Source: a virus | Length of the DNA stretch: 53,560 bases | Reading direction: 5' to 3' (one strand) | IMG/VR virus record: IMGVR_UViG_3300033182_000038 | Span: 1 to 53,560 of that record | Shown here: positions 1-53,560 of the stretch, one piece after another | Layout: every line of letters begins with the position of its first letter | Position numbering within the stretch: position 1 is the stretch's first letter | Notes under the pieces: model-generated | The model's database searches: none | Told to the model about the DNA's origin: nothing | The model's input: only the letters and a program-made list of their open reading frames with translations | Program-made: the position numbers and the translations under genes

Positions 1-123
1 GCCAGTGCTTGGACGATGTTCTCCGTTACCTTCCCGCCGTAGATACGAGTCCAGTCCACCTTCACGGTCGGGTCTTGTGCGTACTTGCGGTAGGTTCGTG
101 CGTCCGATATGTACTCGAATCCA
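1..123. repeat. Left copy of 123-bp terminal direct repeat
   Basis: These 123 bases are identical to the last 123 bases of the window. The repeat lies inside the DNA polymerase gene, which reads in frame through the join when one copy is removed. This fits a circular or circularly permuted map, or an assembly overlap. It does not look like a dedicated packaging repeat, because it is coding sequence in the middle of a gene. Confidence 0.95.
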
Positions 124-1646
124 TCCGAGGTTGAACGCAAGGCTGAGTATCGTATGCGCAGAGAGTTGGGCAGTATGATTCCGTCACTATCATATGGAAG
201 CCAGTCGGTGATATTTCCTGCACCACCTGACAACATACCTGTGAGTGCGTGTCCGCATTTGTTCCACAGCGCCACGATCTTATGGTTCTTCTGGCGGTAC
301 AGCCTGACGATACGCTCGGCTTCGTTCTCATCGATGTTGACTGAGATACCGCCCTGTCCAAGCGCAAGCGTGTCGCGGAATTTCTTTGCACCCATGCCAT
401 AACCTAATCCAAGAATACAAGTCTTACCGACGAATCGTTCCACCTTGTCTGCCTTCGTGATGGTGCGTCCATATACATCAGTGGCAAACTCTGAGTACAC
501 ATCCCGCCCCTCTCGGAACGCTTGTACTAGATCAGCCTGCCCTGCTACATATGCAACCATGCGAGCCTCGATCTGCGACGAGTCACAAGCTACCAACATC
601 TGTCCTGCTGGGGCAGTTAGAGCCTTACGAATAGCACCGTTGCGTGGTAGGTTTTGCAGGTTCATCTTGTCGCCACCCGAGAATCTACCTGTGTGTGCGC
701 CGTAGTAGTTCAGCATGATGGGCAGTCGTCCACGAGCCGCAACCTTTATTAAGTTCTCGGTTCGTGTTTCCTCAATGGTTGATTTGGTTCCGAGCCGAGC
801 GGCAACTAGGTTCTGCACCCGAGGGTCGTCATGCTCCAACAAGTTTGTGAATACCTTGTCGGTTTTGGCAAACGCCCACGAGGTCTTACCTGTCTTGGGA
901 CTGATCTTGGTTGGGGGTTCGACACCTAAAGAGGTGAGCAACTTAGAGAACATGGCGTTACTCATCAGGACTTTCTTGATCTGCTCCTGCGTGAGTCCGT
1001 CACCTAGTCCTAAGTTCTCCAACAAGTTTGCCTTGTTCTCTTTGACCGCAGTCAAGTGGTCGCCAAGCACTTGCGTATCGAGTTCGATAGTCGGCTCGGT
1101 GTACATGCGTAGGGTCTGATCGATGATGAGTAGTTCAGAGATTGGGAATCCCTTACTCAGCTTTTGGAACAGGGTGTAAGTGAGGTCGACATCGTTGACA
1201 CAGTACGACGCATACCTGTCAAGTTCTTCTGGTGTGAAGTCCTTGCGTCGCTTACCCAGTGCGTTGATAACTTCGTCACCCTTCTTACCAATACCATAGT
1301 GATCGGCGAGTGCCTTCAAGCTACCACCTACCGTGGCATTGTGAGCAGGGCGAGCCATTGAGAGGGTGTCTAACCACAGCTTAGGCTTGATGCCGTAGTG
1401 CCATGACAGGATAGCCCCATCGAACGCGGTGTTGTGGCAAAGGATTGCCTTGTCTGAGTAGTCGAGTGACTTGAGGAACTGCCCTACATTGTCGCCTGAG
1501 TACCAGTCGGTAGGGTGATTGTTGACCTTGATACCTACACCGATAACCTCGAAGTCGGGGCTACGAATGTAGGCTTCCGTGGTCATCTTAGATAGGGAGA
1601 AGTCCCTGTCGTAGTAGGTTTCAAAGTCGATGGTGACTATATCCAT
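1..1646 (-). CDS. Family A DNA polymerase with 3'-5' exonuclease, N-terminal part (continues at 53437)
   Basis: Replicative Pol I/T7-type DNA polymerase that copies the phage genome and proofreads. The start at 1646 reads MDIVTIDFET, and D7/E9 are the exonuclease DxE motif. Palm motif A is CDSSQIEAR (catalytic D355), and the O-helix reads KTCILGLGYG from K408 with Y416. The residue matching E. coli Phe762 is Leu412. The gene runs off the left edge and resumes at the right end with VHDE motif C, giving 620 residues in total, somewhat shorter than T7 polymerase. No N-terminal 5'-3' exonuclease domain is present. It lies downstream of the HTH-DUF3310 gene in the minus-strand block. Identification is firm from the three polymerase motifs. 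Confidence 0.96.
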   Translation of the reverse strand, partial: MDIVTIDFETYYDRDFSLSKMTTEAYIRSPDFEVIGVGIKVNNHPTDWYSGDNVGQFLKSLDYSDKAILCHNTAFDGAILSWHYGIKPKLWLDTLSMARPAHNATVGGSLKALADHYGIGKKGDEVINALGKRRKDFTPEELDRYASYCVNDVDLTYTLFQKLSKGFPISELLIIDQTLRMYTEPTIELDTQVLGDHLTAVKENKANLLENLGLGDGLTQEQIKKVLMSNAMFSKLLTSLGVEPPTKISPKTGKTSWAFAKTDKVFTNLLEHDDPRVQNLVAARLGTKSTIEETRTENLIKVAARGRLPIMLNYYGAHTGRFSGGDKMNLQNLPRNGAIRKALTAPAGQMLVACDSSQIEARMVAYVAGQADLVQAFREGRDVYSEFATDVYGRTITKADKVERFVGKTCILGLGYGMGAKKFRDTLALGQGGISVNIDENEAERIVRLYRQKNHKIVALWNKCGHALTGMLSGGAGNITDWLPYDSDGIILPNSLRIRYSALRSTSDGFEYISDARTYRKYAQDPTVKVDWTRIYGGKVTENIVQAL

Positions 1647-1690
1647 ATGAACTCCTGCACCCAGTCGGGTGACTATTAAGTGTGGTCGAG

Positions 1691-2092
1691 TTAGAAACCG
1701 AAGCGCATCTCGGCTAGCTTCTCACGGTAGTGTTGTGCTTTAGCACCATCGTCACTGCCTTGCTTCCGTCCTGCTCGCATTGAGTACTTGATGATGTTGC
1801 CTTTCAAGAACCCTCGAAACTCCTCGGGTGTGAGGACTGCTTGCATAACATCCCACGGTTGAACCGGCATGTCCTTGTAATGAGAACCACCAACTTGTTT
1901 GTCGTTGGCTGACTGCTCGATCTGGATCTGGTTGTCCGTCGGATGTAACGCGACAGGCTCAACTGTTGACAGCACCTTGTGTGCATATGAATAGGAACAG
2001 CCTGCTCGCTTAGCGATCTGACCATAGTTGAGTCGTGGGTTGCTTGCAACAACTTCCAGTACTGCTTGTGCTTTCTTAGCTTTCTGCTTCAT
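1691..2092 (-). CDS. HTH domain fused to DUF3310-like domain
   Basis: 133 residues. The N-terminal 45 residues (around NYGQIAKRAGCSYSYAHKVL) look like a helix-turn-helix DNA-binding domain. Residues 65-130 (GGSHYKDMPVQPWDVM, then GNIIKYSMRAGRK) match the pattern of DUF3310, a small domain common in phages and often annotated as a nucleotide-kinase-like protein of unproved function. AAGGAG precedes the start, which overlaps the end of the HslV-like gene by 17 bases, so the two are probably co-translated. The fusion with an HTH suggests a DNA-binding or regulatory role, but that is inference. Confidence 0.8.
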   Translation of the reverse strand: MKQKAKKAQAVLEVVASNPRLNYGQIAKRAGCSYSYAHKVLSTVEPVALHPTDNQIQIEQSANDKQVGGSHYKDMPVQPWDVMQAVLTPEEFRGFLKGNIIKYSMRAGRKQGSDDGAKAQHYREKLAEMRFGF

Positions 2093-2537
2093 TGTTAATC
2101 TCCTTACCGTCGATAGCGAATACCTCTACACCTAAACCACAGTGTGCAGAGAACTTGTTTGCGGCTTCCACCGCTTGTACTGCATCGGCTCCCATAGCCA
2201 GTGCGCCGTAGGCAAACTCTCTGCCTGTGCCGAACGCACATGATCGGAACCCATGCGGTATTGGGGTAGGGCTACCCTCGAATCGGAATAGCCCATGCTT
2301 GTTGACTACGATTAGTTGTGATGTGGCATCAACCCTCGGAAAAAGATTGGGTGACGCACCGTTCTGATACCAGTCGCGCAAATCTAAAATATGTTTTAGC
2401 TTGCCGACACCTGACAGTATGTTCATGTACTTATCGACAATCGCATACCACGCTTTGGGTGACTCCCATTTGACGACACCATCACTAGCCTGTCGGTCAG
2501 TCGCTAGCTTGTTACCGTCCCATACGATTACGGTCAT
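2076..2537 (-). CDS. HslV-like / proteasome-type Ntn hydrolase
   Basis: 153 residues. The start at 2537 gives MTVIVWDGNKLATDRQ, placing a Thr directly after Met, as in HslV and proteasome beta subunits where that Thr becomes the catalytic nucleophile. Later segments such as YGALAMGADAVQAVEAA and the end VEVFAIDG fit the family's alternating strand/helix fold. A longer open frame exists upstream, but GGAGAA sits just before 2537 and the upstream codons belong to a separate zinc-ribbon gene. No HslU unfoldase is encoded nearby; the only AAA+ protein is the MoxR-type one 4 kb upstream. Whether it forms an active protease is unknown. Confidence 0.72.
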   Translation of the reverse strand: MTVIVWDGNKLATDRQASDGVVKWESPKAWYAIVDKYMNILSGVGKLKHILDLRDWYQNGASPNLFPRVDATSQLIVVNKHGLFRFEGSPTPIPHGFRSCAFGTGREFAYGALAMGADAVQAVEAANKFSAHCGLGVEVFAIDGKEINNEAES

Positions 2538-2644
2538 CTGATTTTCTCCATTGCTTTCACACAGGTTGGACAAGTGAGTTGCCGACGCACCCATAGGAAA
2601 CGCCGACAACACCACTTACATTTACGCCACCGTCGCTTGCTCAT
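2534..2644 (-). CDS. Zinc-ribbon mini-protein (36 aa)
   Basis: A 36-residue frame beginning MSKRRWRKCKWCC and continuing to LTCPTCVKAMEKIR. The two CxxC pairs, twelve residues apart, form a plausible zinc ribbon, and the rest is strongly basic. Its stop overlaps the start of the HslV-like gene by four bases (ATGA), and its start lies inside the end of the upstream gene, as in the tightly packed genes around it. No strong ribosome binding site precedes it, so it may depend on translational coupling. A nucleic-acid-binding role is inference from charge and Cys pattern. Confidence 0.6.
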   Translation of the reverse strand: MSKRRWRKCKWCCRRFLWVRRQLTCPTCVKAMEKIR

Positions 2645-3497
2645 CTGTTTCAAAGACACCAAGACGACGACGCAGGGTAGTACTCAGGTCGTTGCATACC
2701 TTGTCTACTGACACAAGGACTTCCTGTGCAGTAGGTTTCTTAGGTTGATACCATGAGTAGGGGCAGGACTGAACGAAACCCTTGAGTAATTCTTGCGGGT
2801 ACTCATCGTTCTCAATACTTGTTTGCAGGAGATTGACCCAGTTGTCGTGATGCCAGTCTGGTTTAGACCACTCGGAAGTTTTGCTCTGACGCTCTGCCCA
2901 TACCTGATCGATGACACCATCTAGTGCGTGGACTTTGGCACGGACTCTCATACCGCGCTTGAACTTGCGTAGCATTGCTCGCCACTCACGACGCTTCTCT
3001 GGAATCTCAGCAGGGTTGCCTGTCCATGTACCGTTCAGGCACTCGCCAGTTGTCAGGTCGAACTTGATACCCTGCTCATACTCGAACGCTACTTGTCGGA
3101 AGGTGTCATTCATAATGCGCCACCCATCGTAGCGGGACGCACCATTCTCCATCGCTTTAGTACGCGCCATCTCTAGTTGTTTGGTGTGGGCAATGCGGTA
3201 GACACCAGTGCGCAGTCGCTCAGTATGTATAGGAACAAGTCTATACAAGGCTTGCGTCAGGGTGTTTGACTGTCGGAGGTAATCGTTCTTCGGTAACACA
3301 AACTCAAGTATGTTGTCAGGTGTTACTCGGAACAGGGGTTGACTGCCATAGCCAGTAATGTGGACAACAATATCGTCGTTGTCCTTGTACATCCTAGCCC
3401 ACCGCTGACGCAGGGGCTTACCCTTCTCAGGGTTGCGAGCAGTACGCATCATACTGTTGAACTCGTTGTAGCTACGATAGTCTGCTTCGTCGTACAT
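2622..3497 (-). CDS. Hypothetical early protein, 291 aa
   Basis: A well-formed gene with AAGGAG seven bases before its ATG, nine bases downstream of the preceding gene. The product is hydrophilic with many Arg, Lys and Trp residues (for example KFKRGMRVRAKVHAL), no signal peptide and no membrane segment. I recognise no family. Its position in the early operon, between a 225-residue unknown and the HslV-like gene, suggests a cytoplasmic role in host takeover or replication, but nothing specific can be assigned. Confidence 0.85.
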   Translation of the reverse strand: MYDEADYRSYNEFNSMMRTARNPEKGKPLRQRWARMYKDNDDIVVHITGYGSQPLFRVTPDNILEFVLPKNDYLRQSNTLTQALYRLVPIHTERLRTGVYRIAHTKQLEMARTKAMENGASRYDGWRIMNDTFRQVAFEYEQGIKFDLTTGECLNGTWTGNPAEIPEKRREWRAMLRKFKRGMRVRAKVHALDGVIDQVWAERQSKTSEWSKPDWHHDNWVNLLQTSIENDEYPQELLKGFVQSCPYSWYQPKKPTAQEVLVSVDKVCNDLSTTLRRRLGVFETDEQATVA

Positions 3498-3506
3498 GGT
3501 CGCTCC

Positions 3507-4184
3507 TTACTTAGTGATTTTGCTGAGGGTTACTGCGGCGGTCATGCTATTCAGGTCAACATCCAAGTCATCGACGCTACGCTTGGTACGCTCGACGATC
3601 TTGAGGTGTCTGTCTTTAGCCTCTTGTGGAATCAAATCCCATAGTGGTTGCCACGCTTTGAGTGCAGGGGCTAGGGTTGCGTAGGACTCTATGACTTTCT
3701 TGACACCGTCCACGAACGCATCGCGTCGTGCTTGTACTACGAAGATGCGATTGGTGTAAGCCTTGAACTCCTCCTTGAGCCAGTCCCAACGATCATCGTT
3801 GAAGTCCAGTCGCATTGAACGCCATGAGAACTTAGTGCCAGTCGGTGCGTCGTCGTACTTGTAAGGCCACGGTCTAGGGGTAGTGAAGTGGAGTTGTACA
3901 TCCACGCCACGGTAGGTATCTACCTTAGTAGTGGCGGTCTGCCACACATCACCGTTGCAGTTATAGAAACCTTCGAGGTTGAATTCCTCGCGTTTGTCCA
4001 TTGCCCATGCAGGTAGGTTGTTGAACTTAGCTACATCATCTGCTGAGAACAACTTGTCGTAGATGCGATCACCCCATGTCGGGTCATAGCTAGCTTTAGC
4101 CTGCTTGATCTGGTCGACGAACACCTGCTCTGCGTTACGGATAATGTCTGCTTTCAACTGTTCACTGAATCGTACTGTTGCCAT
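3507..4184 (-). CDS. Hypothetical protein, 225 aa (possible nucleotide-modification-associated protein)
   Basis: The start MATVRFSEQLKADIIRNAEQ and the general build recall the phage Nmad5 group (putative nucleotide modification associated), but this is from memory of a short N-terminal pattern and is weak. The protein is soluble and Trp-rich in the centre (RPWPYKYDD, FNDDRWDWLKEEFKAYT) and has no membrane segments. It lies just downstream of the metallopeptidase-like/VWA gene in the same orientation. If the Nmad link is wrong, the function is unknown. Confidence 0.8.
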   Translation of the reverse strand: MATVRFSEQLKADIIRNAEQVFVDQIKQAKASYDPTWGDRIYDKLFSADDVAKFNNLPAWAMDKREEFNLEGFYNCNGDVWQTATTKVDTYRGVDVQLHFTTPRPWPYKYDDAPTGTKFSWRSMRLDFNDDRWDWLKEEFKAYTNRIFVVQARRDAFVDGVKKVIESYATLAPALKAWQPLWDLIPQEAKDRHLKIVERTKRSVDDLDVDLNSMTAAVTLSKITK

Positions 4185-4206
4185 CTGGAAACTCCTATAA
4201 ATTTAT

Positions 4207-5319
4207 TTACATCTTCACGACTTCACCAAACGGTGCGTCGTCTGCGTAGGTTGATACCCACAGAACTGGGTAGTCAGGTGCATTGCCAAAGTCATGGCAC
4301 ACCAAGTCGGTTAGAAACACACAAGCGGTAGGCTCGATGTCATGCTCGTAGAGGTACTGGAACACAGGACTAAACGCAGTTCCTCCTCCGCCATGAGGAC
4401 GAATATCGAGAGCATCATCAGTACCATAGGATTCATAGTGCGATACCTCCGAGTCGAAGTAGACAACATGGATTCGAGTAGGCTTACTGTCCTCCTGAAC
4501 GGTGCGTATCTCAGCGGCGAACTGGTTGATCTCCTCTTGACCGATGGAGCCTGAACAGTCCACGGCAAAGACAACCTCGCCGAGCGTTTCACCTGTGACA
4601 CTAGGCAGATACAGTCCTTGTGAAATGAAGCGGCGGTTAGGTCGAGCAAAGCTACGCTCGTCAGTGCGAGCCTTCTCTACGAAGTTGCGTAGTACCTGAC
4701 GCCAGTCGACTTTAGGTTGCAGTACCTCATCGACTAAGCGTTGCAGTCCAGAACTCATCTTGCCCATCATCTTGGCGGCTTGCGCCGCTTGAGCAACACG
4801 CACTTTCCAGTCTGCTTCCTGCTCGGATATTTCAGCAGGGCTACCCTCTGCGTCTAAGCACTCGTCGAACGGCTGACCATCACCGCCATAGCCGCCACCT
4901 TCACCCTGATCGGGCAGGTTGTTATAGATACCATCGGTAGTGCCGTTGCCTGCTTGGTATATGTCGTCGCTCAGTAGCCCGCCCTCTGGCATCTTGCCGA
5001 TGCCTTCATCTGACAACAACTTGTTGATTACATAGTCGCCTGCCATGTTCCAACGGTATCCGTCACGGTTAGCACGGCGGAAGTTATGCTCCAACATGGG
5101 GTGCATACACTCGTGGGCTACTAGGAACTTCAACTGCTCGTCGTTCTGTTTGTCCACGAACTCAGGGTTGAACAGTACTTCCTTGCCATTGGTTGCGGCA
5201 GTAGGTACTGCATCGGTCAGCTTGAACGGCATGTTCAAAGCGATGTTGCCAATGAACGGATGCTCTAGTACTAGAGCGGTCTTGGCTTTAGCTAGTCGTT
5301 GGTCAGTGGTAAGAGCCAT
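4207..5319 (-). CDS. Metallopeptidase-like (DUF2201-type) protein with VWA domain
   Basis: 370 residues from the ATG at 5319, chosen because GAGGAGA precedes it; an upstream in-frame ATG at 5352 has no such site. The N-terminal half carries a zincin-like AHECMH (H69, E70, H73), followed by a charged linker. The C-terminal half is a VWA domain with the metal-ion-dependent adhesion motif DCSGS (D254, S256, S258), a GGGGTAF segment and a FLTD segment. This two-part build matches phage and bacterial DUF2201/VWA-like proteins that work with a MoxR-type AAA+ ATPase, and that ATPase is encoded 1 kb upstream in the same operon. Phage N4 gp24/gp25 form a comparable AAA+/VWA pair. The substrate is unknown. 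Confidence 0.88.
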   Translation of the reverse strand: MALTTDQRLAKAKTALVLEHPFIGNIALNMPFKLTDAVPTAATNGKEVLFNPEFVDKQNDEQLKFLVAHECMHPMLEHNFRRANRDGYRWNMAGDYVINKLLSDEGIGKMPEGGLLSDDIYQAGNGTTDGIYNNLPDQGEGGGYGGDGQPFDECLDAEGSPAEISEQEADWKVRVAQAAQAAKMMGKMSSGLQRLVDEVLQPKVDWRQVLRNFVEKARTDERSFARPNRRFISQGLYLPSVTGETLGEVVFAVDCSGSIGQEEINQFAAEIRTVQEDSKPTRIHVVYFDSEVSHYESYGTDDALDIRPHGGGGTAFSPVFQYLYEHDIEPTACVFLTDLVCHDFGNAPDYPVLWVSTYADDAPFGEVVKM

Positions 5320-5515
5320 TGATCTTCTCCTCGTTAGTTGATTCATCAACATCTTTCTGGATGGCGGCTATCGTTATCAGACAGTCGCCGACTGCCATGT
5401 GGGACATAAGCAACTCGATCAGCAGGCTACGATCTAACTCCCATAACCTGTCCATCATCACATCCCACGCCGTGGGAAACTGCTTCTTCAGTTTCGTTAT
5501 ATCTTCGAGAGTCAT
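5303..5515 (-). CDS. Small hypothetical protein, 70 aa
   Basis: Begins MTLEDITKLKKQFP and shares one base with the stop of the DUF3150-like gene (TAATG). Its end overlaps the metallopeptidase-like/VWA start by 17 bases. Such double overlap suggests coupled translation within the MoxR/VWA operon. It is mostly helical with an acidic C-terminus. I recognise no domain; it could be a small subunit or adaptor of that system, which is inference from position only. Confidence 0.75.
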   Translation of the reverse strand: MTLEDITKLKKQFPTAWDVMMDRLWELDRSLLIELLMSHMAVGDCLITIAAIQKDVDESTNEEKINGSYH

Positions 5516-6366
5516 TACGCACCTCCCATGAACACTGCCATCTTGTCCATGATTGCCTTAGCTTCAGCGGCTTTATCACGGCGCAAGTCTGGGTTGTTAC
5601 GCAGGGCATCGGGATGGTTGTTGGCTAGTGACTGCTCAACTTCCTGACGCATAGCCTCTAGGTCAGGGTCATCAGCGAAGTTGAGTCGAGGTAGTAGCGC
5701 ACAGATTTCTCGTGTGTTCTCAACCATCGTGTCACGGAAGATTGCTTTAGGGTCAGCTAGCTTCTCAGCCATGTGCTTCACCTTGTCATATAGTCGTTGC
5801 CATACATCCTGCATAGCCTTCTGCTGCGCCTCAGCTACACGACGCTCGACATCGGACTGAATCCTAGTCAACTCATCGTCAGCAATCTGCACTCGGAAGT
5901 CGTTGCTAGGTACAGGGAACACCGCCATGTCCATGCGGAACTTGTTGGCAATCTCAGTAGCCGATGGGTAGTCACTCTCGTTGTACAGGTTGCCGAGGAT
6001 ACGCTGAGCGTCGTACTTCAACTGCTCATAGTTACTCAAGAACTGGTCAACAAGATGTTGCCATTCACCCTTCTCCTTGCGGAACTCAGTCATGAAGTTG
6101 AGGTAGTTAGCAGAGGGCAACATCATCGTGCCTTCAATACCCCACGGCAGGGTGTTGGCGTAGTACTTCTGACGGATTAGCGTAGCCTTCTGGTGTACAT
6201 GGGCTAGGTAATCGTTCATCGGAAGCAGGGACTTGTTGTACCTACCTGCCGCCATAGTAGTAGCGTTAGCTACTGCCACCTGCTCAGTAGCTTTGCGATC
6301 ATACTTACGCGCAGTCCACTGGCTGATTGATAACTGCACTAGCAGTGCTCGATCTGAAAGTTTCAT
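5515..6366 (-). CDS. DUF3150-like helical protein
   Basis: 283 residues, beginning MKLSDRALLVQLSISQWTAR, which resembles the N-terminus of DUF3150 proteins as I remember them. Those proteins are commonly encoded between a MoxR-type ATPase and a VWA protein, and that is the arrangement here. The sequence is predominantly helical, with a charged coiled-coil-like stretch at about 165-215 (VERRVAEAQQKAMQDVWQRL). It starts 11 bases after the ATPase gene, and its stop shares a base with the next start. Likely a third component of the AAA+/VWA complex; biochemical role unknown. Confidence 0.75.
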   Translation of the reverse strand: MKLSDRALLVQLSISQWTARKYDRKATEQVAVANATTMAAGRYNKSLLPMNDYLAHVHQKATLIRQKYYANTLPWGIEGTMMLPSANYLNFMTEFRKEKGEWQHLVDQFLSNYEQLKYDAQRILGNLYNESDYPSATEIANKFRMDMAVFPVPSNDFRVQIADDELTRIQSDVERRVAEAQQKAMQDVWQRLYDKVKHMAEKLADPKAIFRDTMVENTREICALLPRLNFADDPDLEAMRQEVEQSLANNHPDALRNNPDLRRDKAAEAKAIMDKMAVFMGGA

Positions 6367-6377
6367 AGTCGTTCTCC

Positions 6378-7373
6378 TTAGAACAAGATGTCTTGATGCT
6401 CAACTGCCCAGTTCGTAAACGCTTGCGTTGAAGCCAACTCAGGTTTCTTGCGAGCCGCATACGATACGGACAGAACACTAAACTCTGGCGGCATGCGCTT
6501 GGCATAAGTACAAACACGCTCAAAGTTATTCTCAGTTGCTCGCTCTGCAATCGCACCGGACAGTGCATACAAAGTGGCAGGGTCAGTAGGAACCTCAGCA
6601 GTAGTCGGGTTGAGGATGATGTTGTCTGGGTTAGGTAGCTTGCGGTAAATCTGTATAAAGCCACGGAACTCAGCCGCCGCACCCTCACCTACTGCACCCT
6701 TGAAGCACTCGAACTCTGTTTCAACAGGGACAGTACCAAGCACAGCACTCACACCTTCGTCCCATGAACGAGGGCTAGGGTTAGAGTCACGCTGAGGGTC
6801 GAAGTCATGCAGTAGTGCAGGACGGAAGCGGATAAACGACACCACCTCTGGCTTAACACCGTTGTCGATAGCCCATGCACACCAGTCGTCGAGGTGTGTT
6901 TCTAACTCGATCACAGTTTCACGGTTACGCAAGTGACTAAGCACTCGGTTAGCACCGGCACGGTCAGACTGTCTGTTACCAGTACTGATGACCTGCCACC
7001 CCTTCTTGAGCGGAGTACCGTGGAGGTTACGAGCCTGTTGAATGTTAGCCAGTACCTTCTGCAAGTCGTTGTTCGCTTGGTTGCGGTCGTCGAATAGCAG
7101 GATACCCTCGTCAGGAATATCAGTACGATCTTCAGCAGGGAACCAGTCGGGCAGTTTGTACTCAAGCATCTTAGCCCCCTCGGATGGGTACAAGATACCG
7201 AAGTCCTCTACCAACATGGTCGGCATGTGCTTCTCGATGAAGCCTACACCCAACTCCTTAGCGACTTGCTGAACGATGGAAGTCTTACCACCACCTGGAC
7301 TACCCTCGATAGAAACAGGGCGCTTGATAGGAAACAGTGCTTTAAGGGTTTGTTTAACGAGTTCTGCTCTCAT
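6378..7373 (-). CDS. MoxR-type AAA+ ATPase
   Basis: 331 residues. The Walker A motif GSPGGGKT is at 24-31. The Walker B region is GILLFDD near 90-96, with Asp where Glu is usual. A sensor-1-like STGNR follows near 132-136. The order of motifs and the absence of other domains fit MoxR-type AAA+ proteins, which remodel or load partners carrying VWA domains. Its start overlaps the upstream 63-residue gene by four bases, and the DUF3150-like and metallopeptidase-like/VWA genes follow. Host activity being modified is unknown. Confidence 0.88.
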   Translation of the reverse strand: MRAELVKQTLKALFPIKRPVSIEGSPGGGKTSIVQQVAKELGVGFIEKHMPTMLVEDFGILYPSEGAKMLEYKLPDWFPAEDRTDIPDEGILLFDDRNQANNDLQKVLANIQQARNLHGTPLKKGWQVISTGNRQSDRAGANRVLSHLRNRETVIELETHLDDWCAWAIDNGVKPEVVSFIRFRPALLHDFDPQRDSNPSPRSWDEGVSAVLGTVPVETEFECFKGAVGEGAAAEFRGFIQIYRKLPNPDNIILNPTTAEVPTDPATLYALSGAIAERATENNFERVCTYAKRMPPEFSVLSVSYAARKKPELASTQAFTNWAVEHQDILF

Positions 7374-7561
7374 TGGTTTTCTCCTTTGTAGAGTTTGTGG
7401 TCAGGGCCATAAGACACGACAGTTCCCTGCCGTTGTTCTCTAGCGATCTTGGCATCGCGTTTCTCCCTGAAGTACAGAGCCTCACCGTTATCACCCTTAA
7501 CGATGGCTCCACCTTTACCGTGCCGAAGCACAAACAGTTTCAAAGCCGTTCTCATATTCAC
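7370..7561 (-). CDS. Small basic hypothetical protein, 63 aa
   Basis: Begins MNMRTALKLFVLRHGKGG and is Lys/Arg-rich, with a short strand-like layout (GEALYFREKRDAKIAREQ). ATGA overlaps link it to the membrane mini-protein upstream and to the MoxR-type ATPase downstream, so it is translated as part of the operon. I recognise no family. Size and charge would allow nucleic acid binding. Confidence 0.72.
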   Translation of the reverse strand: MNMRTALKLFVLRHGKGGAIVKGDNGEALYFREKRDAKIAREQRQGTVVSYGPDHKLYKGENQ

Positions 7562-7725
7562 TCCTTGTTGTCAATAAACAGACATTCATGTTGATGACGC
7601 ACACCATATGCGTCGGTGTAAGACTCACCGCACCCTGCTAACCATTCGAGTATGGCTACCACCATGATGGTGCTGAATGCAGTGACGATAAGGATGCTTA
7701 CTAGCACCTCAATAAGTTTGCGCAT
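7558..7725 (-). CDS. Single-span membrane mini-protein, 55 aa
   Basis: The start at 7725 (MRKLIEVLVSILIV) is preceded by GGGAGG. A longer frame reaching 7770 is not needed and overlaps another small gene. Residues about 5-29 form one hydrophobic span, followed by a polar tail with two Cys (CGESYTD and HQHEC), which may face the periplasm. The end overlaps the next gene by four bases. It is one of two adjacent small membrane proteins in the early operon. Function unknown. Confidence 0.68.
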   Translation of the reverse strand: MRKLIEVLVSILIVTAFSTIMVVAILEWLAGCGESYTDAYGVRHQHECLFIDNKE

Positions 7726-7726
7726 G

Positions 7727-7861
7727 TCATCCTCCCGCCAAAAAGCTGACAGTAAGACCACCGATAGCACCGAGCAGAGAGCCTATGACAATCCACACGA
7801 TGTACCGCACAACTACCGGATACTGGTAGACGCGCCAAGCGAAGTTTTTTAACCAATTCAT
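7727..7861 (-). CDS. Membrane mini-protein with glycine-rich span, 44 aa
   Basis: Reads MNWLKNFAWRVYQYPVVV followed by a hydrophobic stretch IVWIVIGSLLGAIGGLTV and ends FLAGG. The small-residue spacing in the span (GxxxGxxGG) resembles helix-packing membrane segments. Its start overlaps the end of the CxxC protein gene by four bases, and its stop is directly before the start of the next membrane mini-protein. A short early phage membrane protein could act on the host inner membrane; this is inference. Confidence 0.6.
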   Translation of the reverse strand: MNWLKNFAWRVYQYPVVVRYIVWIVIGSLLGAIGGLTVSFLAGG

Positions 7862-8058
7862 CGGACTAATCCTCCTTTGTTGTTAAGACCCTTAAGGTCA
7901 GACAGGTCAGTGATGACCACATAGTTCGACTTGTGCATAGGGGCGATGGTATGCACCACCTCCCTAGCCTTAGCCTCACCACACTTTAGGCAAGTGCCAT
8001 AGCCCAACGACAAGCGTTGGGTAGGCACAGCCTCTGATCTACAAACTGTACACAGCAT
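7858..8058 (-). CDS. CxxC zinc-ribbon small protein, 66 aa
   Basis: The start at 8058 (MLCTVCRSEAVP) overlaps the upstream stop as TGATG, which favours it over an in-frame ATG 18 bases further up. Two CxxC pairs (CTVC and CLKC, about 20 residues apart) make a zinc ribbon likely. The rest is mixed polar sequence ending in a Gly/Asn-rich tail. No family recognised; DNA, RNA or RNA polymerase contact would be typical for such early phage proteins. Confidence 0.7.
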   Translation of the reverse strand: MLCTVCRSEAVPTQRLSLGYGTCLKCGEAKAREVVHTIAPMHKSNYVVITDLSDLKGLNNKGGLVR

Positions 8059-8420
8059 CAGTCGATTACCTCCCATCCTCGTGGGTTGTCTGTTACTACA
8101 CTCAAGCGGTTAGCGACTAGGCTTCGATAACCACCCTCAGCAAGTAGCATCATGTGATGCGTAGATAACTTTACAGTATCTGTGTGAGGGTGAGCCTGTG
8201 AACGGTGCTTGCTAGTACTGACTGAATACCTATCGGAGTTCTCCCACCAGTACTTGCCGCACTTGATAAACATAGGGTAGTGAGTGCCGTAACTATACAC
8301 GACATAGCGATCACCTCCCTTGCTATCGGTGACACTAACACCGTACAAGTTACTGCCCTGAAAGGGCTTGCACTGCTGAACATAGCTACGACAGTTCTTG
8401 TTGGCTACACGGTCAGTCAT
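8058..8420 (-). CDS. Conserved phage hypothetical protein, 120 aa
   Basis: The central part (RYVVYSYGTHYPMF, then RYSVSTSKHRSQAHP) matches a pattern I have seen in many phage hypothetical proteins whose role is not established (possibly the group called DUF8033; unsure). The protein is soluble and rich in Tyr and His. Its start overlaps the preceding gene by four bases and its stop overlaps the CxxC gene as TGATG, so it belongs to the same coupled operon. Confidence 0.8.
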   Translation of the reverse strand: MTDRVANKNCRSYVQQCKPFQGSNLYGVSVTDSKGGDRYVVYSYGTHYPMFIKCGKYWWENSDRYSVSTSKHRSQAHPHTDTVKLSTHHMMLLAEGGYRSLVANRLSVVTDNPRGWEVID

Positions 8421-8638
8421 AGCGGCATCTCCATAGCAGAGTCATCACCGTCATAAAACCAGTCAAGATAGTTATGTATGCCGTTAGAGAAAGCGTTAGA
8501 GCCACCGAATATTGGCTGACTACCGGACTCCCTAGCGACGAAGTCGGTACATGTATCGTTGATAATCTCTACCAAGTCAGACAACTCGTTGTCATCGTCA
8601 GAGTAGTAGGCTTCAAAGAAAAGGTTTGCGTTTAACAT
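8417..8638 (-). CDS. Small acidic hypothetical protein, 73 aa
   Basis: Begins MLNANLFFEAYYSDDDNELS and is strongly acidic throughout, ending DGDDSAMEMPL. Highly acidic small early proteins in phages often act as DNA mimics that block host nucleases or repressors, but nothing here proves that. It is the first gene after the terminator at 8661-8692, so it may have its own promoter or rely on read-through. Confidence 0.7.
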   Translation of the reverse strand: MLNANLFFEAYYSDDDNELSDLVEIINDTCTDFVARESGSQPIFGGSNAFSNGIHNYLDWFYDGDDSAMEMPL

Positions 8639-8660
8639 ACTTCATTGCTCCATATGTAAA

Positions 8661-8692
8661 GTTAAAATAAAGGGGGCTACAGTGTAGCCCCC
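8661..8692 (-). terminator. Rho-independent terminator after the 121-aa gene
   Basis: On the minus strand a stem GGGGGCTA pairs with TAGCCCCC around a five-base loop, followed by TTTATTTTAAC. It begins seven bases after the stop of the 8699-9064 gene. It would separate that gene from the downstream early operon, at least partly. Confidence 0.75.
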
Positions 8693-8698
8693 ATCGGG

Positions 8699-9064
8699 TT
8701 AGATCAGGATTGCAGTAGCCTTAGCTACAGTGTGTTTAACAGGGCTTGCGATAGTCATCTTAGGCTTGCCCCACTTACCAACACCGATGGTCGGTACATA
8801 GCCATCTTTGATAGCCTTGAGTACCTTAGTCAACGGCAACGCCTTACTATCCTTTGCGATAGTCTGGTTTACTTCAGGGATATAGAAGTCCCAACGGTTA
8901 AGCGACAACTTGTTAGCACTTGCATAGTCAATGATGTTTGACAAAGCAAGCTCAGCATCGTCAGCGTTGTACTTACCAGTACCGTCGCGGCTAGCAACAA
9001 GCTCCACAAGGTTAGTGTTAGGGTTTACACGGGCATTGAAAGTACCTTCATAGTTCTTAGCCAT
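8699..9064 (-). CDS. Small early protein, paralogue of the 10132-10482 product
   Basis: 121 residues, beginning MAKNYEGTFNARVNPNTN. It shares a layout with the 116-residue product of 10132-10482: a YEG start, a central (Y/W)xADxAE motif followed by an II pair, a PK-TI-P segment, and a C-terminal LI. This points to duplication. AAGGAGCAATCAA precedes the ATG. Each copy is followed by a strong hairpin, and the 674-base non-coding repeat region lies immediately upstream, so this gene may be controlled from there. No known family recognised; a highly expressed early protein is plausible. Confidence 0.8.
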   Translation of the reverse strand: MAKNYEGTFNARVNPNTNLVELVASRDGTGKYNADDAELALSNIIDYASANKLSLNRWDFYIPEVNQTIAKDSKALPLTKVLKAIKDGYVPTIGVGKWGKPKMTIASPVKHTVAKATAILI

Positions 9065-9188
9065 TTGATTGCTCCTTAAAAAGGGTTAATAAATTTACAC
9101 AACGGCAAGTGCCGAGGTGAGGTTCCAGCCTGCCCCAGACCCGCCGAGCCGTCAAGTTTGGGGGTGTTTCGTATTTGTAGATGCTAGT

Positions 9189-9204
9189 CATGTAAGGTTA
9201 CATG
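9189..9204. repeat. Inverted repeat CATGTAA-GG-TTACATG
   Basis: A perfect 7-bp inverted repeat with a two-base centre. A related 10-bp palindrome, TTACATGTAA, sits at 9495-9504 and continues into the same GTAAGGTT word. Such symmetry is typical of dimeric repressor operators. The HTH protein at 48683-48973 is a candidate binder, by inference only. Confidence 0.6.
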
Positions 9205-9417
9205 TAGCACTATCTAGTAGGGGGCGGCAACTATCTGATAATTGTTTAGGGTAGGTAGGTAAAGTTAGATAGTCAAGTGCTAATAAAATCAAGGGGTTGG
9301 GAGGTACTATCTAAACTATCTAGGAATTTTTGGGTAATGTGGTACTAAAAAGAAAGTCCGCGACCTTACATTGTTGCGAAATATATTTTGTGAACAAAGG
9401 GTATATGTATTTTTACT

Positions 9418-9442
9418 AGATAAAATAGATAAAATAGATAGT
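9418..9442. repeat. Tandem AGATAAAAT x2 plus AGATAGT
   Basis: Two exact 9-bp tandem copies followed by the heptamer AGATAGT that recurs across the region. The local sequence is almost entirely A and T, as in unwinding elements of replication origins. Confidence 0.65.
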
Positions 9443-9703
9443 AATACTGTACAGATATAGCGAATTGGCTTGTTTATCAGACACTTATGGTGCTTTACAT
9501 GTAAGGTTTAGGTATCTAAAAAGCGGTTAAGTTTACACCACCCTGATTTAGATAGTTAGATAGTTGCGTTTGACATACCGGATTGGCCTAACTTTACAGG
9601 AACCACACTACAAAGCGCCTCTTAGTGCGTGCCATAACCCCCCGATGTATGGGATTATACTAATACAGGAGAGAAAACTAACTTGACACGGATACACAGG
9701 CAA

Positions 9704-9728
9704 TAAAAAAACCCGGCTTTCGCCGGGC
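9704..9728 (-). terminator. Rho-independent terminator after the 37-aa gene
   Basis: On the minus strand CCCGGC-GAAA-GCCGGG is followed by seven T. It begins 11 bases past the stop of the 37-residue membrane protein and would end transcription before the 9065-9703 repeat region. Confidence 0.85.
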
Positions 9729-9738
9729 TGTTGGTTGG

Positions 9739-9852
9739 TTACTGTCCGAAGCTCAATACGATCACTAGCAGTGCGTACAAGATCGGTGCTACAATCACTG
9801 CGGCTACTATCGCAGTGGCCTTTTCCTTGAGTGTCAATTCTTCTTCGCTCAT
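9739..9852 (-). CDS. Single-span membrane mini-protein, 37 aa
   Basis: Reads MSEEELTLKEKATAIVAA with a hydrophobic stretch continuing through VIVAPILYALLVIVLSF. GAGGAG lies five bases before the ATG and a strong terminator follows the stop, so this is a complete small transcription unit end. The acidic, charged N-terminus and one membrane span suggest an inner-membrane peptide. No family can be given. Confidence 0.68.
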   Translation of the reverse strand: MSEEELTLKEKATAIVAAVIVAPILYALLVIVLSFGQ

Positions 9853-9880
9853 GGAAACTCCTCTTCAGTTGTGATGGTTG

Positions 9881-9909
9881 GGAGGGGGCTTGCGCCCCCT
9901 CCTCTTTTT
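9881..9909 (+). terminator. Stable hairpin with plus-strand T run
   Basis: A perfect 9-bp stem, GGAGGGGGC/GCCCCCTCC, with loop TTGC is followed on the plus strand by TCTTTTT. Read on the minus strand it has a GCAA (GNRA) loop but no T run. It abuts the stop of the 54-residue minus-strand gene. It could terminate plus-strand transcription entering this early region, or act as a 3' stability hairpin for the minus mRNA. Confidence 0.6.
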
Positions 9910-10072
9910 ACCAGCGAGCCACTAGGACTTCGTGGCCTTGGCGCTGCAACTTCTCCGCGAAGTTGGTTGCAGCATTTGCTCGACAGAACCAGCGCATGTA
10001 CAGCATGTCATACTCGATCCAGCGAACTTCGTAGCGGCGCGTCTCCGCCTTGCGCGTCTTGCGATCTTTCAT
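9908..10072 (-). CDS. Small basic protein, 54 aa
   Basis: Reads MKDRKTRKAETRRYEVRWIE and ends QGHEVLVARW. The strongly basic N-terminus is followed by a compact helical segment with one Cys. GAGGAAAC precedes the ATG, and hairpins lie on both sides of the gene. No family recognised. It sits between the 116-residue early protein and the 37-residue membrane peptide. Confidence 0.62.
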   Translation of the reverse strand: MKDRKTRKAETRRYEVRWIEYDMLYMRWFCRANAATNFAEKLQRQGHEVLVARW

Positions 10073-10104
10073 AGTTTCCTCCAGATTCGCGTTGGGTTTG
10101 GATC

Positions 10105-10124
10105 GGCGGGGCTTTCGCCCCGCC
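10105..10124 (-). other. GNRA-loop hairpin after the 116-aa gene
   Basis: GGCGGGGC-GAAA-GCCCCGCC on the minus strand, an 8-bp perfect stem eight bases past the stop, without a following T run. It probably acts in mRNA stability or processing rather than as a standard terminator. Confidence 0.6.
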
Positions 10125-10131
10125 TCTCCGG

Positions 10132-10482
10132 TTAGATCAGAGTGTATTTACCCTGACTTGCCTTGGGCTTCGGCTCGCCGATGGTGAGCTTCAGCTTGGG
10201 CTGTGGGAAGGGTCGCTTGACCAGAACCAGCTCGATTGAGCTTGCCTTGTCTTTGAACCCTTGGACTTGCTTGGAAGTCCAAGCCTTGCCAGCAGGATAT
10301 TTGACATCCGTGCCGTCGATCCAGAGCGAGTAAGTCGAAACCTTGAACCCTGATTCGATGATAGCGTCGAGGAATTCCTCAGCGTTATCAGCAGTCCAAC
10401 GACCGTTGGCATTAGGTGCAACCTTGCCAACCCCAGTGGTTGCGTCCACCTTGAACGCGACCTTACCTTCATATGTAGTCAT
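10132..10482 (-). CDS. Small early protein, paralogue of the 8699-9064 product
   Basis: 116 residues starting MTTYEGKVAFKVDATTG, with WTADNAEEFLDAIIESG in the middle and a C-terminal KYTLI. The layout matches the 121-residue product downstream, so the two arose by duplication. It is the first gene of the whole minus-strand block, read away from the divergent intergenic region 10483-10828. That position suggests very early, strong expression. Biochemical role unknown. Confidence 0.8.
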   Translation of the reverse strand: MTTYEGKVAFKVDATTGVGKVAPNANGRWTADNAEEFLDAIIESGFKVSTYSLWIDGTDVKYPAGKAWTSKQVQGFKDKASSIELVLVKRPFPQPKLKLTIGEPKPKASQGKYTLI

Positions 10483-10828
10483 AAGACTATCTCCAGTGAA
10501 GTTAAAGAACGAACCCTTGCGGGTTACTGGCTGCTCTCAACCAGTGATTCCAGACTGCAACATACTCGGGAATTTGTAAAGTTTGCCCAGTTTGCAGGGC
10601 TTTTCTGGGTGCTATCAGGGCGCAAGCGAGCGCGTCCCGCGAGCGTAGAGAGAGGGGCACATGGACACGGCTACGACCCCCCGCCCCCATATAAGTAAAC
10701 CGCTCATAACAAGACCCAAAAAATAGAACGTGTAAAGTTAGCTCACCTTTACAATTAGAGCCGCCTAGCTTGACAATTAAAATCCTGATTCCTTGACAGC
10801 CCCGTAAGTTAGAGACTACATTCGGAGC
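10483..10828. promoter_or_regulatory. Divergent intergenic region between early and late blocks
   Basis: Separates the first minus gene from the first plus gene. On the minus strand TTGTCA (10771-10776) and TGTAAA (10748-10753) lie 17 bases apart, a reasonable sigma70-like pair. On the plus strand TTGACA occurs at 10770-10775 and 10793-10798 without a convincing -10 at the right distance. TGTAAAGTT words occur at 10574 and 10731. A 62-codon minus frame (10502-10690) crosses it but looks fortuitous. Confidence 0.5.
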
Positions 10829-11332
10829 ATGGACACACTACCGTTGAAACACACTAAGTGGTCGGATCGCTTAGCGTTCGACATGGCACTACTTCTTGAG
10901 GGAAGTGGTGAAACACTCGATGAGGTTAAGGCGAGGCATCACATCTCTGCCTCGGATCTGATCGTCTTCAACAAAGACCCTGTTTTTCTGAAGAAGGTCG
11001 AGTTCTATCGGGACGAAGTCCGCGATAAGGGCATGACGTTTAAGCTCAAAGCTAGAGCACAGGCGGAAGAACTCCTGACAACAAGCTGGACTTTGATTCA
11101 CAGTCCGGACGTATCGCCAGCAGTGAAGGCCGACCTGATTAAGTCGACAGTGAAGTGGGGCGGTCTTGAGCCTAAGAACGAAGTTACAGCGGAGGGTTCC
11201 GGTGGCGGAGTCAAAATCACAATCAACCTCGGTGGACAACAGCACCAAGCAACCATTGACGCTGAAGAGTACACAGACGTTACGCCAGAGCCGGACGAAC
11301 CGGAAGCCCTTGCCTACGCATCAGGAACTTGA
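10829..11332 (+). CDS. Putative terminase small subunit
   Basis: 167 residues. Its position directly before the large terminase is the main evidence. The N-terminal half (LDEVKARHHISASDLIVFNK) could form a helix-turn-helix that recognises packaging sites. The middle is helical and the C-terminus is acidic, as in many small terminase subunits that form ring oligomers. A GGAG lies only one base before the ATG, so initiation may be inefficient or use an unusual site. A zinc-ribbon reading frame overlaps its end in another frame. Confidence 0.65.
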   Translation: MDTLPLKHTKWSDRLAFDMALLLEGSGETLDEVKARHHISASDLIVFNKDPVFLKKVEFYRDEVRDKGMTFKLKARAQAEELLTTSWTLIHSPDVSPAVKADLIKSTVKWGGLEPKNEVTAEGSGGGVKITINLGGQQHQATIDAEEYTDVTPEPDEPEALAYASGT

Positions 11333-11684
11333 CGAGCGCTTTGACGGGTTCCCTGCGCTTCGGTTTGACTCGCTAGTTGACTATGAGAACTGGTGTGACA
11401 GACTGACGAACATTGGGACTTCGTTCAAAACGCGTATAGTTAAGAAACGCAAAAAGCGGACTCAGTATCTTATCCTGCTGGTAGGAGGAGCTATGATTGA
11501 CGACGATGGCGATGATGTGTGCCCACACTGCGGTGCGGTGCTGATTGATTTCAACTGGTGCAAGCATTGCGGCGACATCGAGCAGCTTGACGAGTACAAA
11601 GAGCGCGACGAGATTAGAGAGTTAGACTTTGAGGACGATGCTTGCGTATACAGCGGGCTGAATGTGAATGGCGCTGAATATTAA
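11310..11684 (+). CDS. Zinc-ribbon protein between terminase genes (start uncertain)
   Basis: The certain part begins at an ATG at 11493 preceded by GGAGGAG, reading MIDDDGDDVCPHCG, then NWCKHCG, an acidic helix and a stop overlapping terL. The two CxxC pairs define a zinc ribbon. The same frame stays open upstream with protein-like sequence (RFDSLVDYENWCDRL, then RKKRTQYLILL), so a longer form from a TTG near 11310 is likely; it overlaps the small terminase end. There may be two products, 124 and 63 residues. Role in packaging is suggested only by location. Confidence 0.6.
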   Translation: MPTHQELDERFDGFPALRFDSLVDYENWCDRLTNIGTSFKTRIVKKRKKRTQYLILLVGGAMIDDDGDDVCPHCGAVLIDFNWCKHCGDIEQLDEYKERDEIRELDFEDDACVYSGLNVNGAEY

Positions 11685-13053
11685 CTATACACCTCCTCCT
11701 ACGGGGGAGAAGTTCATGATGTCAGACGCGAAGATGCGCGTACTGATGGGGCCGGTTGGTTCTGGTAAGTCTGTAACGTCCAGCTTTGAGATAGTGCGGC
11801 GGGCGTCCATGCAGGAACCGAACGAACAGGGCGTGCGCAAGACCCGTGCGGCCATTGTGCGTGAGACCGCCCGCCAGCTCCAAGATACTACGATTAAAAC
11901 GTTTCTGGATTGGTTCCCGCCCGGACAGTGCGGGGACTACATGCGTACGACCAAGACCTACTTCTTCAAGGTGGGCGACATCGAGTGCGAGATTATGTTC
12001 CGTGCGCTGGACGACGCGGACGACGTGGCCAACTTGAACTCACTAGAACTTACATTCGCTTGGTTTAACGAGTGTCGTGACATCCACCCTGACATTGTCG
12101 ATGCGATGTCTAAGCGTATCGGGCGTTTTCCTTCGGCGAAGGACGGCGGGCCAACGTGGTTTGGTATGTGGGGTGACACCAACCCCCCGACTATGGACAC
12201 ATGGTGGTACTACCAGATGGAGCACCTTGATCCTAAGGACGGGGTGTCGCCTAACGATAACGGGTGGGATGTGTACAAGCAGCCGTCCGGTCGGACGCAG
12301 TTCGCTGAGAATATCGAGAACCTGCCTGAAGGGTACTACGACACGCAGGGTCGCTCGGAAGAATACATCAGAGTTTACATTGATGGTGACTACGGACTGA
12401 GTTCCGCAGGCCAGCCGGTTTACAAATACTTTAGACCGGACTACCACATGGCGACCGAGAAGCTGCGCCCCATCGTTAACGGGGTGCGCCCGGTGGTTAT
12501 TGGTATGGACTTGGGCCTCACCCCTGCGGCTGTAATCGGGCAACAGGATGCGCGGGGGCGAGTGCTCATACTTGACGAGGCTGTTAGCTTTGACATGGGC
12601 ATACAACGTTTCGTGCGTACAGTTTTGAAACCGCTGATCTACGAGCGCTTTACTGGTGCGCCGGTGGTTATCATCACTGACCCGGCGGGTATCCAGAGAG
12701 CACAGACTGATGAACGTTCCGCCGTAGACATTATCAAGGCTGAGGGTTTCCGTGTGTTTCCCGCAAAGACCAACAATGTTTCCGCTCGCCTGTCTGCGGT
12801 GGACGACTTCCTTATGCGCCAAGTTGATGGTGACTCAGCGTTCTTAGTTGACCCACGTTGCACGCACCTTAAAGCAGCGATGATGGGTGGCTACCGCTTC
12901 CATCATAAGAACGGCAACATCGAGAAGAACAACCACTCGCACGTTGCTGAAGCGCTCCAGTATTTGATGTTGCACATCTCAACAGCGGGTGAAGGGACTA
13001 TAATTCCTCAGAGGCGTGACATCGTAAGGGTTGCAGCCGGAGGCTGGACTTGA
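11668..13053 (+). CDS. terL: Terminase large subunit (DNA-packaging ATPase/nuclease)
   Basis: 461 residues. The ATPase half has Walker A GPVGSGKS at 28-35 and a Walker B-like region ending WFNE near 132-135. The nuclease half has the RNase H-like start VVIGMDLGLTP (D281), a second acidic site ITDPAG (D338) and a C-terminal HSHVAEALQYL segment. It pumps DNA into the prohead and cuts the concatemer. The length is typical of short-tailed phage terminases. The start at 11668 overlaps the zinc-ribbon gene by 17 bases, and a terminator follows. Confidence 0.95.
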   Translation: MALNINYTPPPTGEKFMMSDAKMRVLMGPVGSGKSVTSSFEIVRRASMQEPNEQGVRKTRAAIVRETARQLQDTTIKTFLDWFPPGQCGDYMRTTKTYFFKVGDIECEIMFRALDDADDVANLNSLELTFAWFNECRDIHPDIVDAMSKRIGRFPSAKDGGPTWFGMWGDTNPPTMDTWWYYQMEHLDPKDGVSPNDNGWDVYKQPSGRTQFAENIENLPEGYYDTQGRSEEYIRVYIDGDYGLSSAGQPVYKYFRPDYHMATEKLRPIVNGVRPVVIGMDLGLTPAAVIGQQDARGRVLILDEAVSFDMGIQRFVRTVLKPLIYERFTGAPVVIITDPAGIQRAQTDERSAVDIIKAEGFRVFPAKTNNVSARLSAVDDFLMRQVDGDSAFLVDPRCTHLKAAMMGGYRFHHKNGNIEKNNHSHVAEALQYLMLHISTAGEGTIIPQRRDIVRVAAGGWT

Positions 13054-13100
13054 TAATGTCTGCTTGTCATCTCGGTACGCTTTCACAAATACCGGACGTT

Positions 13101-13140
13101 ACCCCCCGTCGATTAGCCCCCGGCGGGGGGTTTCTTTTTT
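13101..13140 (+). terminator. Rho-independent terminator after terL
   Basis: ACCCCCCG (13101-13108) pairs with CGGGGGGT (13124-13131) across a 15-base loop, followed by TTTCTTTTTT. It ends the packaging transcript before the head genes. Confidence 0.8.
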
Positions 13141-13144
13141 GCTA

Positions 13145-13173
13145 TTGCGTGTATACTTGTTGGCGTGTATAAA
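13145..13173 (+). promoter_or_regulatory. Sigma70-like promoter for the head/structural genes
   Basis: TTGCGT at 13145-13150 and TATAAA at 13168-13173 are separated by 17 bases, four and five matches to the consensus hexamers. It lies between the terL terminator and the next gene, whose start is 31 bases downstream. This suggests the host RNA polymerase transcribes the late genes, consistent with no phage RNA polymerase being present. Confidence 0.6.
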
Positions 13174-13203
13174 TTAGCCTAGGTAAATGTAACGGAGCCT
13201 GCC

Positions 13204-13380
13204 ATGCACAGTAAGCCTTACACGATCTACTCGAACAATCCGAAAATGGACACGAGTGGTCTTGCAAAAAAGCCGAAAGAGTACAAAGCTGGCGGTGTCG
13301 TATACTCTGACAAGAATGACGACAAGACGAAGGTTCCTATGGATGAGATGCCATACCTTGAGAAAGAGGGCAAACTCTGA
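13204..13380 (+). CDS. Small hypothetical protein before portal, 58 aa
   Basis: Reads MHSKPYTIYSNNPKMDTSG and ends YLEKEGKL, hydrophilic and Lys-rich. Its stop overlaps the portal start (TGATG), so translation is coupled. The AGGVVY element resembles the TGGVVF element of the Cys-rich protein at 25374-25514, although the two are otherwise different. Role unknown; it may be a minor head protein. Confidence 0.7.
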   Translation: MHSKPYTIYSNNPKMDTSGLAKKPKEYKAGGVVYSDKNDDKTKVPMDEMPYLEKEGKL

Positions 13381-15413
13381 TGCTTCAAGTAATCAGCAAC
13401 GACGATCTGCGTAGACAAGAGCGCGAGCTTGTCGATAAAGAACTCGCTGCCCGTCAGAACCAGTCTGTGGTTCTGGGACTGTCTTCGTATCTACGCGAGT
13501 GCTGGGATGCTGCGAAGCAAGCAAAGAAACCTATCGAATATGTAATGCTTCGTGCGATGCGCCAGCGCAACGGCGAGTACGAGGCTGACAAACTTAAAGC
13601 TATTAAGTCGCAGGGCGGCTCTGAAATCTACATGATGATTACAGAGGTAAAGTGTCGTGCGGCTGAGAGCTGGCTGCGTGATATTTTGCTGGACACCGGC
13701 GCTCCCCCGTGGGATTTGCAGCCTACCCCTATCCCTGATATGTCGCCTGAGCAGACCAAGGAAATCCAAGATGCGTTTGCCCAGCAGGTAATTCGTATCG
13801 TTGAGGAAGTAGGTAAGGCTCCTAGCCCTGATGAAATGGCGGAACTCAAAGAGATGGTCGGCCAAGACTATCGCTTTAAGGTTTTGCAGTCTGCGCAGAA
13901 TCGTGCGGACAAGATGAAGTTGAAGATCAGCGACCAGTTTGCTCAAGGCGGCTGGGGTGAAGCGTTCAACGACTTCGTTACTGACTTGGTTACATATCCT
14001 GCTGCGTTCGTGAAAGGGCCGATTGTCCGTCGCCAGCGTAAGCTAGGCTGGGCAAAGGGCGCTGATGGAAAGACCATTGTTGAAGCGGATGAAATTATTG
14101 CTCCTGAATATGAGCGAGTGGATCCCTTCCGTATCTACCCTGAACCGGGTATTTCTAACCTTAATGCTGGGTATATCTTTGAGCATCATCCTCTTAGTCG
14201 TAGTGAGCTTGCTGATCTTATCGGCGTTCCGGGATACGACGATGATGCTATTCGCAAAGTTCTGGAGATCGGTAACGGGCAGAGCTGGATCAGCGAAGAC
14301 GTTGAGTTCGAGAAAGACGAGCAGGAACGTAAGTTCCACACCCAGTCGCGCCCGACCGAAGTTTTTGACGCGCTAGAGTTCTGGGGTAAGGTCAGCGGAA
14401 AGATGCTGATCGAGTGGGGTTTGACTGAAGACGATGTCGAAGACCCTGCCCGTGAATACGACGCTAACGTATGGATCGTGGGTAACTACGTTATTAAAGC
14501 GGTTCTTAACTACGACCCGCTAGGTGAGAAACCATATGCTAAAACATCTATGTTCAAAGTGCCCGGAGCTTTCTGGGGAAAAGGTATTCCAGAAATTATC
14601 GAAGACATACAGAACGTATGTAACGCTGCTGCGCGTGCGCTGGTTAACAACATGGGCATCGCTTCTGGCCCTCAAGTCGAGGTTAACCTTGAGCGTATCC
14701 CGCCGAATGAAGACATTACTCAGCTCCACCCGTGGAAGATTTGGCAAGTAACGAACGATCCGTTTGGTTCTAGCTCACCTGCGGTGCGCTTCACTCAGCC
14801 AGACGACAACGCTACTACCCTGCTGGGTGTCTACGAGAAATTTGCCAAGTTGGCTGATGACCATTCCGGTATCCCGTCTTATGTGTCGGGCGACATTAGC
14901 GTAGGCGGAGCAGGGCGCACAGCGTCTGGCCTGTCGATGCTGATGGGTTCTGCTGGTAAAGGGATCCGCCAAGTTGTTATGCACATCGATGCTGATGTGA
15001 TTAAGCCCATCGTCCAGCGCCAGTTTGTTTACAACATGCGCTACGACGAGGACGAATCGATTAAGGGTGACGTTGAGATCATGCCACGCGGTGCGGTCAA
15101 CCTCGCGGTTAAAGAGACCGTCAACGTACGCCGACTCGAATTCCTTAACGCAACCGCCAACGAGATCGATATGGAACTCATTGGTAAGGATGGCCGTGCA
15201 GCGATTCTTCGTGAAGTGGCTAAAGGTTTGCAGATGCCTGTGGATGACATCGTTCCGTCTCGGGAGAAAGAAGGGTTCACGGCGAGGATGGCTGTTCGAG
15301 CACAAGCTGCTCAGCAACAGTCTGCTCCGACGCCTACACAACCTGACGGTTCCCCCAAAGGTGGAATGGAAGGCAACACAGTGAGTAACCGTGTGACAGG
15401 GGGCGCAGGATGA
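13380..15413 (+). CDS. Portal protein
   Basis: 677 residues, the expected length for a podovirus portal (head-tail connector). Position after terminase and before scaffold and capsid, size, and features such as the N-terminal helical segment, a central ERVDPFRIYPEPG stretch, a GGAGRTASGLSMLMGSAGKG region and a Gln-rich C-terminus support the call. It forms the ring through which DNA is packaged and ejected. It overlaps both neighbours by one and four bases. Confidence 0.9.
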   Translation: MLQVISNDDLRRQERELVDKELAARQNQSVVLGLSSYLRECWDAAKQAKKPIEYVMLRAMRQRNGEYEADKLKAIKSQGGSEIYMMITEVKCRAAESWLRDILLDTGAPPWDLQPTPIPDMSPEQTKEIQDAFAQQVIRIVEEVGKAPSPDEMAELKEMVGQDYRFKVLQSAQNRADKMKLKISDQFAQGGWGEAFNDFVTDLVTYPAAFVKGPIVRRQRKLGWAKGADGKTIVEADEIIAPEYERVDPFRIYPEPGISNLNAGYIFEHHPLSRSELADLIGVPGYDDDAIRKVLEIGNGQSWISEDVEFEKDEQERKFHTQSRPTEVFDALEFWGKVSGKMLIEWGLTEDDVEDPAREYDANVWIVGNYVIKAVLNYDPLGEKPYAKTSMFKVPGAFWGKGIPEIIEDIQNVCNAAARALVNNMGIASGPQVEVNLERIPPNEDITQLHPWKIWQVTNDPFGSSSPAVRFTQPDDNATTLLGVYEKFAKLADDHSGIPSYVSGDISVGGAGRTASGLSMLMGSAGKGIRQVVMHIDADVIKPIVQRQFVYNMRYDEDESIKGDVEIMPRGAVNLAVKETVNVRRLEFLNATANEIDMELIGKDGRAAILREVAKGLQMPVDDIVPSREKEGFTARMAVRAQAAQQQSAPTPTQPDGSPKGGMEGNTVSNRVTGGAG

Positions 15414-15628
15414 TTCGTCCTGACGCTGAGGTTATTCAGGCTTTCGGCGCTGCCGTACGCCAGTACCCCGTGTTAGCGGAGTGGCTGGCTCAATGGCGAC
15501 AGCATGAGCTGGAGCAGTTACCCAACGTCACACAGAATCCGGCACTTGCGCAGGGGCGGTGTCAGGTTCTGGGCGAGCTTTCTAAGTTCGTCGCTGAGTC
15601 CCCTGAGTTAGCGGCAAAGTCTAAATGA
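15410..15628 (+). CDS. Hypothetical head-region protein, 72 aa
   Basis: Begins MIRPDAEVIQAFGAAVRQYP and is a compact helical protein. Its ATG overlaps the portal stop by four bases. A small protein between portal and scaffold is common in such phages and may be a minor head component; no domain was recognised. Confidence 0.78.
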   Translation: MIRPDAEVIQAFGAAVRQYPVLAEWLAQWRQHELEQLPNVTQNPALAQGRCQVLGELSKFVAESPELAAKSK

Positions 15629-15669
15629 CAGCCTCTATTTAATTACGCACACCGATAGGAGCGTTCAAC

Positions 15670-16683
15670 ATGGCAATACCAGAGCAAGTTCGTAAACAGT
15701 CTGAGGCTGTACAGCAACTTTACAAAGAGTTAAATGGCGAGATTCAGGAATCAGAGGGCGTGACCGCCGCTGCTGAGGATGACTCACATGACGATGTAGA
15801 GCGTGCTGAAGCCGACAGTGGGGACGAAGGCGCGACTCCGTCTGCACCCGAGGAGCAAGGGAACGCAGGCACTCAAGACGGTAAGACAATAGAGCAGAAG
15901 TACAAAACGCTTCAGGGCATGTACAACGCAGAAGTACCGAGGCTCCATGCGGAGCGTCGTGAACTTGCAGCGCGTGTAAGCCAGCTAGAGCAGCTTCTTG
16001 GCAGCTTGTCTAATCAATCAGCTAAGCAGATAGCGGAAACGCCGACTGACAAACTGGTTACAGACAAAGATGTTGAGGAGTACGGCGAATCGATTGACGT
16101 TATGCGTCGCGTTAGCCGTGAAGAAGCTAGTGCCGCACAGAAGCGCATTGCGCAACTAGAAGGTATGGTTCGTCAGTTGCAGGCCAGCGTAGTTCCTAAA
16201 GTGGAACAGATTTCGCAGAGGCAAGCACAAAATAACGAACAGGCGTTCTGGACTGAACTCTCTAATGCAGTGCCACATTGGCAGGACACTAACGACAGTG
16301 AAAGATTCCAATCTTGGCTGTTGGAAGTTGACCCGCTGACTGGCATTAGTCGTCAGACATACCTAGAGGACGCACAGCGTAACCTCGACGTACGTCGCGT
16401 GGCGAGCTTCTTTAAGGCTTGGGATGAGTTGAATGGTAAGTCAGTTGCTCAAACCAATCGGAAGGCTTCTGCCTCCCAGTTGGAGCGCCAAGTAGCACCG
16501 GGCCGTGGGCGGTCAGGTGGGAACAGCACTGCAACAGACTCTAAGACGTACACGCCGGACGACATTAAGGGCTTCTTTAATGACGTGCGTATGGGTCGTT
16601 ACAAGGGTAGGGAACAGGAGCGTGGCCGAATCGAACGCGACATCTTCGCTGCACAGCGAGAAGGTCGCATAGTCACTGCTTAA
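15670..16683 (+). CDS. Scaffolding protein
   Basis: 337 residues with an acidic, low-complexity N-terminus (GVTAAAEDDSHDDVERAEAD), long coiled-coil segments around 80-200 (LHAERRELAARVSQLEQLL) and a basic C-terminus (GRYKGREQERGRIERD), the usual design of podovirus scaffolds whose basic end contacts the capsid. It lies immediately before the major capsid gene. GATAGGAGCG precedes the start. Confidence 0.85.
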   Translation: MAIPEQVRKQSEAVQQLYKELNGEIQESEGVTAAAEDDSHDDVERAEADSGDEGATPSAPEEQGNAGTQDGKTIEQKYKTLQGMYNAEVPRLHAERRELAARVSQLEQLLGSLSNQSAKQIAETPTDKLVTDKDVEEYGESIDVMRRVSREEASAAQKRIAQLEGMVRQLQASVVPKVEQISQRQAQNNEQAFWTELSNAVPHWQDTNDSERFQSWLLEVDPLTGISRQTYLEDAQRNLDVRRVASFFKAWDELNGKSVAQTNRKASASQLERQVAPGRGRSGGNSTATDSKTYTPDDIKGFFNDVRMGRYKGREQERGRIERDIFAAQREGRIVTA

Positions 16684-16700
16684 TTTAAGGAGCACATATC

Positions 16701-17606
16701 ATGGCTTTCGCAGTTTCCTCAGGCCGCCCAAGTTACAGCGGCAACTTCATCCCGGAAATCTGGTCGGGCAAACTCATCGAGAACTTCTACGATGCGACCG
16801 TACTTTCGGCTATCTCTAACACCGACTATGAAGGTGAGATTCGTCAGATGGGTGACACGGTTAACATCCGTACCACTCCGGAACTGACCATCAAAACCTA
16901 CGTTAAGGGCCAGACTCTGTCTGTTGAAAACCCTGACAAGGCGAAACTCCAGTTGGTCATCGACAAGGGCGAGTACTTCGCTGCTGTTGAAGACGACGTG
17001 GATCAGGTTCAGACCGACATCAACCTGATGGATACTTGGACTAAGGACGCTTCTGAGCGTATGAAGATCAAGATCGATCAGCGCGTGTTGACTGACGTTC
17101 TTCCGGACGTTTCGTCTGCAAACAAGGGTGCGACCGCTGGCCGTATCTCTGCTGACATCAACCTCGGCGTAACTGGTACTCCAGTTGCAGTTACCTCTAG
17201 CAACGTTATCGATCTGATCGTTAACATGGGTACTGTTCTGGACGAAGCTAATGCTCCTGAGTCTGATCGTTTCTTGGTTATCCCGGCTAAGATGGCTGGC
17301 TACATCAAGCGTTCTGATCTGAAGGACGCATCGATCACTGGTGACAACACCTCTCCAATGCGCAATGGCCGCATCGGTATGATCGACCGCTTCACCATTT
17401 ACATGTCTCACAACCTGAACAAGTCAGGCTCTGAGTTCAGCATCCTTGGTGGCCACAAGATGGGCTTCACTTTCGCATCTCAGATGACGAACATGGAAAC
17501 CATCCGTTCTGAAACTACCTTCGGTAACATCGTTCGTGGTCTTCAGGTTTACGGCTACAAGGTTGTTAAGCCGGAAGCTTTGGCTACCGCTATCATCACC
17601 CTTTAA
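16701..17606 (+). CDS. Major capsid protein
   Basis: 301 residues. The start MAFAVSSGRPSYSGNFIPEI, a central EYFAAVEDDVDQVQTDINLM spine-helix-like stretch, the P22/N4-type layout and the position after the scaffold identify the shell protein. It is followed after 19 bases by a putative decoration protein with a strong TAGGAGG site. Codons are cleaner and more uniform than in neighbouring genes, as expected for the most highly expressed late gene. Confidence 0.9.
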   Translation: MAFAVSSGRPSYSGNFIPEIWSGKLIENFYDATVLSAISNTDYEGEIRQMGDTVNIRTTPELTIKTYVKGQTLSVENPDKAKLQLVIDKGEYFAAVEDDVDQVQTDINLMDTWTKDASERMKIKIDQRVLTDVLPDVSSANKGATAGRISADINLGVTGTPVAVTSSNVIDLIVNMGTVLDEANAPESDRFLVIPAKMAGYIKRSDLKDASITGDNTSPMRNGRIGMIDRFTIYMSHNLNKSGSEFSILGGHKMGFTFASQMTNMETIRSETTFGNIVRGLQVYGYKVVKPEALATAIITL

Positions 17607-17625
17607 GTCATAGGAGGAATTTGAC

Positions 17626-18087
17626 ATGGCTACTTACACTGACTCCCTTGGCTTTAACAAGGGTTCTGCCGCACACGTTGCGGCTGGTGTTAACAAGGTC
17701 AGCTTGCTGAGCGTTGAGTTGGACTTTGCAGCAATTACTGCTGCTCGTGCTGCTGCTGGCGCTACTGCGTTGACCTCTGGTGACGTTATCGAGGCTCTGC
17801 CTATCCCGGCTAACACTATGGTGTTGGCTGTTGGTCTGGACGTGTCTACTGCTGAAGGCGGTACTCTTACCGTTGACGTAGGTGACGGTACTGACCCGGA
17901 TGGCTACCTTGACGGCGTTGACGCTAATGCTGTTGCGGGTTACGCAACTAACGCTGCTGCGGGTACTCCTACTGGCTTGGCTGGTGGTAAGTACTACAAC
18001 GCTGCGGACACCATTGACGTAGTAACCGTTAATGCTGCTGACGCGGCTGTAATGAAGCTCTGGGCTGTAGTCGTAGACTGCGCTTAA
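17626..18087 (+). CDS. Putative head decoration or minor structural protein
   Basis: 153 residues rich in Ala, Thr, Val and Gly with a predicted all-strand build (LLSVELDFAAITAAR, then TLTVDVGDGTDPDG). It directly follows the capsid gene with an excellent ribosome binding site and is closed by a terminator, so it is probably made in large amount with the capsid. A shell-stabilising or decoration role is the most likely reading; a tail role is possible. Confidence 0.65.
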   Translation: MATYTDSLGFNKGSAAHVAAGVNKVSLLSVELDFAAITAARAAAGATALTSGDVIEALPIPANTMVLAVGLDVSTAEGGTLTVDVGDGTDPDGYLDGVDANAVAGYATNAAAGTPTGLAGGKYYNAADTIDVVTVNAADAAVMKLWAVVVDCA

Positions 18088-18096
18088 GTGCTGACG

Positions 18097-18122
18097 AAGG
18101 GGGGCTTCGGCCCCCCTTTTTC
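18097..18122 (+). terminator. Rho-independent terminator after capsid genes
   Basis: AAGGGGGGC-TTCG-GCCCCCCTT followed by TTT, a UUCG-capped stem directly after the decoration gene. Downstream structural genes must be reached by partial read-through, which would set a high ratio of capsid to tail transcripts. Confidence 0.88.
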
Positions 18123-18139
18123 CTAAGAGGTTTTCTAAG

Positions 18140-18415
18140 ATGGCTGAGCGTTCAGACAAATCAAAGATGGCTTGTAACAAGCCAAAGAAGACACCTAACC
18201 ATCCTAAAAAGTCTCACGTTGTAAAGGCGTGTGCTAACGGTAAAGAGAAAGTCATCCGCTTTGGCGAGCAGGGAGCAAAGACTGCTGGCAAACCTAAAGC
18301 TGGTGAGTCTGACAAGATGAAAGCCAAGCGTGCTTCATTTAAGGCACGCCACGGCAAAAATATCGCTAAAGGCAAAATGTCTGCGGCATACTGGGCCGAT
18401 AAGGTAAAGTGGTAA
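18140..18415 (+). CDS. Basic conserved phage protein, 91 aa (DUF5872-like)
   Basis: Highly basic, with HPKKSHVVKACANGKEK, then GEQGAKTAGKPKAGES and a C-terminal MSAAYWADKVKW. This series of words is shared by many environmental phage proteins (DUF5872-type, from memory). Its role is unknown; charge and late-gene location suggest a DNA-associated virion protein. AAGAGG lies upstream. Confidence 0.8.
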   Translation: MAERSDKSKMACNKPKKTPNHPKKSHVVKACANGKEKVIRFGEQGAKTAGKPKAGESDKMKAKRASFKARHGKNIAKGKMSAAYWADKVKW

Positions 18416-18448
18416 AGTACTACGCAGCAACACTGAAAGGAGTGAGAT

Positions 18449-18685
18449 ATGCGTTATTTGCGAAATAAAGTTGACGGGACTATCTACGGCTGGAGCGAAA
18501 TCCTCGCTGAGAACCCTAAATGTGAGGAAGTAACCGAGGAACAGGCGTTCCCTGAGCGTTTTGTCCCTACCAAGCAGAAGGGTCGCAAGTCAAAAATTAA
18601 CCTGACTACTGAAGAAACTTCTGTTGAAGTTGACACAACCCCTGTAGAATTGGCTGAAGAAGCATCCCGAGGGCTACCTGAATGA
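18449..18685 (+). CDS. Small hypothetical structural protein, 78 aa
   Basis: Begins MRYLRNKVDGTIYGWSEILA, with a basic middle (KQKGRKSKINL) and an acidic Thr/Glu-rich tail. AAAGGAG precedes it and its end overlaps the next gene by four bases. Similar short proteins sit before adaptor genes in related phages; no function is assigned. Confidence 0.75.
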   Translation: MRYLRNKVDGTIYGWSEILAENPKCEEVTEEQAFPERFVPTKQKGRKSKINLTTEETSVEVDTTPVELAEEASRGLPE

Positions 18686-19326
18686 TCCTAGATGATGTAA
18701 TCACAGAGGTTCGGCGAATTCTGCAAGACACGAACTCGCCGTTGCGCTACAGCGATGCTGTGCTTTTGGGGTTTGCTAACCAAGCCCTAAAGCGCATTGC
18801 CGTTTTGCGCCCTGACCTTTTTGCTTACATCGGCGAAATCCCCTGCACAGCAGGGGCTGTCGTTCAATCAGCACCCTCAGACTCCATCCGTATCATGGAA
18901 ATTTACAACGTGAAGGGTGGGGACGGCGTCATCGAGGTTAACCGTGAGGCGCTTGACCAAGCGTACCCACAGTGGATGAATGACACCGCTGGCCCAGCAG
19001 TAAACTGGATGCGCCATGTGCGCAACAACAACAAGTTTTTTATCTATCCGAAAGCCCCCTCAGGTCAGATTCTGATTGGTGAATATGCCCAGACTCCGCC
19101 GGATTACGCCGGTGCTGACACCGTAGCCCTTCTTTCGGATGCGTATTTCCCAGTTGTAGTGGACGCTACTGTGTTCTTGGCAGAGTCTGTCGATAACGAG
19201 CACGTCAACTCCAACCGTGCTCAGCTATTCCAGAAATCGTTTACTCAGTCGCTCGGTGCTTCGGGTGCGTCGCGCAGTATTACCGATACTGAGGAGAGCG
19301 GCATGACAGACGATGAGGTTATCTAA
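18682..19326 (+). CDS. Head-tail adaptor-like protein
   Basis: 214 residues, beginning MILDDVITEVRRILQDTNSP, with a RYSDAVLLGFANQALKRIA helix and a YPKAP-containing strand region. This is the build of podovirus adaptor proteins (gp6-like/DUF6682-type) that bind below the portal and link it to the tail. One base is shared with the next gene. Confidence 0.72.
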   Translation: MILDDVITEVRRILQDTNSPLRYSDAVLLGFANQALKRIAVLRPDLFAYIGEIPCTAGAVVQSAPSDSIRIMEIYNVKGGDGVIEVNREALDQAYPQWMNDTAGPAVNWMRHVRNNNKFFIYPKAPSGQILIGEYAQTPPDYAGADTVALLSDAYFPVVVDATVFLAESVDNEHVNSNRAQLFQKSFTQSLGASGASRSITDTEESGMTDDEVI

Positions 19327-19979
19327 TGGCTGACCGTACTTTTAACTCGGTGGTTACTAGACTGGCTCCTAGTGTGCCGGGGTGTCCTAACCCAATCATC
19401 GAGCAGTATGTTCGTGACGCAGCTATCGAGGCGTGTGAGCGCACTCTAGCGTGGCGGTACGAGCAGCCGATGATTAGATTGACGCCGGGAGCGTACGATT
19501 ACGCGTACGACACCCCGACGCAAGCTGAAGTGCATGCGTTCCTTACAGCGTCTATCAACGGCGCTCAAATCGAGCCTGTAACGCTAGAGCAGTTGCACGA
19601 CATGATGCCAGACTGGCCCAGCCGTGACCCGAATAAACGGGCTACTCCGCGCTATGTAACGCAGCTAGACCCGGATCATTTCTCTGTTGCCCCCCTCCCT
19701 GATGACGCAGTCGATTACGACATTAAGATGATCGTAGCGTTAAAGCCGCTGCGAACAGCTACGGGGATGGACAAAACGGTTCTTGATGAACTTGAGAACG
19801 TCATCATGCACGGCGCGTTGCAGCATCTTTTAGTGCTCCCAGACCGTAACTGGAGCGACCGAGAGCTGGCTGCTTACCACGCCAAACAATTCACGTTCAA
19901 ACTTACTGAGCGTCGGGCACGGGCGAATATCGGGGCATCTCGTTCTTCCCTAACTGTACAAATGCGTCCTTTCGCGTGA
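19326..19979 (+). CDS. Second adaptor / tail-tube-like protein
   Basis: 217 residues, helix-rich at both ends with a strand-rich middle. It begins MADRTFNSVVTRLAPSVPGC and contains VRDAAIEACERTLAWRYE. Its size, its position after an adaptor and its coupled start suggest a head-tail connection or tubular protein. The exact role cannot be read from sequence alone. Confidence 0.65.
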   Translation: MADRTFNSVVTRLAPSVPGCPNPIIEQYVRDAAIEACERTLAWRYEQPMIRLTPGAYDYAYDTPTQAEVHAFLTASINGAQIEPVTLEQLHDMMPDWPSRDPNKRATPRYVTQLDPDHFSVAPLPDDAVDYDIKMIVALKPLRTATGMDKTVLDELENVIMHGALQHLLVLPDRNWSDRELAAYHAKQFTFKLTERRARANIGASRSSLTVQMRPFA

Positions 19980-19986
19980 GGTTGAT

Positions 19987-20322
19987 ATGGCAGACGTAAT
20001 TAAGTTAGTTCAAGGCGACGCACTACCAGTAATTATCCTGACGTTGACCGATGATGTGACGCTGGCGGCTATCGACTTGTCGGCTGCTACGACTACTGTG
20101 AGCATACGTTTTCGTGAAATGGGGACTACTACGCTGTTATCTACTATTTCATGTACGAAGCCAAACGGCGGGACTGACGGTAAAGTCCAGTTTGATTTCC
20201 GTGGCGGCGTGTTGAATGTAGACCCGGGCGAGTACGAAGGTGAAGTCGTGGTTGACTTTAACGGGTCAGCGCAAACTGTATATGACCTGCTGCGATTTAG
20301 GGTGCGTGAAGACTTGACATGA
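19987..20322 (+). CDS. Small beta-rich tail protein (BppU N-domain-like)
   Basis: 111 residues beginning MADVIKLVQGDALPVIILTL, followed by alternating strands, and a segment VDPGEYEGEVVVDFNG. This resembles the immunoglobulin-like BppU N-terminal domain found at the root of phage receptor-binding assemblies. It overlaps the fibre gene that follows, which fits a fibre-attachment role. Confidence 0.65.
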   Translation: MADVIKLVQGDALPVIILTLTDDVTLAAIDLSAATTTVSIRFREMGTTTLLSTISCTKPNGGTDGKVQFDFRGGVLNVDPGEYEGEVVVDFNGSAQTVYDLLRFRVREDLT

Positions 20323-22115
20323 GAATACGGCTAAGCTACTCAGTTATACCGAGCATATCGGTAGCTTTGGCTGCCGGGACGGTTAGCGCCAGCGTAGTTG
20401 TAAACTCAATTTCTGCGGATACCCCCCAACCACCGACGCTACAGGCGTCTGTGTACGTCGTTCCGCTTGTCCCGTTAGCGGCTGAGAATGTTGTCGCATA
20501 CGACGACTATCCGGTTTTTGATATTGGCGCAGTAGCTACTGACGCCCCGGTAGTAACCGACGCAGATGAAAAAGACTTCGGGAAGGTATTGACTGACTCA
20601 GTGATCGTCACCGAGTCCACATTCAAAGTATTCACTAACCCGATTGACTTCGATCCATCAGACGACGATGTAGACCCGACACCTGTGACGATGTCGGACT
20701 CTGACGCTAAGACGCTGTCTCGCCCAGACGTGGCAGACGCGTTTACCATGTCAGATTTACACTACAGCAGCGTAGGCAAACAACTGACAACATCTTTAGC
20801 TACGCCTACGGATGCAATCAACGACTTTACAGTCGGTAAAGTTTTAACCGATTCAGTTACTGCGTCTGAAACAATCAACAAGTTTGATGTAACAACTGCG
20901 TACTCTGACTCGGTGTCAGCGTCTGAGGCTGACGCAAAAGTCTTTACGCACGGTGGGTTTACTGACACCGTTGATATGCTTGGGTCAAACATTAAGGCGA
21001 TCAATTCTTCGGTCGACTTTGATCCATCAGATGACGACGTTGATCCAGACCCTATTACGGCTACTGATGCTGTTAATACGCTAGGGGTCGGTAAAACCCT
21101 TACAGACGCTGCTACAGCGTCAGATACTGACGCTAAGAGCCTGACTCGCCCTAACGTTACAGATTCTGTGACAGCTTCTGAGAGCGACAGTAAGGACGTT
21201 TCAAAACCGTTCAGCGACTCTGTTGGCGCGACGGAAGGCATCAAGAACAACCCGGGCTTAGGCAAGACCGATACGGCGACAGCTACGGACACAATCACCA
21301 AGTTCGACCCACGGCTTAGTAAGACTGACACAGCGACGGCTACAGACGCAGTTAACACGTTTGCGCAGAACAAGGCTCTGTCTGATACGGTATCGATCAC
21401 AGATGTCGCAGTTAAAAACTTTACAGAGAACGTCGACTATGACCGCAGCGATGCTGACGCTGATGCCGACCCGGTTACGGCGACTGACTCCCCCGCGTGG
21501 ATTACCGGTAAAACCCTTACTGATGTCCTCAGTATGGCTGACGGGATTACGTTTAGCGCGGCAAAAGCACTAACAGATAGCGTTACTGCTACTGAAAGTA
21601 TTTACACGTTGCTCACCCTCGGTGAGTCAACCTATCTGTACCCAGACTATGTAGTGGCTTCAGACGGCTCAGGATTAGAGCAGATTGAGGGCTACCACAT
21701 TGGCGTGGGGCAGAACATTAGCCGCACACCTGACACACGCTACGCTGTGAATGGTGAGCTAGGTATGGTCAATGGCTCTCAGATTTTTGGGTACGGCTTC
21801 GACCAGATCAAGCGCAATCGCGGATTTATCCAACACCGCAGGTTCAGCGTTCTACACGGCACGGCTGCGATCAACTCCGAAACTAGCATGGTCAATAACG
21901 CCGTGCTATGGGGTGTTGAGACCGCCAATGTTCTGTACGAAAACTATACCGGTGTGATAGGTGGGCCGGGCCTTTTGAATGAGGCGCTTATGAACACCGA
22001 ATGGGTCACATATCCTGACCAAAGTAATGCTGGACTCGCTGTAAACTTCATTTATACTGATGCCAGTGACCGTACCGTTGGCGGATATACAGTCAACGAA
22101 ACCCCGATCTTGTAA
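20319..22115 (+). CDS. Repeat-rich tail fibre protein, 598 aa
   Basis: Residues about 80-430 are imperfect repeats built from LTDSVTATES-like units (for example GKVLTDSVTASE, KTLTDAATASD, KALTDSVTATE). Three acidic boxes recur in register: IDFDPSDDDVDP at 109-120, VDFDPSDDDVDP at 232-243 and VDYDRSDADADADP at 372-385. The acidic boxes could bind calcium. The C-terminal 160 residues are non-repetitive (GYHIGVGQNISRTP onward) and may trimerise or bind the receptor. No signal peptide is expected for a virion protein. A tail fibre or spike role is inferred from repeats and location. Confidence 0.75.
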   Translation: MRIRLSYSVIPSISVALAAGTVSASVVVNSISADTPQPPTLQASVYVVPLVPLAAENVVAYDDYPVFDIGAVATDAPVVTDADEKDFGKVLTDSVIVTESTFKVFTNPIDFDPSDDDVDPTPVTMSDSDAKTLSRPDVADAFTMSDLHYSSVGKQLTTSLATPTDAINDFTVGKVLTDSVTASETINKFDVTTAYSDSVSASEADAKVFTHGGFTDTVDMLGSNIKAINSSVDFDPSDDDVDPDPITATDAVNTLGVGKTLTDAATASDTDAKSLTRPNVTDSVTASESDSKDVSKPFSDSVGATEGIKNNPGLGKTDTATATDTITKFDPRLSKTDTATATDAVNTFAQNKALSDTVSITDVAVKNFTENVDYDRSDADADADPVTATDSPAWITGKTLTDVLSMADGITFSAAKALTDSVTATESIYTLLTLGESTYLYPDYVVASDGSGLEQIEGYHIGVGQNISRTPDTRYAVNGELGMVNGSQIFGYGFDQIKRNRGFIQHRRFSVLHGTAAINSETSMVNNAVLWGVETANVLYENYTGVIGGPGLLNEALMNTEWVTYPDQSNAGLAVNFIYTDASDRTVGGYTVNETPIL

Positions 22116-22127
22116 TAGGAGCGAACC

Positions 22128-22568
22128 ATGATTCAAGATTCTGTAAAGCTGACCGGCGAACTGAAGATCACGGTCACAAACCCTGAAGGTAACGTAACCC
22201 ACGAGACCGTGGTTCCTAACCTTGTCGTTACCGTAGGTAAAAATTACATTGCTTCCCGCATGAAGGACGCGACCGCTACCGCAATGAGCCATATGGCGAT
22301 TGGTACGGATAACACCGCCGCCGCTGTGGGAAACACTGCACTGGGTACTGAAGCAGGCCGTGTTGCTCTGACCTCTACTACCGTGACTGCTAACAGTGTT
22401 GCGTATGTTGCAACGTTTGGCGCAGGCACTGGCACTGGTGCAATCACAGAAGCTGGTATTTTTAACGCTAGTTCTTCTGGCACACTGCTTTGCCGCACTG
22501 TGTTCTCTGTGATTAACAAGGGCGCAGCCGATACCCTCGGTATCACTTGGACTGTGACCGTTAACTAA
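22128..22568 (+). CDS. Tail fibre-associated structural protein, 146 aa
   Basis: Contains a conserved-looking series SRMKDATATAMSHMAIG, NTALGTEAGRVAL and TEAGIFNASSSGTLLCRTVF, known from many phage tail proteins of unspecified role. The product is strand-rich and lies between the repeat fibre and two receptor-binding-like proteins. TAGGAG precedes the start. Confidence 0.75.
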   Translation: MIQDSVKLTGELKITVTNPEGNVTHETVVPNLVVTVGKNYIASRMKDATATAMSHMAIGTDNTAAAVGNTALGTEAGRVALTSTTVTANSVAYVATFGAGTGTGAITEAGIFNASSSGTLLCRTVFSVINKGAADTLGITWTVTVN

Positions 22569-22579
22569 GGAGTTCGGAA

Positions 22580-23416
22580 ATGGGCGTTAAGTTTGCAAAT
22601 AACGGTTACGCTACGCTCGCCTCTAGTGTTGCTAGTAGTGATACGAGCCTAACTGTAACGAGTGGGCAGGGCGCTCGTTTCCCTACCCTAGCTGGCGGAG
22701 ATTATTTCTACACAACCCTAATTGACGCGTCGAATAACTTAGAGATCGTCAAATGTACTGCGCGTACAGGCGACGTTCTGACTGTTGTTCGCGGGCAAGA
22801 ATCAACTGCTGCGCGGTCTTACACTGCCGGTGATCGTATCGAGCAGCGTATTACGGCGGCTGCTTTGGGTGCGATTTACACTGAGGCTGTAGCTGATGCT
22901 ACTCCGGGTACGGACACTATTACGGCGGCCATGATTCAGGCTAACGCGGTCGGAGCTTCTGAGCTAAACGTATCAGGTAATGGCTCTTCTGGTCAGGCAC
23001 TTCTTTCTGATGGAGACGGCACGTTTAGTTGGGGTACGGGAGGCGACGCCTTCGGCACTGAGAACGGTACTTATACGAATAGCGGCACATTCTCGGGTTC
23101 TTATGGTGCAAATACATTGAGAACTGTGTCTATAGCGGCAGGCAGATATTTTATTCTTTTCACATCTTCGATAGCGGTTCAGTACCCAAGTGGTGACCCT
23201 GACGGTGTAACAGTTAAGTATAGAGAAGATGGTTCAGACGTAGTAACCCACGCCCACGAAGAAGATAGCGTTGGGCCAGTATCATCAAGAACTACGGTTT
23301 TTGTCCGTACTTTTTCTAGTTCAACTAGCGTAACAGTTTATGTTCCATCCGGCGGCGATGGTGACGGCGGCGGTTTGCACCTTCACACAATGTTAAAACT
23401 TATCAAACTAGACTAA
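22580..23416 (+). CDS. Receptor-binding-like tail protein, copy 1
   Basis: 278 residues. The first 109 residues (MGVKFANNGYATLASSV to YTEAVADATP) align without gaps to those of the 23780-24664 protein and are more than half identical. The remainder is different and includes an acidic/His-rich tip ending DGDGGGLHLHTMLKLIKLD. A shared N-terminal anchor with variable tip is the hallmark of adhesion modules. A small chaperone-like gene follows 15 bases later. Confidence 0.78.
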   Translation: MGVKFANNGYATLASSVASSDTSLTVTSGQGARFPTLAGGDYFYTTLIDASNNLEIVKCTARTGDVLTVVRGQESTAARSYTAGDRIEQRITAAALGAIYTEAVADATPGTDTITAAMIQANAVGASELNVSGNGSSGQALLSDGDGTFSWGTGGDAFGTENGTYTNSGTFSGSYGANTLRTVSIAAGRYFILFTSSIAVQYPSGDPDGVTVKYREDGSDVVTHAHEEDSVGPVSSRTTVFVRTFSSSTSVTVYVPSGGDGDGGGLHLHTMLKLIKLD

Positions 23417-23431
23417 GGGGAGGAGTAAATT

Positions 23432-23773
23432 ATGGCATATGATAACCCTAGATTTGTAGCACTCGCTCTTACTGACTTAGGTATCAAATCGTTTTCAATA
23501 GACGACGCTACAGGCAGTTACCAAGTCTTCGGTACTAACGACACCGCCCCATCTCAGTCTGAGTTTGAAACTGCCTATGACGCAGCGGTAAGCGGGAATG
23601 ACCTGCGTAGACTGCGAAAAAGACGAAATGCTTTATTAACAGCTACAGATTGGTGGGCTGGCTCTGACCACACAATGACTCAAGCTCAGACTGATTATCG
23701 TCAGGCGTTGCGCGATATAACAGATACCTACTCATCGCTAAGCGATGTTGTTTGGCCAACTAAGCCGGAGTGA
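23432..23773 (+). CDS. Putative tail-fibre assembly chaperone 1
   Basis: 113 residues. The second half (LRRLRKRRNALLTATDWW, DHTMTQAQTDYRQALRDIT and VVWPTKPE) matches the common C-terminal pattern of phage tail-assembly chaperone proteins. It follows the first receptor-binding-like gene directly, the normal arrangement. Confidence 0.8.
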   Translation: MAYDNPRFVALALTDLGIKSFSIDDATGSYQVFGTNDTAPSQSEFETAYDAAVSGNDLRRLRKRRNALLTATDWWAGSDHTMTQAQTDYRQALRDITDTYSSLSDVVWPTKPE

Positions 23774-23779
23774 TAGATC

Positions 23780-24664
23780 ATGGGCGTAAAAGTCACGAAC
23801 AACGCTTACGGTACGCTCTCGACCGGTATTGATTCGAGTGCAACAACGATTACGCTTGACGGTGGTCAGGGGTCTCGTTATCCGTCACTTGGCGCTGGTG
23901 ACTACTTCTACGCCACGCTGATTGACACGGCTAACAACCTTGAGGTTGTTAAAGTAACCGCACGCTCCAGTGACTCTATGACGGTAGTGCGTGGGCAGGA
24001 CAACACAACTGCCCGTGCGTTTGCTATCGGCGACCGCTTCGAGCTTCGCCCAACAGCGGCTTTGTTTGAAGCTATCTATACGGAGGCGGTAGCAGATGCT
24101 GTCCCTGCGGATGGCTCCATCACCGCAGCAAAGCTGGCAAGCACATTGGACTTGTCCGGTAAGACGGTGACGTATGGGCTGACTGATTCAGATATGCCGT
24201 CAGGTGCGGTGTTGCAAGTGGTGCAAACCTATTTCAACACAAAGGTAGGGCTAACTGGTTCGGCTTATGTCGGGCTTGATGTCAGCATAACCCCAAGCTC
24301 TAGCACAAGCAAAATTTTGCTTATTGGCTCAATTGCTTTTGGTAAGTCTAATGTAAATGGCGCAGTAAAAATGCTGAGAAACGGCAACACGTTTATGCCT
24401 AATCTTGTAGGATCCTACGTGGGCGGTACAAATTCTAGTACAGGCGGTTGGAACACTGCTGACGATGGCGTAAGTGGAGACGGCGATTGGAACATCTCAA
24501 ATCAAAGTTTTGTATATTTAGACTCACCATCTTCCACTTCTTCTTTGCAATACCGCCTTTACTACTATGAGGCGGAGAACGGCGACTTATATGTAAATAG
24601 ACAACGTAACGACAATGGCGGCACAAGTTGCTCAGTTTTAATTGCCGTGGAGGTTGCAGGATGA
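23780..24664 (+). CDS. Receptor-binding-like tail protein, copy 2
   Basis: 294 residues with the same N-terminal anchor as copy 1 and an unrelated C-terminal domain (VGLDVSITPSSSTSK, then YVNRQRNDNGG). The last base pairs overlap the next chaperone gene (ATGA). Two anchors with different tips imply either two host targets or a heteromeric adhesion complex. Confidence 0.78.
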   Translation: MGVKVTNNAYGTLSTGIDSSATTITLDGGQGSRYPSLGAGDYFYATLIDTANNLEVVKVTARSSDSMTVVRGQDNTTARAFAIGDRFELRPTAALFEAIYTEAVADAVPADGSITAAKLASTLDLSGKTVTYGLTDSDMPSGAVLQVVQTYFNTKVGLTGSAYVGLDVSITPSSSTSKILLIGSIAFGKSNVNGAVKMLRNGNTFMPNLVGSYVGGTNSSTGGWNTADDGVSGDGDWNISNQSFVYLDSPSSTSSLQYRLYYYEAENGDLYVNRQRNDNGGTSCSVLIAVEVAG

Positions 24665-24963
24665 TTTACGGAAAATTTGAAGCAATTAGGTCATTAAAAC
24701 CAGACGCAAAGTTTGCTGTTCGTGGTGATGATGTCGAATGGTTAGATGATAACCAAACAAATCCAACCGATGCCGAAATCCAAGCCGAACTCGTTCGTCT
24801 GCAAGCCGACTACGATGCAAAGCAATACGCTCGTGACCGTGCTGCTGAATACCCACCTGCCGCCGACTACCTTGATGGCATTGTGAAGGGCGATACCGCA
24901 CAGGTGCAGGCATACATTGACGCTTGCTTGGCGGTGAAGGCCAAGTATCCGAAGCCGGAGTGA
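24661..24963 (+). CDS. Putative tail-fibre assembly chaperone 2
   Basis: 100 residues from the ATG at 24661. The C-terminal part RAAEYPPAADYLDGIVKGD followed by AYIDACLAVKAKYPKPE is the recognisable XkdW-like tail-chaperone pattern. The N-terminal half differs from chaperone 1, as expected if each serves its own fibre. Confidence 0.82.
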   Translation: MIYGKFEAIRSLKPDAKFAVRGDDVEWLDDNQTNPTDAEIQAELVRLQADYDAKQYARDRAAEYPPAADYLDGIVKGDTAQVQAYIDACLAVKAKYPKPE

Positions 24964-24964
24964 C

Positions 24965-25135
24965 ATGAACAAGACCCCGCTCCTCATGATGCCAGACGGA
25001 TCGTTCATACGATCTGCGGATATTCCTGAGGGGGCGATAGTTGTAGAAGAACCGGAACTCCCTGAGGAGCCTGAATTCAAAGTTTTCGATCAAACCGCTG
25101 CTGTCTTGGAGGCACAACGTGGAAATGCAGACTGA
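24965..25135 (+). CDS. Small acidic hypothetical protein, 56 aa
   Basis: Reads MNKTPLLMMPDGSFIRSADI and then a Glu/Pro-rich stretch. Its start lies one base after the chaperone 2 stop and its end overlaps the next gene by 17 bases. Coding looks likely from this packing, but no function can be given. Confidence 0.6.
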   Translation: MNKTPLLMMPDGSFIRSADIPEGAIVVEEPELPEEPEFKVFDQTAAVLEAQRGNAD

Positions 25136-25364
25136 TAATCACTGGCACTTGGACAAGCGCGTCCCTGTTGCGCTCATGGTCACGATGGTGTCATGGATCA
25201 TTGCTACAGTGTGGTGGGCGTCTGCGCTAACTAACCGCGTTGAAGTACTCGAAGAAATGGCACTTAAGAACAACTCGCTTGAGTCTAGGCTCGTGCGTAT
25301 TGAAGAAGGGCAGAACTGGATGAAACAAATCCTCCAGCAAATGGCTTCTAAACTTGACAAGTAA
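25119..25364 (+). CDS. Single-span membrane protein, 81 aa
   Basis: A GTG start at 25119 is well spaced from GGAGG; an ATG two codons on is an alternative. The order is HWHLDKRVPVALMV, one membrane span (VTMVSWIIATVWWASAL), then a coiled coil (NRVEVLEEMALKNNSLESRL). This small type is common near phage lysis genes, sometimes called holin-like, but its role is unproved. Confidence 0.75.
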   Translation: MEMQTDNHWHLDKRVPVALMVTMVSWIIATVWWASALTNRVEVLEEMALKNNSLESRLVRIEEGQNWMKQILQQMASKLDK

Positions 25365-25373
25365 GGATCAATC

Positions 25374-25514
25374 ATGGCCTGTAAATCTAAAGCAGCACCG
25401 AAGAAGATGGCATACAAAACCGGCGGCGTTGTCTTTAAGCCATGTGCGGCGTGCAAGACTCCCGCTAAATGTAAAAAGGCGGGTAAATGCCTAACAAAAA
25501 GCTCGCGTGGCTAA
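25374..25514 (+). CDS. Cys-rich basic mini-protein, 46 aa
   Basis: Reads MACKSKAAPKKMAYKTGGVV and ends LTKSSRG, with six Cys, four of them in a KPCAACKTPAKCKKAGKC cluster. It overlaps the next gene by 28 bases in another frame and has GTAAGGATCA before its start. Metal binding or disulphide formation is possible. No family recognised. Confidence 0.62.
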   Translation: MACKSKAAPKKMAYKTGGVVFKPCAACKTPAKCKKAGKCLTKSSRG

Positions 25515-26038
25515 CGCTACTTCCACTGCTTGTTAGCGCGGCGTACGCCGCTGACCCTATTGTTACCGAGTCTACCTCGGAGAGCACCGTTACGACTAAC
25601 GGTAGCATGACCACTACGGTCAAGTCCCCACCCCCTTCAGCAATTTCACCCCAGTTCAGCTCAGGGTCTAACTCAGACCTCTGCACCGTCGGCGCTTCTG
25701 GTGCAGTGCAGACGCAGATTCTAGGTATCTCGGTAGGCTCGACCTTTACCGAGGAGAACTGTATCCGCCTCAAGAACGCTAAGACGCTGTACGACATGGG
25801 GATGAAAGTCGCAGCAATCTCCGTGATGTGTCAGGACAAAAAGGTCTTTGACGCAATGATGCACGCTGGTACTCCCTGTCCATACGACGGCATGATCGGT
25901 GCTGACGCGAAGGCTGCGTGGAAGACCCACACTGTAGATCAACCCGAGGAAAACAAGGAGGAGCTAAATGCAGAGCAGAAACGCAACCGCGCTCTTGGCA
26001 TTATTGGCACTATGGTCGGCGCTTTCTTGGTCTTCTGA
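25487..26038 (+). CDS. Exported protein 1 of the secretion-signal cassette
   Basis: 183 residues. The N-terminus MPNKKLAWLTLLPLLVSAAYA is a clear Sec signal peptide with cleavage likely after AYA. The mature part is Ser/Thr-rich with four Cys and ends in a hydrophobic segment (GIIGTMVGAFLVF), so it may be membrane-anchored at its C-terminus. The next gene overlaps it by 71 bases. First of five successive exported products. No family recognised. Confidence 0.78.
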   Translation: MPNKKLAWLTLLPLLVSAAYAADPIVTESTSESTVTTNGSMTTTVKSPPPSAISPQFSSGSNSDLCTVGASGAVQTQILGISVGSTFTEENCIRLKNAKTLYDMGMKVAAISVMCQDKKVFDAMMHAGTPCPYDGMIGADAKAAWKTHTVDQPEENKEELNAEQKRNRALGIIGTMVGAFLVF

Positions 26039-26843
26039 TTATGTCTTTGGGCAGTCTAATAATGCTGCTGCTGGGGGTAGTCCTTGGAGCATGTCTGGTT
26101 CTCTATTCTCTCTGGATTCAGTACAAGGACTGGACATTAACGGTGTCCTCTATAAGTACACCGCAGTCAAAAACCCAGCAGACCCAATGCAAGTCCACGT
26201 CCAGAACGAGGACGCAGTCAACGGCGGGTACATATTCCGCGAGACCGACGACTGGTCTGGGCTACCCGGGTCTACGATCAACAAGTTCACAGTTATCCCT
26301 AACATACCAATCAAGTACTGGGGCGCAGGGTCAATCGAGGTGGAAGGCGTAGGGCAGGTAACTGATCCAACCGTTATCTACTCGTATCGACTCAACCCTT
26401 GCGCTGGCGTACAGAACGACCCAGCCTGCGGTAATGTTATTGACCCCCTTAGCCTAGTCCCCAAGACAGAGGTCGAGGTGTACAACGCATTAGAAGATCC
26501 TAATGTAGCTAATGCTACGCAGGAAACTGACCGCGAAGTGTACGACGACAACGACGAGAAAGAAGATAAGCAGAAGGAAGACAAGCGCCGTAAGGACGGT
26601 GCTAAAGCTGCGGCAACAGCCGTGGCCTCAGCGGTCGGTATCTCGCAGGACGCGATGATTCAGGCTATGAATAGTGTTAATAATTTGACACCATACCTTA
26701 CAGCCACAATTCCCGGCGGGTCTTATGGGGACACTGTGGCGTTAATCGACTCCAAACTGCCGGAGAGTAGACAGGGTCTACGCAATGGCTTAGCCCAACA
26801 AGTCCTGCATAACCGCATGGTCGGCATGCAGTACGGGAGATGA
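25968..26843 (+). CDS. Exported protein 2, 291 aa
   Basis: Starts MQSRNATALLALLALWSALS, a signal peptide or N-terminal anchor, and continues with a strand-rich domain (YIFRETDDWSGLPG, IPIKYWGAGSIEVEG) that includes one Cys pair (NPCAGVQNDPACGN). A very charged segment (DNDEKEDKQKEDKRRKD) at about 190-210 is followed by a helical C-terminus. The KYWGAGSIEVEG pattern is known to me from uncharacterised marine phage proteins. Overlaps both neighbours. Confidence 0.75.
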   Translation: MQSRNATALLALLALWSALSWSSDYVFGQSNNAAAGGSPWSMSGSLFSLDSVQGLDINGVLYKYTAVKNPADPMQVHVQNEDAVNGGYIFRETDDWSGLPGSTINKFTVIPNIPIKYWGAGSIEVEGVGQVTDPTVIYSYRLNPCAGVQNDPACGNVIDPLSLVPKTEVEVYNALEDPNVANATQETDREVYDDNDEKEDKQKEDKRRKDGAKAAATAVASAVGISQDAMIQAMNSVNNLTPYLTATIPGGSYGDTVALIDSKLPESRQGLRNGLAQQVLHNRMVGMQYGR

Positions 26844-26845
26844 AT

Positions 26846-27343
26846 ATGAAAAGTGTCAAAATTCTGGTCGGAGTGTGTTTTCTTTCTGGCGTAGTACAGG
26901 CTGAGACCGTCACTATTACGGGTACTGTGCAGTCACGTTGCATCATCAACACGGACACGGTGGGTATTTATGGAAACCCTAACGCTTACACTCTTACTAC
27001 TTTACCTGCTGACGGGGGCGTGGTTCCTGTGGTGCGTTATGACGTGTCGCTCGCTGATGCCTATAAGGCTCGGATTACTCACCCAACTAGCTTTAGCACT
27101 AGCCCTTCTCTTAGTGACAGTGTGACGTGGACGGGTGCTACCGAGGTACAGCAGGTATCTGACGCAAACATGGCGGCGTACGAAACTGACAAGGTGACGT
27201 ATGACCAGACCACTGAGTACGACTTGACGCTGGCAGGCTCAACTTGGTTTAAGACCAGCTCGACTGCTGTCTACGGCGGCAACAAAGCCTTCCCCGGTGG
27301 TACTTACCGAGCGCTAGTGGTAGCGGAATGTATAGCAAAATAG
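26846..27343 (+). CDS. Exported protein 3, pilin-like
   Basis: The second ATG (26846) is six bases from GGGAG; another at 26840 overlaps the previous stop. After a signal peptide (MKSVKILVGVCFLSGVVQA) the chain is all-strand with one Cys near the start (SRCIIN) and one near the end (AECIAK). The C-terminal GGTYRALVVAECIA recalls fimbrial-type subunits. A secreted adhesin or pilin-like decoration is the best guess; homology is not shown. Confidence 0.72.
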   Translation: MKSVKILVGVCFLSGVVQAETVTITGTVQSRCIINTDTVGIYGNPNAYTLTTLPADGGVVPVVRYDVSLADAYKARITHPTSFSTSPSLSDSVTWTGATEVQQVSDANMAAYETDKVTYDQTTEYDLTLAGSTWFKTSSTAVYGGNKAFPGGTYRALVVAECIAK

Positions 27344-27729
27344 CCCTCTGGGTAGCTACGCTGCTCGGTTTGTCGTTTTGGTTTGGCGTCTACACAGTTG
27401 CGTACGCGCATGAGATGACGCCGACGTACCCTAAGTGGAGTCCGTCGTATGTCGACGGTGTTATGCAAACATCTATGGAGATGTTTAATAAACGCCAAGA
27501 TGTAGAGTATTATGAAGTTGGAATATTTGACAGTGAGTGGGAGCCTGTACCGTTTGTTAGTAGCTATAAGTTATTGCGGCTTAGGTACTTGGGTCATGTT
27601 AAGTTTGATCTTTACATTCGCCGAGAAGATGTAAAGCGGGCAGAGTATGTGTGTTCAAAGTCAAAGCTGAGGTCAGATAACGGTAAATCGCCGTTGATTT
27701 CCTCGCGGATATGTTCGAGGTTTAAGTGA
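27328..27729 (+). CDS. Exported protein 4, 133 aa
   Basis: A signal peptide (MYSKIALWVATLLGLSFWF, ending near AYA) is followed by a compact strand-rich domain (VEYYEVGIFDSEWEPVPF, SYKLLRLRYLGHVKF) and two Cys (EYVCSKS, SRICSRF). Size and strand content would suit a periplasmic chaperone-like protein for the pilin-like neighbour, but no chaperone motif was identified. It overlaps neighbours on both sides by 16 and four bases. Confidence 0.7.
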   Translation: MYSKIALWVATLLGLSFWFGVYTVAYAHEMTPTYPKWSPSYVDGVMQTSMEMFNKRQDVEYYEVGIFDSEWEPVPFVSSYKLLRLRYLGHVKFDLYIRREDVKRAEYVCSKSKLRSDNGKSPLISSRICSRFK

Positions 27730-28160
27730 AAGCTTTGTTTTACCTCGTCGGTTGGTGGCTGCTGATTGTTATTTCTTCGGCTAAAGCCTTAGCTGACAGC
27801 AGCTCACTAAACTTGCAGCTTCCTAACGCGGGTGGCAGCTATCAGTCCGACCACTTTCGAGCCGGTGATTTAGACTGCTCCAACGCTATCGGTGGTAGCA
27901 CGAATGTCGAGTTTGGTGTGACGGGCATTATCAATAATGCGACTAGCCCATTTTCTAGTAACGATCCGCTAAACCCGGAGACTAAAGATATAGGGATGTA
28001 CGCTCGGATTATTATCCCGCTGGACGGCCCTAAAGAACGGATTAACTGCAATACGCTTTACCAACTGGAGCTACAGAAGAAACGCTTAGAGGTGCAGAGG
28101 CTTCAACAGGAACTGGAGAACCTGCGTAAACTACAGTCAACCAGTAAGTTTGAGAACTGA
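27726..28160 (+). CDS. Exported protein 5, coiled-coil tail, 144 aa
   Basis: A GTG start overlaps the previous stop. Signal peptide KALFYLVGWWLLIVISSA, then a domain with two Cys (DLDCSNA, RINCNTL) and an IIIPLDGP strand. The end is a long helix with heptad character (LELQKKRLEVQRLQQELENL). It closes the exported cassette. Coiled-coil multimerisation is likely; function unknown. Confidence 0.72.
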   Translation: MKALFYLVGWWLLIVISSAKALADSSSLNLQLPNAGGSYQSDHFRAGDLDCSNAIGGSTNVEFGVTGIINNATSPFSSNDPLNPETKDIGMYARIIIPLDGPKERINCNTLYQLELQKKRLEVQRLQQELENLRKLQSTSKFEN

Positions 28161-28161
28161 T

Positions 28162-28653
28162 ATGGCAGACCTTGGTGACGATCTTGAAAAACTGGAAGGC
28201 TTGGCTGACAAACGGCTCAGCCTATTTGGCTATCGGTTTACTCCTACTCAGTTAGGCATGGCTTTGGCTGCCCTTAGTTCTGTGGTTGGAACTCTCTACG
28301 GCGGCTTCCTCATGTACCAAAAGGTGGAAGAAGTGGCGGGGCTTGACCTAGGTGCGTACCAGCAGAAGATGGATGTGATGGACGCTAAGGTTCAGGAAGC
28401 ACTGGACTACTCCCGTGACATCAAGAATGGGTTGCGTGACGACATATTGCGTATTGAGAAGCAGGCTGACCGAGTCGAGGACATGGTGCGTAACACCGAA
28501 GAAAAAGTCCGCACTTTGATCGATGACGCTGAAATACGTTTTGAGACGAAGCGTGAGCAGCTTAGAATGTCCCAACGAGCTGACCTAAAGGAGCTTGAGG
28601 ACAAGCTTAACAAGCGGGTGCAAGAAGCCCTAGACAACCCTTTAGCGAAATAG
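28162..28653 (+). CDS. Membrane-anchored coiled-coil protein, 163 aa
   Basis: The ATG at 28162 is preferred over a TTG four codons upstream. One hydrophobic span (MALAALSSVVGTLYGGFLMY) near residue 40 is followed by about 110 residues of charged coiled coil. It sits between the exported cassette and the holin, so it may help lysis or anchor the virion tail. No known family. Confidence 0.72.
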   Translation: MADLGDDLEKLEGLADKRLSLFGYRFTPTQLGMALAALSSVVGTLYGGFLMYQKVEEVAGLDLGAYQQKMDVMDAKVQEALDYSRDIKNGLRDDILRIEKQADRVEDMVRNTEEKVRTLIDDAEIRFETKREQLRMSQRADLKELEDKLNKRVQEALDNPLAK

Positions 28654-28661
28654 GAGGCACT

Positions 28662-28979
28662 ATGTCTGAACTGCTAGATAAATACGACGAGAATGGTAAC
28701 GGTAAGATTGACCCGCACGAGCTGGCGCTTATTGAGCTTGAAGACAAACGCCGTCGTATGGAAGATGACGATGCACAGCGTGACCAGCAGCGCAAGATGA
28801 TCTGGTATGTATTGTTTGGCATGCTGGGCTACCCGTTGTTTGTACTAGGTGCGTCTGTCGCCGGTGTAGACAAGGCTGCTGATCTGATCGCGTCGATGGC
28901 TACGATTTACTTCCCATCTACCAGTTTGCTGGTGGGTGTATTCTTCGGCGTAGACGCCATTAAGAAGAACAAGGATTAA
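28662..28979 (+). CDS. Holin-like protein with an EF-hand motif
   Basis: 105 residues. Residues 9-20 (DENGNGKIDPHE) form a complete EF-hand calcium loop: D1, N3, N5, G6, I8, D9 and E12 are all in the expected places. A charged helix and two membrane spans follow (WYVLFGMLGYPLFVLGASVA and IYFPSTSLLVGVFFGV). Two-span topology and location beside spanins and endolysin indicate a holin. Similar EF-hand membrane proteins occur in other marine-type phages; calcium control of timing is a hypothesis. Confidence 0.75.
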   Translation: MSELLDKYDENGNGKIDPHELALIELEDKRRRMEDDDAQRDQQRKMIWYVLFGMLGYPLFVLGASVAGVDKAADLIASMATIYFPSTSLLVGVFFGVDAIKKNKD

Positions 28980-28981
28980 CT

Positions 28982-29431
28982 ATGTTTGGCCTTGGCGGAA
29001 TCCTACCGATGCTGCTTGTGATCTCCACGTTGAGTGGTGGGGTGTACTTTTACTATACATCCACGCAAGAGACGATCCAGCAACTTCGTGAAAACAACTT
29101 TGCGTTAGAAGCTGCTAACAAGACCAATCAGGAAACTATCAGCCGAATGGAAGAGGCAGCAGAGCTTTCTAAGAAGCTGAACAAGGAGCTGACTGAGAAG
29201 TACAACGAAGCTGAATCACGGGTAAATACGTTGAGAGATAAGTTGATCGATCACGACCTAACCAACCTGTCACTGAAAAAACCCGGGCTAATCGAGAAGA
29301 GAATCAACAATGGCACAGATAAAGCATTTAAGCATCTTGAGTCTATTACTACTATTAAGCGGGTGCAGCCTATGGCGGACACCGGAGCCGATAGTAGTAA
29401 CGGAAACAAAGATCAAAACAATTCAGATTGA
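28982..29431 (+). CDS. i-spanin (Rz-like inner-membrane subunit)
   Basis: 149 residues with an N-terminal membrane anchor (GILPMLLVISTLSGGVYFYY) followed by a long coiled coil (ETIQQLRENNFALEA onward), the usual i-spanin design. An overlapping lipoprotein gene starts within it in another frame. Together they fuse inner and outer membranes at the last step of lysis. Confidence 0.85.
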   Translation: MFGLGGILPMLLVISTLSGGVYFYYTSTQETIQQLRENNFALEAANKTNQETISRMEEAAELSKKLNKELTEKYNEAESRVNTLRDKLIDHDLTNLSLKKPGLIEKRINNGTDKAFKHLESITTIKRVQPMADTGADSSNGNKDQNNSD

Positions 29432-29699
29432 CGTTAAGGAGCATCCTCGCCCACTGTCCATGAAGAATGTTTCGTGGTATGTGGTTACAGCGGATAATCT
29501 GGAAGAGTTTAAGGAACGCTTTAAGAAGGAAACCGGCGGCGAGCTGGTGTTCTATGTGATCTCTGTCGGTGACTACGAGCGGATGGCGATAAACTTTGCG
29601 GACATTACCCGCTATATCGAGCAGCAAAAGCAGTTGATTGTGTACTACGAGCAAGCGATTGAAGCACAAACTAATAGGCCGAAAGGGGACTTACAGTGA
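29310..29699 (+). CDS. o-spanin (Rz1-like outer-membrane lipoprotein)
   Basis: 129 residues. MAQIKHLSILSLLLLLSGCS carries a lipobox LSGC, with Ser after the lipidated Cys, which favours outer-membrane sorting. It starts inside the i-spanin gene, overlapping its last 122 bases in another frame. At 129 residues it is longer than classical Rz1 proteins, with an extra globular part (KNVSWYVVTADNLEEF). Confidence 0.82.
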   Translation: MAQIKHLSILSLLLLLSGCSLWRTPEPIVVTETKIKTIQIDVKEHPRPLSMKNVSWYVVTADNLEEFKERFKKETGGELVFYVISVGDYERMAINFADITRYIEQQKQLIVYYEQAIEAQTNRPKGDLQ

Positions 29700-30205
29700 G
29701 AGATAATTTTGAGAAATGCCTAGACATGTTGCTCCACCACGAAGGTGGGTTCGTGAACCATCCGCAAGACCCCGGTGGCATGACCAACTTGGGTGTGACC
29801 AAGAAAGTTTACGAAGAGTTTGTAGGCCGTGAGGTTGACGAAGCTGAGATGCGTGGACTCACGCCCGCTGATGTCGGCCCACTTTACAAGAAGAACTACT
29901 GGGATAGGGTGAAAGGTGATGATTTACCGTCTGGTGTGGATTGGTGTGTGTTTGATTGGGCTGTCAATTCTGGTACTGGACGCGCAGCCAAAGCCCTCCA
30001 GCGAGCAGTTGGAGCTGAAGCTGACGGAGCCATCGGCCCGGGTACGTTACGTCATGTAGCTGAGCACTCCCCAGAAGATGTTGTCAGAAAAGTACATGCT
30101 GAGCGCCAAGAGTTCTATGAGAATTTGAAAACTTTTGGTACATTTGGTAAAGGCTGGACTCGCCGTAATAACGAGACCCTTGAACAGGCTCTGGAGATGG
30201 TCTAA
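29696..30205 (+). CDS. Endolysin, glycoside hydrolase family 108-like muramidase
   Basis: 169 residues. HHEGGFVNHPQDPGGMTNLG carries the family's catalytic Glu (E16) and the NxxxDPGGxTNxG signature. The C-terminal half (SGTGRAAKALQRAVGAEADG) matches the paired peptidoglycan-binding part. There is no signal peptide, so release depends on the holin. The GTG start overlaps the o-spanin stop (GTGA). Confidence 0.92.
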   Translation: MRDNFEKCLDMLLHHEGGFVNHPQDPGGMTNLGVTKKVYEEFVGREVDEAEMRGLTPADVGPLYKKNYWDRVKGDDLPSGVDWCVFDWAVNSGTGRAAKALQRAVGAEADGAIGPGTLRHVAEHSPEDVVRKVHAERQEFYENLKTFGTFGKGWTRRNNETLEQALEMV

Positions 30206-32578
30206 ATGGCTGCCGTAAAGTTAATCAAGTTCTTAGGCGAAGCGCCTAAAATCTCGTCGGAGCTACTGCCCGATGGTGTAGCGCAGCTTGCCTACAACGT
30301 AAAGTTGTATTCAGGGGACTTGATTCCTTACCGCATACCAGCCATCGCCCACAATGCAAACCGTACCGGCACGATCAAAAAGCTGCACGCTTTACGCGAT
30401 CCATCTACAAACGATCTCGTATGGTTGTCATGGACTTCCGATGTAGACATCGTTATCGCGTCTTCGACTGAAGATAACGAGCAGCGTTTCTACTACACCG
30501 GCGATGGCATACCTAAAGTTTCTAACTATGAGCTGGCAACTAACGGGGCAGAACCATACCCCGTCGGGTACTACGATCTTGGTTTGCCACTACCTGACGA
30601 CAGACCGTCGGCGTCTTCTACTTCTTTTACCGTAGTCAGCGCTACACACTACGAGCGAGATTCAGGTAACACTGCTACGTTCTGGTGCTCTGGCAATCAC
30701 AACCTACGCACAGGCAACGTCGTAACTGTCCGCGATTTTGGTACGAGCGACGAGGCAAAAGCCTTCAATGCTAAGAACGTGGAAGTTACGGTTATCAGCG
30801 ACACTGAGTTCCAGTACTACAGTCCGGGTGACGCAGTATCAAAAACTTCTAATACCTCAGGCCGCGCTGATCTAGCCGGTAACACACAGATTCGCACATA
30901 TATTTACACATGGATGACACCGTGGGGTGAGGAATCAATCCCATCGAACCCGTCTGCGGAGGTGTACGTTAAGGAAGGCCAGACCGTTACTGTGTCTAGC
31001 CTACCGACGAGCCGACCATCTGGAGATAACTTTATCCGTGGTATTGCTCTGTACCGGTCTGTGTCGTCTGCGTCAGAGACAGAGTTCCTGCGCCTTGGCT
31101 ATCTATGGTTCCCGCTGGCTACTGCGCGTGTTGAGCGTGTGAGCAACGAGTCGATTGTTACCTTCGCTGACCACCACAACCTTATCGTTGACGACCGGTT
31201 CAAGCTCAATGGCTGTACCCAGTCCAGTTTTGATGGGGAGTGGACGGTTAAAGAAGTCGTGGACGACTACACCGTTGTGTTCGACCAGACTGCGTCCGAT
31301 GTGGGCGATACCGCAGATACCACTGGTACGATGTACCACGACGTGTCCGAACTCCTAGATTTCCCTGCCCGCTACTGGGGCGACGGCAGCTACGACTTTA
31401 CAGATGATTTCAACGTCAACAACCTGTTCGACGCGATTGAGTCTGAGATGTACGATCCTCCTCCTGAGGGTTTACAGGGGCTGCGTGCCGCGCAGAACAA
31501 CGTTCTCGTAGGTTTCTTCGATAACCAAGTATGTTTCTCCGAACCTGACCACCCGTGGGCATGGCCGGTTGACTACCGCATTACCCTTGAATCTAACATT
31601 GTCGCGGTCGAGCCTGTCGCGGGCTTTATCGTGGTGCTGACGGAAGAATACCCATACCTAATCGACGGTAGTGACCCTGCAATTATGAAGGCGTCGCGTA
31701 TCGATACGCTCTACCCATGCTTGTCCAAGCGCTCTGTAGTAAACATGGGTGCAAAGTCAGGCGGGGTTATGTGGGCAACTCACGGCGGACTAGCGGTGTT
31801 CTCGCCAGCTTCTGGCATAGACATCGTAACCAAACTTGTCCACGACTGGGATACTTGGGAGACAAACCTAGACCCGAGTACCCTAGTAGGGCACTTCTAC
31901 AATGGTAAATACTTCGGCTCACACTCAGCCGGGTCGTTTATTTTTGAGCGTGATGACAAGGTTGGCGGGTATTTCGTAACTATCCAGTACACGTTCTCGA
32001 CTGCGTATACCGACCAGCTTAACAACATCCTGTATTACGTCGGGGATAACAACGGTAATATTTATGAGTGGGATAACCCAGACCAAGTGTTGTCCCCAAT
32101 GGAGTGGAAGTCCAAAACGATTGTAACTAGGGACTACATGAACCTAGGTGCTGCACGCGTTATCGCTGATTACACTCTGCCGGACACTGAGGCGGAGAAT
32201 ATTGCTGCGTATAACTTGACAGTGGCTCCGTATAACAACGCTATCTGGGCTAAGAGTATCCAGCTAGGCTGTGTCAACGGCCCGACAGACTATACGGACG
32301 CAGGCTCTCGCGTGGAAAACCAAGGGTGCTTAAATACTTTCCCTATTAACGGAGATGGGCAAACCCGCTCGCTCAAGGAAATAACCGGCACACTTCCTGT
32401 AACGTTTAAGCTGTGGGCAGATAAGACGCTGATCTTCCAAGGTACAGTTGCGTCGTCGGATATTTTCCGCTTACCTACGGGGTATCGTTCTGATACGTTT
32501 GAAGTGGCTGTGTCAGGTTCTGCTAGAGTTAGGGCCATTCACATTGGCGAAACACCTTACGGATTGAGGACAGCATAA
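30206..32578 (+). CDS. Large tail structural protein, nozzle-like
   Basis: 790 residues, strand-rich throughout, beginning MAAVKLIKFLGEAPKISSEL. It includes YYTGDGIPKVSNYELATNG and several repeated beta segments that resemble tail tube or nozzle proteins. Long beta-propeller-like central region. In short-tailed phages a protein of this size and position builds the tail nozzle or stabilises the connector. No enzyme motif seen. It shares one base with the next gene. Confidence 0.7.
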   Translation: MAAVKLIKFLGEAPKISSELLPDGVAQLAYNVKLYSGDLIPYRIPAIAHNANRTGTIKKLHALRDPSTNDLVWLSWTSDVDIVIASSTEDNEQRFYYTGDGIPKVSNYELATNGAEPYPVGYYDLGLPLPDDRPSASSTSFTVVSATHYERDSGNTATFWCSGNHNLRTGNVVTVRDFGTSDEAKAFNAKNVEVTVISDTEFQYYSPGDAVSKTSNTSGRADLAGNTQIRTYIYTWMTPWGEESIPSNPSAEVYVKEGQTVTVSSLPTSRPSGDNFIRGIALYRSVSSASETEFLRLGYLWFPLATARVERVSNESIVTFADHHNLIVDDRFKLNGCTQSSFDGEWTVKEVVDDYTVVFDQTASDVGDTADTTGTMYHDVSELLDFPARYWGDGSYDFTDDFNVNNLFDAIESEMYDPPPEGLQGLRAAQNNVLVGFFDNQVCFSEPDHPWAWPVDYRITLESNIVAVEPVAGFIVVLTEEYPYLIDGSDPAIMKASRIDTLYPCLSKRSVVNMGAKSGGVMWATHGGLAVFSPASGIDIVTKLVHDWDTWETNLDPSTLVGHFYNGKYFGSHSAGSFIFERDDKVGGYFVTIQYTFSTAYTDQLNNILYYVGDNNGNIYEWDNPDQVLSPMEWKSKTIVTRDYMNLGAARVIADYTLPDTEAENIAAYNLTVAPYNNAIWAKSIQLGCVNGPTDYTDAGSRVENQGCLNTFPINGDGQTRSLKEITGTLPVTFKLWADKTLIFQGTVASSDIFRLPTGYRSDTFEVAVSGSARVRAIHIGETPYGLRTA

Positions 32579-32925
32579 TGGCTAGATTTACCACTATCCC
32601 TAACGTCCCGCAGGGCGGCATGACCGACTGGCAGACTATCTTGATCTCACAGGTCAAAGAGAACATCGAACTGCTAACTGGACAGCGGAATGAAGGCGAC
32701 GGCGCTAGCCGCGCTGTAACCAAGGGTGATATTACGTTGCTCGAACTGCCACTACAGGACATGAAACAAGTGTCAGCTAAGGGTACAGGGTATACAATTA
32801 GCAGTCAGGAAGTGGCAGGGCTTGATGATTATGGTAAGTTAATTAACGATGTACAAACTTTGGCAAACGACTTAGCATATACACGACAAGCACTTAACCT
32901 GCTAATTCGTCAACTTAAGAGGTAA
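32578..32925 (+). CDS. Hypothetical structural protein, 115 aa
   Basis: Starts MARFTTIPNVPQGGMTDWQT, with helical sequence at the start and end (ENIELLTGQR; LAYTRQALNLLIRQLKR) flanking a strand-like middle. It shares one base with the nozzle-like gene, so it is likely a partner or minor tail protein. No family recognised. Confidence 0.75.
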   Translation: MARFTTIPNVPQGGMTDWQTILISQVKENIELLTGQRNEGDGASRAVTKGDITLLELPLQDMKQVSAKGTGYTISSQEVAGLDDYGKLINDVQTLANDLAYTRQALNLLIRQLKR

Positions 32926-32928
32926 GTG

Positions 32929-33801
32929 ATGGAGACTAACGATACAAACCAAAACAACGGACTCGCCCCACAAGGCGACCCAATGGCGGAAATTTCTAGC
33001 TTTCCATCAGAGCCTATTACTGCGCTTGTCGCAAACACCACTTCTTTAGATGTACCGCCACCTCTTTTGGCGATCATGCAAATGCCGACTACTGCTATTA
33101 ACCAGCAAGGTATCGGCCAGATTCCTACAGGAGTATCAGCCGGTATGAACCCACAAGCACCCGTACTAGATTTTCGTTCACAACCATCGTATGCCGTAGG
33201 CGGTCAAGTTGGCCCGGGCGGTACACCGATTCGCCCTGCTGGTATCCAGCCGCAAGGTGGTCAGGCTGGTGGCAACATGAACCCTAAGATGCTGGACATG
33301 CAAGTTCAGGACTTTATGAATAAGAACCCTGAAGTTGTTGCTCGTATCCGTGCGGCGATTGAAGCTGGTTTACAGTCCGGTGAGTTGACCCAGCAAGAGC
33401 TGAACATGGCAATCCAGTTGGCGCAGGTTGTCCTACAGAATCCTGAGATGTATCCGCAGATTCGCCGCTTCGCCATCCAGCAAGGCTTGGCTGATGAGCA
33501 GGATTTGTCTCCGCAGTACGACCAAGGTCTGGTTATGGCAATCCTTATGGCTGCTAAGGCGATGCAAGCTGATGTACAGATTCAGTCTGCTGGTGGCCAA
33601 GGTATGCAGTCTGCTCAGATGCAGCAGCCGATGGCTTCTATGCGTTCTGGCGGTAAGTTGCCTGAGAACAGCCCTAACCAAGACGGCTCAATTCCGATTA
33701 CTGCCCACGAGGGTGAGTATGTAATTCCAGCCCATGTCGTAAAGGCGAAGGGTACTGAGTTCTTCGATAGTCTGTTGACCAAGTACTCGGAAGGTAAGTG
33801 A
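32929..33801 (+). CDS. Gln-rich virion protein, 290 aa
   Basis: The ATG at 32929 is chosen over a GTG directly before it. The N-terminal half is Pro/Gln-rich and unstructured, the middle is helical (LTQQELNMAIQLAQVVLQ), and the end has ITAHEGEYVIPAHVVKAKG, a common closing motif in internal virion proteins of such phages. Followed by a GNAT-like gene with TGATG overlap. Confidence 0.72.
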   Translation: METNDTNQNNGLAPQGDPMAEISSFPSEPITALVANTTSLDVPPPLLAIMQMPTTAINQQGIGQIPTGVSAGMNPQAPVLDFRSQPSYAVGGQVGPGGTPIRPAGIQPQGGQAGGNMNPKMLDMQVQDFMNKNPEVVARIRAAIEAGLQSGELTQQELNMAIQLAQVVLQNPEMYPQIRRFAIQQGLADEQDLSPQYDQGLVMAILMAAKAMQADVQIQSAGGQGMQSAQMQQPMASMRSGGKLPENSPNQDGSIPITAHEGEYVIPAHVVKAKGTEFFDSLLTKYSEGK

Positions 33802-34292
33802 TGCTGTCTGTGGTAGAAAAAGAGCAGGAAGTTAAGAAGCCGTCGTTAGACGACTACCATCCTGTACTGCTCGCCACACAGGAACTTCTTGATAGATACT
33901 GGCCTCAGGCAGCGGTTCACCTAGAGCGCGTGGTAAACGAAGCCATGCACGGTGAGCTAACAGTAGACGATATTTACGACGCGGCCTTACATGGCCGTAT
34001 GTACGTTATGGTAGCTAAGAATGACGACTTAGAACTACCAGATGTGAAGTTTGTATTGGTGATGGAAATTCGCCAGTACCCACGCTATGCAGCTATGAAT
34101 GTAGTGGCTATTGCAGGCTCTGATCTGCGTCATTTAATGAAGCGGTTTTGGGGCAAAATTTGTTCTTGGGCGTACATCAACGGTGTACGAATGATTGAAT
34201 GTTCAGTTGCACCAGCAATGGAGCGCATCCTGTCAGGTGCTGGGTTTGAACGCCACTATGTCCAGATGCGACAGGATTTAACGGAGGTCTAA
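33801..34292 (+). CDS. GNAT-like acetyltransferase-fold protein
   Basis: 163 residues with a strand-helix order like GNAT acetyltransferases: a helical start, VKFVLVMEIRQYP, AMNVVAIAG, then GVRMIECSVAPAMERILSGAGFE near the end, where the fold usually finishes. The acetyl-CoA loop is not canonical. Found in the internal virion gene cluster of several phages; it may be a non-enzymatic structural version. Confidence 0.62.
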   Translation: MLSVVEKEQEVKKPSLDDYHPVLLATQELLDRYWPQAAVHLERVVNEAMHGELTVDDIYDAALHGRMYVMVAKNDDLELPDVKFVLVMEIRQYPRYAAMNVVAIAGSDLRHLMKRFWGKICSWAYINGVRMIECSVAPAMERILSGAGFERHYVQMRQDLTEV

Positions 34293-34293
34293 C

Positions 34294-35883
34294 ATGACGC
34301 GTATCGATTACTTCCCCCTCAATCCGATTGCGGAAGCTATCGGTCAAGCTTATGAAACCGAGCATAAAGGCGGCGGCATCACTAAGGTTGTAGCAGTTGT
34401 TGCGGCAGTTGCTATTCCGATTGCTGCTCCGGCTATCGCTAGCTCGCTCGGTGTCTCCGCTGCTGTCTCAGGTGCGCTAGGCGCGGCTGCTGGCGTAGTG
34501 ACTACCGCTGGTTCGGTGATTGGTTCAGCCATCGTTGGCGCTGGTCTGGGTGCGATTACCGCAGCCGTGACCGGCCAAGACATTAAGAAGGGCGCTCTGA
34601 TGGGCGGTCTGTCTGGCGGTGTATCAGGTTACATCAGTGCTCCTACCCAGCAGGCTCAGATGCTTGCGGCTCAGGAAGCTGCGTTTACAGAAGGTGTGGT
34701 TAACCCATCACTGACTGCTCCGGGCGCTACTGCTACCGGTTATGACGCTGCCTTTGCATTGGGTGGCGGCGCTCCTGTTACGACCATTGATCCTATCACT
34801 GGTATGGAGACTACGACTAACGCTTACGGCGAGACTATTGATCCTAACACTGGGCAGCCTATCTCTCAGACTGGTCAAGGCTCACTCGGAGATCAGTTGT
34901 CTAACACCGCACCTCAGACTGAGCAGGCTCGTATGCTTGCTGAGCAAGACGCTGCGTTCTTAGGCGACACTCCTGCTTACACCAGTGCCAATCAGTACGT
35001 TTCTCCGGGCGGTATGACTGACCAGCAGTACATGTTGGCCCAGCAGGGCGCAGGTATGGAAGCTCCGATGACTACGGCTAGCACGGTGAACCCACCGGCT
35101 GGCCTGAACACCGCATCGGCTCCGGTTGCTCCGCCTTCAGCTCCGCCTGTAGCCCCTGTTGCAGCTACTACGGTTCCAAAGGCTAACAGCTTCCTTGAAG
35201 CGATGAAGCAAGTACCGTCAGCACTGGCTAATAAGTTTACTGATCCTAACCGTCTTGCTGACCTTGCGTTGCAAGCTGGTGCTCAGTTGGCTGGTCAGGC
35301 TATTAACGGTACGCCTCCGATGTCTGAAGCTGAACAGCAGTTCTATGACATGCAGTTGGCTGAACTCGGTGCTCTGAAAGAGAAAGACGAAGCTGCGTTC
35401 CAAGCTCGCTTGGATGGTGCAACTGACTTGCTGAATCAAGCTGGTTACTGGGATCCAAGTTACATGGCTGGTCAGTCTGCCAATACTGCGGCTATCAGTG
35501 CGGCCCGTGCTAAACGTGAGGCTCAGCGTTCCGCTGGCCTGCGTACTGGTAGAGGCTTCTCGGCTGCTGATGAGCGTCGTTTCAACTTGCAAGCTGCTCG
35601 TAACGTGGGTTCTGCGTACGATAAGGGCTTCCAACAAGGTATGGAAGGTCAGACTAAGTTGACTGAAGCTGGACTCAAATCCATCCCAACAGCTAGCACT
35701 ACCTACATGTCTCAGTTGGCTAACCTCAATACTCAAGCGAATAAGATGGAAGAGCGTCGTGCAGCGGCTGCTGAGAACACCACTGACTTCTTGGGTCGTT
35801 TGATGGGTACAAGTAGCACAGTATCTGATGAAGACAAACAATACCTAGCAGCAGGTAAAGCACTCGCTGGCAAAATCGGCTAA
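34294..35883 (+). CDS. Internal virion / DNA ejection protein, 529 aa
   Basis: Residues 30-110 are a very hydrophobic, Gly/Ala-rich stretch (VVAVVAAVAIPIAAPAIA, then GSVIGSAIVGAGLGAITAA), which could insert into the host membrane on infection. The rest is Gln/Ala/Pro-rich, with helices in the C-terminal third (QRSAGLRTGRGFSAADERRF). Such proteins are stored in the capsid and ejected ahead of DNA. Identification is by composition and location, not by a named domain. Confidence 0.7.
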   Translation: MTRIDYFPLNPIAEAIGQAYETEHKGGGITKVVAVVAAVAIPIAAPAIASSLGVSAAVSGALGAAAGVVTTAGSVIGSAIVGAGLGAITAAVTGQDIKKGALMGGLSGGVSGYISAPTQQAQMLAAQEAAFTEGVVNPSLTAPGATATGYDAAFALGGGAPVTTIDPITGMETTTNAYGETIDPNTGQPISQTGQGSLGDQLSNTAPQTEQARMLAEQDAAFLGDTPAYTSANQYVSPGGMTDQQYMLAQQGAGMEAPMTTASTVNPPAGLNTASAPVAPPSAPPVAPVAATTVPKANSFLEAMKQVPSALANKFTDPNRLADLALQAGAQLAGQAINGTPPMSEAEQQFYDMQLAELGALKEKDEAAFQARLDGATDLLNQAGYWDPSYMAGQSANTAAISAARAKREAQRSAGLRTGRGFSAADERRFNLQAARNVGSAYDKGFQQGMEGQTKLTEAGLKSIPTASTTYMSQLANLNTQANKMEERRAAAAENTTDFLGRLMGTSSTVSDEDKQYLAAGKALAGKIG

Positions 35884-35895
35884 GGAGACTCAGCA

Positions 35896-37743
35896 ATGGC
35901 TGGATTATTCCAACGTGCGTTCGCAATGGATCCCGGTGCGTACCAACGCGGAGCCGAGAGCCAGCTACGCCTAGAAGCACTACAACGTGCCGAGACTGAA
36001 CGTCGACTTCAGCAGCAGTATGGCCCGGGAAACCTTGAACTGCCTGATCTTGGGCAGTTGAGTCAAAGCCGTCCGCAGATTAACGTACCCCCACCGCCTG
36101 AGCCTAAACCCGCTCCGGCTCCTGCTGCGCCTAAAGCGCAAGCAGATGTAAGTGTTGGTACTCCAGTACCTCAAGCTCCGGCTAAGGGTACGGTTGCTGC
36201 TGACCAAGCTGCGTTCATGGCTCCTAAGGAATCGACCAGCGACCTAGACTTCTACTTCACCAACAAGTATCCAAACTTGTTTGAAACTCCGGCTGACCCT
36301 AATGACCCTGAGTCATTCGCCACCGGCGGTATCGATACGGCTGCGTTGTACAACGCTCGTAAGATGGAAGCACAGGCTCGTCAGTTCGCTGCTGCTGGCG
36401 CGTATGACCGCGCAGATAAGCTGATGGAAGACGCCAAGAAGCTACGTCAGGGTAAAGGTTATTCACCTGCTGAGCGCATCGAGGCACTGGTTACGGCTGC
36501 TGAAGACACAGGTTTCTTCGGTCTTGGCGGTACAAACGTAGAAGCATCAGGACAGTACATTGCGCAAGCGCGTGAGATGTACAACGAACTGCTGGCTATT
36601 AACACTCCTGAGTCACTGGCTCAGGCTCGCGCCGTAGCTACTAAGTTCCGTCGCCAGTTGGGTGTTAACGAAGCGGACATTCCTGCTGCTCCGACTGCAC
36701 CGGCTACGCCTGCTGCAACGCAAGCGCCTGCACAGGGCCAACAGATGGTGGCTCCTAACCAGAACGCTACCGTTGAGAATTTACAAGTTGCTCCGGCTGC
36801 TGCACCTACACCTGCGGCTCCGGCTGCGCCTACGTCAGTCCAGTCTAGTAACACTGGAAACTGGGTGGCAGCTAATGTACCACCGGGGATTACCCAGACT
36901 GGCACTCCGGTTCCGCAAGCTGGCGTTAAGACTGCGGCCTCTCCGTCTGTAGTTGACCAGAATGTGACCAAGCCTGAAGGTGCAATCGTTCAGCCTAACA
37001 GCGCCTTCTACATGGCGCAGCCTAGTGCGATTGGGTTCGATCTTCGCCGTGGCATCCAGCAGCGTCAGGAACTTGCACAGTTGGCGCGTATTGCACGCAC
37101 CTCTGGCAACATGGATCGTTTCTATAAACTATACGCTCAGCTTCAGACTGCTGACCAGAATCTGTACTACCTGAACGGTATGCAAGGGTTGGCTGATCTT
37201 GATGTGAACTCCACCGGTCGTGCTGAAGGTATCCTTCGTCACTACTCAGGTACGCCTTACACCATTACTTCCCGCTCTGACGGTAAGTTTGAGTTGGGTA
37301 TTGAGGGTCAAGAAGGTAAGAAGGTAATGGAGTCTAAGGACTTGACCTCTTGGCTTCGAGGTTTCTTTGACACCCAGTTCCGTGCAGCGCAGACTGAACG
37401 TGCTGTTAAGCGTGGCGACCAGATGTTCGAGGCACAAATCGACATCTATAAGGAGCAAGCTAAGATCGCTGCGAACACCATCAAAGACCTCACGGTTGAA
37501 GAACTCAAAGGTGCGAATACTTACCGCACTGAACAGCTCAAGCAGATGGGTGTTCAAGACCTTAAGGTTACGCCGGAAGGCGCAGTGGTCTACCGCATTG
37601 GTGGCCGAGTGTTCCGCGCTGATGAGCGCGTCGTAGAAATGCCAGATGGTACTAAAGCACCACAGACAGTAGTGACTGAAATTCCTACTCCGCAGGCCGG
37701 AGGCGGGTATACTGCTCAACAGTATCAGTCAGCAGCCCAGTGA
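35896..37743 (+). CDS. Internal virion protein, 615 aa
   Basis: The N-terminal 30 residues are helical, followed by Pro/Ala-rich linkers (KPAPAPAAPKAQADV, APAAAPTPAAPAAP) and helical domains at about 150-250 and 370-530. The C-terminus contains beta segments around GGRVFRADERVVEM. It lies between the membrane-active virion protein and the giant ejection protein and probably belongs to the same ejection apparatus. No named family recognised. Confidence 0.72.
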   Translation: MAGLFQRAFAMDPGAYQRGAESQLRLEALQRAETERRLQQQYGPGNLELPDLGQLSQSRPQINVPPPPEPKPAPAPAAPKAQADVSVGTPVPQAPAKGTVAADQAAFMAPKESTSDLDFYFTNKYPNLFETPADPNDPESFATGGIDTAALYNARKMEAQARQFAAAGAYDRADKLMEDAKKLRQGKGYSPAERIEALVTAAEDTGFFGLGGTNVEASGQYIAQAREMYNELLAINTPESLAQARAVATKFRRQLGVNEADIPAAPTAPATPAATQAPAQGQQMVAPNQNATVENLQVAPAAAPTPAAPAAPTSVQSSNTGNWVAANVPPGITQTGTPVPQAGVKTAASPSVVDQNVTKPEGAIVQPNSAFYMAQPSAIGFDLRRGIQQRQELAQLARIARTSGNMDRFYKLYAQLQTADQNLYYLNGMQGLADLDVNSTGRAEGILRHYSGTPYTITSRSDGKFELGIEGQEGKKVMESKDLTSWLRGFFDTQFRAAQTERAVKRGDQMFEAQIDIYKEQAKIAANTIKDLTVEELKGANTYRTEQLKQMGVQDLKVTPEGAVVYRIGGRVFRADERVVEMPDGTKAPQTVVTEIPTPQAGGGYTAQQYQSAAQ

Positions 37744-37751
37744 GGTAGATA

Positions 37752-40700
37752 ATGGCTAAAGCCGGTCTTTCGTTCGCTAACCCGATGCTGGGAGCGATGG
37801 ATGTAAACATACCTTCAACTCCGATGGAGATCATGGAGGCGAACAAAGACTTTGGTCTCCAGTCGCTTGGCCCCACTATGGCTGATGCAGCCGTATACGG
37901 TCGTGCTCTGACTGAGAACGCTAGGTTTACACTACCTGACATGGACTCTCCGCAGGCTCCCCAAGGGCCACAGGTTAAGTACAGTCCATCTACCAAAAAG
38001 ATGTTTGTCAATGGTGCGTTGTTCGATGTCGAGAACGCAACGGCAGCACTTGAGTCCGAGCAGTACCTAGGCACAGAGCCTAAAGCTGCGCCTACCGATG
38101 TAGCTAACGACTGGATGACCCTGAGTCCGCAGGACTACGGCGCGTACATTAAGACAATCAAAGACCCATCAATCGGTCGCTTGATGTCTAAGAACTGGGA
38201 CATCGGTGTTAGCAACCTGAAACTTCTTGGTGGTCGTGGCCTACAGTTCCTCGGCTTTGAAGAAACTGGACAGGGTATTGTCGACCGGGCCGCAAAAGAA
38301 CTTGAGTACAACGAACCGTACCAGCGTGAGTTCACCAATATCGATTCAGTAGAGGGTGGTGTCGACTGGTTTGTCGCTAACCTTATGCAGCAAGGCCCGA
38401 ACCTACTTGAGTCTATTGCAGTAGCACTGGCGGGTTTCTTTGCCGGTACTACTCAGACTGGTAGCCCACTGGTCGGTGGTGGTACTGCCCTCGCTGCCCT
38501 TGCAGGTAAAGCTGAGTTCAAACGCCAAGTACTTGCTGCGGCACGCAAGCGCATGGCGGGCGAAGCCCTTAACCAAGCTGAGAAACGTGTGCTCCAGTCG
38601 GCTGCGGCTATGTCTGCGGTGGCTGCTAACAGCTATGCGATGGGTGTATCTGATATTTATGGTGAGTTGCGTGACACTGGCTCAGATGCTGGTGATGTCA
38701 GCTCTCGTTTGACTGCCCTTCTCGGTGGTATTCCTTACGCTGCTCTTGAGTCCATCCCTGAATTCATGATCGGCAAGCGTTTGCTTGGCGGTAAGATGAT
38801 CGGCGGTGCGAAAGGAGGTGCGTTGCGCCGTGGCATGACCGGTCTCGGTGTCGCTGGTACTGCTGAAGGTCTGACTGAAGCAGGTCAAGAAGGCTTACTC
38901 ATGGGTGCTGGTGCTATTGAGAACCAGTACGACTACTCTGACGAAGCCCTGAACCGTTTGGTCAACTCGTTCGCCGCAGGCTTTGCAGTCGGTGGCCCAA
39001 TGGGTGGTGTTGCCAACCTGCGTAAGGGTAAAGAATCTAACCTGCTTGACTCCGGCAGTGGCCCGAAACTTAGCGACAGCCGTGAGGTTGGCCCATACAC
39101 TGGCCCACGAGAAGGTGAGTTACTTGGCCCTGAAATGCCACCTGCTGCTCCTACTCCGCCGCTGCTCAGCGCACCGGTTCCGGATGTGGCAGTTGGTGAA
39201 CAGCCTAACTATGTGGTTGGCCCAGACGGAACAACCCGTCCTGCTACTGCACTTGACACCCCTGTAACTATCAATGCTCCTACCGTTCCGGGTCAGGCAG
39301 CAGGACAGCAAGGCGTGCTTAACGTGTTTGGCGGTCAGCCAATGACAGCAGAAGAACTTGCCACGCGTTTGAACCCGCAGTTGGCCGTAAGCGAACAGCT
39401 AAGCGGTGAACCTGCGCAGCAAGAAGTGGTCGGCCCACAGCAACCATCCCCACAGATGGAACTGCCGCTCGACTTTCAAGGTGCAAACGTACAGTCACAA
39501 GTTGCACAGACTCAGGCTCAAGGTCAGCCGATTAACGCGATGCAGGCGGCAATGCTTGCCGCTACGGAGAAGCGTGCTCAAGCTGCTGAGAAAGCAGCAC
39601 AGGAAGCAGAGGCCGCACGAGCGCGTGCCGAGCAGGAGCGTCAGGCTGAGCGTGAGAAATCCCAGCTACTTGAGCGTCAGTACCGCGAGATGGAACTGTC
39701 GATGGCGGAACAAGACCGCCGTGAAGCAGCCGCTCGCCCACTGGTACAGCAACAAGAATTACCTACCGTTCCGGCACAGCCTACTCCGCCTAAGCAACTC
39801 GATCTTTTCCGTGGTCAAGTCAAACTGCCACGCATGTCTAAGGCTCAGCAGGCAGCACAGCGTAAAGCACTGCGCCAGCAAGAGCGTGATGCACAGGCAG
39901 CACAAACTGCGGCTGAGCAGGCAGCATTACCACTGAGCGCACGAGTTACCCCTGCTGAGGCGTACCGTGAAGCTGGTCAGCTACCTCTCTTTACACAGCG
40001 TGGTGAGCCTTCGGTTGCCGCTCTAAGAAGTGCGGCTCCGACTACCCCTGTTGCAGCACCTGTAGTTGAAGAAGGTGCGACGCAAGCGCCTCCAACCGGC
40101 AGACAGGTTAATGCTCTGACTGCTGCGGTGGCTCGTGCTGAAGCGGCAGCTAAGGCTGCTGAGGAGGCAACCAAGAAAGCAGAGGAGGCAGCAAATGCCG
40201 TTCAAGAGCGAAGCACAGCGCAAGTGGATGTACGCGAACAACCCCAAGCTGGCACGGAAGTTCGAGGCAGAGACACCACAGAACAGCCAGTTACCACAGC
40301 GAAAGGCCAAACCCTCAGGAGAGGCAAAGCGCCGCAGGGAGCGGGAACTGTACGCCAAGAGGAAGCGGCAGCGACCGTTCGGGAAGCTGGTGACAGACAA
40401 GATAACGTACGGACAGATCAGGAAAAAGTCGATCAGCAAGTAGACACAGGCTTCGCTACACCAGTTGAAGCATGGGAAGAGATGGTCGATGTACTGCCTA
40501 ACGGCAGACCTGTTGTCGAGTTCGACAACCTACCTGATGCAGCTAAAGCTGAGTGGGAAGCGATTTACAAACGTGGCGAAGTTAACGGCTACGCTGCTGA
40601 AAACCTCATGTCTAAGTACGAAGACGACATGAACGCAGTCGACCGTTTGCACCAAGCAATCGCTACGGCTGAAAGCACCAGTGACATGAACGAGTTTGAG

Positions 40701-43700
40701 AACGCGATTCTCACCGTCATCGAACTGGCGTTTATCAACACCGACTCTAACAACGCCAAGACCCTGTCTACCTTCGGGTACTCAGTACGCGAGCGTGCTG
40801 AAGCCTTTATGAACAACACCACGTTTACAGGTGCGCAGTGGGAAATCATTGACGACGCTTTTGTAGGCGAGGTCAATGCGTTCGGCAAGATTGAGGGTGC
40901 GTACAAGTCTGGTGCTAACAAGGGTCAGGCCAAAGCGTGGATGAACTTCGCTGCACAGCGCGGGTTACTAGATTCCATCAAGGCCACCATTACCAATCCG
41001 CCTAAGTGGTACACCGATACTCTGGCTGCAACCAAAGGTGAACGTATTGGTACGACTGAGCAGGAAGCTGCTAAGGAAACCTTAACCTCAGCAGAGCAGA
41101 AGAACGCAGCTAAGCTGGCTGCGGAGTCTATTGCTGACCGCATCAAACGCATTGCCACTGGTGTGGATGTTATCCGCAACAAGGCAAACAGTAAGTTCGT
41201 CAAAGCTATCGAGGCTCTGTACGAAACCGCTGACAAGAACTACATGACTGACCGAGGTAAGATCGGTGAGTACTTCGACAAGGACGGTAAGCTGCGTCTA
41301 CGCAAGCGCGTGGACACTGGCACATTTACCCCTGTCAATAAAGAACTGACTGCTGAGCAGCTTAAGCAGCTTGAAGCCGATGAGCGTGCTGCAATGCAGG
41401 CTCGCAAGGACGCTGAGAAAGCTGAAGCTGAGGCAGAAGCTGAGGCAGTTAAACGCCTCAAGCGTGGTCAGAAAGAAACCGTTGTCCAAGAGGACACGTT
41501 CGACGACACCGTTTACGACGACGAGTACCAAGACATTATCGACTCGTTTGATAACTCGACTGACTCTAACGAGGGTATGTTCTACCGTGATGATGGATCA
41601 GTCATCAACACCACTGTTGGTATTGGTAAAGTCAAGCTGTTGGCTAAACAGTTCCTCGCTAAGCTGAAAGTCAAACCTAATCTAACTGTCGTCCGCAACA
41701 TGGCTGAACTGGCTGCTAAGTACCCAGAACTTTACGCTCGTGCGGCTAAGTCTGTTAAGAACTTTGAAGCAATGGCGGGTCGTGCTGTCGGCTTCTCTGT
41801 AGGCGATCAGGTGATTGTGTTCGCTGACCGTGTACGCACCGAAGATCAGCTTAAGTTTGTACTGGCTCACGAAGCACTAGGCCACTTCGGTCTGAAGTCT
41901 ATCCTGTCTCCGGCGCAGTTGAAGGCTGTCCTCAACGACATCTACAACAGCGATCCGTTTGTCCGTGCGCGTGTTGACCGCATGATGGCTACGGAAGGCA
42001 TGAGTCAGATGGAGGCTACCGAAGAAGTGCTAGCTGACATGGCTGGTGCTATCGACGCATCTACCATCGTGAAGATTTGGAACTTCATTAAGTCTGCTTT
42101 GAACAAGCTCGGCATGAAGTTCGGTGATGAGATGGCCCGCTACTGGGTAGGTCAAGCTCGTAGAAACATACGCACAGGTCATGGCGTTGTCAGTGCGCAG
42201 GTACTTGCGCGTAACCTTGACCGCCTAGCTAAGGAAACTAAATTCGGTCGCTTCTCACTGGAGCAAGACTCGGCTCGCCTAGCTAGTTCAGCGTTCGCCG
42301 CTAACGCGTTCAACAACAACTCGTTCGGTGTTCGTGGGTTCAAAGCCTTCTTCGAGCGCATTGCTGACGCTGACTTCACCTCTATTAGAGGCGGCATCAA
42401 TGACGTGGTATCTGCACTTTCTGAAACTGTCCAGACTCTGGATAACATGGCGACCCGAAGCGAGGGTCTTCAGAAGGTGTTTGAAATCTTCCAGAAGCAA
42501 GCGGCTCGTACTAAACGCTTCCTAACTAAGTACGAAGGTTTGACCACGTTCTCGCACACACCTAGCTGGACTGGTGGCCCAACTCAGGAAGAACTCCAGC
42601 AAGCTGGTGAACTCCTAGCCTACGCAGCACTGCTCAAGCGTGGTCAGTTGACCGACAAGATGATGAAGGACATGGGCGACCTGTTCACAATCGATCAGTA
42701 CGGCAACCCGCAACCTAACCCTGCCGTTGTGCAGCGCGTTATGGACGCAGGTAAAGTAAACCGTCAGGAGTTTGAAAAGGGCTTTACTGTTACTAACTCA
42801 TTGGGTGAGGAGATTCAGTACAAACCTGAGTTCGAGATCACTGACCGTATCTGGAAGGTGTTTGAGGAGCAGCGTAACGCTGTGAACCAATCGGCTCTTG
42901 ACGTACTGGAGGCTAACTTCTATGCCGCACACGAGCGTAAGCAGGCTGCGGTCGAAGGCTTCAAGGACTTTACCGGCACTGGTGGTGCGTTCACCGATGT
43001 AGATATTCAGGTACTCCAGCGAATCCTCAAAGAGTACGGCGACCTGTACACTGAAAACTCTGTCGACCAAGGCGGAAGCATCAAGATGAATCCGGAGTCT
43101 ATGAAAAAGGCTAACCGATTCCTTGCGGCTATCAACCGTGCTTTGTGGAACAAAGAGAAAGTCAAAGACTGGCAAGGCGGCACTGATACTGCGGCTGAGT
43201 TCCAAGACGAAAAGTACAAGGACATCATCAGCGCATTAGAGCGTTTGAATGGTATAGGTCTATCTGAAAATAAAGCGTATGAGGTTACTAACACCATCGC
43301 TAACATGTTCATGATGGACTCGCAGATTCAATCTGCACAGTTCTACGCCAAGCGTACCATCATGGGTGCATACGTTCCGTTCGTACGCCGTGGTAAGTAC
43401 CAAGTGGTGATGAAGGCATACGACAAAGACGGTAAGGCAGTCCGCTTGAACGGCGCATACCAGAGTTCAATGCCTTACTTCCAAGATGATTCTCGCTCCG
43501 GTGCGGACAGTCTAGTTTCAGAACTAGATGAGGCGTTCGGTGGAGACCGTGAGTTCGTGGTACTCAACTCTGACAATGAGGAGGTAACTGTAACCTTCCG
43601 TGCAGAGCGTTCGCGTACATTAGAAACCGCTCAAGTATCTAACAGCGTCGACTTCAACGAGTTCATCAACACAGTCAACCGCCTGAAGATCAGCATTACC

Positions 43701-45782
43701 CCGCAGGAACGCCACACAATCGTGGAAAACCTGACCAACATTAACTCTCGTGCTCGTAAGAACCTTGAGCGTAGTGGCTCTCCGGGCTGGGATAAGGATG
43801 TAATCCGTGCTACTTCTGAGTTCCTTGAGACTCAAGGTCACGTTGCAGGTAAAGCGTTCTACCGCCACAAGCTGAACGACATCATGGTCGACAAGAACTT
43901 GTGGCGCGGTAATCCAGAGAAACTACGCCGCTTGAAGAAGGCATACGAAGACGCTAAGAAGGGCGGCAACGAAGCACAGATCAAACAGGCTAAGACCGAG
44001 TACGACCGTTACGCATATATGTATATGCACATGGCGGACGCAGGTCAGGGTAAGACTGTTGAAATCAACGGTAAGAAAGAACCTACGTTGGGACGCGGCA
44101 ATGTGTACCTCGATCAGGCTAACCGTTTGCTCGATTGGTACTCTGACTCAGGCAACATCGTCGACAGTACTGAAGACTTGCTCTCCAGTGGTATCGGCTC
44201 GAAGCTGAAGATGTGGGCAGTGGTCATGCAGTTGGGTGGTTCAGTAGCCACGGCTGCTATCAACCTTGTGTCGTTGGTAACACACACCATCCCATACCTC
44301 TCGACCTATAACCCTAAGCGTGGTTTCGGTGGCGGCTTCGGTGCTTCTAAGACTGCGGCTAACGTATATCGTGCGGCGGCTAACCTTAAGAATCCTAAGC
44401 TGTCAGATGTTAAGCACCTCGATGAAGTCGTTGCTAGTAAAGAACTCCAACAGAAGTATGGTCTATCGCAAGCGGAAGCGCAGTTCCTGCGTGACGCCAC
44501 GGCTGAGGGTGTACTTCAGGCGGCACAGTTCAACGCCCTAGTAGGTACGGCACGCGGCGGCGTCCGTAATAACAACACCGCAGGATTTATCCAAGCGTGG
44601 ATGAGCATGTTCTCATACACCGAGCAAATGAACCGTCGCGTAACGGCACTGGCTGCGTACCGTATGGAGCGTGAGCGTTCACTGGCGGCAGGATTGTCCG
44701 AGCAGGCGGCACTGGAGCGTGCTGCTGAAGAAGCATACAAGGCTGTGAACAAATCGCAGGGTGAGTACGCTATGTACAACCGCCCAGAGATGGCTCGCGG
44801 TAACGTACTCCAATACATCTTTATGTATAAGCAGTTCGTAATCATCAGCGTCCAGTTGATGAAGGGTCTGAGTCCGAAGGGCCGCGTGATGTTCCTCGGT
44901 ATGCTTTTCCTGATGTCAGGTATGAAGGGTATCCCGTTCGCTGACGACATCATGGACTTGATCGATACGCTTGCTCAGATGTTCGGCATCAAGATGGGTA
45001 GCTTCGAGAAAGAAATTGCAGGGTTCGTTGACGAGATCGCACCGGGCATGTCACCGGTTGTCATGCGTGGTCTGATGGATAGATACACTGGTATGACAGT
45101 GTCCACGCGCCTCGGTTTCGGTGACTTGATTCCTCTGTCTGGTGCGTTCAGAGCGGGTGCTGACCCTGCTCGTGAGTTGGAAAACTTTGCAGGCCCAGTA
45201 TGGTCAGGCATGGCAGGACTGGTAGGTTTGGGTACTCAGCTTGGTCGTTATGGCGCAGAAGCTATCGGCTTGCGTGAGGATGTCACATCGCTCAGTTCAA
45301 TCATGCGTAACCAACCTATCGCGGCAGTCCGTAATATGGCAGATGGCCTGACCTACTTGAACGACGGTTCGATCACCAATGCTCAGGGTAAGTTAGTATC
45401 ACCTGAGGTTTCAAACGTAGTGGCACTTGGTCGTATGTTCGGCTTCTACCCTGCGGTAGCTACGAGAGATAACGACGTAGTTCGTATGAGTAAGTTTGCA
45501 GGAGATCACGCCAACGCAATTCGTAAGGAGTTCACTGATGCCTACGTTAAGGCGGCGGTATCGAACGACAGCGAAGAAATGATGCGGGTTAAGATGCTCG
45601 TGAAAGAGTGGAACATGGACAACCGTGGTACTCCATACGAGTACAGAACTTGGTTCCAGACTGCTCCGAGAGCGGCGCGTGAAGCTAAGAAGCCAACCCT
45701 TCTCCGCTATAAGAAGTCGGCCCCTACCAGTATGCGTAAGGAGATCGACGACTTAATGCGGATATACGGTGTGGAATACTGA
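37752..45782 (+). CDS. Giant internal virion (ejection) protein with zincin-like motif, 2676 aa
   Basis: One uninterrupted frame. The N-terminal part has Gly/Ala-rich, membrane-like stretches (for example VALAGFFAGTTQTGSPLVGG). A long Gln/Ala/Glu-rich, coiled-coil linker spans about 560-900. Around 1369-1384 the motif LAHEALGHFGLKSIL (H1373, E1374, H1378) matches zincin-type peptidases of phage polyvalent proteins. The last 650 residues look like the LPD38/PLxRFG-type end of such proteins. It probably opens the cell wall or forms the DNA conduit on entry. A separate gene is nested at residues 815-898. Confidence 0.85.
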   Translation: MAKAGLSFANPMLGAMDVNIPSTPMEIMEANKDFGLQSLGPTMADAAVYGRALTENARFTLPDMDSPQAPQGPQVKYSPSTKKMFVNGALFDVENATAALESEQYLGTEPKAAPTDVANDWMTLSPQDYGAYIKTIKDPSIGRLMSKNWDIGVSNLKLLGGRGLQFLGFEETGQGIVDRAAKELEYNEPYQREFTNIDSVEGGVDWFVANLMQQGPNLLESIAVALAGFFAGTTQTGSPLVGGGTALAALAGKAEFKRQVLAAARKRMAGEALNQAEKRVLQSAAAMSAVAANSYAMGVSDIYGELRDTGSDAGDVSSRLTALLGGIPYAALESIPEFMIGKRLLGGKMIGGAKGGALRRGMTGLGVAGTAEGLTEAGQEGLLMGAGAIENQYDYSDEALNRLVNSFAAGFAVGGPMGGVANLRKGKESNLLDSGSGPKLSDSREVGPYTGPREGELLGPEMPPAAPTPPLLSAPVPDVAVGEQPNYVVGPDGTTRPATALDTPVTINAPTVPGQAAGQQGVLNVFGGQPMTAEELATRLNPQLAVSEQLSGEPAQQEVVGPQQPSPQMELPLDFQGANVQSQVAQTQAQGQPINAMQAAMLAATEKRAQAAEKAAQEAEAARARAEQERQAEREKSQLLERQYREMELSMAEQDRREAAARPLVQQQELPTVPAQPTPPKQLDLFRGQVKLPRMSKAQQAAQRKALRQQERDAQAAQTAAEQAALPLSARVTPAEAYREAGQLPLFTQRGEPSVAALRSAAPTTPVAAPVVEEGATQAPPTGRQVNALTAAVARAEAAAKAAEEATKKAEEAANAVQERSTAQVDVREQPQAGTEVRGRDTTEQPVTTAKGQTLRRGKAPQGAGTVRQEEAAATVREAGDRQDNVRTDQEKVDQQVDTGFATPVEAWEEMVDVLPNGRPVVEFDNLPDAAKAEWEAIYKRGEVNGYAAENLMSKYEDDMNAVDRLHQAIATAESTSDMNEFENAILTVIELAFINTDSNNAKTLSTFGYSVRERAEAFMNNTTFTGAQWEIIDDAFVGEVNAFGKIEGAYKSGANKGQAKAWMNFAAQRGLLDSIKATITNPPKWYTDTLAATKGERIGTTEQEAAKETLTSAEQKNAAKLAAESIADRIKRIATGVDVIRNKANSKFVKAIEALYETADKNYMTDRGKIGEYFDKDGKLRLRKRVDTGTFTPVNKELTAEQLKQLEADERAAMQARKDAEKAEAEAEAEAVKRLKRGQKETVVQEDTFDDTVYDDEYQDIIDSFDNSTDSNEGMFYRDDGSVINTTVGIGKVKLLAKQFLAKLKVKPNLTVVRNMAELAAKYPELYARAAKSVKNFEAMAGRAVGFSVGDQVIVFADRVRTEDQLKFVLAHEALGHFGLKSILSPAQLKAVLNDIYNSDPFVRARVDRMMATEGMSQMEATEEVLADMAGAIDASTIVKIWNFIKSALNKLGMKFGDEMARYWVGQARRNIRTGHGVVSAQVLARNLDRLAKETKFGRFSLEQDSARLASSAFAANAFNNNSFGVRGFKAFFERIADADFTSIRGGINDVVSALSETVQTLDNMATRSEGLQKVFEIFQKQAARTKRFLTKYEGLTTFSHTPSWTGGPTQEELQQAGELLAYAALLKRGQLTDKMMKDMGDLFTIDQYGNPQPNPAVVQRVMDAGKVNRQEFEKGFTVTNSLGEEIQYKPEFEITDRIWKVFEEQRNAVNQSALDVLEANFYAAHERKQAAVEGFKDFTGTGGAFTDVDIQVLQRILKEYGDLYTENSVDQGGSIKMNPESMKKANRFLAAINRALWNKEKVKDWQGGTDTAAEFQDEKYKDIISALERLNGIGLSENKAYEVTNTIANMFMMDSQIQSAQFYAKRTIMGAYVPFVRRGKYQVVMKAYDKDGKAVRLNGAYQSSMPYFQDDSRSGADSLVSELDEAFGGDREFVVLNSDNEEVTVTFRAERSRTLETAQVSNSVDFNEFINTVNRLKISITPQERHTIVENLTNINSRARKNLERSGSPGWDKDVIRATSEFLETQGHVAGKAFYRHKLNDIMVDKNLWRGNPEKLRRLKKAYEDAKKGGNEAQIKQAKTEYDRYAYMYMHMADAGQGKTVEINGKKEPTLGRGNVYLDQANRLLDWYSDSGNIVDSTEDLLSSGIGSKLKMWAVVMQLGGSVATAAINLVSLVTHTIPYLSTYNPKRGFGGGFGASKTAANVYRAAANLKNPKLSDVKHLDEVVASKELQQKYGLSQAEAQFLRDATAEGVLQAAQFNALVGTARGGVRNNNTAGFIQAWMSMFSYTEQMNRRVTALAAYRMERERSLAAGLSEQAALERAAEEAYKAVNKSQGEYAMYNRPEMARGNVLQYIFMYKQFVIISVQLMKGLSPKGRVMFLGMLFLMSGMKGIPFADDIMDLIDTLAQMFGIKMGSFEKEIAGFVDEIAPGMSPVVMRGLMDRYTGMTVSTRLGFGDLIPLSGAFRAGADPARELENFAGPVWSGMAGLVGLGTQLGRYGAEAIGLREDVTSLSSIMRNQPIAAVRNMADGLTYLNDGSITNAQGKLVSPEVSNVVALGRMFGFYPAVATRDNDVVRMSKFAGDHANAIRKEFTDAYVKAAVSNDSEEMMRVKMLVKEWNMDNRGTPYEYRTWFQTAPRAAREAKKPTLLRYKKSAPTSMRKEIDDLMRIYGVEY
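40195..40443 (+). CDS. Nested small basic protein in another frame of the giant gene, 82 aa
   Basis: GAGGAGG lies seven bases before an ATG that opens MPFKSEAQRKWMYANNPKLA, a start shared by a family of small phage proteins of the MPFKSxAQxxWMYA type. The frame continues RKFEAETPQN, is very basic (AKRRRERELYAKRKRQR) and ends after QIRKKSISK. It is the +1 frame relative to the giant gene, where the same DNA encodes a low-complexity linker. Codons favour AAG and GC-ending triplets. All these points suggest a real overprinted or embedded gene. Confidence 0.7.
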   Translation: MPFKSEAQRKWMYANNPKLARKFEAETPQNSQLPQRKAKPSGEAKRRRERELYAKRKRQRPFGKLVTDKITYGQIRKKSISK

Positions 45783-48629
45783 TTACTTCACCGCCTGCAT
45801 TTGACCGAAGGTTAGTTCATCAGCGTTGACATCGGCGGTCTCAAGTACGCCGAGCAATTCAGGATGGCTTAGGTTGAACCCGACCACATAGGTCTGAGAT
45901 AAGCGCACTGGAGTATTCTTGCCCAGTGAGGCTTTCTCGGACTTAGGTGTGGCGTTCACATTCTCTGCAATAAGTTCATCTTTGAATGACTTGTAGTCAG
46001 CTCCACGGGTAGACAGCCACTTACGGAAGTGGGTGCGGTCAAACAACATAGTGCCTTTGTCGAATGGGTCAGCCGGTGACTTACGGAATACCTCAATCCT
46101 GATGCGAATGTCAGACTTCGGAATACGCGAGTAGTCTGGTTGCGGCTCTTGCCCTGCTGTGTGCATGATCGTAACGGTGGAGCCTGCACAGTCAGCCATA
46201 TACTCGGCAACCAGCGTGCTCCAAGTCTGCTTGTTCTCCTGCACAGTCCGGCGGATAGCACCGATCTGGGATAGAACCCACTCAACACCTAACTCGTAGT
46301 TGAACTTAATCAATCCCCACTGGTGTGCCAGTCGTAGTGACAAGTCTGCAAGCATGATAGCCTGCTCCCAGTAGCGTTCCTGACCAGTGAAGTTGCACTT
46401 GTACCGTTGCTTGAATGACTCAGCCGCCTCGACAATCGTAGCCTGTATCCCTTCCTCGCCCAGTTCCATCAGCTTGCGTATGAATACTTTACCTGCATGA
46501 CCGTAGTGCGTATGCAGTGCGTCGTAAATCATCTTGCCTGCGGTGGTATCCTTAGCGAACAGCGGGTTAGATGGGACAGTAACTTCGAGTAGACGCGCCA
46601 TCTGTGCGTCAGTGTCCAGACCACTGGCGATCAACTTACTTGCCAGAGATTTGTTGGTAGATACTATGACAGGCGTTGCCCAAGTCTTCGCGTCGCGCTC
46701 CTCAGCATTGCGGTTGAGTCGTGCCTTGTCCCTGCCCTGAGATACCCAGTAGCAGAAGTCACCCACTTCCTTATCGTTCATCATGGTGACTTCGTCGATG
46801 GTCAGTGGCAGGTGGGCATAGACACCAAGACGTGAGAACAAACTGTTCTGTGTGTACTTAGCCGCGAAGTGTAGCTTGTCGGGGTTGCCGTAGATGGACT
46901 GTACCCAGTACTGAGCCAGTGTCTTACCACCACCAGTAGCGCCGTACAGAGATACGGTCAGACCCTTGAGACCTGTAAAGTTGTATAGAGGTGCTGATAG
47001 TCCGACGCCCAAGGTGAACATTAGGTAGCGCAGGTCAGCCTTCTCTAGGATGCGGGTCATGTCAGTCCACGCTTTAGCGTCACCCTTAGTGGCGAACATC
47101 TCGCGGCCCTGTCGCTGTACGCCAGAGGATAAGTTGATCTGCTCCTCGGTTACGGAACCATCAGAGGATTTCTTAAAGATGTGGTCGCCGAGTACAAACG
47201 CCGTGTTCTTCTCTTTCCAACCCATAGTCGAGTACAGGTTAGTCATTGCACGGATTTGTCTCAGTTCATCCATGTATGATCTGAGCATGAGTTGAAAGTA
47301 CTCCGTCTGTTTCTTGCCGTTTAACACAATGCCTTGGTCAGCAATCGCGGTAGCGAACTCACGGTTGCCATCGGTCAGATATGCCTGCCGCAGTACCAAG
47401 TCCTGCCATCCCATATGTAGGCGATTCCAGTGGTAGCGTACAGTTTCATACCCGAGGGATTCATCCATACCATACCCGACTGGGTACACGTCGAACTTAC
47501 ATACGTCGATGTCCGTCTCGTCAATGGTCATCTTGATGCCATCAGCAGTGCGCTTGAAGGGGCGTGGCATAGGAACCATGTGTGCCGTTTTGTCTTTGAC
47601 TTCTTCCGGCGGAGCGATCTCTTGGTATTGTGTGCCTAGTCTGACAGGGGAGCCGATCTTGTCTTTGAACTTACAGCCCCGGCAGCCTGAAGGATTATCA
47701 TCCCCAAACTTCTTACACGTTGTTGGGCCTGTCGCGTCCCGCTGCCAGTGGGCAAGTTTAGAAAGCGTGGCTTTCTCGGAGTAGGTTGGATGCCCTTGAC
47801 TCCACAGGATTGCGGTAGCTTCAGGGTCAATACAGTGTGCGGCTACGCCGATCATGTCGTACCACAGTGGCTCGTCAACCTTGTCAGGGTTCTCCAGTGC
47901 GGTCTTGATCTGTTGGCATTTGTTAGCAACCACAGCGCCGATGGCAGGAGGGAACTCCTGCTTGACTGCGAGATTTCCTAGCAACGTATTCTCACGAGGA
48001 CGATCTACTAGGCTCACGGGTTGAGCCTGCATGTATGCAGAGAGCGCATGAGCTAGTTGAGCTGAGCTGACAGGCTCAGCATCCACCAACAACTTCACCT
48101 CGTTGCCGTTCTTAGGGTTGTGTGTTCCGACTGGGCGTAGGATTCTAGCGATGTCACCTGTAACAACAGGGTCAGCTTCAAAGCCTCGGTCGACGAACGC
48201 CATCTTCATAGCGTTAGCCAGTGGTCGCCATGCGTCTGGTTCCAGTTCTTCTTCTAGTACCCAGTAAACATGTAGACCGTTGCCAGATGATACGATCATC
48301 GGCTTAGGTAATTTCATATCGGCGATAAACTTGCCGAGTTCAGTTAGCCCTACCTTCCAATCCGCATACGGTTTCGTATCGCCACAGTCCACGTCGATGG
48401 CAACTAGCTTGGTTGCTCGGACGTTGTCCTGCTTACGGTTCCCCCTTTCGCGGAACGAGGAGATTGCAAAGTAAGTATTATTATTGGCTTGGTCTAACTT
48501 TACACAAGCCTTTGCAAGTTCTTCTACGGTATTGAAATAGCCCTGCTGACGATGCTCGCCGTTGATTACAGTGACTACATAAACACCAGTCGGTGGAAGA
48601 ACTCGCTGAAGAAATTTCAGCGTGTCCAT
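45783..48629 (-). CDS. Primase-helicase fusion (AEP-type primase with DUF927-like helicase)
   Basis: 948 residues. The N-terminal part carries AIDVDCG (D79, D81) and SSGNGLHVYW (H120), the metal and nucleotide sites of archaeo-eukaryotic-type primases. A Cys cluster with CRGC near 310-325 may bind zinc. The C-terminal part has Walker A YGATGGGKT near 560-570 and LTIDEVTM near 605-615, typical of DUF927/SF3-like helicases. It would prime and unwind DNA for the family A polymerase. Its stop abuts the giant gene's stop with no spacer. AAGGGGCACA precedes the start. Confidence 0.9.
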   Translation of the reverse strand: MDTLKFLQRVLPPTGVYVVTVINGEHRQQGYFNTVEELAKACVKLDQANNNTYFAISSFRERGNRKQDNVRATKLVAIDVDCGDTKPYADWKVGLTELGKFIADMKLPKPMIVSSGNGLHVYWVLEEELEPDAWRPLANAMKMAFVDRGFEADPVVTGDIARILRPVGTHNPKNGNEVKLLVDAEPVSSAQLAHALSAYMQAQPVSLVDRPRENTLLGNLAVKQEFPPAIGAVVANKCQQIKTALENPDKVDEPLWYDMIGVAAHCIDPEATAILWSQGHPTYSEKATLSKLAHWQRDATGPTTCKKFGDDNPSGCRGCKFKDKIGSPVRLGTQYQEIAPPEEVKDKTAHMVPMPRPFKRTADGIKMTIDETDIDVCKFDVYPVGYGMDESLGYETVRYHWNRLHMGWQDLVLRQAYLTDGNREFATAIADQGIVLNGKKQTEYFQLMLRSYMDELRQIRAMTNLYSTMGWKEKNTAFVLGDHIFKKSSDGSVTEEQINLSSGVQRQGREMFATKGDAKAWTDMTRILEKADLRYLMFTLGVGLSAPLYNFTGLKGLTVSLYGATGGGKTLAQYWVQSIYGNPDKLHFAAKYTQNSLFSRLGVYAHLPLTIDEVTMMNDKEVGDFCYWVSQGRDKARLNRNAEERDAKTWATPVIVSTNKSLASKLIASGLDTDAQMARLLEVTVPSNPLFAKDTTAGKMIYDALHTHYGHAGKVFIRKLMELGEEGIQATIVEAAESFKQRYKCNFTGQERYWEQAIMLADLSLRLAHQWGLIKFNYELGVEWVLSQIGAIRRTVQENKQTWSTLVAEYMADCAGSTVTIMHTAGQEPQPDYSRIPKSDIRIRIEVFRKSPADPFDKGTMLFDRTHFRKWLSTRGADYKSFKDELIAENVNATPKSEKASLGKNTPVRLSQTYVVGFNLSHPELLGVLETADVNADELTFGQMQAVK

Positions 48630-48682
48630 TGTGCCCCTTCATCTCAGTGAGTGAGGGGGACTTTCGTCCCCCACCCTTCACC

Positions 48683-48973
48683 TTATTCTGGTTTATCTAA
48701 AATCGCAAGAAGCCGCTCAAGCCTTTGACTTTGGTCTAACGCAATCACTTCCGGCGTAGGCCAGTTGTGATCGGACATCACCATTAGTAGTTGCTTAAGT
48801 ACTTCACGCACCTTCTCGTCGTTGCTCTTACGGATGGGCTTCCCTTTGACCCACCCATAGTAGGTCATTCGGGAGACTCCTAGCAATTTCGCCATGTTAG
48901 CGGTAGTCAGGAGCATATGCTTCCGTAGAGCCTCGACCTTCGCAAAGTCGAGCGGAGGCATATTAGGCATCAT
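48683..48973 (-). CDS. HTH (XRE/Cro-like) DNA-binding protein
   Basis: 96 residues. TTANMAKLLGVSRMTYYGWV is a clear helix-turn-helix with typical XRE spacing. The remainder is helical. It is coupled to the candidate SSB gene by an 11-base overlap. It may regulate the early region; the inverted repeats at 9189 and 9495 are candidate operators, but that is inference. Confidence 0.82.
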   Translation of the reverse strand: MMPNMPPLDFAKVEALRKHMLLTTANMAKLLGVSRMTYYGWVKGKPIRKSNDEKVREVLKQLLMVMSDHNWPTPEVIALDQSQRLERLLAILDKPE

Positions 48974-49943
48974 CAGCGTTCACCTCACCAACGAGAGCGG
49001 CGATTTCATCCGCCAGACTGGCAGTAGCCGCGTCTGCAACAGGAGCCGCCTTCGGTTCCTCTGCAATCTTAGCCTTAGCCGGAGCAGGCTCAGCCGCCTT
49101 TTTAGCACCGAAGCCACGCTTAGGTGCTTCCGGCTCACCGCCGTTCATCTCAACCGCTTCAGCAGGTGCGGCAGGGGCAGGAGCCGCTTCCACAGGAGCA
49201 GGTTTAGGGATGGCAACAGGAGCCGGAGCGGTGACTGCTACTTCACCAGTGATCTGCTTAACGTGCTCAGTACCGAACAACTTATCCACAGATGCTTGCG
49301 TTGCCTCATCAATGAAGCCACCGAATCCGAACTTCAGCTTCGGGAAGGAAGCGTCAGTGTCGAAAGTGATGCGAGTCTTAACGATCTCAGCAGGGATGCC
49401 ACGCATGGACAGTTCTTTCTGGTAGGAGTTCAGACCTTTCAGTGCCGCAGGAGTTACTTGCAACAAGTACACTGGGCCTTCAGGGTCATCAGCAGACACG
49501 ATAGCCAAACGCTTCTGGTCAGCACATGCTTTGATCTGCTGTCCTTGTGGAGTTACTTTAGAACCCCATGCGTTTTGAGGGCATGACGCACACAAATCGT
49601 TTTGTGGTTGCGTGCTATCAGGGTGTGGCCCAACACCATCAAGCGAGAAACAATCAGGTGCGGCAGGCTCACTGTCCGGAGTCCATGCCTTTGCGTACCA
49701 AGTCTTTGACAGACGTGGGTTAGCGCCGACGATTACAACGTCGAGGGCAGTGGTATCCAGTACGGTTTCATTACCGTCCTCAACGATACGGAAGCGTGAA
49801 CCCTTGATCGAAATACGCGGGAAGCCATCGCCACCAGTACCACTGATGCCACCCATCAAAGACTGAGATAGTACAGAAGGCTGTGCCATCTTCGCCATTA
49901 GGTGTGCAGGGACTTGTACATTGGAAGGAATCAAATTACTCAT
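48963..49943 (-). CDS. Candidate single-stranded DNA-binding protein
   Basis: 326 residues from the ATG at 49943, which is six bases from AGGAG. The N-terminal part is strand-rich with a Cys cluster (NDLCASCPQNAWG, KACADQKR) that may bind zinc. Then comes a long Ala/Pro-rich linker and an acidic end VGEVNADDA, the layout of many SSB proteins whose acid tip recruits partners. It sits between the 134-residue protein and the HTH gene in the replication cluster. Family match is not certain. Confidence 0.62.
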   Translation of the reverse strand: MSNLIPSNVQVPAHLMAKMAQPSVLSQSLMGGISGTGGDGFPRISIKGSRFRIVEDGNETVLDTTALDVVIVGANPRLSKTWYAKAWTPDSEPAAPDCFSLDGVGPHPDSTQPQNDLCASCPQNAWGSKVTPQGQQIKACADQKRLAIVSADDPEGPVYLLQVTPAALKGLNSYQKELSMRGIPAEIVKTRITFDTDASFPKLKFGFGGFIDEATQASVDKLFGTEHVKQITGEVAVTAPAPVAIPKPAPVEAAPAPAAPAEAVEMNGGEPEAPKRGFGAKKAAEPAPAKAKIAEEPKAAPVADAATASLADEIAALVGEVNADDA

Positions 49944-49960
49944 GGTCATCTCCTAGAGAG

Positions 49961-50365
49961 TTAGTCATCAACTTTTGCCGCAGGTTTGCGGACGTTTACA
50001 TCAATGCGTGTACCGTAGTTCACGCCGGACGGAACCGCTTTAGTAGCTTCGATATAGCCACGCACTGCGGTTTTACTGACACGCTTTTCTAGCATGTCGT
50101 ATGCGTCGTTCTCGACAATGAAGTTAAGAACGGCGTCCCAATCGGCTACGTTTGCGTAGTCGGTTGTGGTTAGGAAGGCAGTACCGTGTGCAGTCTTGAA
50201 GGACGTTACACCATCAGTGTCAGCCTTTTCTTTTATCCACGCTTCTAGCTTCGCCATCTGCTCCTTCAAGCCTTTGACCTTGTCTTTGGTCTCAGCCTCG
50301 ATGGACTCTTTCTTGTTGCGAAGTTTTAGATACGCAGAAATAACTTGGTCTATGGTTAAAGACAT
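49961..50365 (-). CDS. Conserved coiled-coil phage protein, 134 aa
   Basis: The N-terminal 50 residues form a coiled coil (LRNKKESIEAETKDKVKGL), followed by a compact domain with GTAFLTTTDYANVADWDAVL and ATKAVPSGVNYGTRIDVNV. This pattern occurs in many phage replication regions, sometimes described as Gam-like nuclease inhibitor, but the role is unproved. It lies three bases after the helicase gene. Confidence 0.75.
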   Translation of the reverse strand: MSLTIDQVISAYLKLRNKKESIEAETKDKVKGLKEQMAKLEAWIKEKADTDGVTSFKTAHGTAFLTTTDYANVADWDAVLNFIVENDAYDMLEKRVSKTAVRGYIEATKAVPSGVNYGTRIDVNVRKPAAKVDD

Positions 50366-50368
50366 GTG

Positions 50369-51916
50369 TCACCTCGTCTGTTGTTGAATCAAATCAAGAA
50401 GCAATCCCTGAAGTTTCTGCTTGTTCTTCAGTCGGTCATACATCCGGTACTCAAGGTCAGTCGCCTCAATGTGGATGATGTTCGATACATGCTTCTTACC
50501 GATACGCTCGATACGTCCGTTCGCCTGAACATATTGCTCGTTGCTAGTGATAGGCCCATACCAGACAATCGTTGAAGCCGATGTCAGAGTTAGCCCATGA
50601 GCCATCGTCGCAGGGTGAGCAATCAATACATGTGGGTCTTTAGCGTGTTGGAAGTTATGGAAGATCACGTCGCGCTTCGATGAGGACACCGCTCCGTTCA
50701 CTACGCCAACTGTCCAGTGCTTAGACAGTTCTTTCTCCAACATGTGTAAAGTTCCTGTCAGGGGGACGAACACAATTACCTTGCCGCCTACTTCATCTAT
50801 CACCTCCTTTACTAGGTTGACTCGTGGAGCGCAGTCGATCTCGATGTTCTGGCCATCGTCACCGTATGCAACGCCACAAGATATTTGGATTAGCTTCTGC
50901 ATCTTCACCGCTTCGTTTACAGCAGTGATCTCACCACCCTCAGCCTCGGTCACGAAGTGCCTCAGCATCTTGGTGTAATGTTCTTTCTGAGCCTTAGTCA
51001 ACTCTACCTTGCGTGTCTGGAACACAGTGTCCGGTAGGTCGAAGCACTCGTCGCGGGTGTACCGCACCGACGGTTGAAGAATATGTTTGACAATCTCCAC
51101 TGACTCGGGTCGCGGAACAAACTTCCACTGTCCAATCTTCATCATCACCTGCTCACGAAACGCAGTGTAAGTTTTGGTACAGAACGGACTGTCGACTAGC
51201 TTGGCTAACGCCCAAGCATCTGTCGGGTCATTGGGTGTAGGCGTGCCGGTCATCAACCACAAACGTACATCTGGTTGTTTGTCCATCCACTTCCGGAACA
51301 CTTTGAACCTGTTAGTCGATGGGTTACGCAGGACTGCCGCCTCGTCCACAATGATGAGGTCGAACATACCGACGGCGTCCTCAGAGATAATGCTGAAGCC
51401 ATCGTGGTTGATAATGTAGAAGTCAGCATTGGTCTTGAGTAGCTTCTTCCGTCGTGCCGCAGTGCCGTGTAAAGTTACTGACTTGCGATTCGGGAACCCC
51501 ATGAATACGCCATCACCCCACACACGCTCAAGCGTGGACAGTGGAGAGATGATGAGTGCCTTCTTAACCGCACCCACCTTCATCAAGTAGTCAGCCGCCC
51601 ACAGTGCGCTCTGAGTCTTACCAGTACCGATCTCGTTCAGCACCAGTGCCTTCCTGTTCATAGTCAGGAACGCCGCTGTCATGCGCTGATGTTCATACGG
51701 TGTAAACTTACCCTGCCAATCGTAGTAGTGCAGGATAGGGGACGGTGCTTTGATACCGAGGTTGCGTAGTACACGCACCTCATCAAGACGATGCGGCGTT
51801 ACGACTAGATCGACTCCGTCATACGTCAGCTTCTTGGCAGTAGGGATACTGTCAAGCACCTTGTTCGGGTTGTTTAGTTTGAGGGCTATCGCCTGCGCCT
51901 GTTCAACGACGATCAT
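50369..51916 (-). CDS. SNF2/SF2-family DNA helicase
   Basis: 515 residues if started at the ATG that overlaps the VRR-NUC stop (51916); a start four codons upstream at 51928 is possible. Motif I is NEIGTGKT, motif II DEAA, motif III MTGTPTPND and motif VI NGRIERIGK, the standard set of SF2 helicases of SNF2-like type. It probably remodels forks or recombination intermediates. Neighbours are the VRR-NUC and Cas4/RecB-like nucleases. Confidence 0.9.
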   Translation of the reverse strand: MIVVEQAQAIALKLNNPNKVLDSIPTAKKLTYDGVDLVVTPHRLDEVRVLRNLGIKAPSPILHYYDWQGKFTPYEHQRMTAAFLTMNRKALVLNEIGTGKTQSALWAADYLMKVGAVKKALIISPLSTLERVWGDGVFMGFPNRKSVTLHGTAARRKKLLKTNADFYIINHDGFSIISEDAVGMFDLIIVDEAAVLRNPSTNRFKVFRKWMDKQPDVRLWLMTGTPTPNDPTDAWALAKLVDSPFCTKTYTAFREQVMMKIGQWKFVPRPESVEIVKHILQPSVRYTRDECFDLPDTVFQTRKVELTKAQKEHYTKMLRHFVTEAEGGEITAVNEAVKMQKLIQISCGVAYGDDGQNIEIDCAPRVNLVKEVIDEVGGKVIVFVPLTGTLHMLEKELSKHWTVGVVNGAVSSSKRDVIFHNFQHAKDPHVLIAHPATMAHGLTLTSASTIVWYGPITSNEQYVQANGRIERIGKKHVSNIIHIEATDLEYRMYDRLKNKQKLQGLLLDLIQQQTR

Positions 51917-52218
51917 AGACCCATCCATTTGCAGATAAAGTCACGCACTTCACAGATCGTTTCGTCGTCATAGACTAGGAAACATTTGCCACCTGCCGCT
52001 TCAATTTGTTCCATCGCTTTCACCTGTAACGCAGTCGGTTTCTTTGTGGCATCAGCTTTACACTCGATACCTACGAACCTTCCTGCAACTATGGCAATCC
52101 TGTCAGGGATGCCCGCCCTTCCGAATGGCCCTGCTTGTGGAGAATAGAACCACACGCCGTGCCGCTTTAACATCGTGTCAAGTTTTCTCTTGATCTTGTT
52201 CTCTGGAGTAGTAGCCAT
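51913..52218 (-). CDS. VRR-NUC family nuclease
   Basis: 101 residues with GRAGIPDRIAIV and GIECKADATKKPTALQ, the PD-(D/E)xK core of VRR-NUC enzymes, which cut branched or flap DNA. The length is that of the bare phage form of the family. ATGA overlap couples it to the SF2 helicase, a common phage pairing. Confidence 0.92.
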   Translation of the reverse strand: MATTPENKIKRKLDTMLKRHGVWFYSPQAGPFGRAGIPDRIAIVAGRFVGIECKADATKKPTALQVKAMEQIEAAGGKCFLVYDDETICEVRDFICKWMGL

Positions 52219-52247
52219 TGTAGTATGCTTTACATCCTTGTCAAGTA

Positions 52248-52907
52248 TTATACCCTAGCATATTCGCACATGTGTCGTGCAGGGCAGAATCTACATAGCC
52301 CACTAGGTTTCGGGGGCCAGTTATCATGCTCCACCGACTCGTAGATACGCTGTATCCTGCCCATTAGCCGCGCCCACATCTCGTTGGTCTGCTCTCGGGT
52401 AAAGGTTTCTGAATCCATGCTCATGTCTTTGAGCCATATGAATGAGGTCTTGACCTTGTTCACTTCGGGGAAGTGCTTAAAGGTTTGGAGGGCAAACATT
52501 TCCAACTGTGTAAAGTCGGGATTACGCTTACCTGTTTTCCAGTCCATGACCGTGGCGGTATCGCCCTTGATGATGAGGATGTCTAGCTTGGAGCGTAGCC
52601 ATGCGTCCGCATCCCACCAACCTGTTGGTGTAAGGTTGTCTGTGAGAGTCATCTCTCGTTCGACTTGTAGTTCACCACCCTCTGCCGCTTTGACTATGGA
52701 CTGGCACAACGCCTCGTACCGACTAGCTTCTTGGGGTAGCGTCCTGTCCTCCTTGAGCCTGTACTCCAGAGCCTCGTGGATTCTTTCGCCATACTTACTG
52801 GCTTCACCCCCTTCATCCTCAACCTCCTTCAGCACACGCTGATGCAGGTATCGTTTCGGGCAGTTCTCGTAAAGTTTGATAGACGAATAAGAATGTGAAA
52901 GGCGCAT
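52248..52907 (-). CDS. Cas4/RecB-like PD-(D/E)xK nuclease
   Basis: 219 residues from the ATG at 52907 (GGGGGA before it). One Cys near the start (ENCPKRY) and three at the end (GLCRFCPARHMCEY) fit an iron-sulphur cluster. GERIHEALE and VMDWKTGKR contribute the His and D-x-K nuclease residues. This is the Cas4/AddB-type end-processing exonuclease used in recombination or replication. Located at the start of the replication half of the minus block. Confidence 0.88.
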   Translation of the reverse strand: MRLSHSYSSIKLYENCPKRYLHQRVLKEVEDEGGEASKYGERIHEALEYRLKEDRTLPQEASRYEALCQSIVKAAEGGELQVEREMTLTDNLTPTGWWDADAWLRSKLDILIIKGDTATVMDWKTGKRNPDFTQLEMFALQTFKHFPEVNKVKTSFIWLKDMSMDSETFTREQTNEMWARLMGRIQRIYESVEHDNWPPKPSGLCRFCPARHMCEYARV

Positions 52908-52929
52908 GTATCCCCCAAAAGAATATGAA

Positions 52930-52952
52930 CCTAGAGGGGGTTTCCCTCTAGG
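52930..52952. other. Intergenic hairpin
   Basis: CCTAGAGGG and CCCTCTAGG form a 9-bp stem around five bases, between the 74-residue gene and the Cas4/RecB-like gene. On the minus strand only a weakly T-rich stretch follows, so it may attenuate or stabilise mRNA rather than terminate. Confidence 0.6.
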
Positions 52953-52999
52953 TGTCCACCCCACTCAGTGGGTTGGTAAGTCAGCAGGTCGACTGTACA

Positions 53000-53224
53000 T
53001 CAACCTGCCATACGCCGCAACACATCGTGCTTGAGCAGTTCCAAGTGGGCGACAAGCGACATGGTGTCGTCGATTGCCGTTGAGTACCGGACGAATCCAC
53101 CGTCGACTTTGAGTAGCAGGATGGCATCGCCGATGACCTCCGCCCTGTCAACTTCTGCCATAGCTTCTTCCAGTACCCGCTTGATCTCGTCGCGCTTTGG
53201 GTTGGTGATTTCGGTAACGCTCAT
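53000..53224 (-). CDS. Hypothetical protein after DNA polymerase, 74 aa
   Basis: Begins MSVTEITNPKRDEIKRVLEE and is helical with a short strand-like middle (AILLLKVDGGFVRYS). It overlaps the DNA polymerase stop by four bases (ATGA), so it is translated with the polymerase. Function unknown. Confidence 0.75.
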   Translation of the reverse strand: MSVTEITNPKRDEIKRVLEEAMAEVDRAEVIGDAILLLKVDGGFVRYSTAIDDTMSLVAHLELLKHDVLRRMAG

Positions 53225-53560
53225 TTCGCTTCTCCATAGTTAAAGCCTACGCCTGATTCACAGGCAACTGGTAAGTCCTTCGCCCAGCTCGGTGCGGCAG
53301 ACATTCTTTCCTCAACAAATTTCTGTGCGTTTGACACTTCATCTGCCGGGGCCGTGATGATTACCTCATCGTGTACCTGAAACGCAACGTGGTACTTGCG
53401 TCCGATGCTCGCCATCTGTTCTGCCACAACGATACGAGCCAGTGCTTGGACGATGTTCTCCGTTACCTTCCCGCCGTAGATACGAGTCCAGTCCACCTTC
53501 ACGGTCGGGTCTTGTGCGTACTTGCGGTAGGTTCGTGCGTCCGATATGTACTCGAATCCA
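53221..53560 (-). CDS. Family A DNA polymerase, C-terminal part
   Basis: The reading frame that starts at 1646 re-enters here. It includes FQVHDEVII, motif C of family A polymerases (H571, D572, E573), and ends SGVGFNYGEAK. With one terminal repeat removed the two parts join in frame. The ATGA overlap with the 74-residue gene follows. Confidence 0.95.
   Translation of the reverse strand, partial: GFEYISDARTYRKYAQDPTVKVDWTRIYGGKVTENIVQALARIVVAEQMASIGRKYHVAFQVHDEVIITAPADEVSNAQKFVEERMSAAPSWAKDLPVACESGVGFNYGEAK
53438..53560. repeat. Right copy of 123-bp terminal direct repeat
   Basis: Identical to bases 1-123. It shows that the contig closes on itself and that the unit genome is 53437 bases. 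Confidence 0.95.

Follow-up and report, generated by a model that had tools for sequence, protein, structure and literature searches.

A small gene nested in a giant phage gene

The window analysed here is a stretch of 53,560 nucleotides (IMG/VR virus record IMGVR_UViG_3300033182_000038); it is the genome of a tailed phage and encodes terminase, portal-like and internal virion proteins. A giant gene sits at the end of its structural block, and a small open reading frame (ORF) lies within it. The features of the locus are the following:

37,752–45,782, + strand: giant ORF, the host frame, 2676 aa; its C-terminal part matches PHROG 11358
40,182–40,188, + strand: Shine-Dalgarno sequence GAGGAGG, 6 nt before the ATG, read from the sequence and recurrent in nested relatives
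40,195–40,443, + strand: nested small gene of the MPFKS family, 82 aa, assigned from the ORF list, homologues, phase and selection
40,197–40,439, + strand: giant-frame reading of the overlap, a hydrophilic linker that is mostly the shadow of the nested gene

The product of the nested ORF is MPFKSEAQRKWMYANNPKLARKFEAETPQNSQLPQRKAKPSGEAKRRRERELYAKRKRQRPFGKLVTDKITYGQIRKKSISK. The ORF starts 2443 nt into the giant ORF, hence in its +1 frame, and is wholly contained in it on the same strand. The original prediction had described an 82-codon +1-frame ORF with GAGGAGG before its ATG, a basic product, GC-ending codons and a linker in the giant frame over the same DNA, and each of these elements was recovered. 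The nested protein has a predicted pI of 11.1, 77% of its codons end in G or C (GC3 of 0.77 vs 0.54 for the giant), and the giant frame reads there as the hydrophilic linker AVQERSTAQVDVREQPQAGTEVRGRDTTEQ..., with a predicted pI of 5.4. The preference for GC-ending codons arises because the third base of a nested codon is the first base of a giant codon, where T is depleted.

The length of the ORF alone was rejected as evidence for a nested gene, because synonymous shuffles of the giant yield by chance 0.55 ATG ORFs of at least 82 codons in the two alternative frames. When a Shine-Dalgarno sequence is required as well, the expected number of such ORFs falls to 0.023 in the same shuffles. The nested ORF is nevertheless, on comparative sequence evidence, not a chance ORF, and what decides the matter are its homologues, phase, start codon and ribosome-binding site together with the depressed synonymous change in the giant frame. 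The vicinity of the nested gene showed no sigma-70-like promoter. Between 37,752 and 45,782, one more alternative-frame ATG ORF of at least 82 codons is present, without a Shine-Dalgarno sequence, which is about the chance expectation.

The C-terminal part of the giant matches PHROG 11358 (E=2.8e-49). Its distant relatives in F116-like phages are annotated as carrying a PLxRFG domain or as DarB-like, and other giants hosting nested genes match the DarB-like PHROG 10089, LPD38 or, weakly, LPD39; the giants of L042 and L051 match both PHROG 11358 and PHROG 10089. DarB-like and other large polyvalent proteins have been described as injected along with DNA (Iyer 2017, PMC5512222), in a paper where a term search did not retrieve the word "overlap". 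The window giant resembles these giant multidomain phage proteins, which some hosts of nested genes match, but differs from them in having no match in Pfam. From the PHROG 11358 match and the families matched by other giants that host nested genes, its designation as an ejection protein is plausible. Two relatives (L123 and L164) encode the giant in two pieces, an N-terminal ORF and a C-terminal one of about 1900 aa, separated by other ORFs; in L123 the N-terminal piece carries the nested gene.

Relatives of the nested protein and selection in the overlap

Taken alone, the window nested protein had no significant match in Pfam or PHROG and reached PHROG 1375 with E=0.11 only, while three of its relatives gave weak but significant matches to this family (E=3.5e-4 to 4.6e-3). 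It shares with PHROG 1375 the N-terminal core that is common to stand-alone and nested relatives, and differs by a longer basic C-terminal half. Scanning IMG/VR with the window protein retrieved 16 relatives; a three-sequence alignment as query raised this to 354, and the 80 best of these were retained. These relatives occur in three arrangements, namely as stand-alone genes of about 40–60 codons, as the N-terminal part of a larger ORF, or nested in a giant ORF. Varied phages have stand-alone copies, among them isolates that infect cyanobacteria and Streptomyces, and the genes nearby code for tail fibres, terminase and lysis proteins. On the basis of these matches, the nested protein is a member of a widespread family of small phage proteins (MPFKSEAQRKWMYANxPK..., around PHROG 1375) that is often encoded by a stand-alone gene.

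A separate IMG/VR scan used the C-terminal region of the giant only and gave a sample of 44 giants (window included, some near-identical) with the upstream stop within the locus. The MPFKS gene was carried by 36 of them, all in the same phase, while 3 of the 44 had an unrelated gene, termed here MPLKKG, and 5 had neither. Over both scans, 63 distinct MPFKS copies were found in ORFs of at least 250 aa, 62 starting with ATG and one with GTG; none (0/63) was in the other phase, a few cases in short ORFs not being true nesting. A Shine-Dalgarno four-mer precedes 56 of the 56 distinct testable copies in ORFs of at least 900 aa, all in one phase, against a background of 466/5446 (8.6%) for the other +1-frame ATGs of the same giants. 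L052 was left out since its nested gene begins before the overlapping ORF. Every nested case is a metagenomic contig; neither blastn of the region nor tblastn of the nested proteins and the giant N-terminus found a cultivated phage with the nested arrangement, and no such giants were found in bacterial genomes. MPFKS genes were also seen nested in two ORFs of about 400 aa without a PHROG match (L086:3105-4307 and L097:560-1855), which are possible independent host genes.

Selection was assessed in 24 independent pairs, at giant-frame fourfold sites where the amino acid is conserved. Only 17/397 such sites differed inside the overlap, as compared with 4291/13271 outside (P=7e-43), while 124/499 (25%) of the nested-frame fourfold sites differed. 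Differences in the overlap were distributed over nested codon positions as 268/199/424, and the overlap was among the 5% of windows with the lowest fourfold divergence in 12 of the 14 full-length pairs. In two pairs (L176/L179 and L029/L038), synonymous change was not depressed relative to their own flanks. The second family behaved in the same way as the first, with 1/107 giant fourfold sites differing inside and 1283/2590 outside. The fourfold and codon-position patterns therefore indicate that the nested protein is the constrained product. Selection on the inner frame is strong, and on the outer frame it is visible as the absence of stops and a scarcity of T-initial codons, being otherwise weak: T occupies the first codon position of the giant frame in 2.5% of the overlap codons, against 11.1% for the 80 codons flanking it on either side and 14.4% for the remainder. 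Homology and synonymous-site conservation, on which the original prediction had made its gene depend, both came out on the side of the gene, with many homologues standing alone and giant-frame synonymous variation strongly reduced.

One site with exchangeable contents

In four relatives (L132, L133, L135 and L145), the MPFKS gene is lacking and the ORF MPLKKGSSNKVVSANV... is found instead at about residue 790 of the giant, in the same phase (truncated in L135). Its product, which begins MPLKKGSS, matched PHROG 2423 (E=1e-7), with DUF6496 below the cut-off. MPLKKG relatives are stand-alone in many phages and also nested in further giants, one of which (L230) was missed by the W-type profile. 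In close relatives these PHROG 2423/DUF6496-like proteins sit at the slot of the MPFKS gene and in its phase, but no sequence relation to the window nested protein was detected, and a profile of the family found no copy in the window. Of two further relatives with the slot at about residue 790, L125 carries neither gene and L127 carries MPFKS with a GTG start. The downstream DNA is 94.0% identical between L125 and L133, 91.1% between L125 and L127, and 89.9% between L127 and L133. In the alignment the cassette is absent from L125 and the Shine-Dalgarno sequence is weakened; this empty slot may be the ancestral state or a deletion. Neither known gene was present in L130, L164, L166 and L183. 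Beyond what the original prediction contained, the arrangement is widespread, and the site works as a slot that two or more unrelated families can occupy.

Two pairs (L176/L179 and L184/L185) have a slot more divergent than their near-identical flanks, suggestive of recent exchange; for L176/L179 exchange could account for this difference.

In the giant-type frame, stand-alone MPFKS genes average 4.6 stops per 40 codons and 0/39 are open, while 14/39 are open in frame +1. Nested copies have no stop in the giant-type frame, and T is found at 2% of their third positions vs 22% in stand-alone genes. The loss of stops and the depletion of T fit the capture of a stand-alone gene followed by recoding. 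The use of the harder phase by every copy points to common ancestry of the slot, or to exchanges by way of a ribosome-binding site in common; a phase this constant among very different giants may reflect one old slot rather than repeated capture.

It is highly probable that a complete small gene of an often stand-alone family was captured in a linker of the giant late gene, at a slot whose content can be exchanged and which the giant reads through. The small gene would most likely have entered the linker as an insertion, and its translation would probably start internally on the giant mRNA, from the Shine-Dalgarno sequence of the small gene itself. Ribosomes making the giant would read the same DNA in the other frame and, as far as the sequence tells, gain a hydrophilic linker segment only. 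The substitution patterns show strong purifying selection on the small protein, the giant frame being mainly kept free of stops and T-initial codons. Comparison of relatives shows the site acting as a slot. Which changes were gains and which were losses is deduced, and most copies would descend with the giant, with occasional exchange. Between the two origins offered by the original prediction, birth of a new protein at this place or capture of a small gene that the giant frame reads through, the evidence favours capture, because stand-alone relatives exist, the giant reading is less constrained, and the same site is empty or otherwise filled in close relatives.

Other explanations differ in what is translated. 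The ORF could be left untranslated, with the DNA conserved as an RNA element, as a site of recombination, or on account of the giant frame. This is very improbable given that variation tracks nested codons, that nested synonymous sites are free to vary, that the start and Shine-Dalgarno sequence are conserved and that the protein stands alone elsewhere. Least probable of all is a product made by frameshifting, which would be a variant form of the giant and no protein in its own right. Upstream of the ATG, the nested frame of the window is indeed open for 25 codons, but many relatives have an in-frame stop 0–4 codons upstream, and the ATG and Shine-Dalgarno sequence are conserved; in L044/L046 the stop immediately precedes the nested ATG and therefore excludes a frameshift product there.

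With a translated small protein, the question becomes where it came from. It is improbable that it was born by de novo overprinting inside the giant gene and later escaped to a stand-alone life. Such a birth would agree with the abundance of nested copies and with their being passed on mostly along with the giant (Mantel r=0.62 between nested and giant distances), but the stand-alone copies of cyanobacterial and Streptomyces isolates and other varied phages, the recoded look of the nested copies at third-position T, and the second, unrelated family that occupies the same slot and is also stand-alone elsewhere all argue against it. Less easily set aside, though still rather unlikely, is a single ancient capture in the common ancestor of the giants, inherited since with later loss or replacement and involving no general docking slot. 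It would agree with the same distance correlation, with the single phase throughout even though +1 is easier to keep open, and with the C-terminal PHROGs still shared by giants that the W-type profile missed. Against it stand the empty, MPFKS and MPLKKG states among close relatives, and the conflict between nearest nested relative and nearest giant in L127, L143, L169 and L171. Returning to capture at an exchangeable slot, we are somewhat inclined to a broader proposal, in which the genes for giant injected proteins in tailed phages would have an overprinting dock. This would be a site in the linker, provided with a ribosome-binding site and fixed in phase, at which whole small genes from unrelated families are inserted and exchanged, each being recoded to keep the giant frame open.

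In lambda, Rz1 is a functional gene nested out of frame in the phage gene Rz, and the two are fixed lysis partners. The window locus shares this out-of-frame nesting but differs in that its slot is exchangeable among unrelated families, whereas nested genes of the Rz/Rz1 type are not known to undergo exchange with unrelated families at one site. Gene callers that limit same-strand overlap likely miss such nested genes, and small phage proteins may therefore be under-counted. In overprinted viral genes the inner gene is usually new and without homologues (reviewed in PMC8227390). The window locus is like these in having one gene fully inside another, on the same strand and in the +1 frame, with coding for two proteins; it differs in that the inner protein has independent, stand-alone relatives, the outer segment looks derived and the site is exchangeable. 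It would thus be the reverse of usual overprinting, with an established small gene inside a giant gene and the giant's reading as the later addition. How overlaps arise can be followed by natural comparison among close relatives, in which the site is empty or has either filling; these relatives also suggest that a virus can hold genes which overprint others and are open to exchange. At the protein level, the motif NAVQxRSxAxVDVRxQ is shared by the giants of L042, L044, L051, L063, L088 and L092, which the W-type profile missed, only because the nested gene forces it; this shadow could mislead domain searches.

Predicted structure and possible role of the small protein

The AlphaFold model of the nested protein has a mean pLDDT of 82, with helices at residues 6–15, 17–26, 42–58 and 63–78 and a confident first half. 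Searched against a viral structure library, it retrieved small uncharacterised phage proteins only, none with E<=0.001, and the PDB gave nothing useful; Pfam and solved structures provided no family for the protein. Since the model of the second-family protein is poor (pLDDT 64), no shared fold is claimed for the two families. The product may tentatively be viewed as a small, basic, helical late protein acting with the head, the DNA or the ejected giant. In L017:5001-8528, the MPFKS core starts a stretch of 1176 aa with Phage_Mu_F, C39-like peptidase and HNH domains, and this fusion to a MuF head protein is the only informative one.
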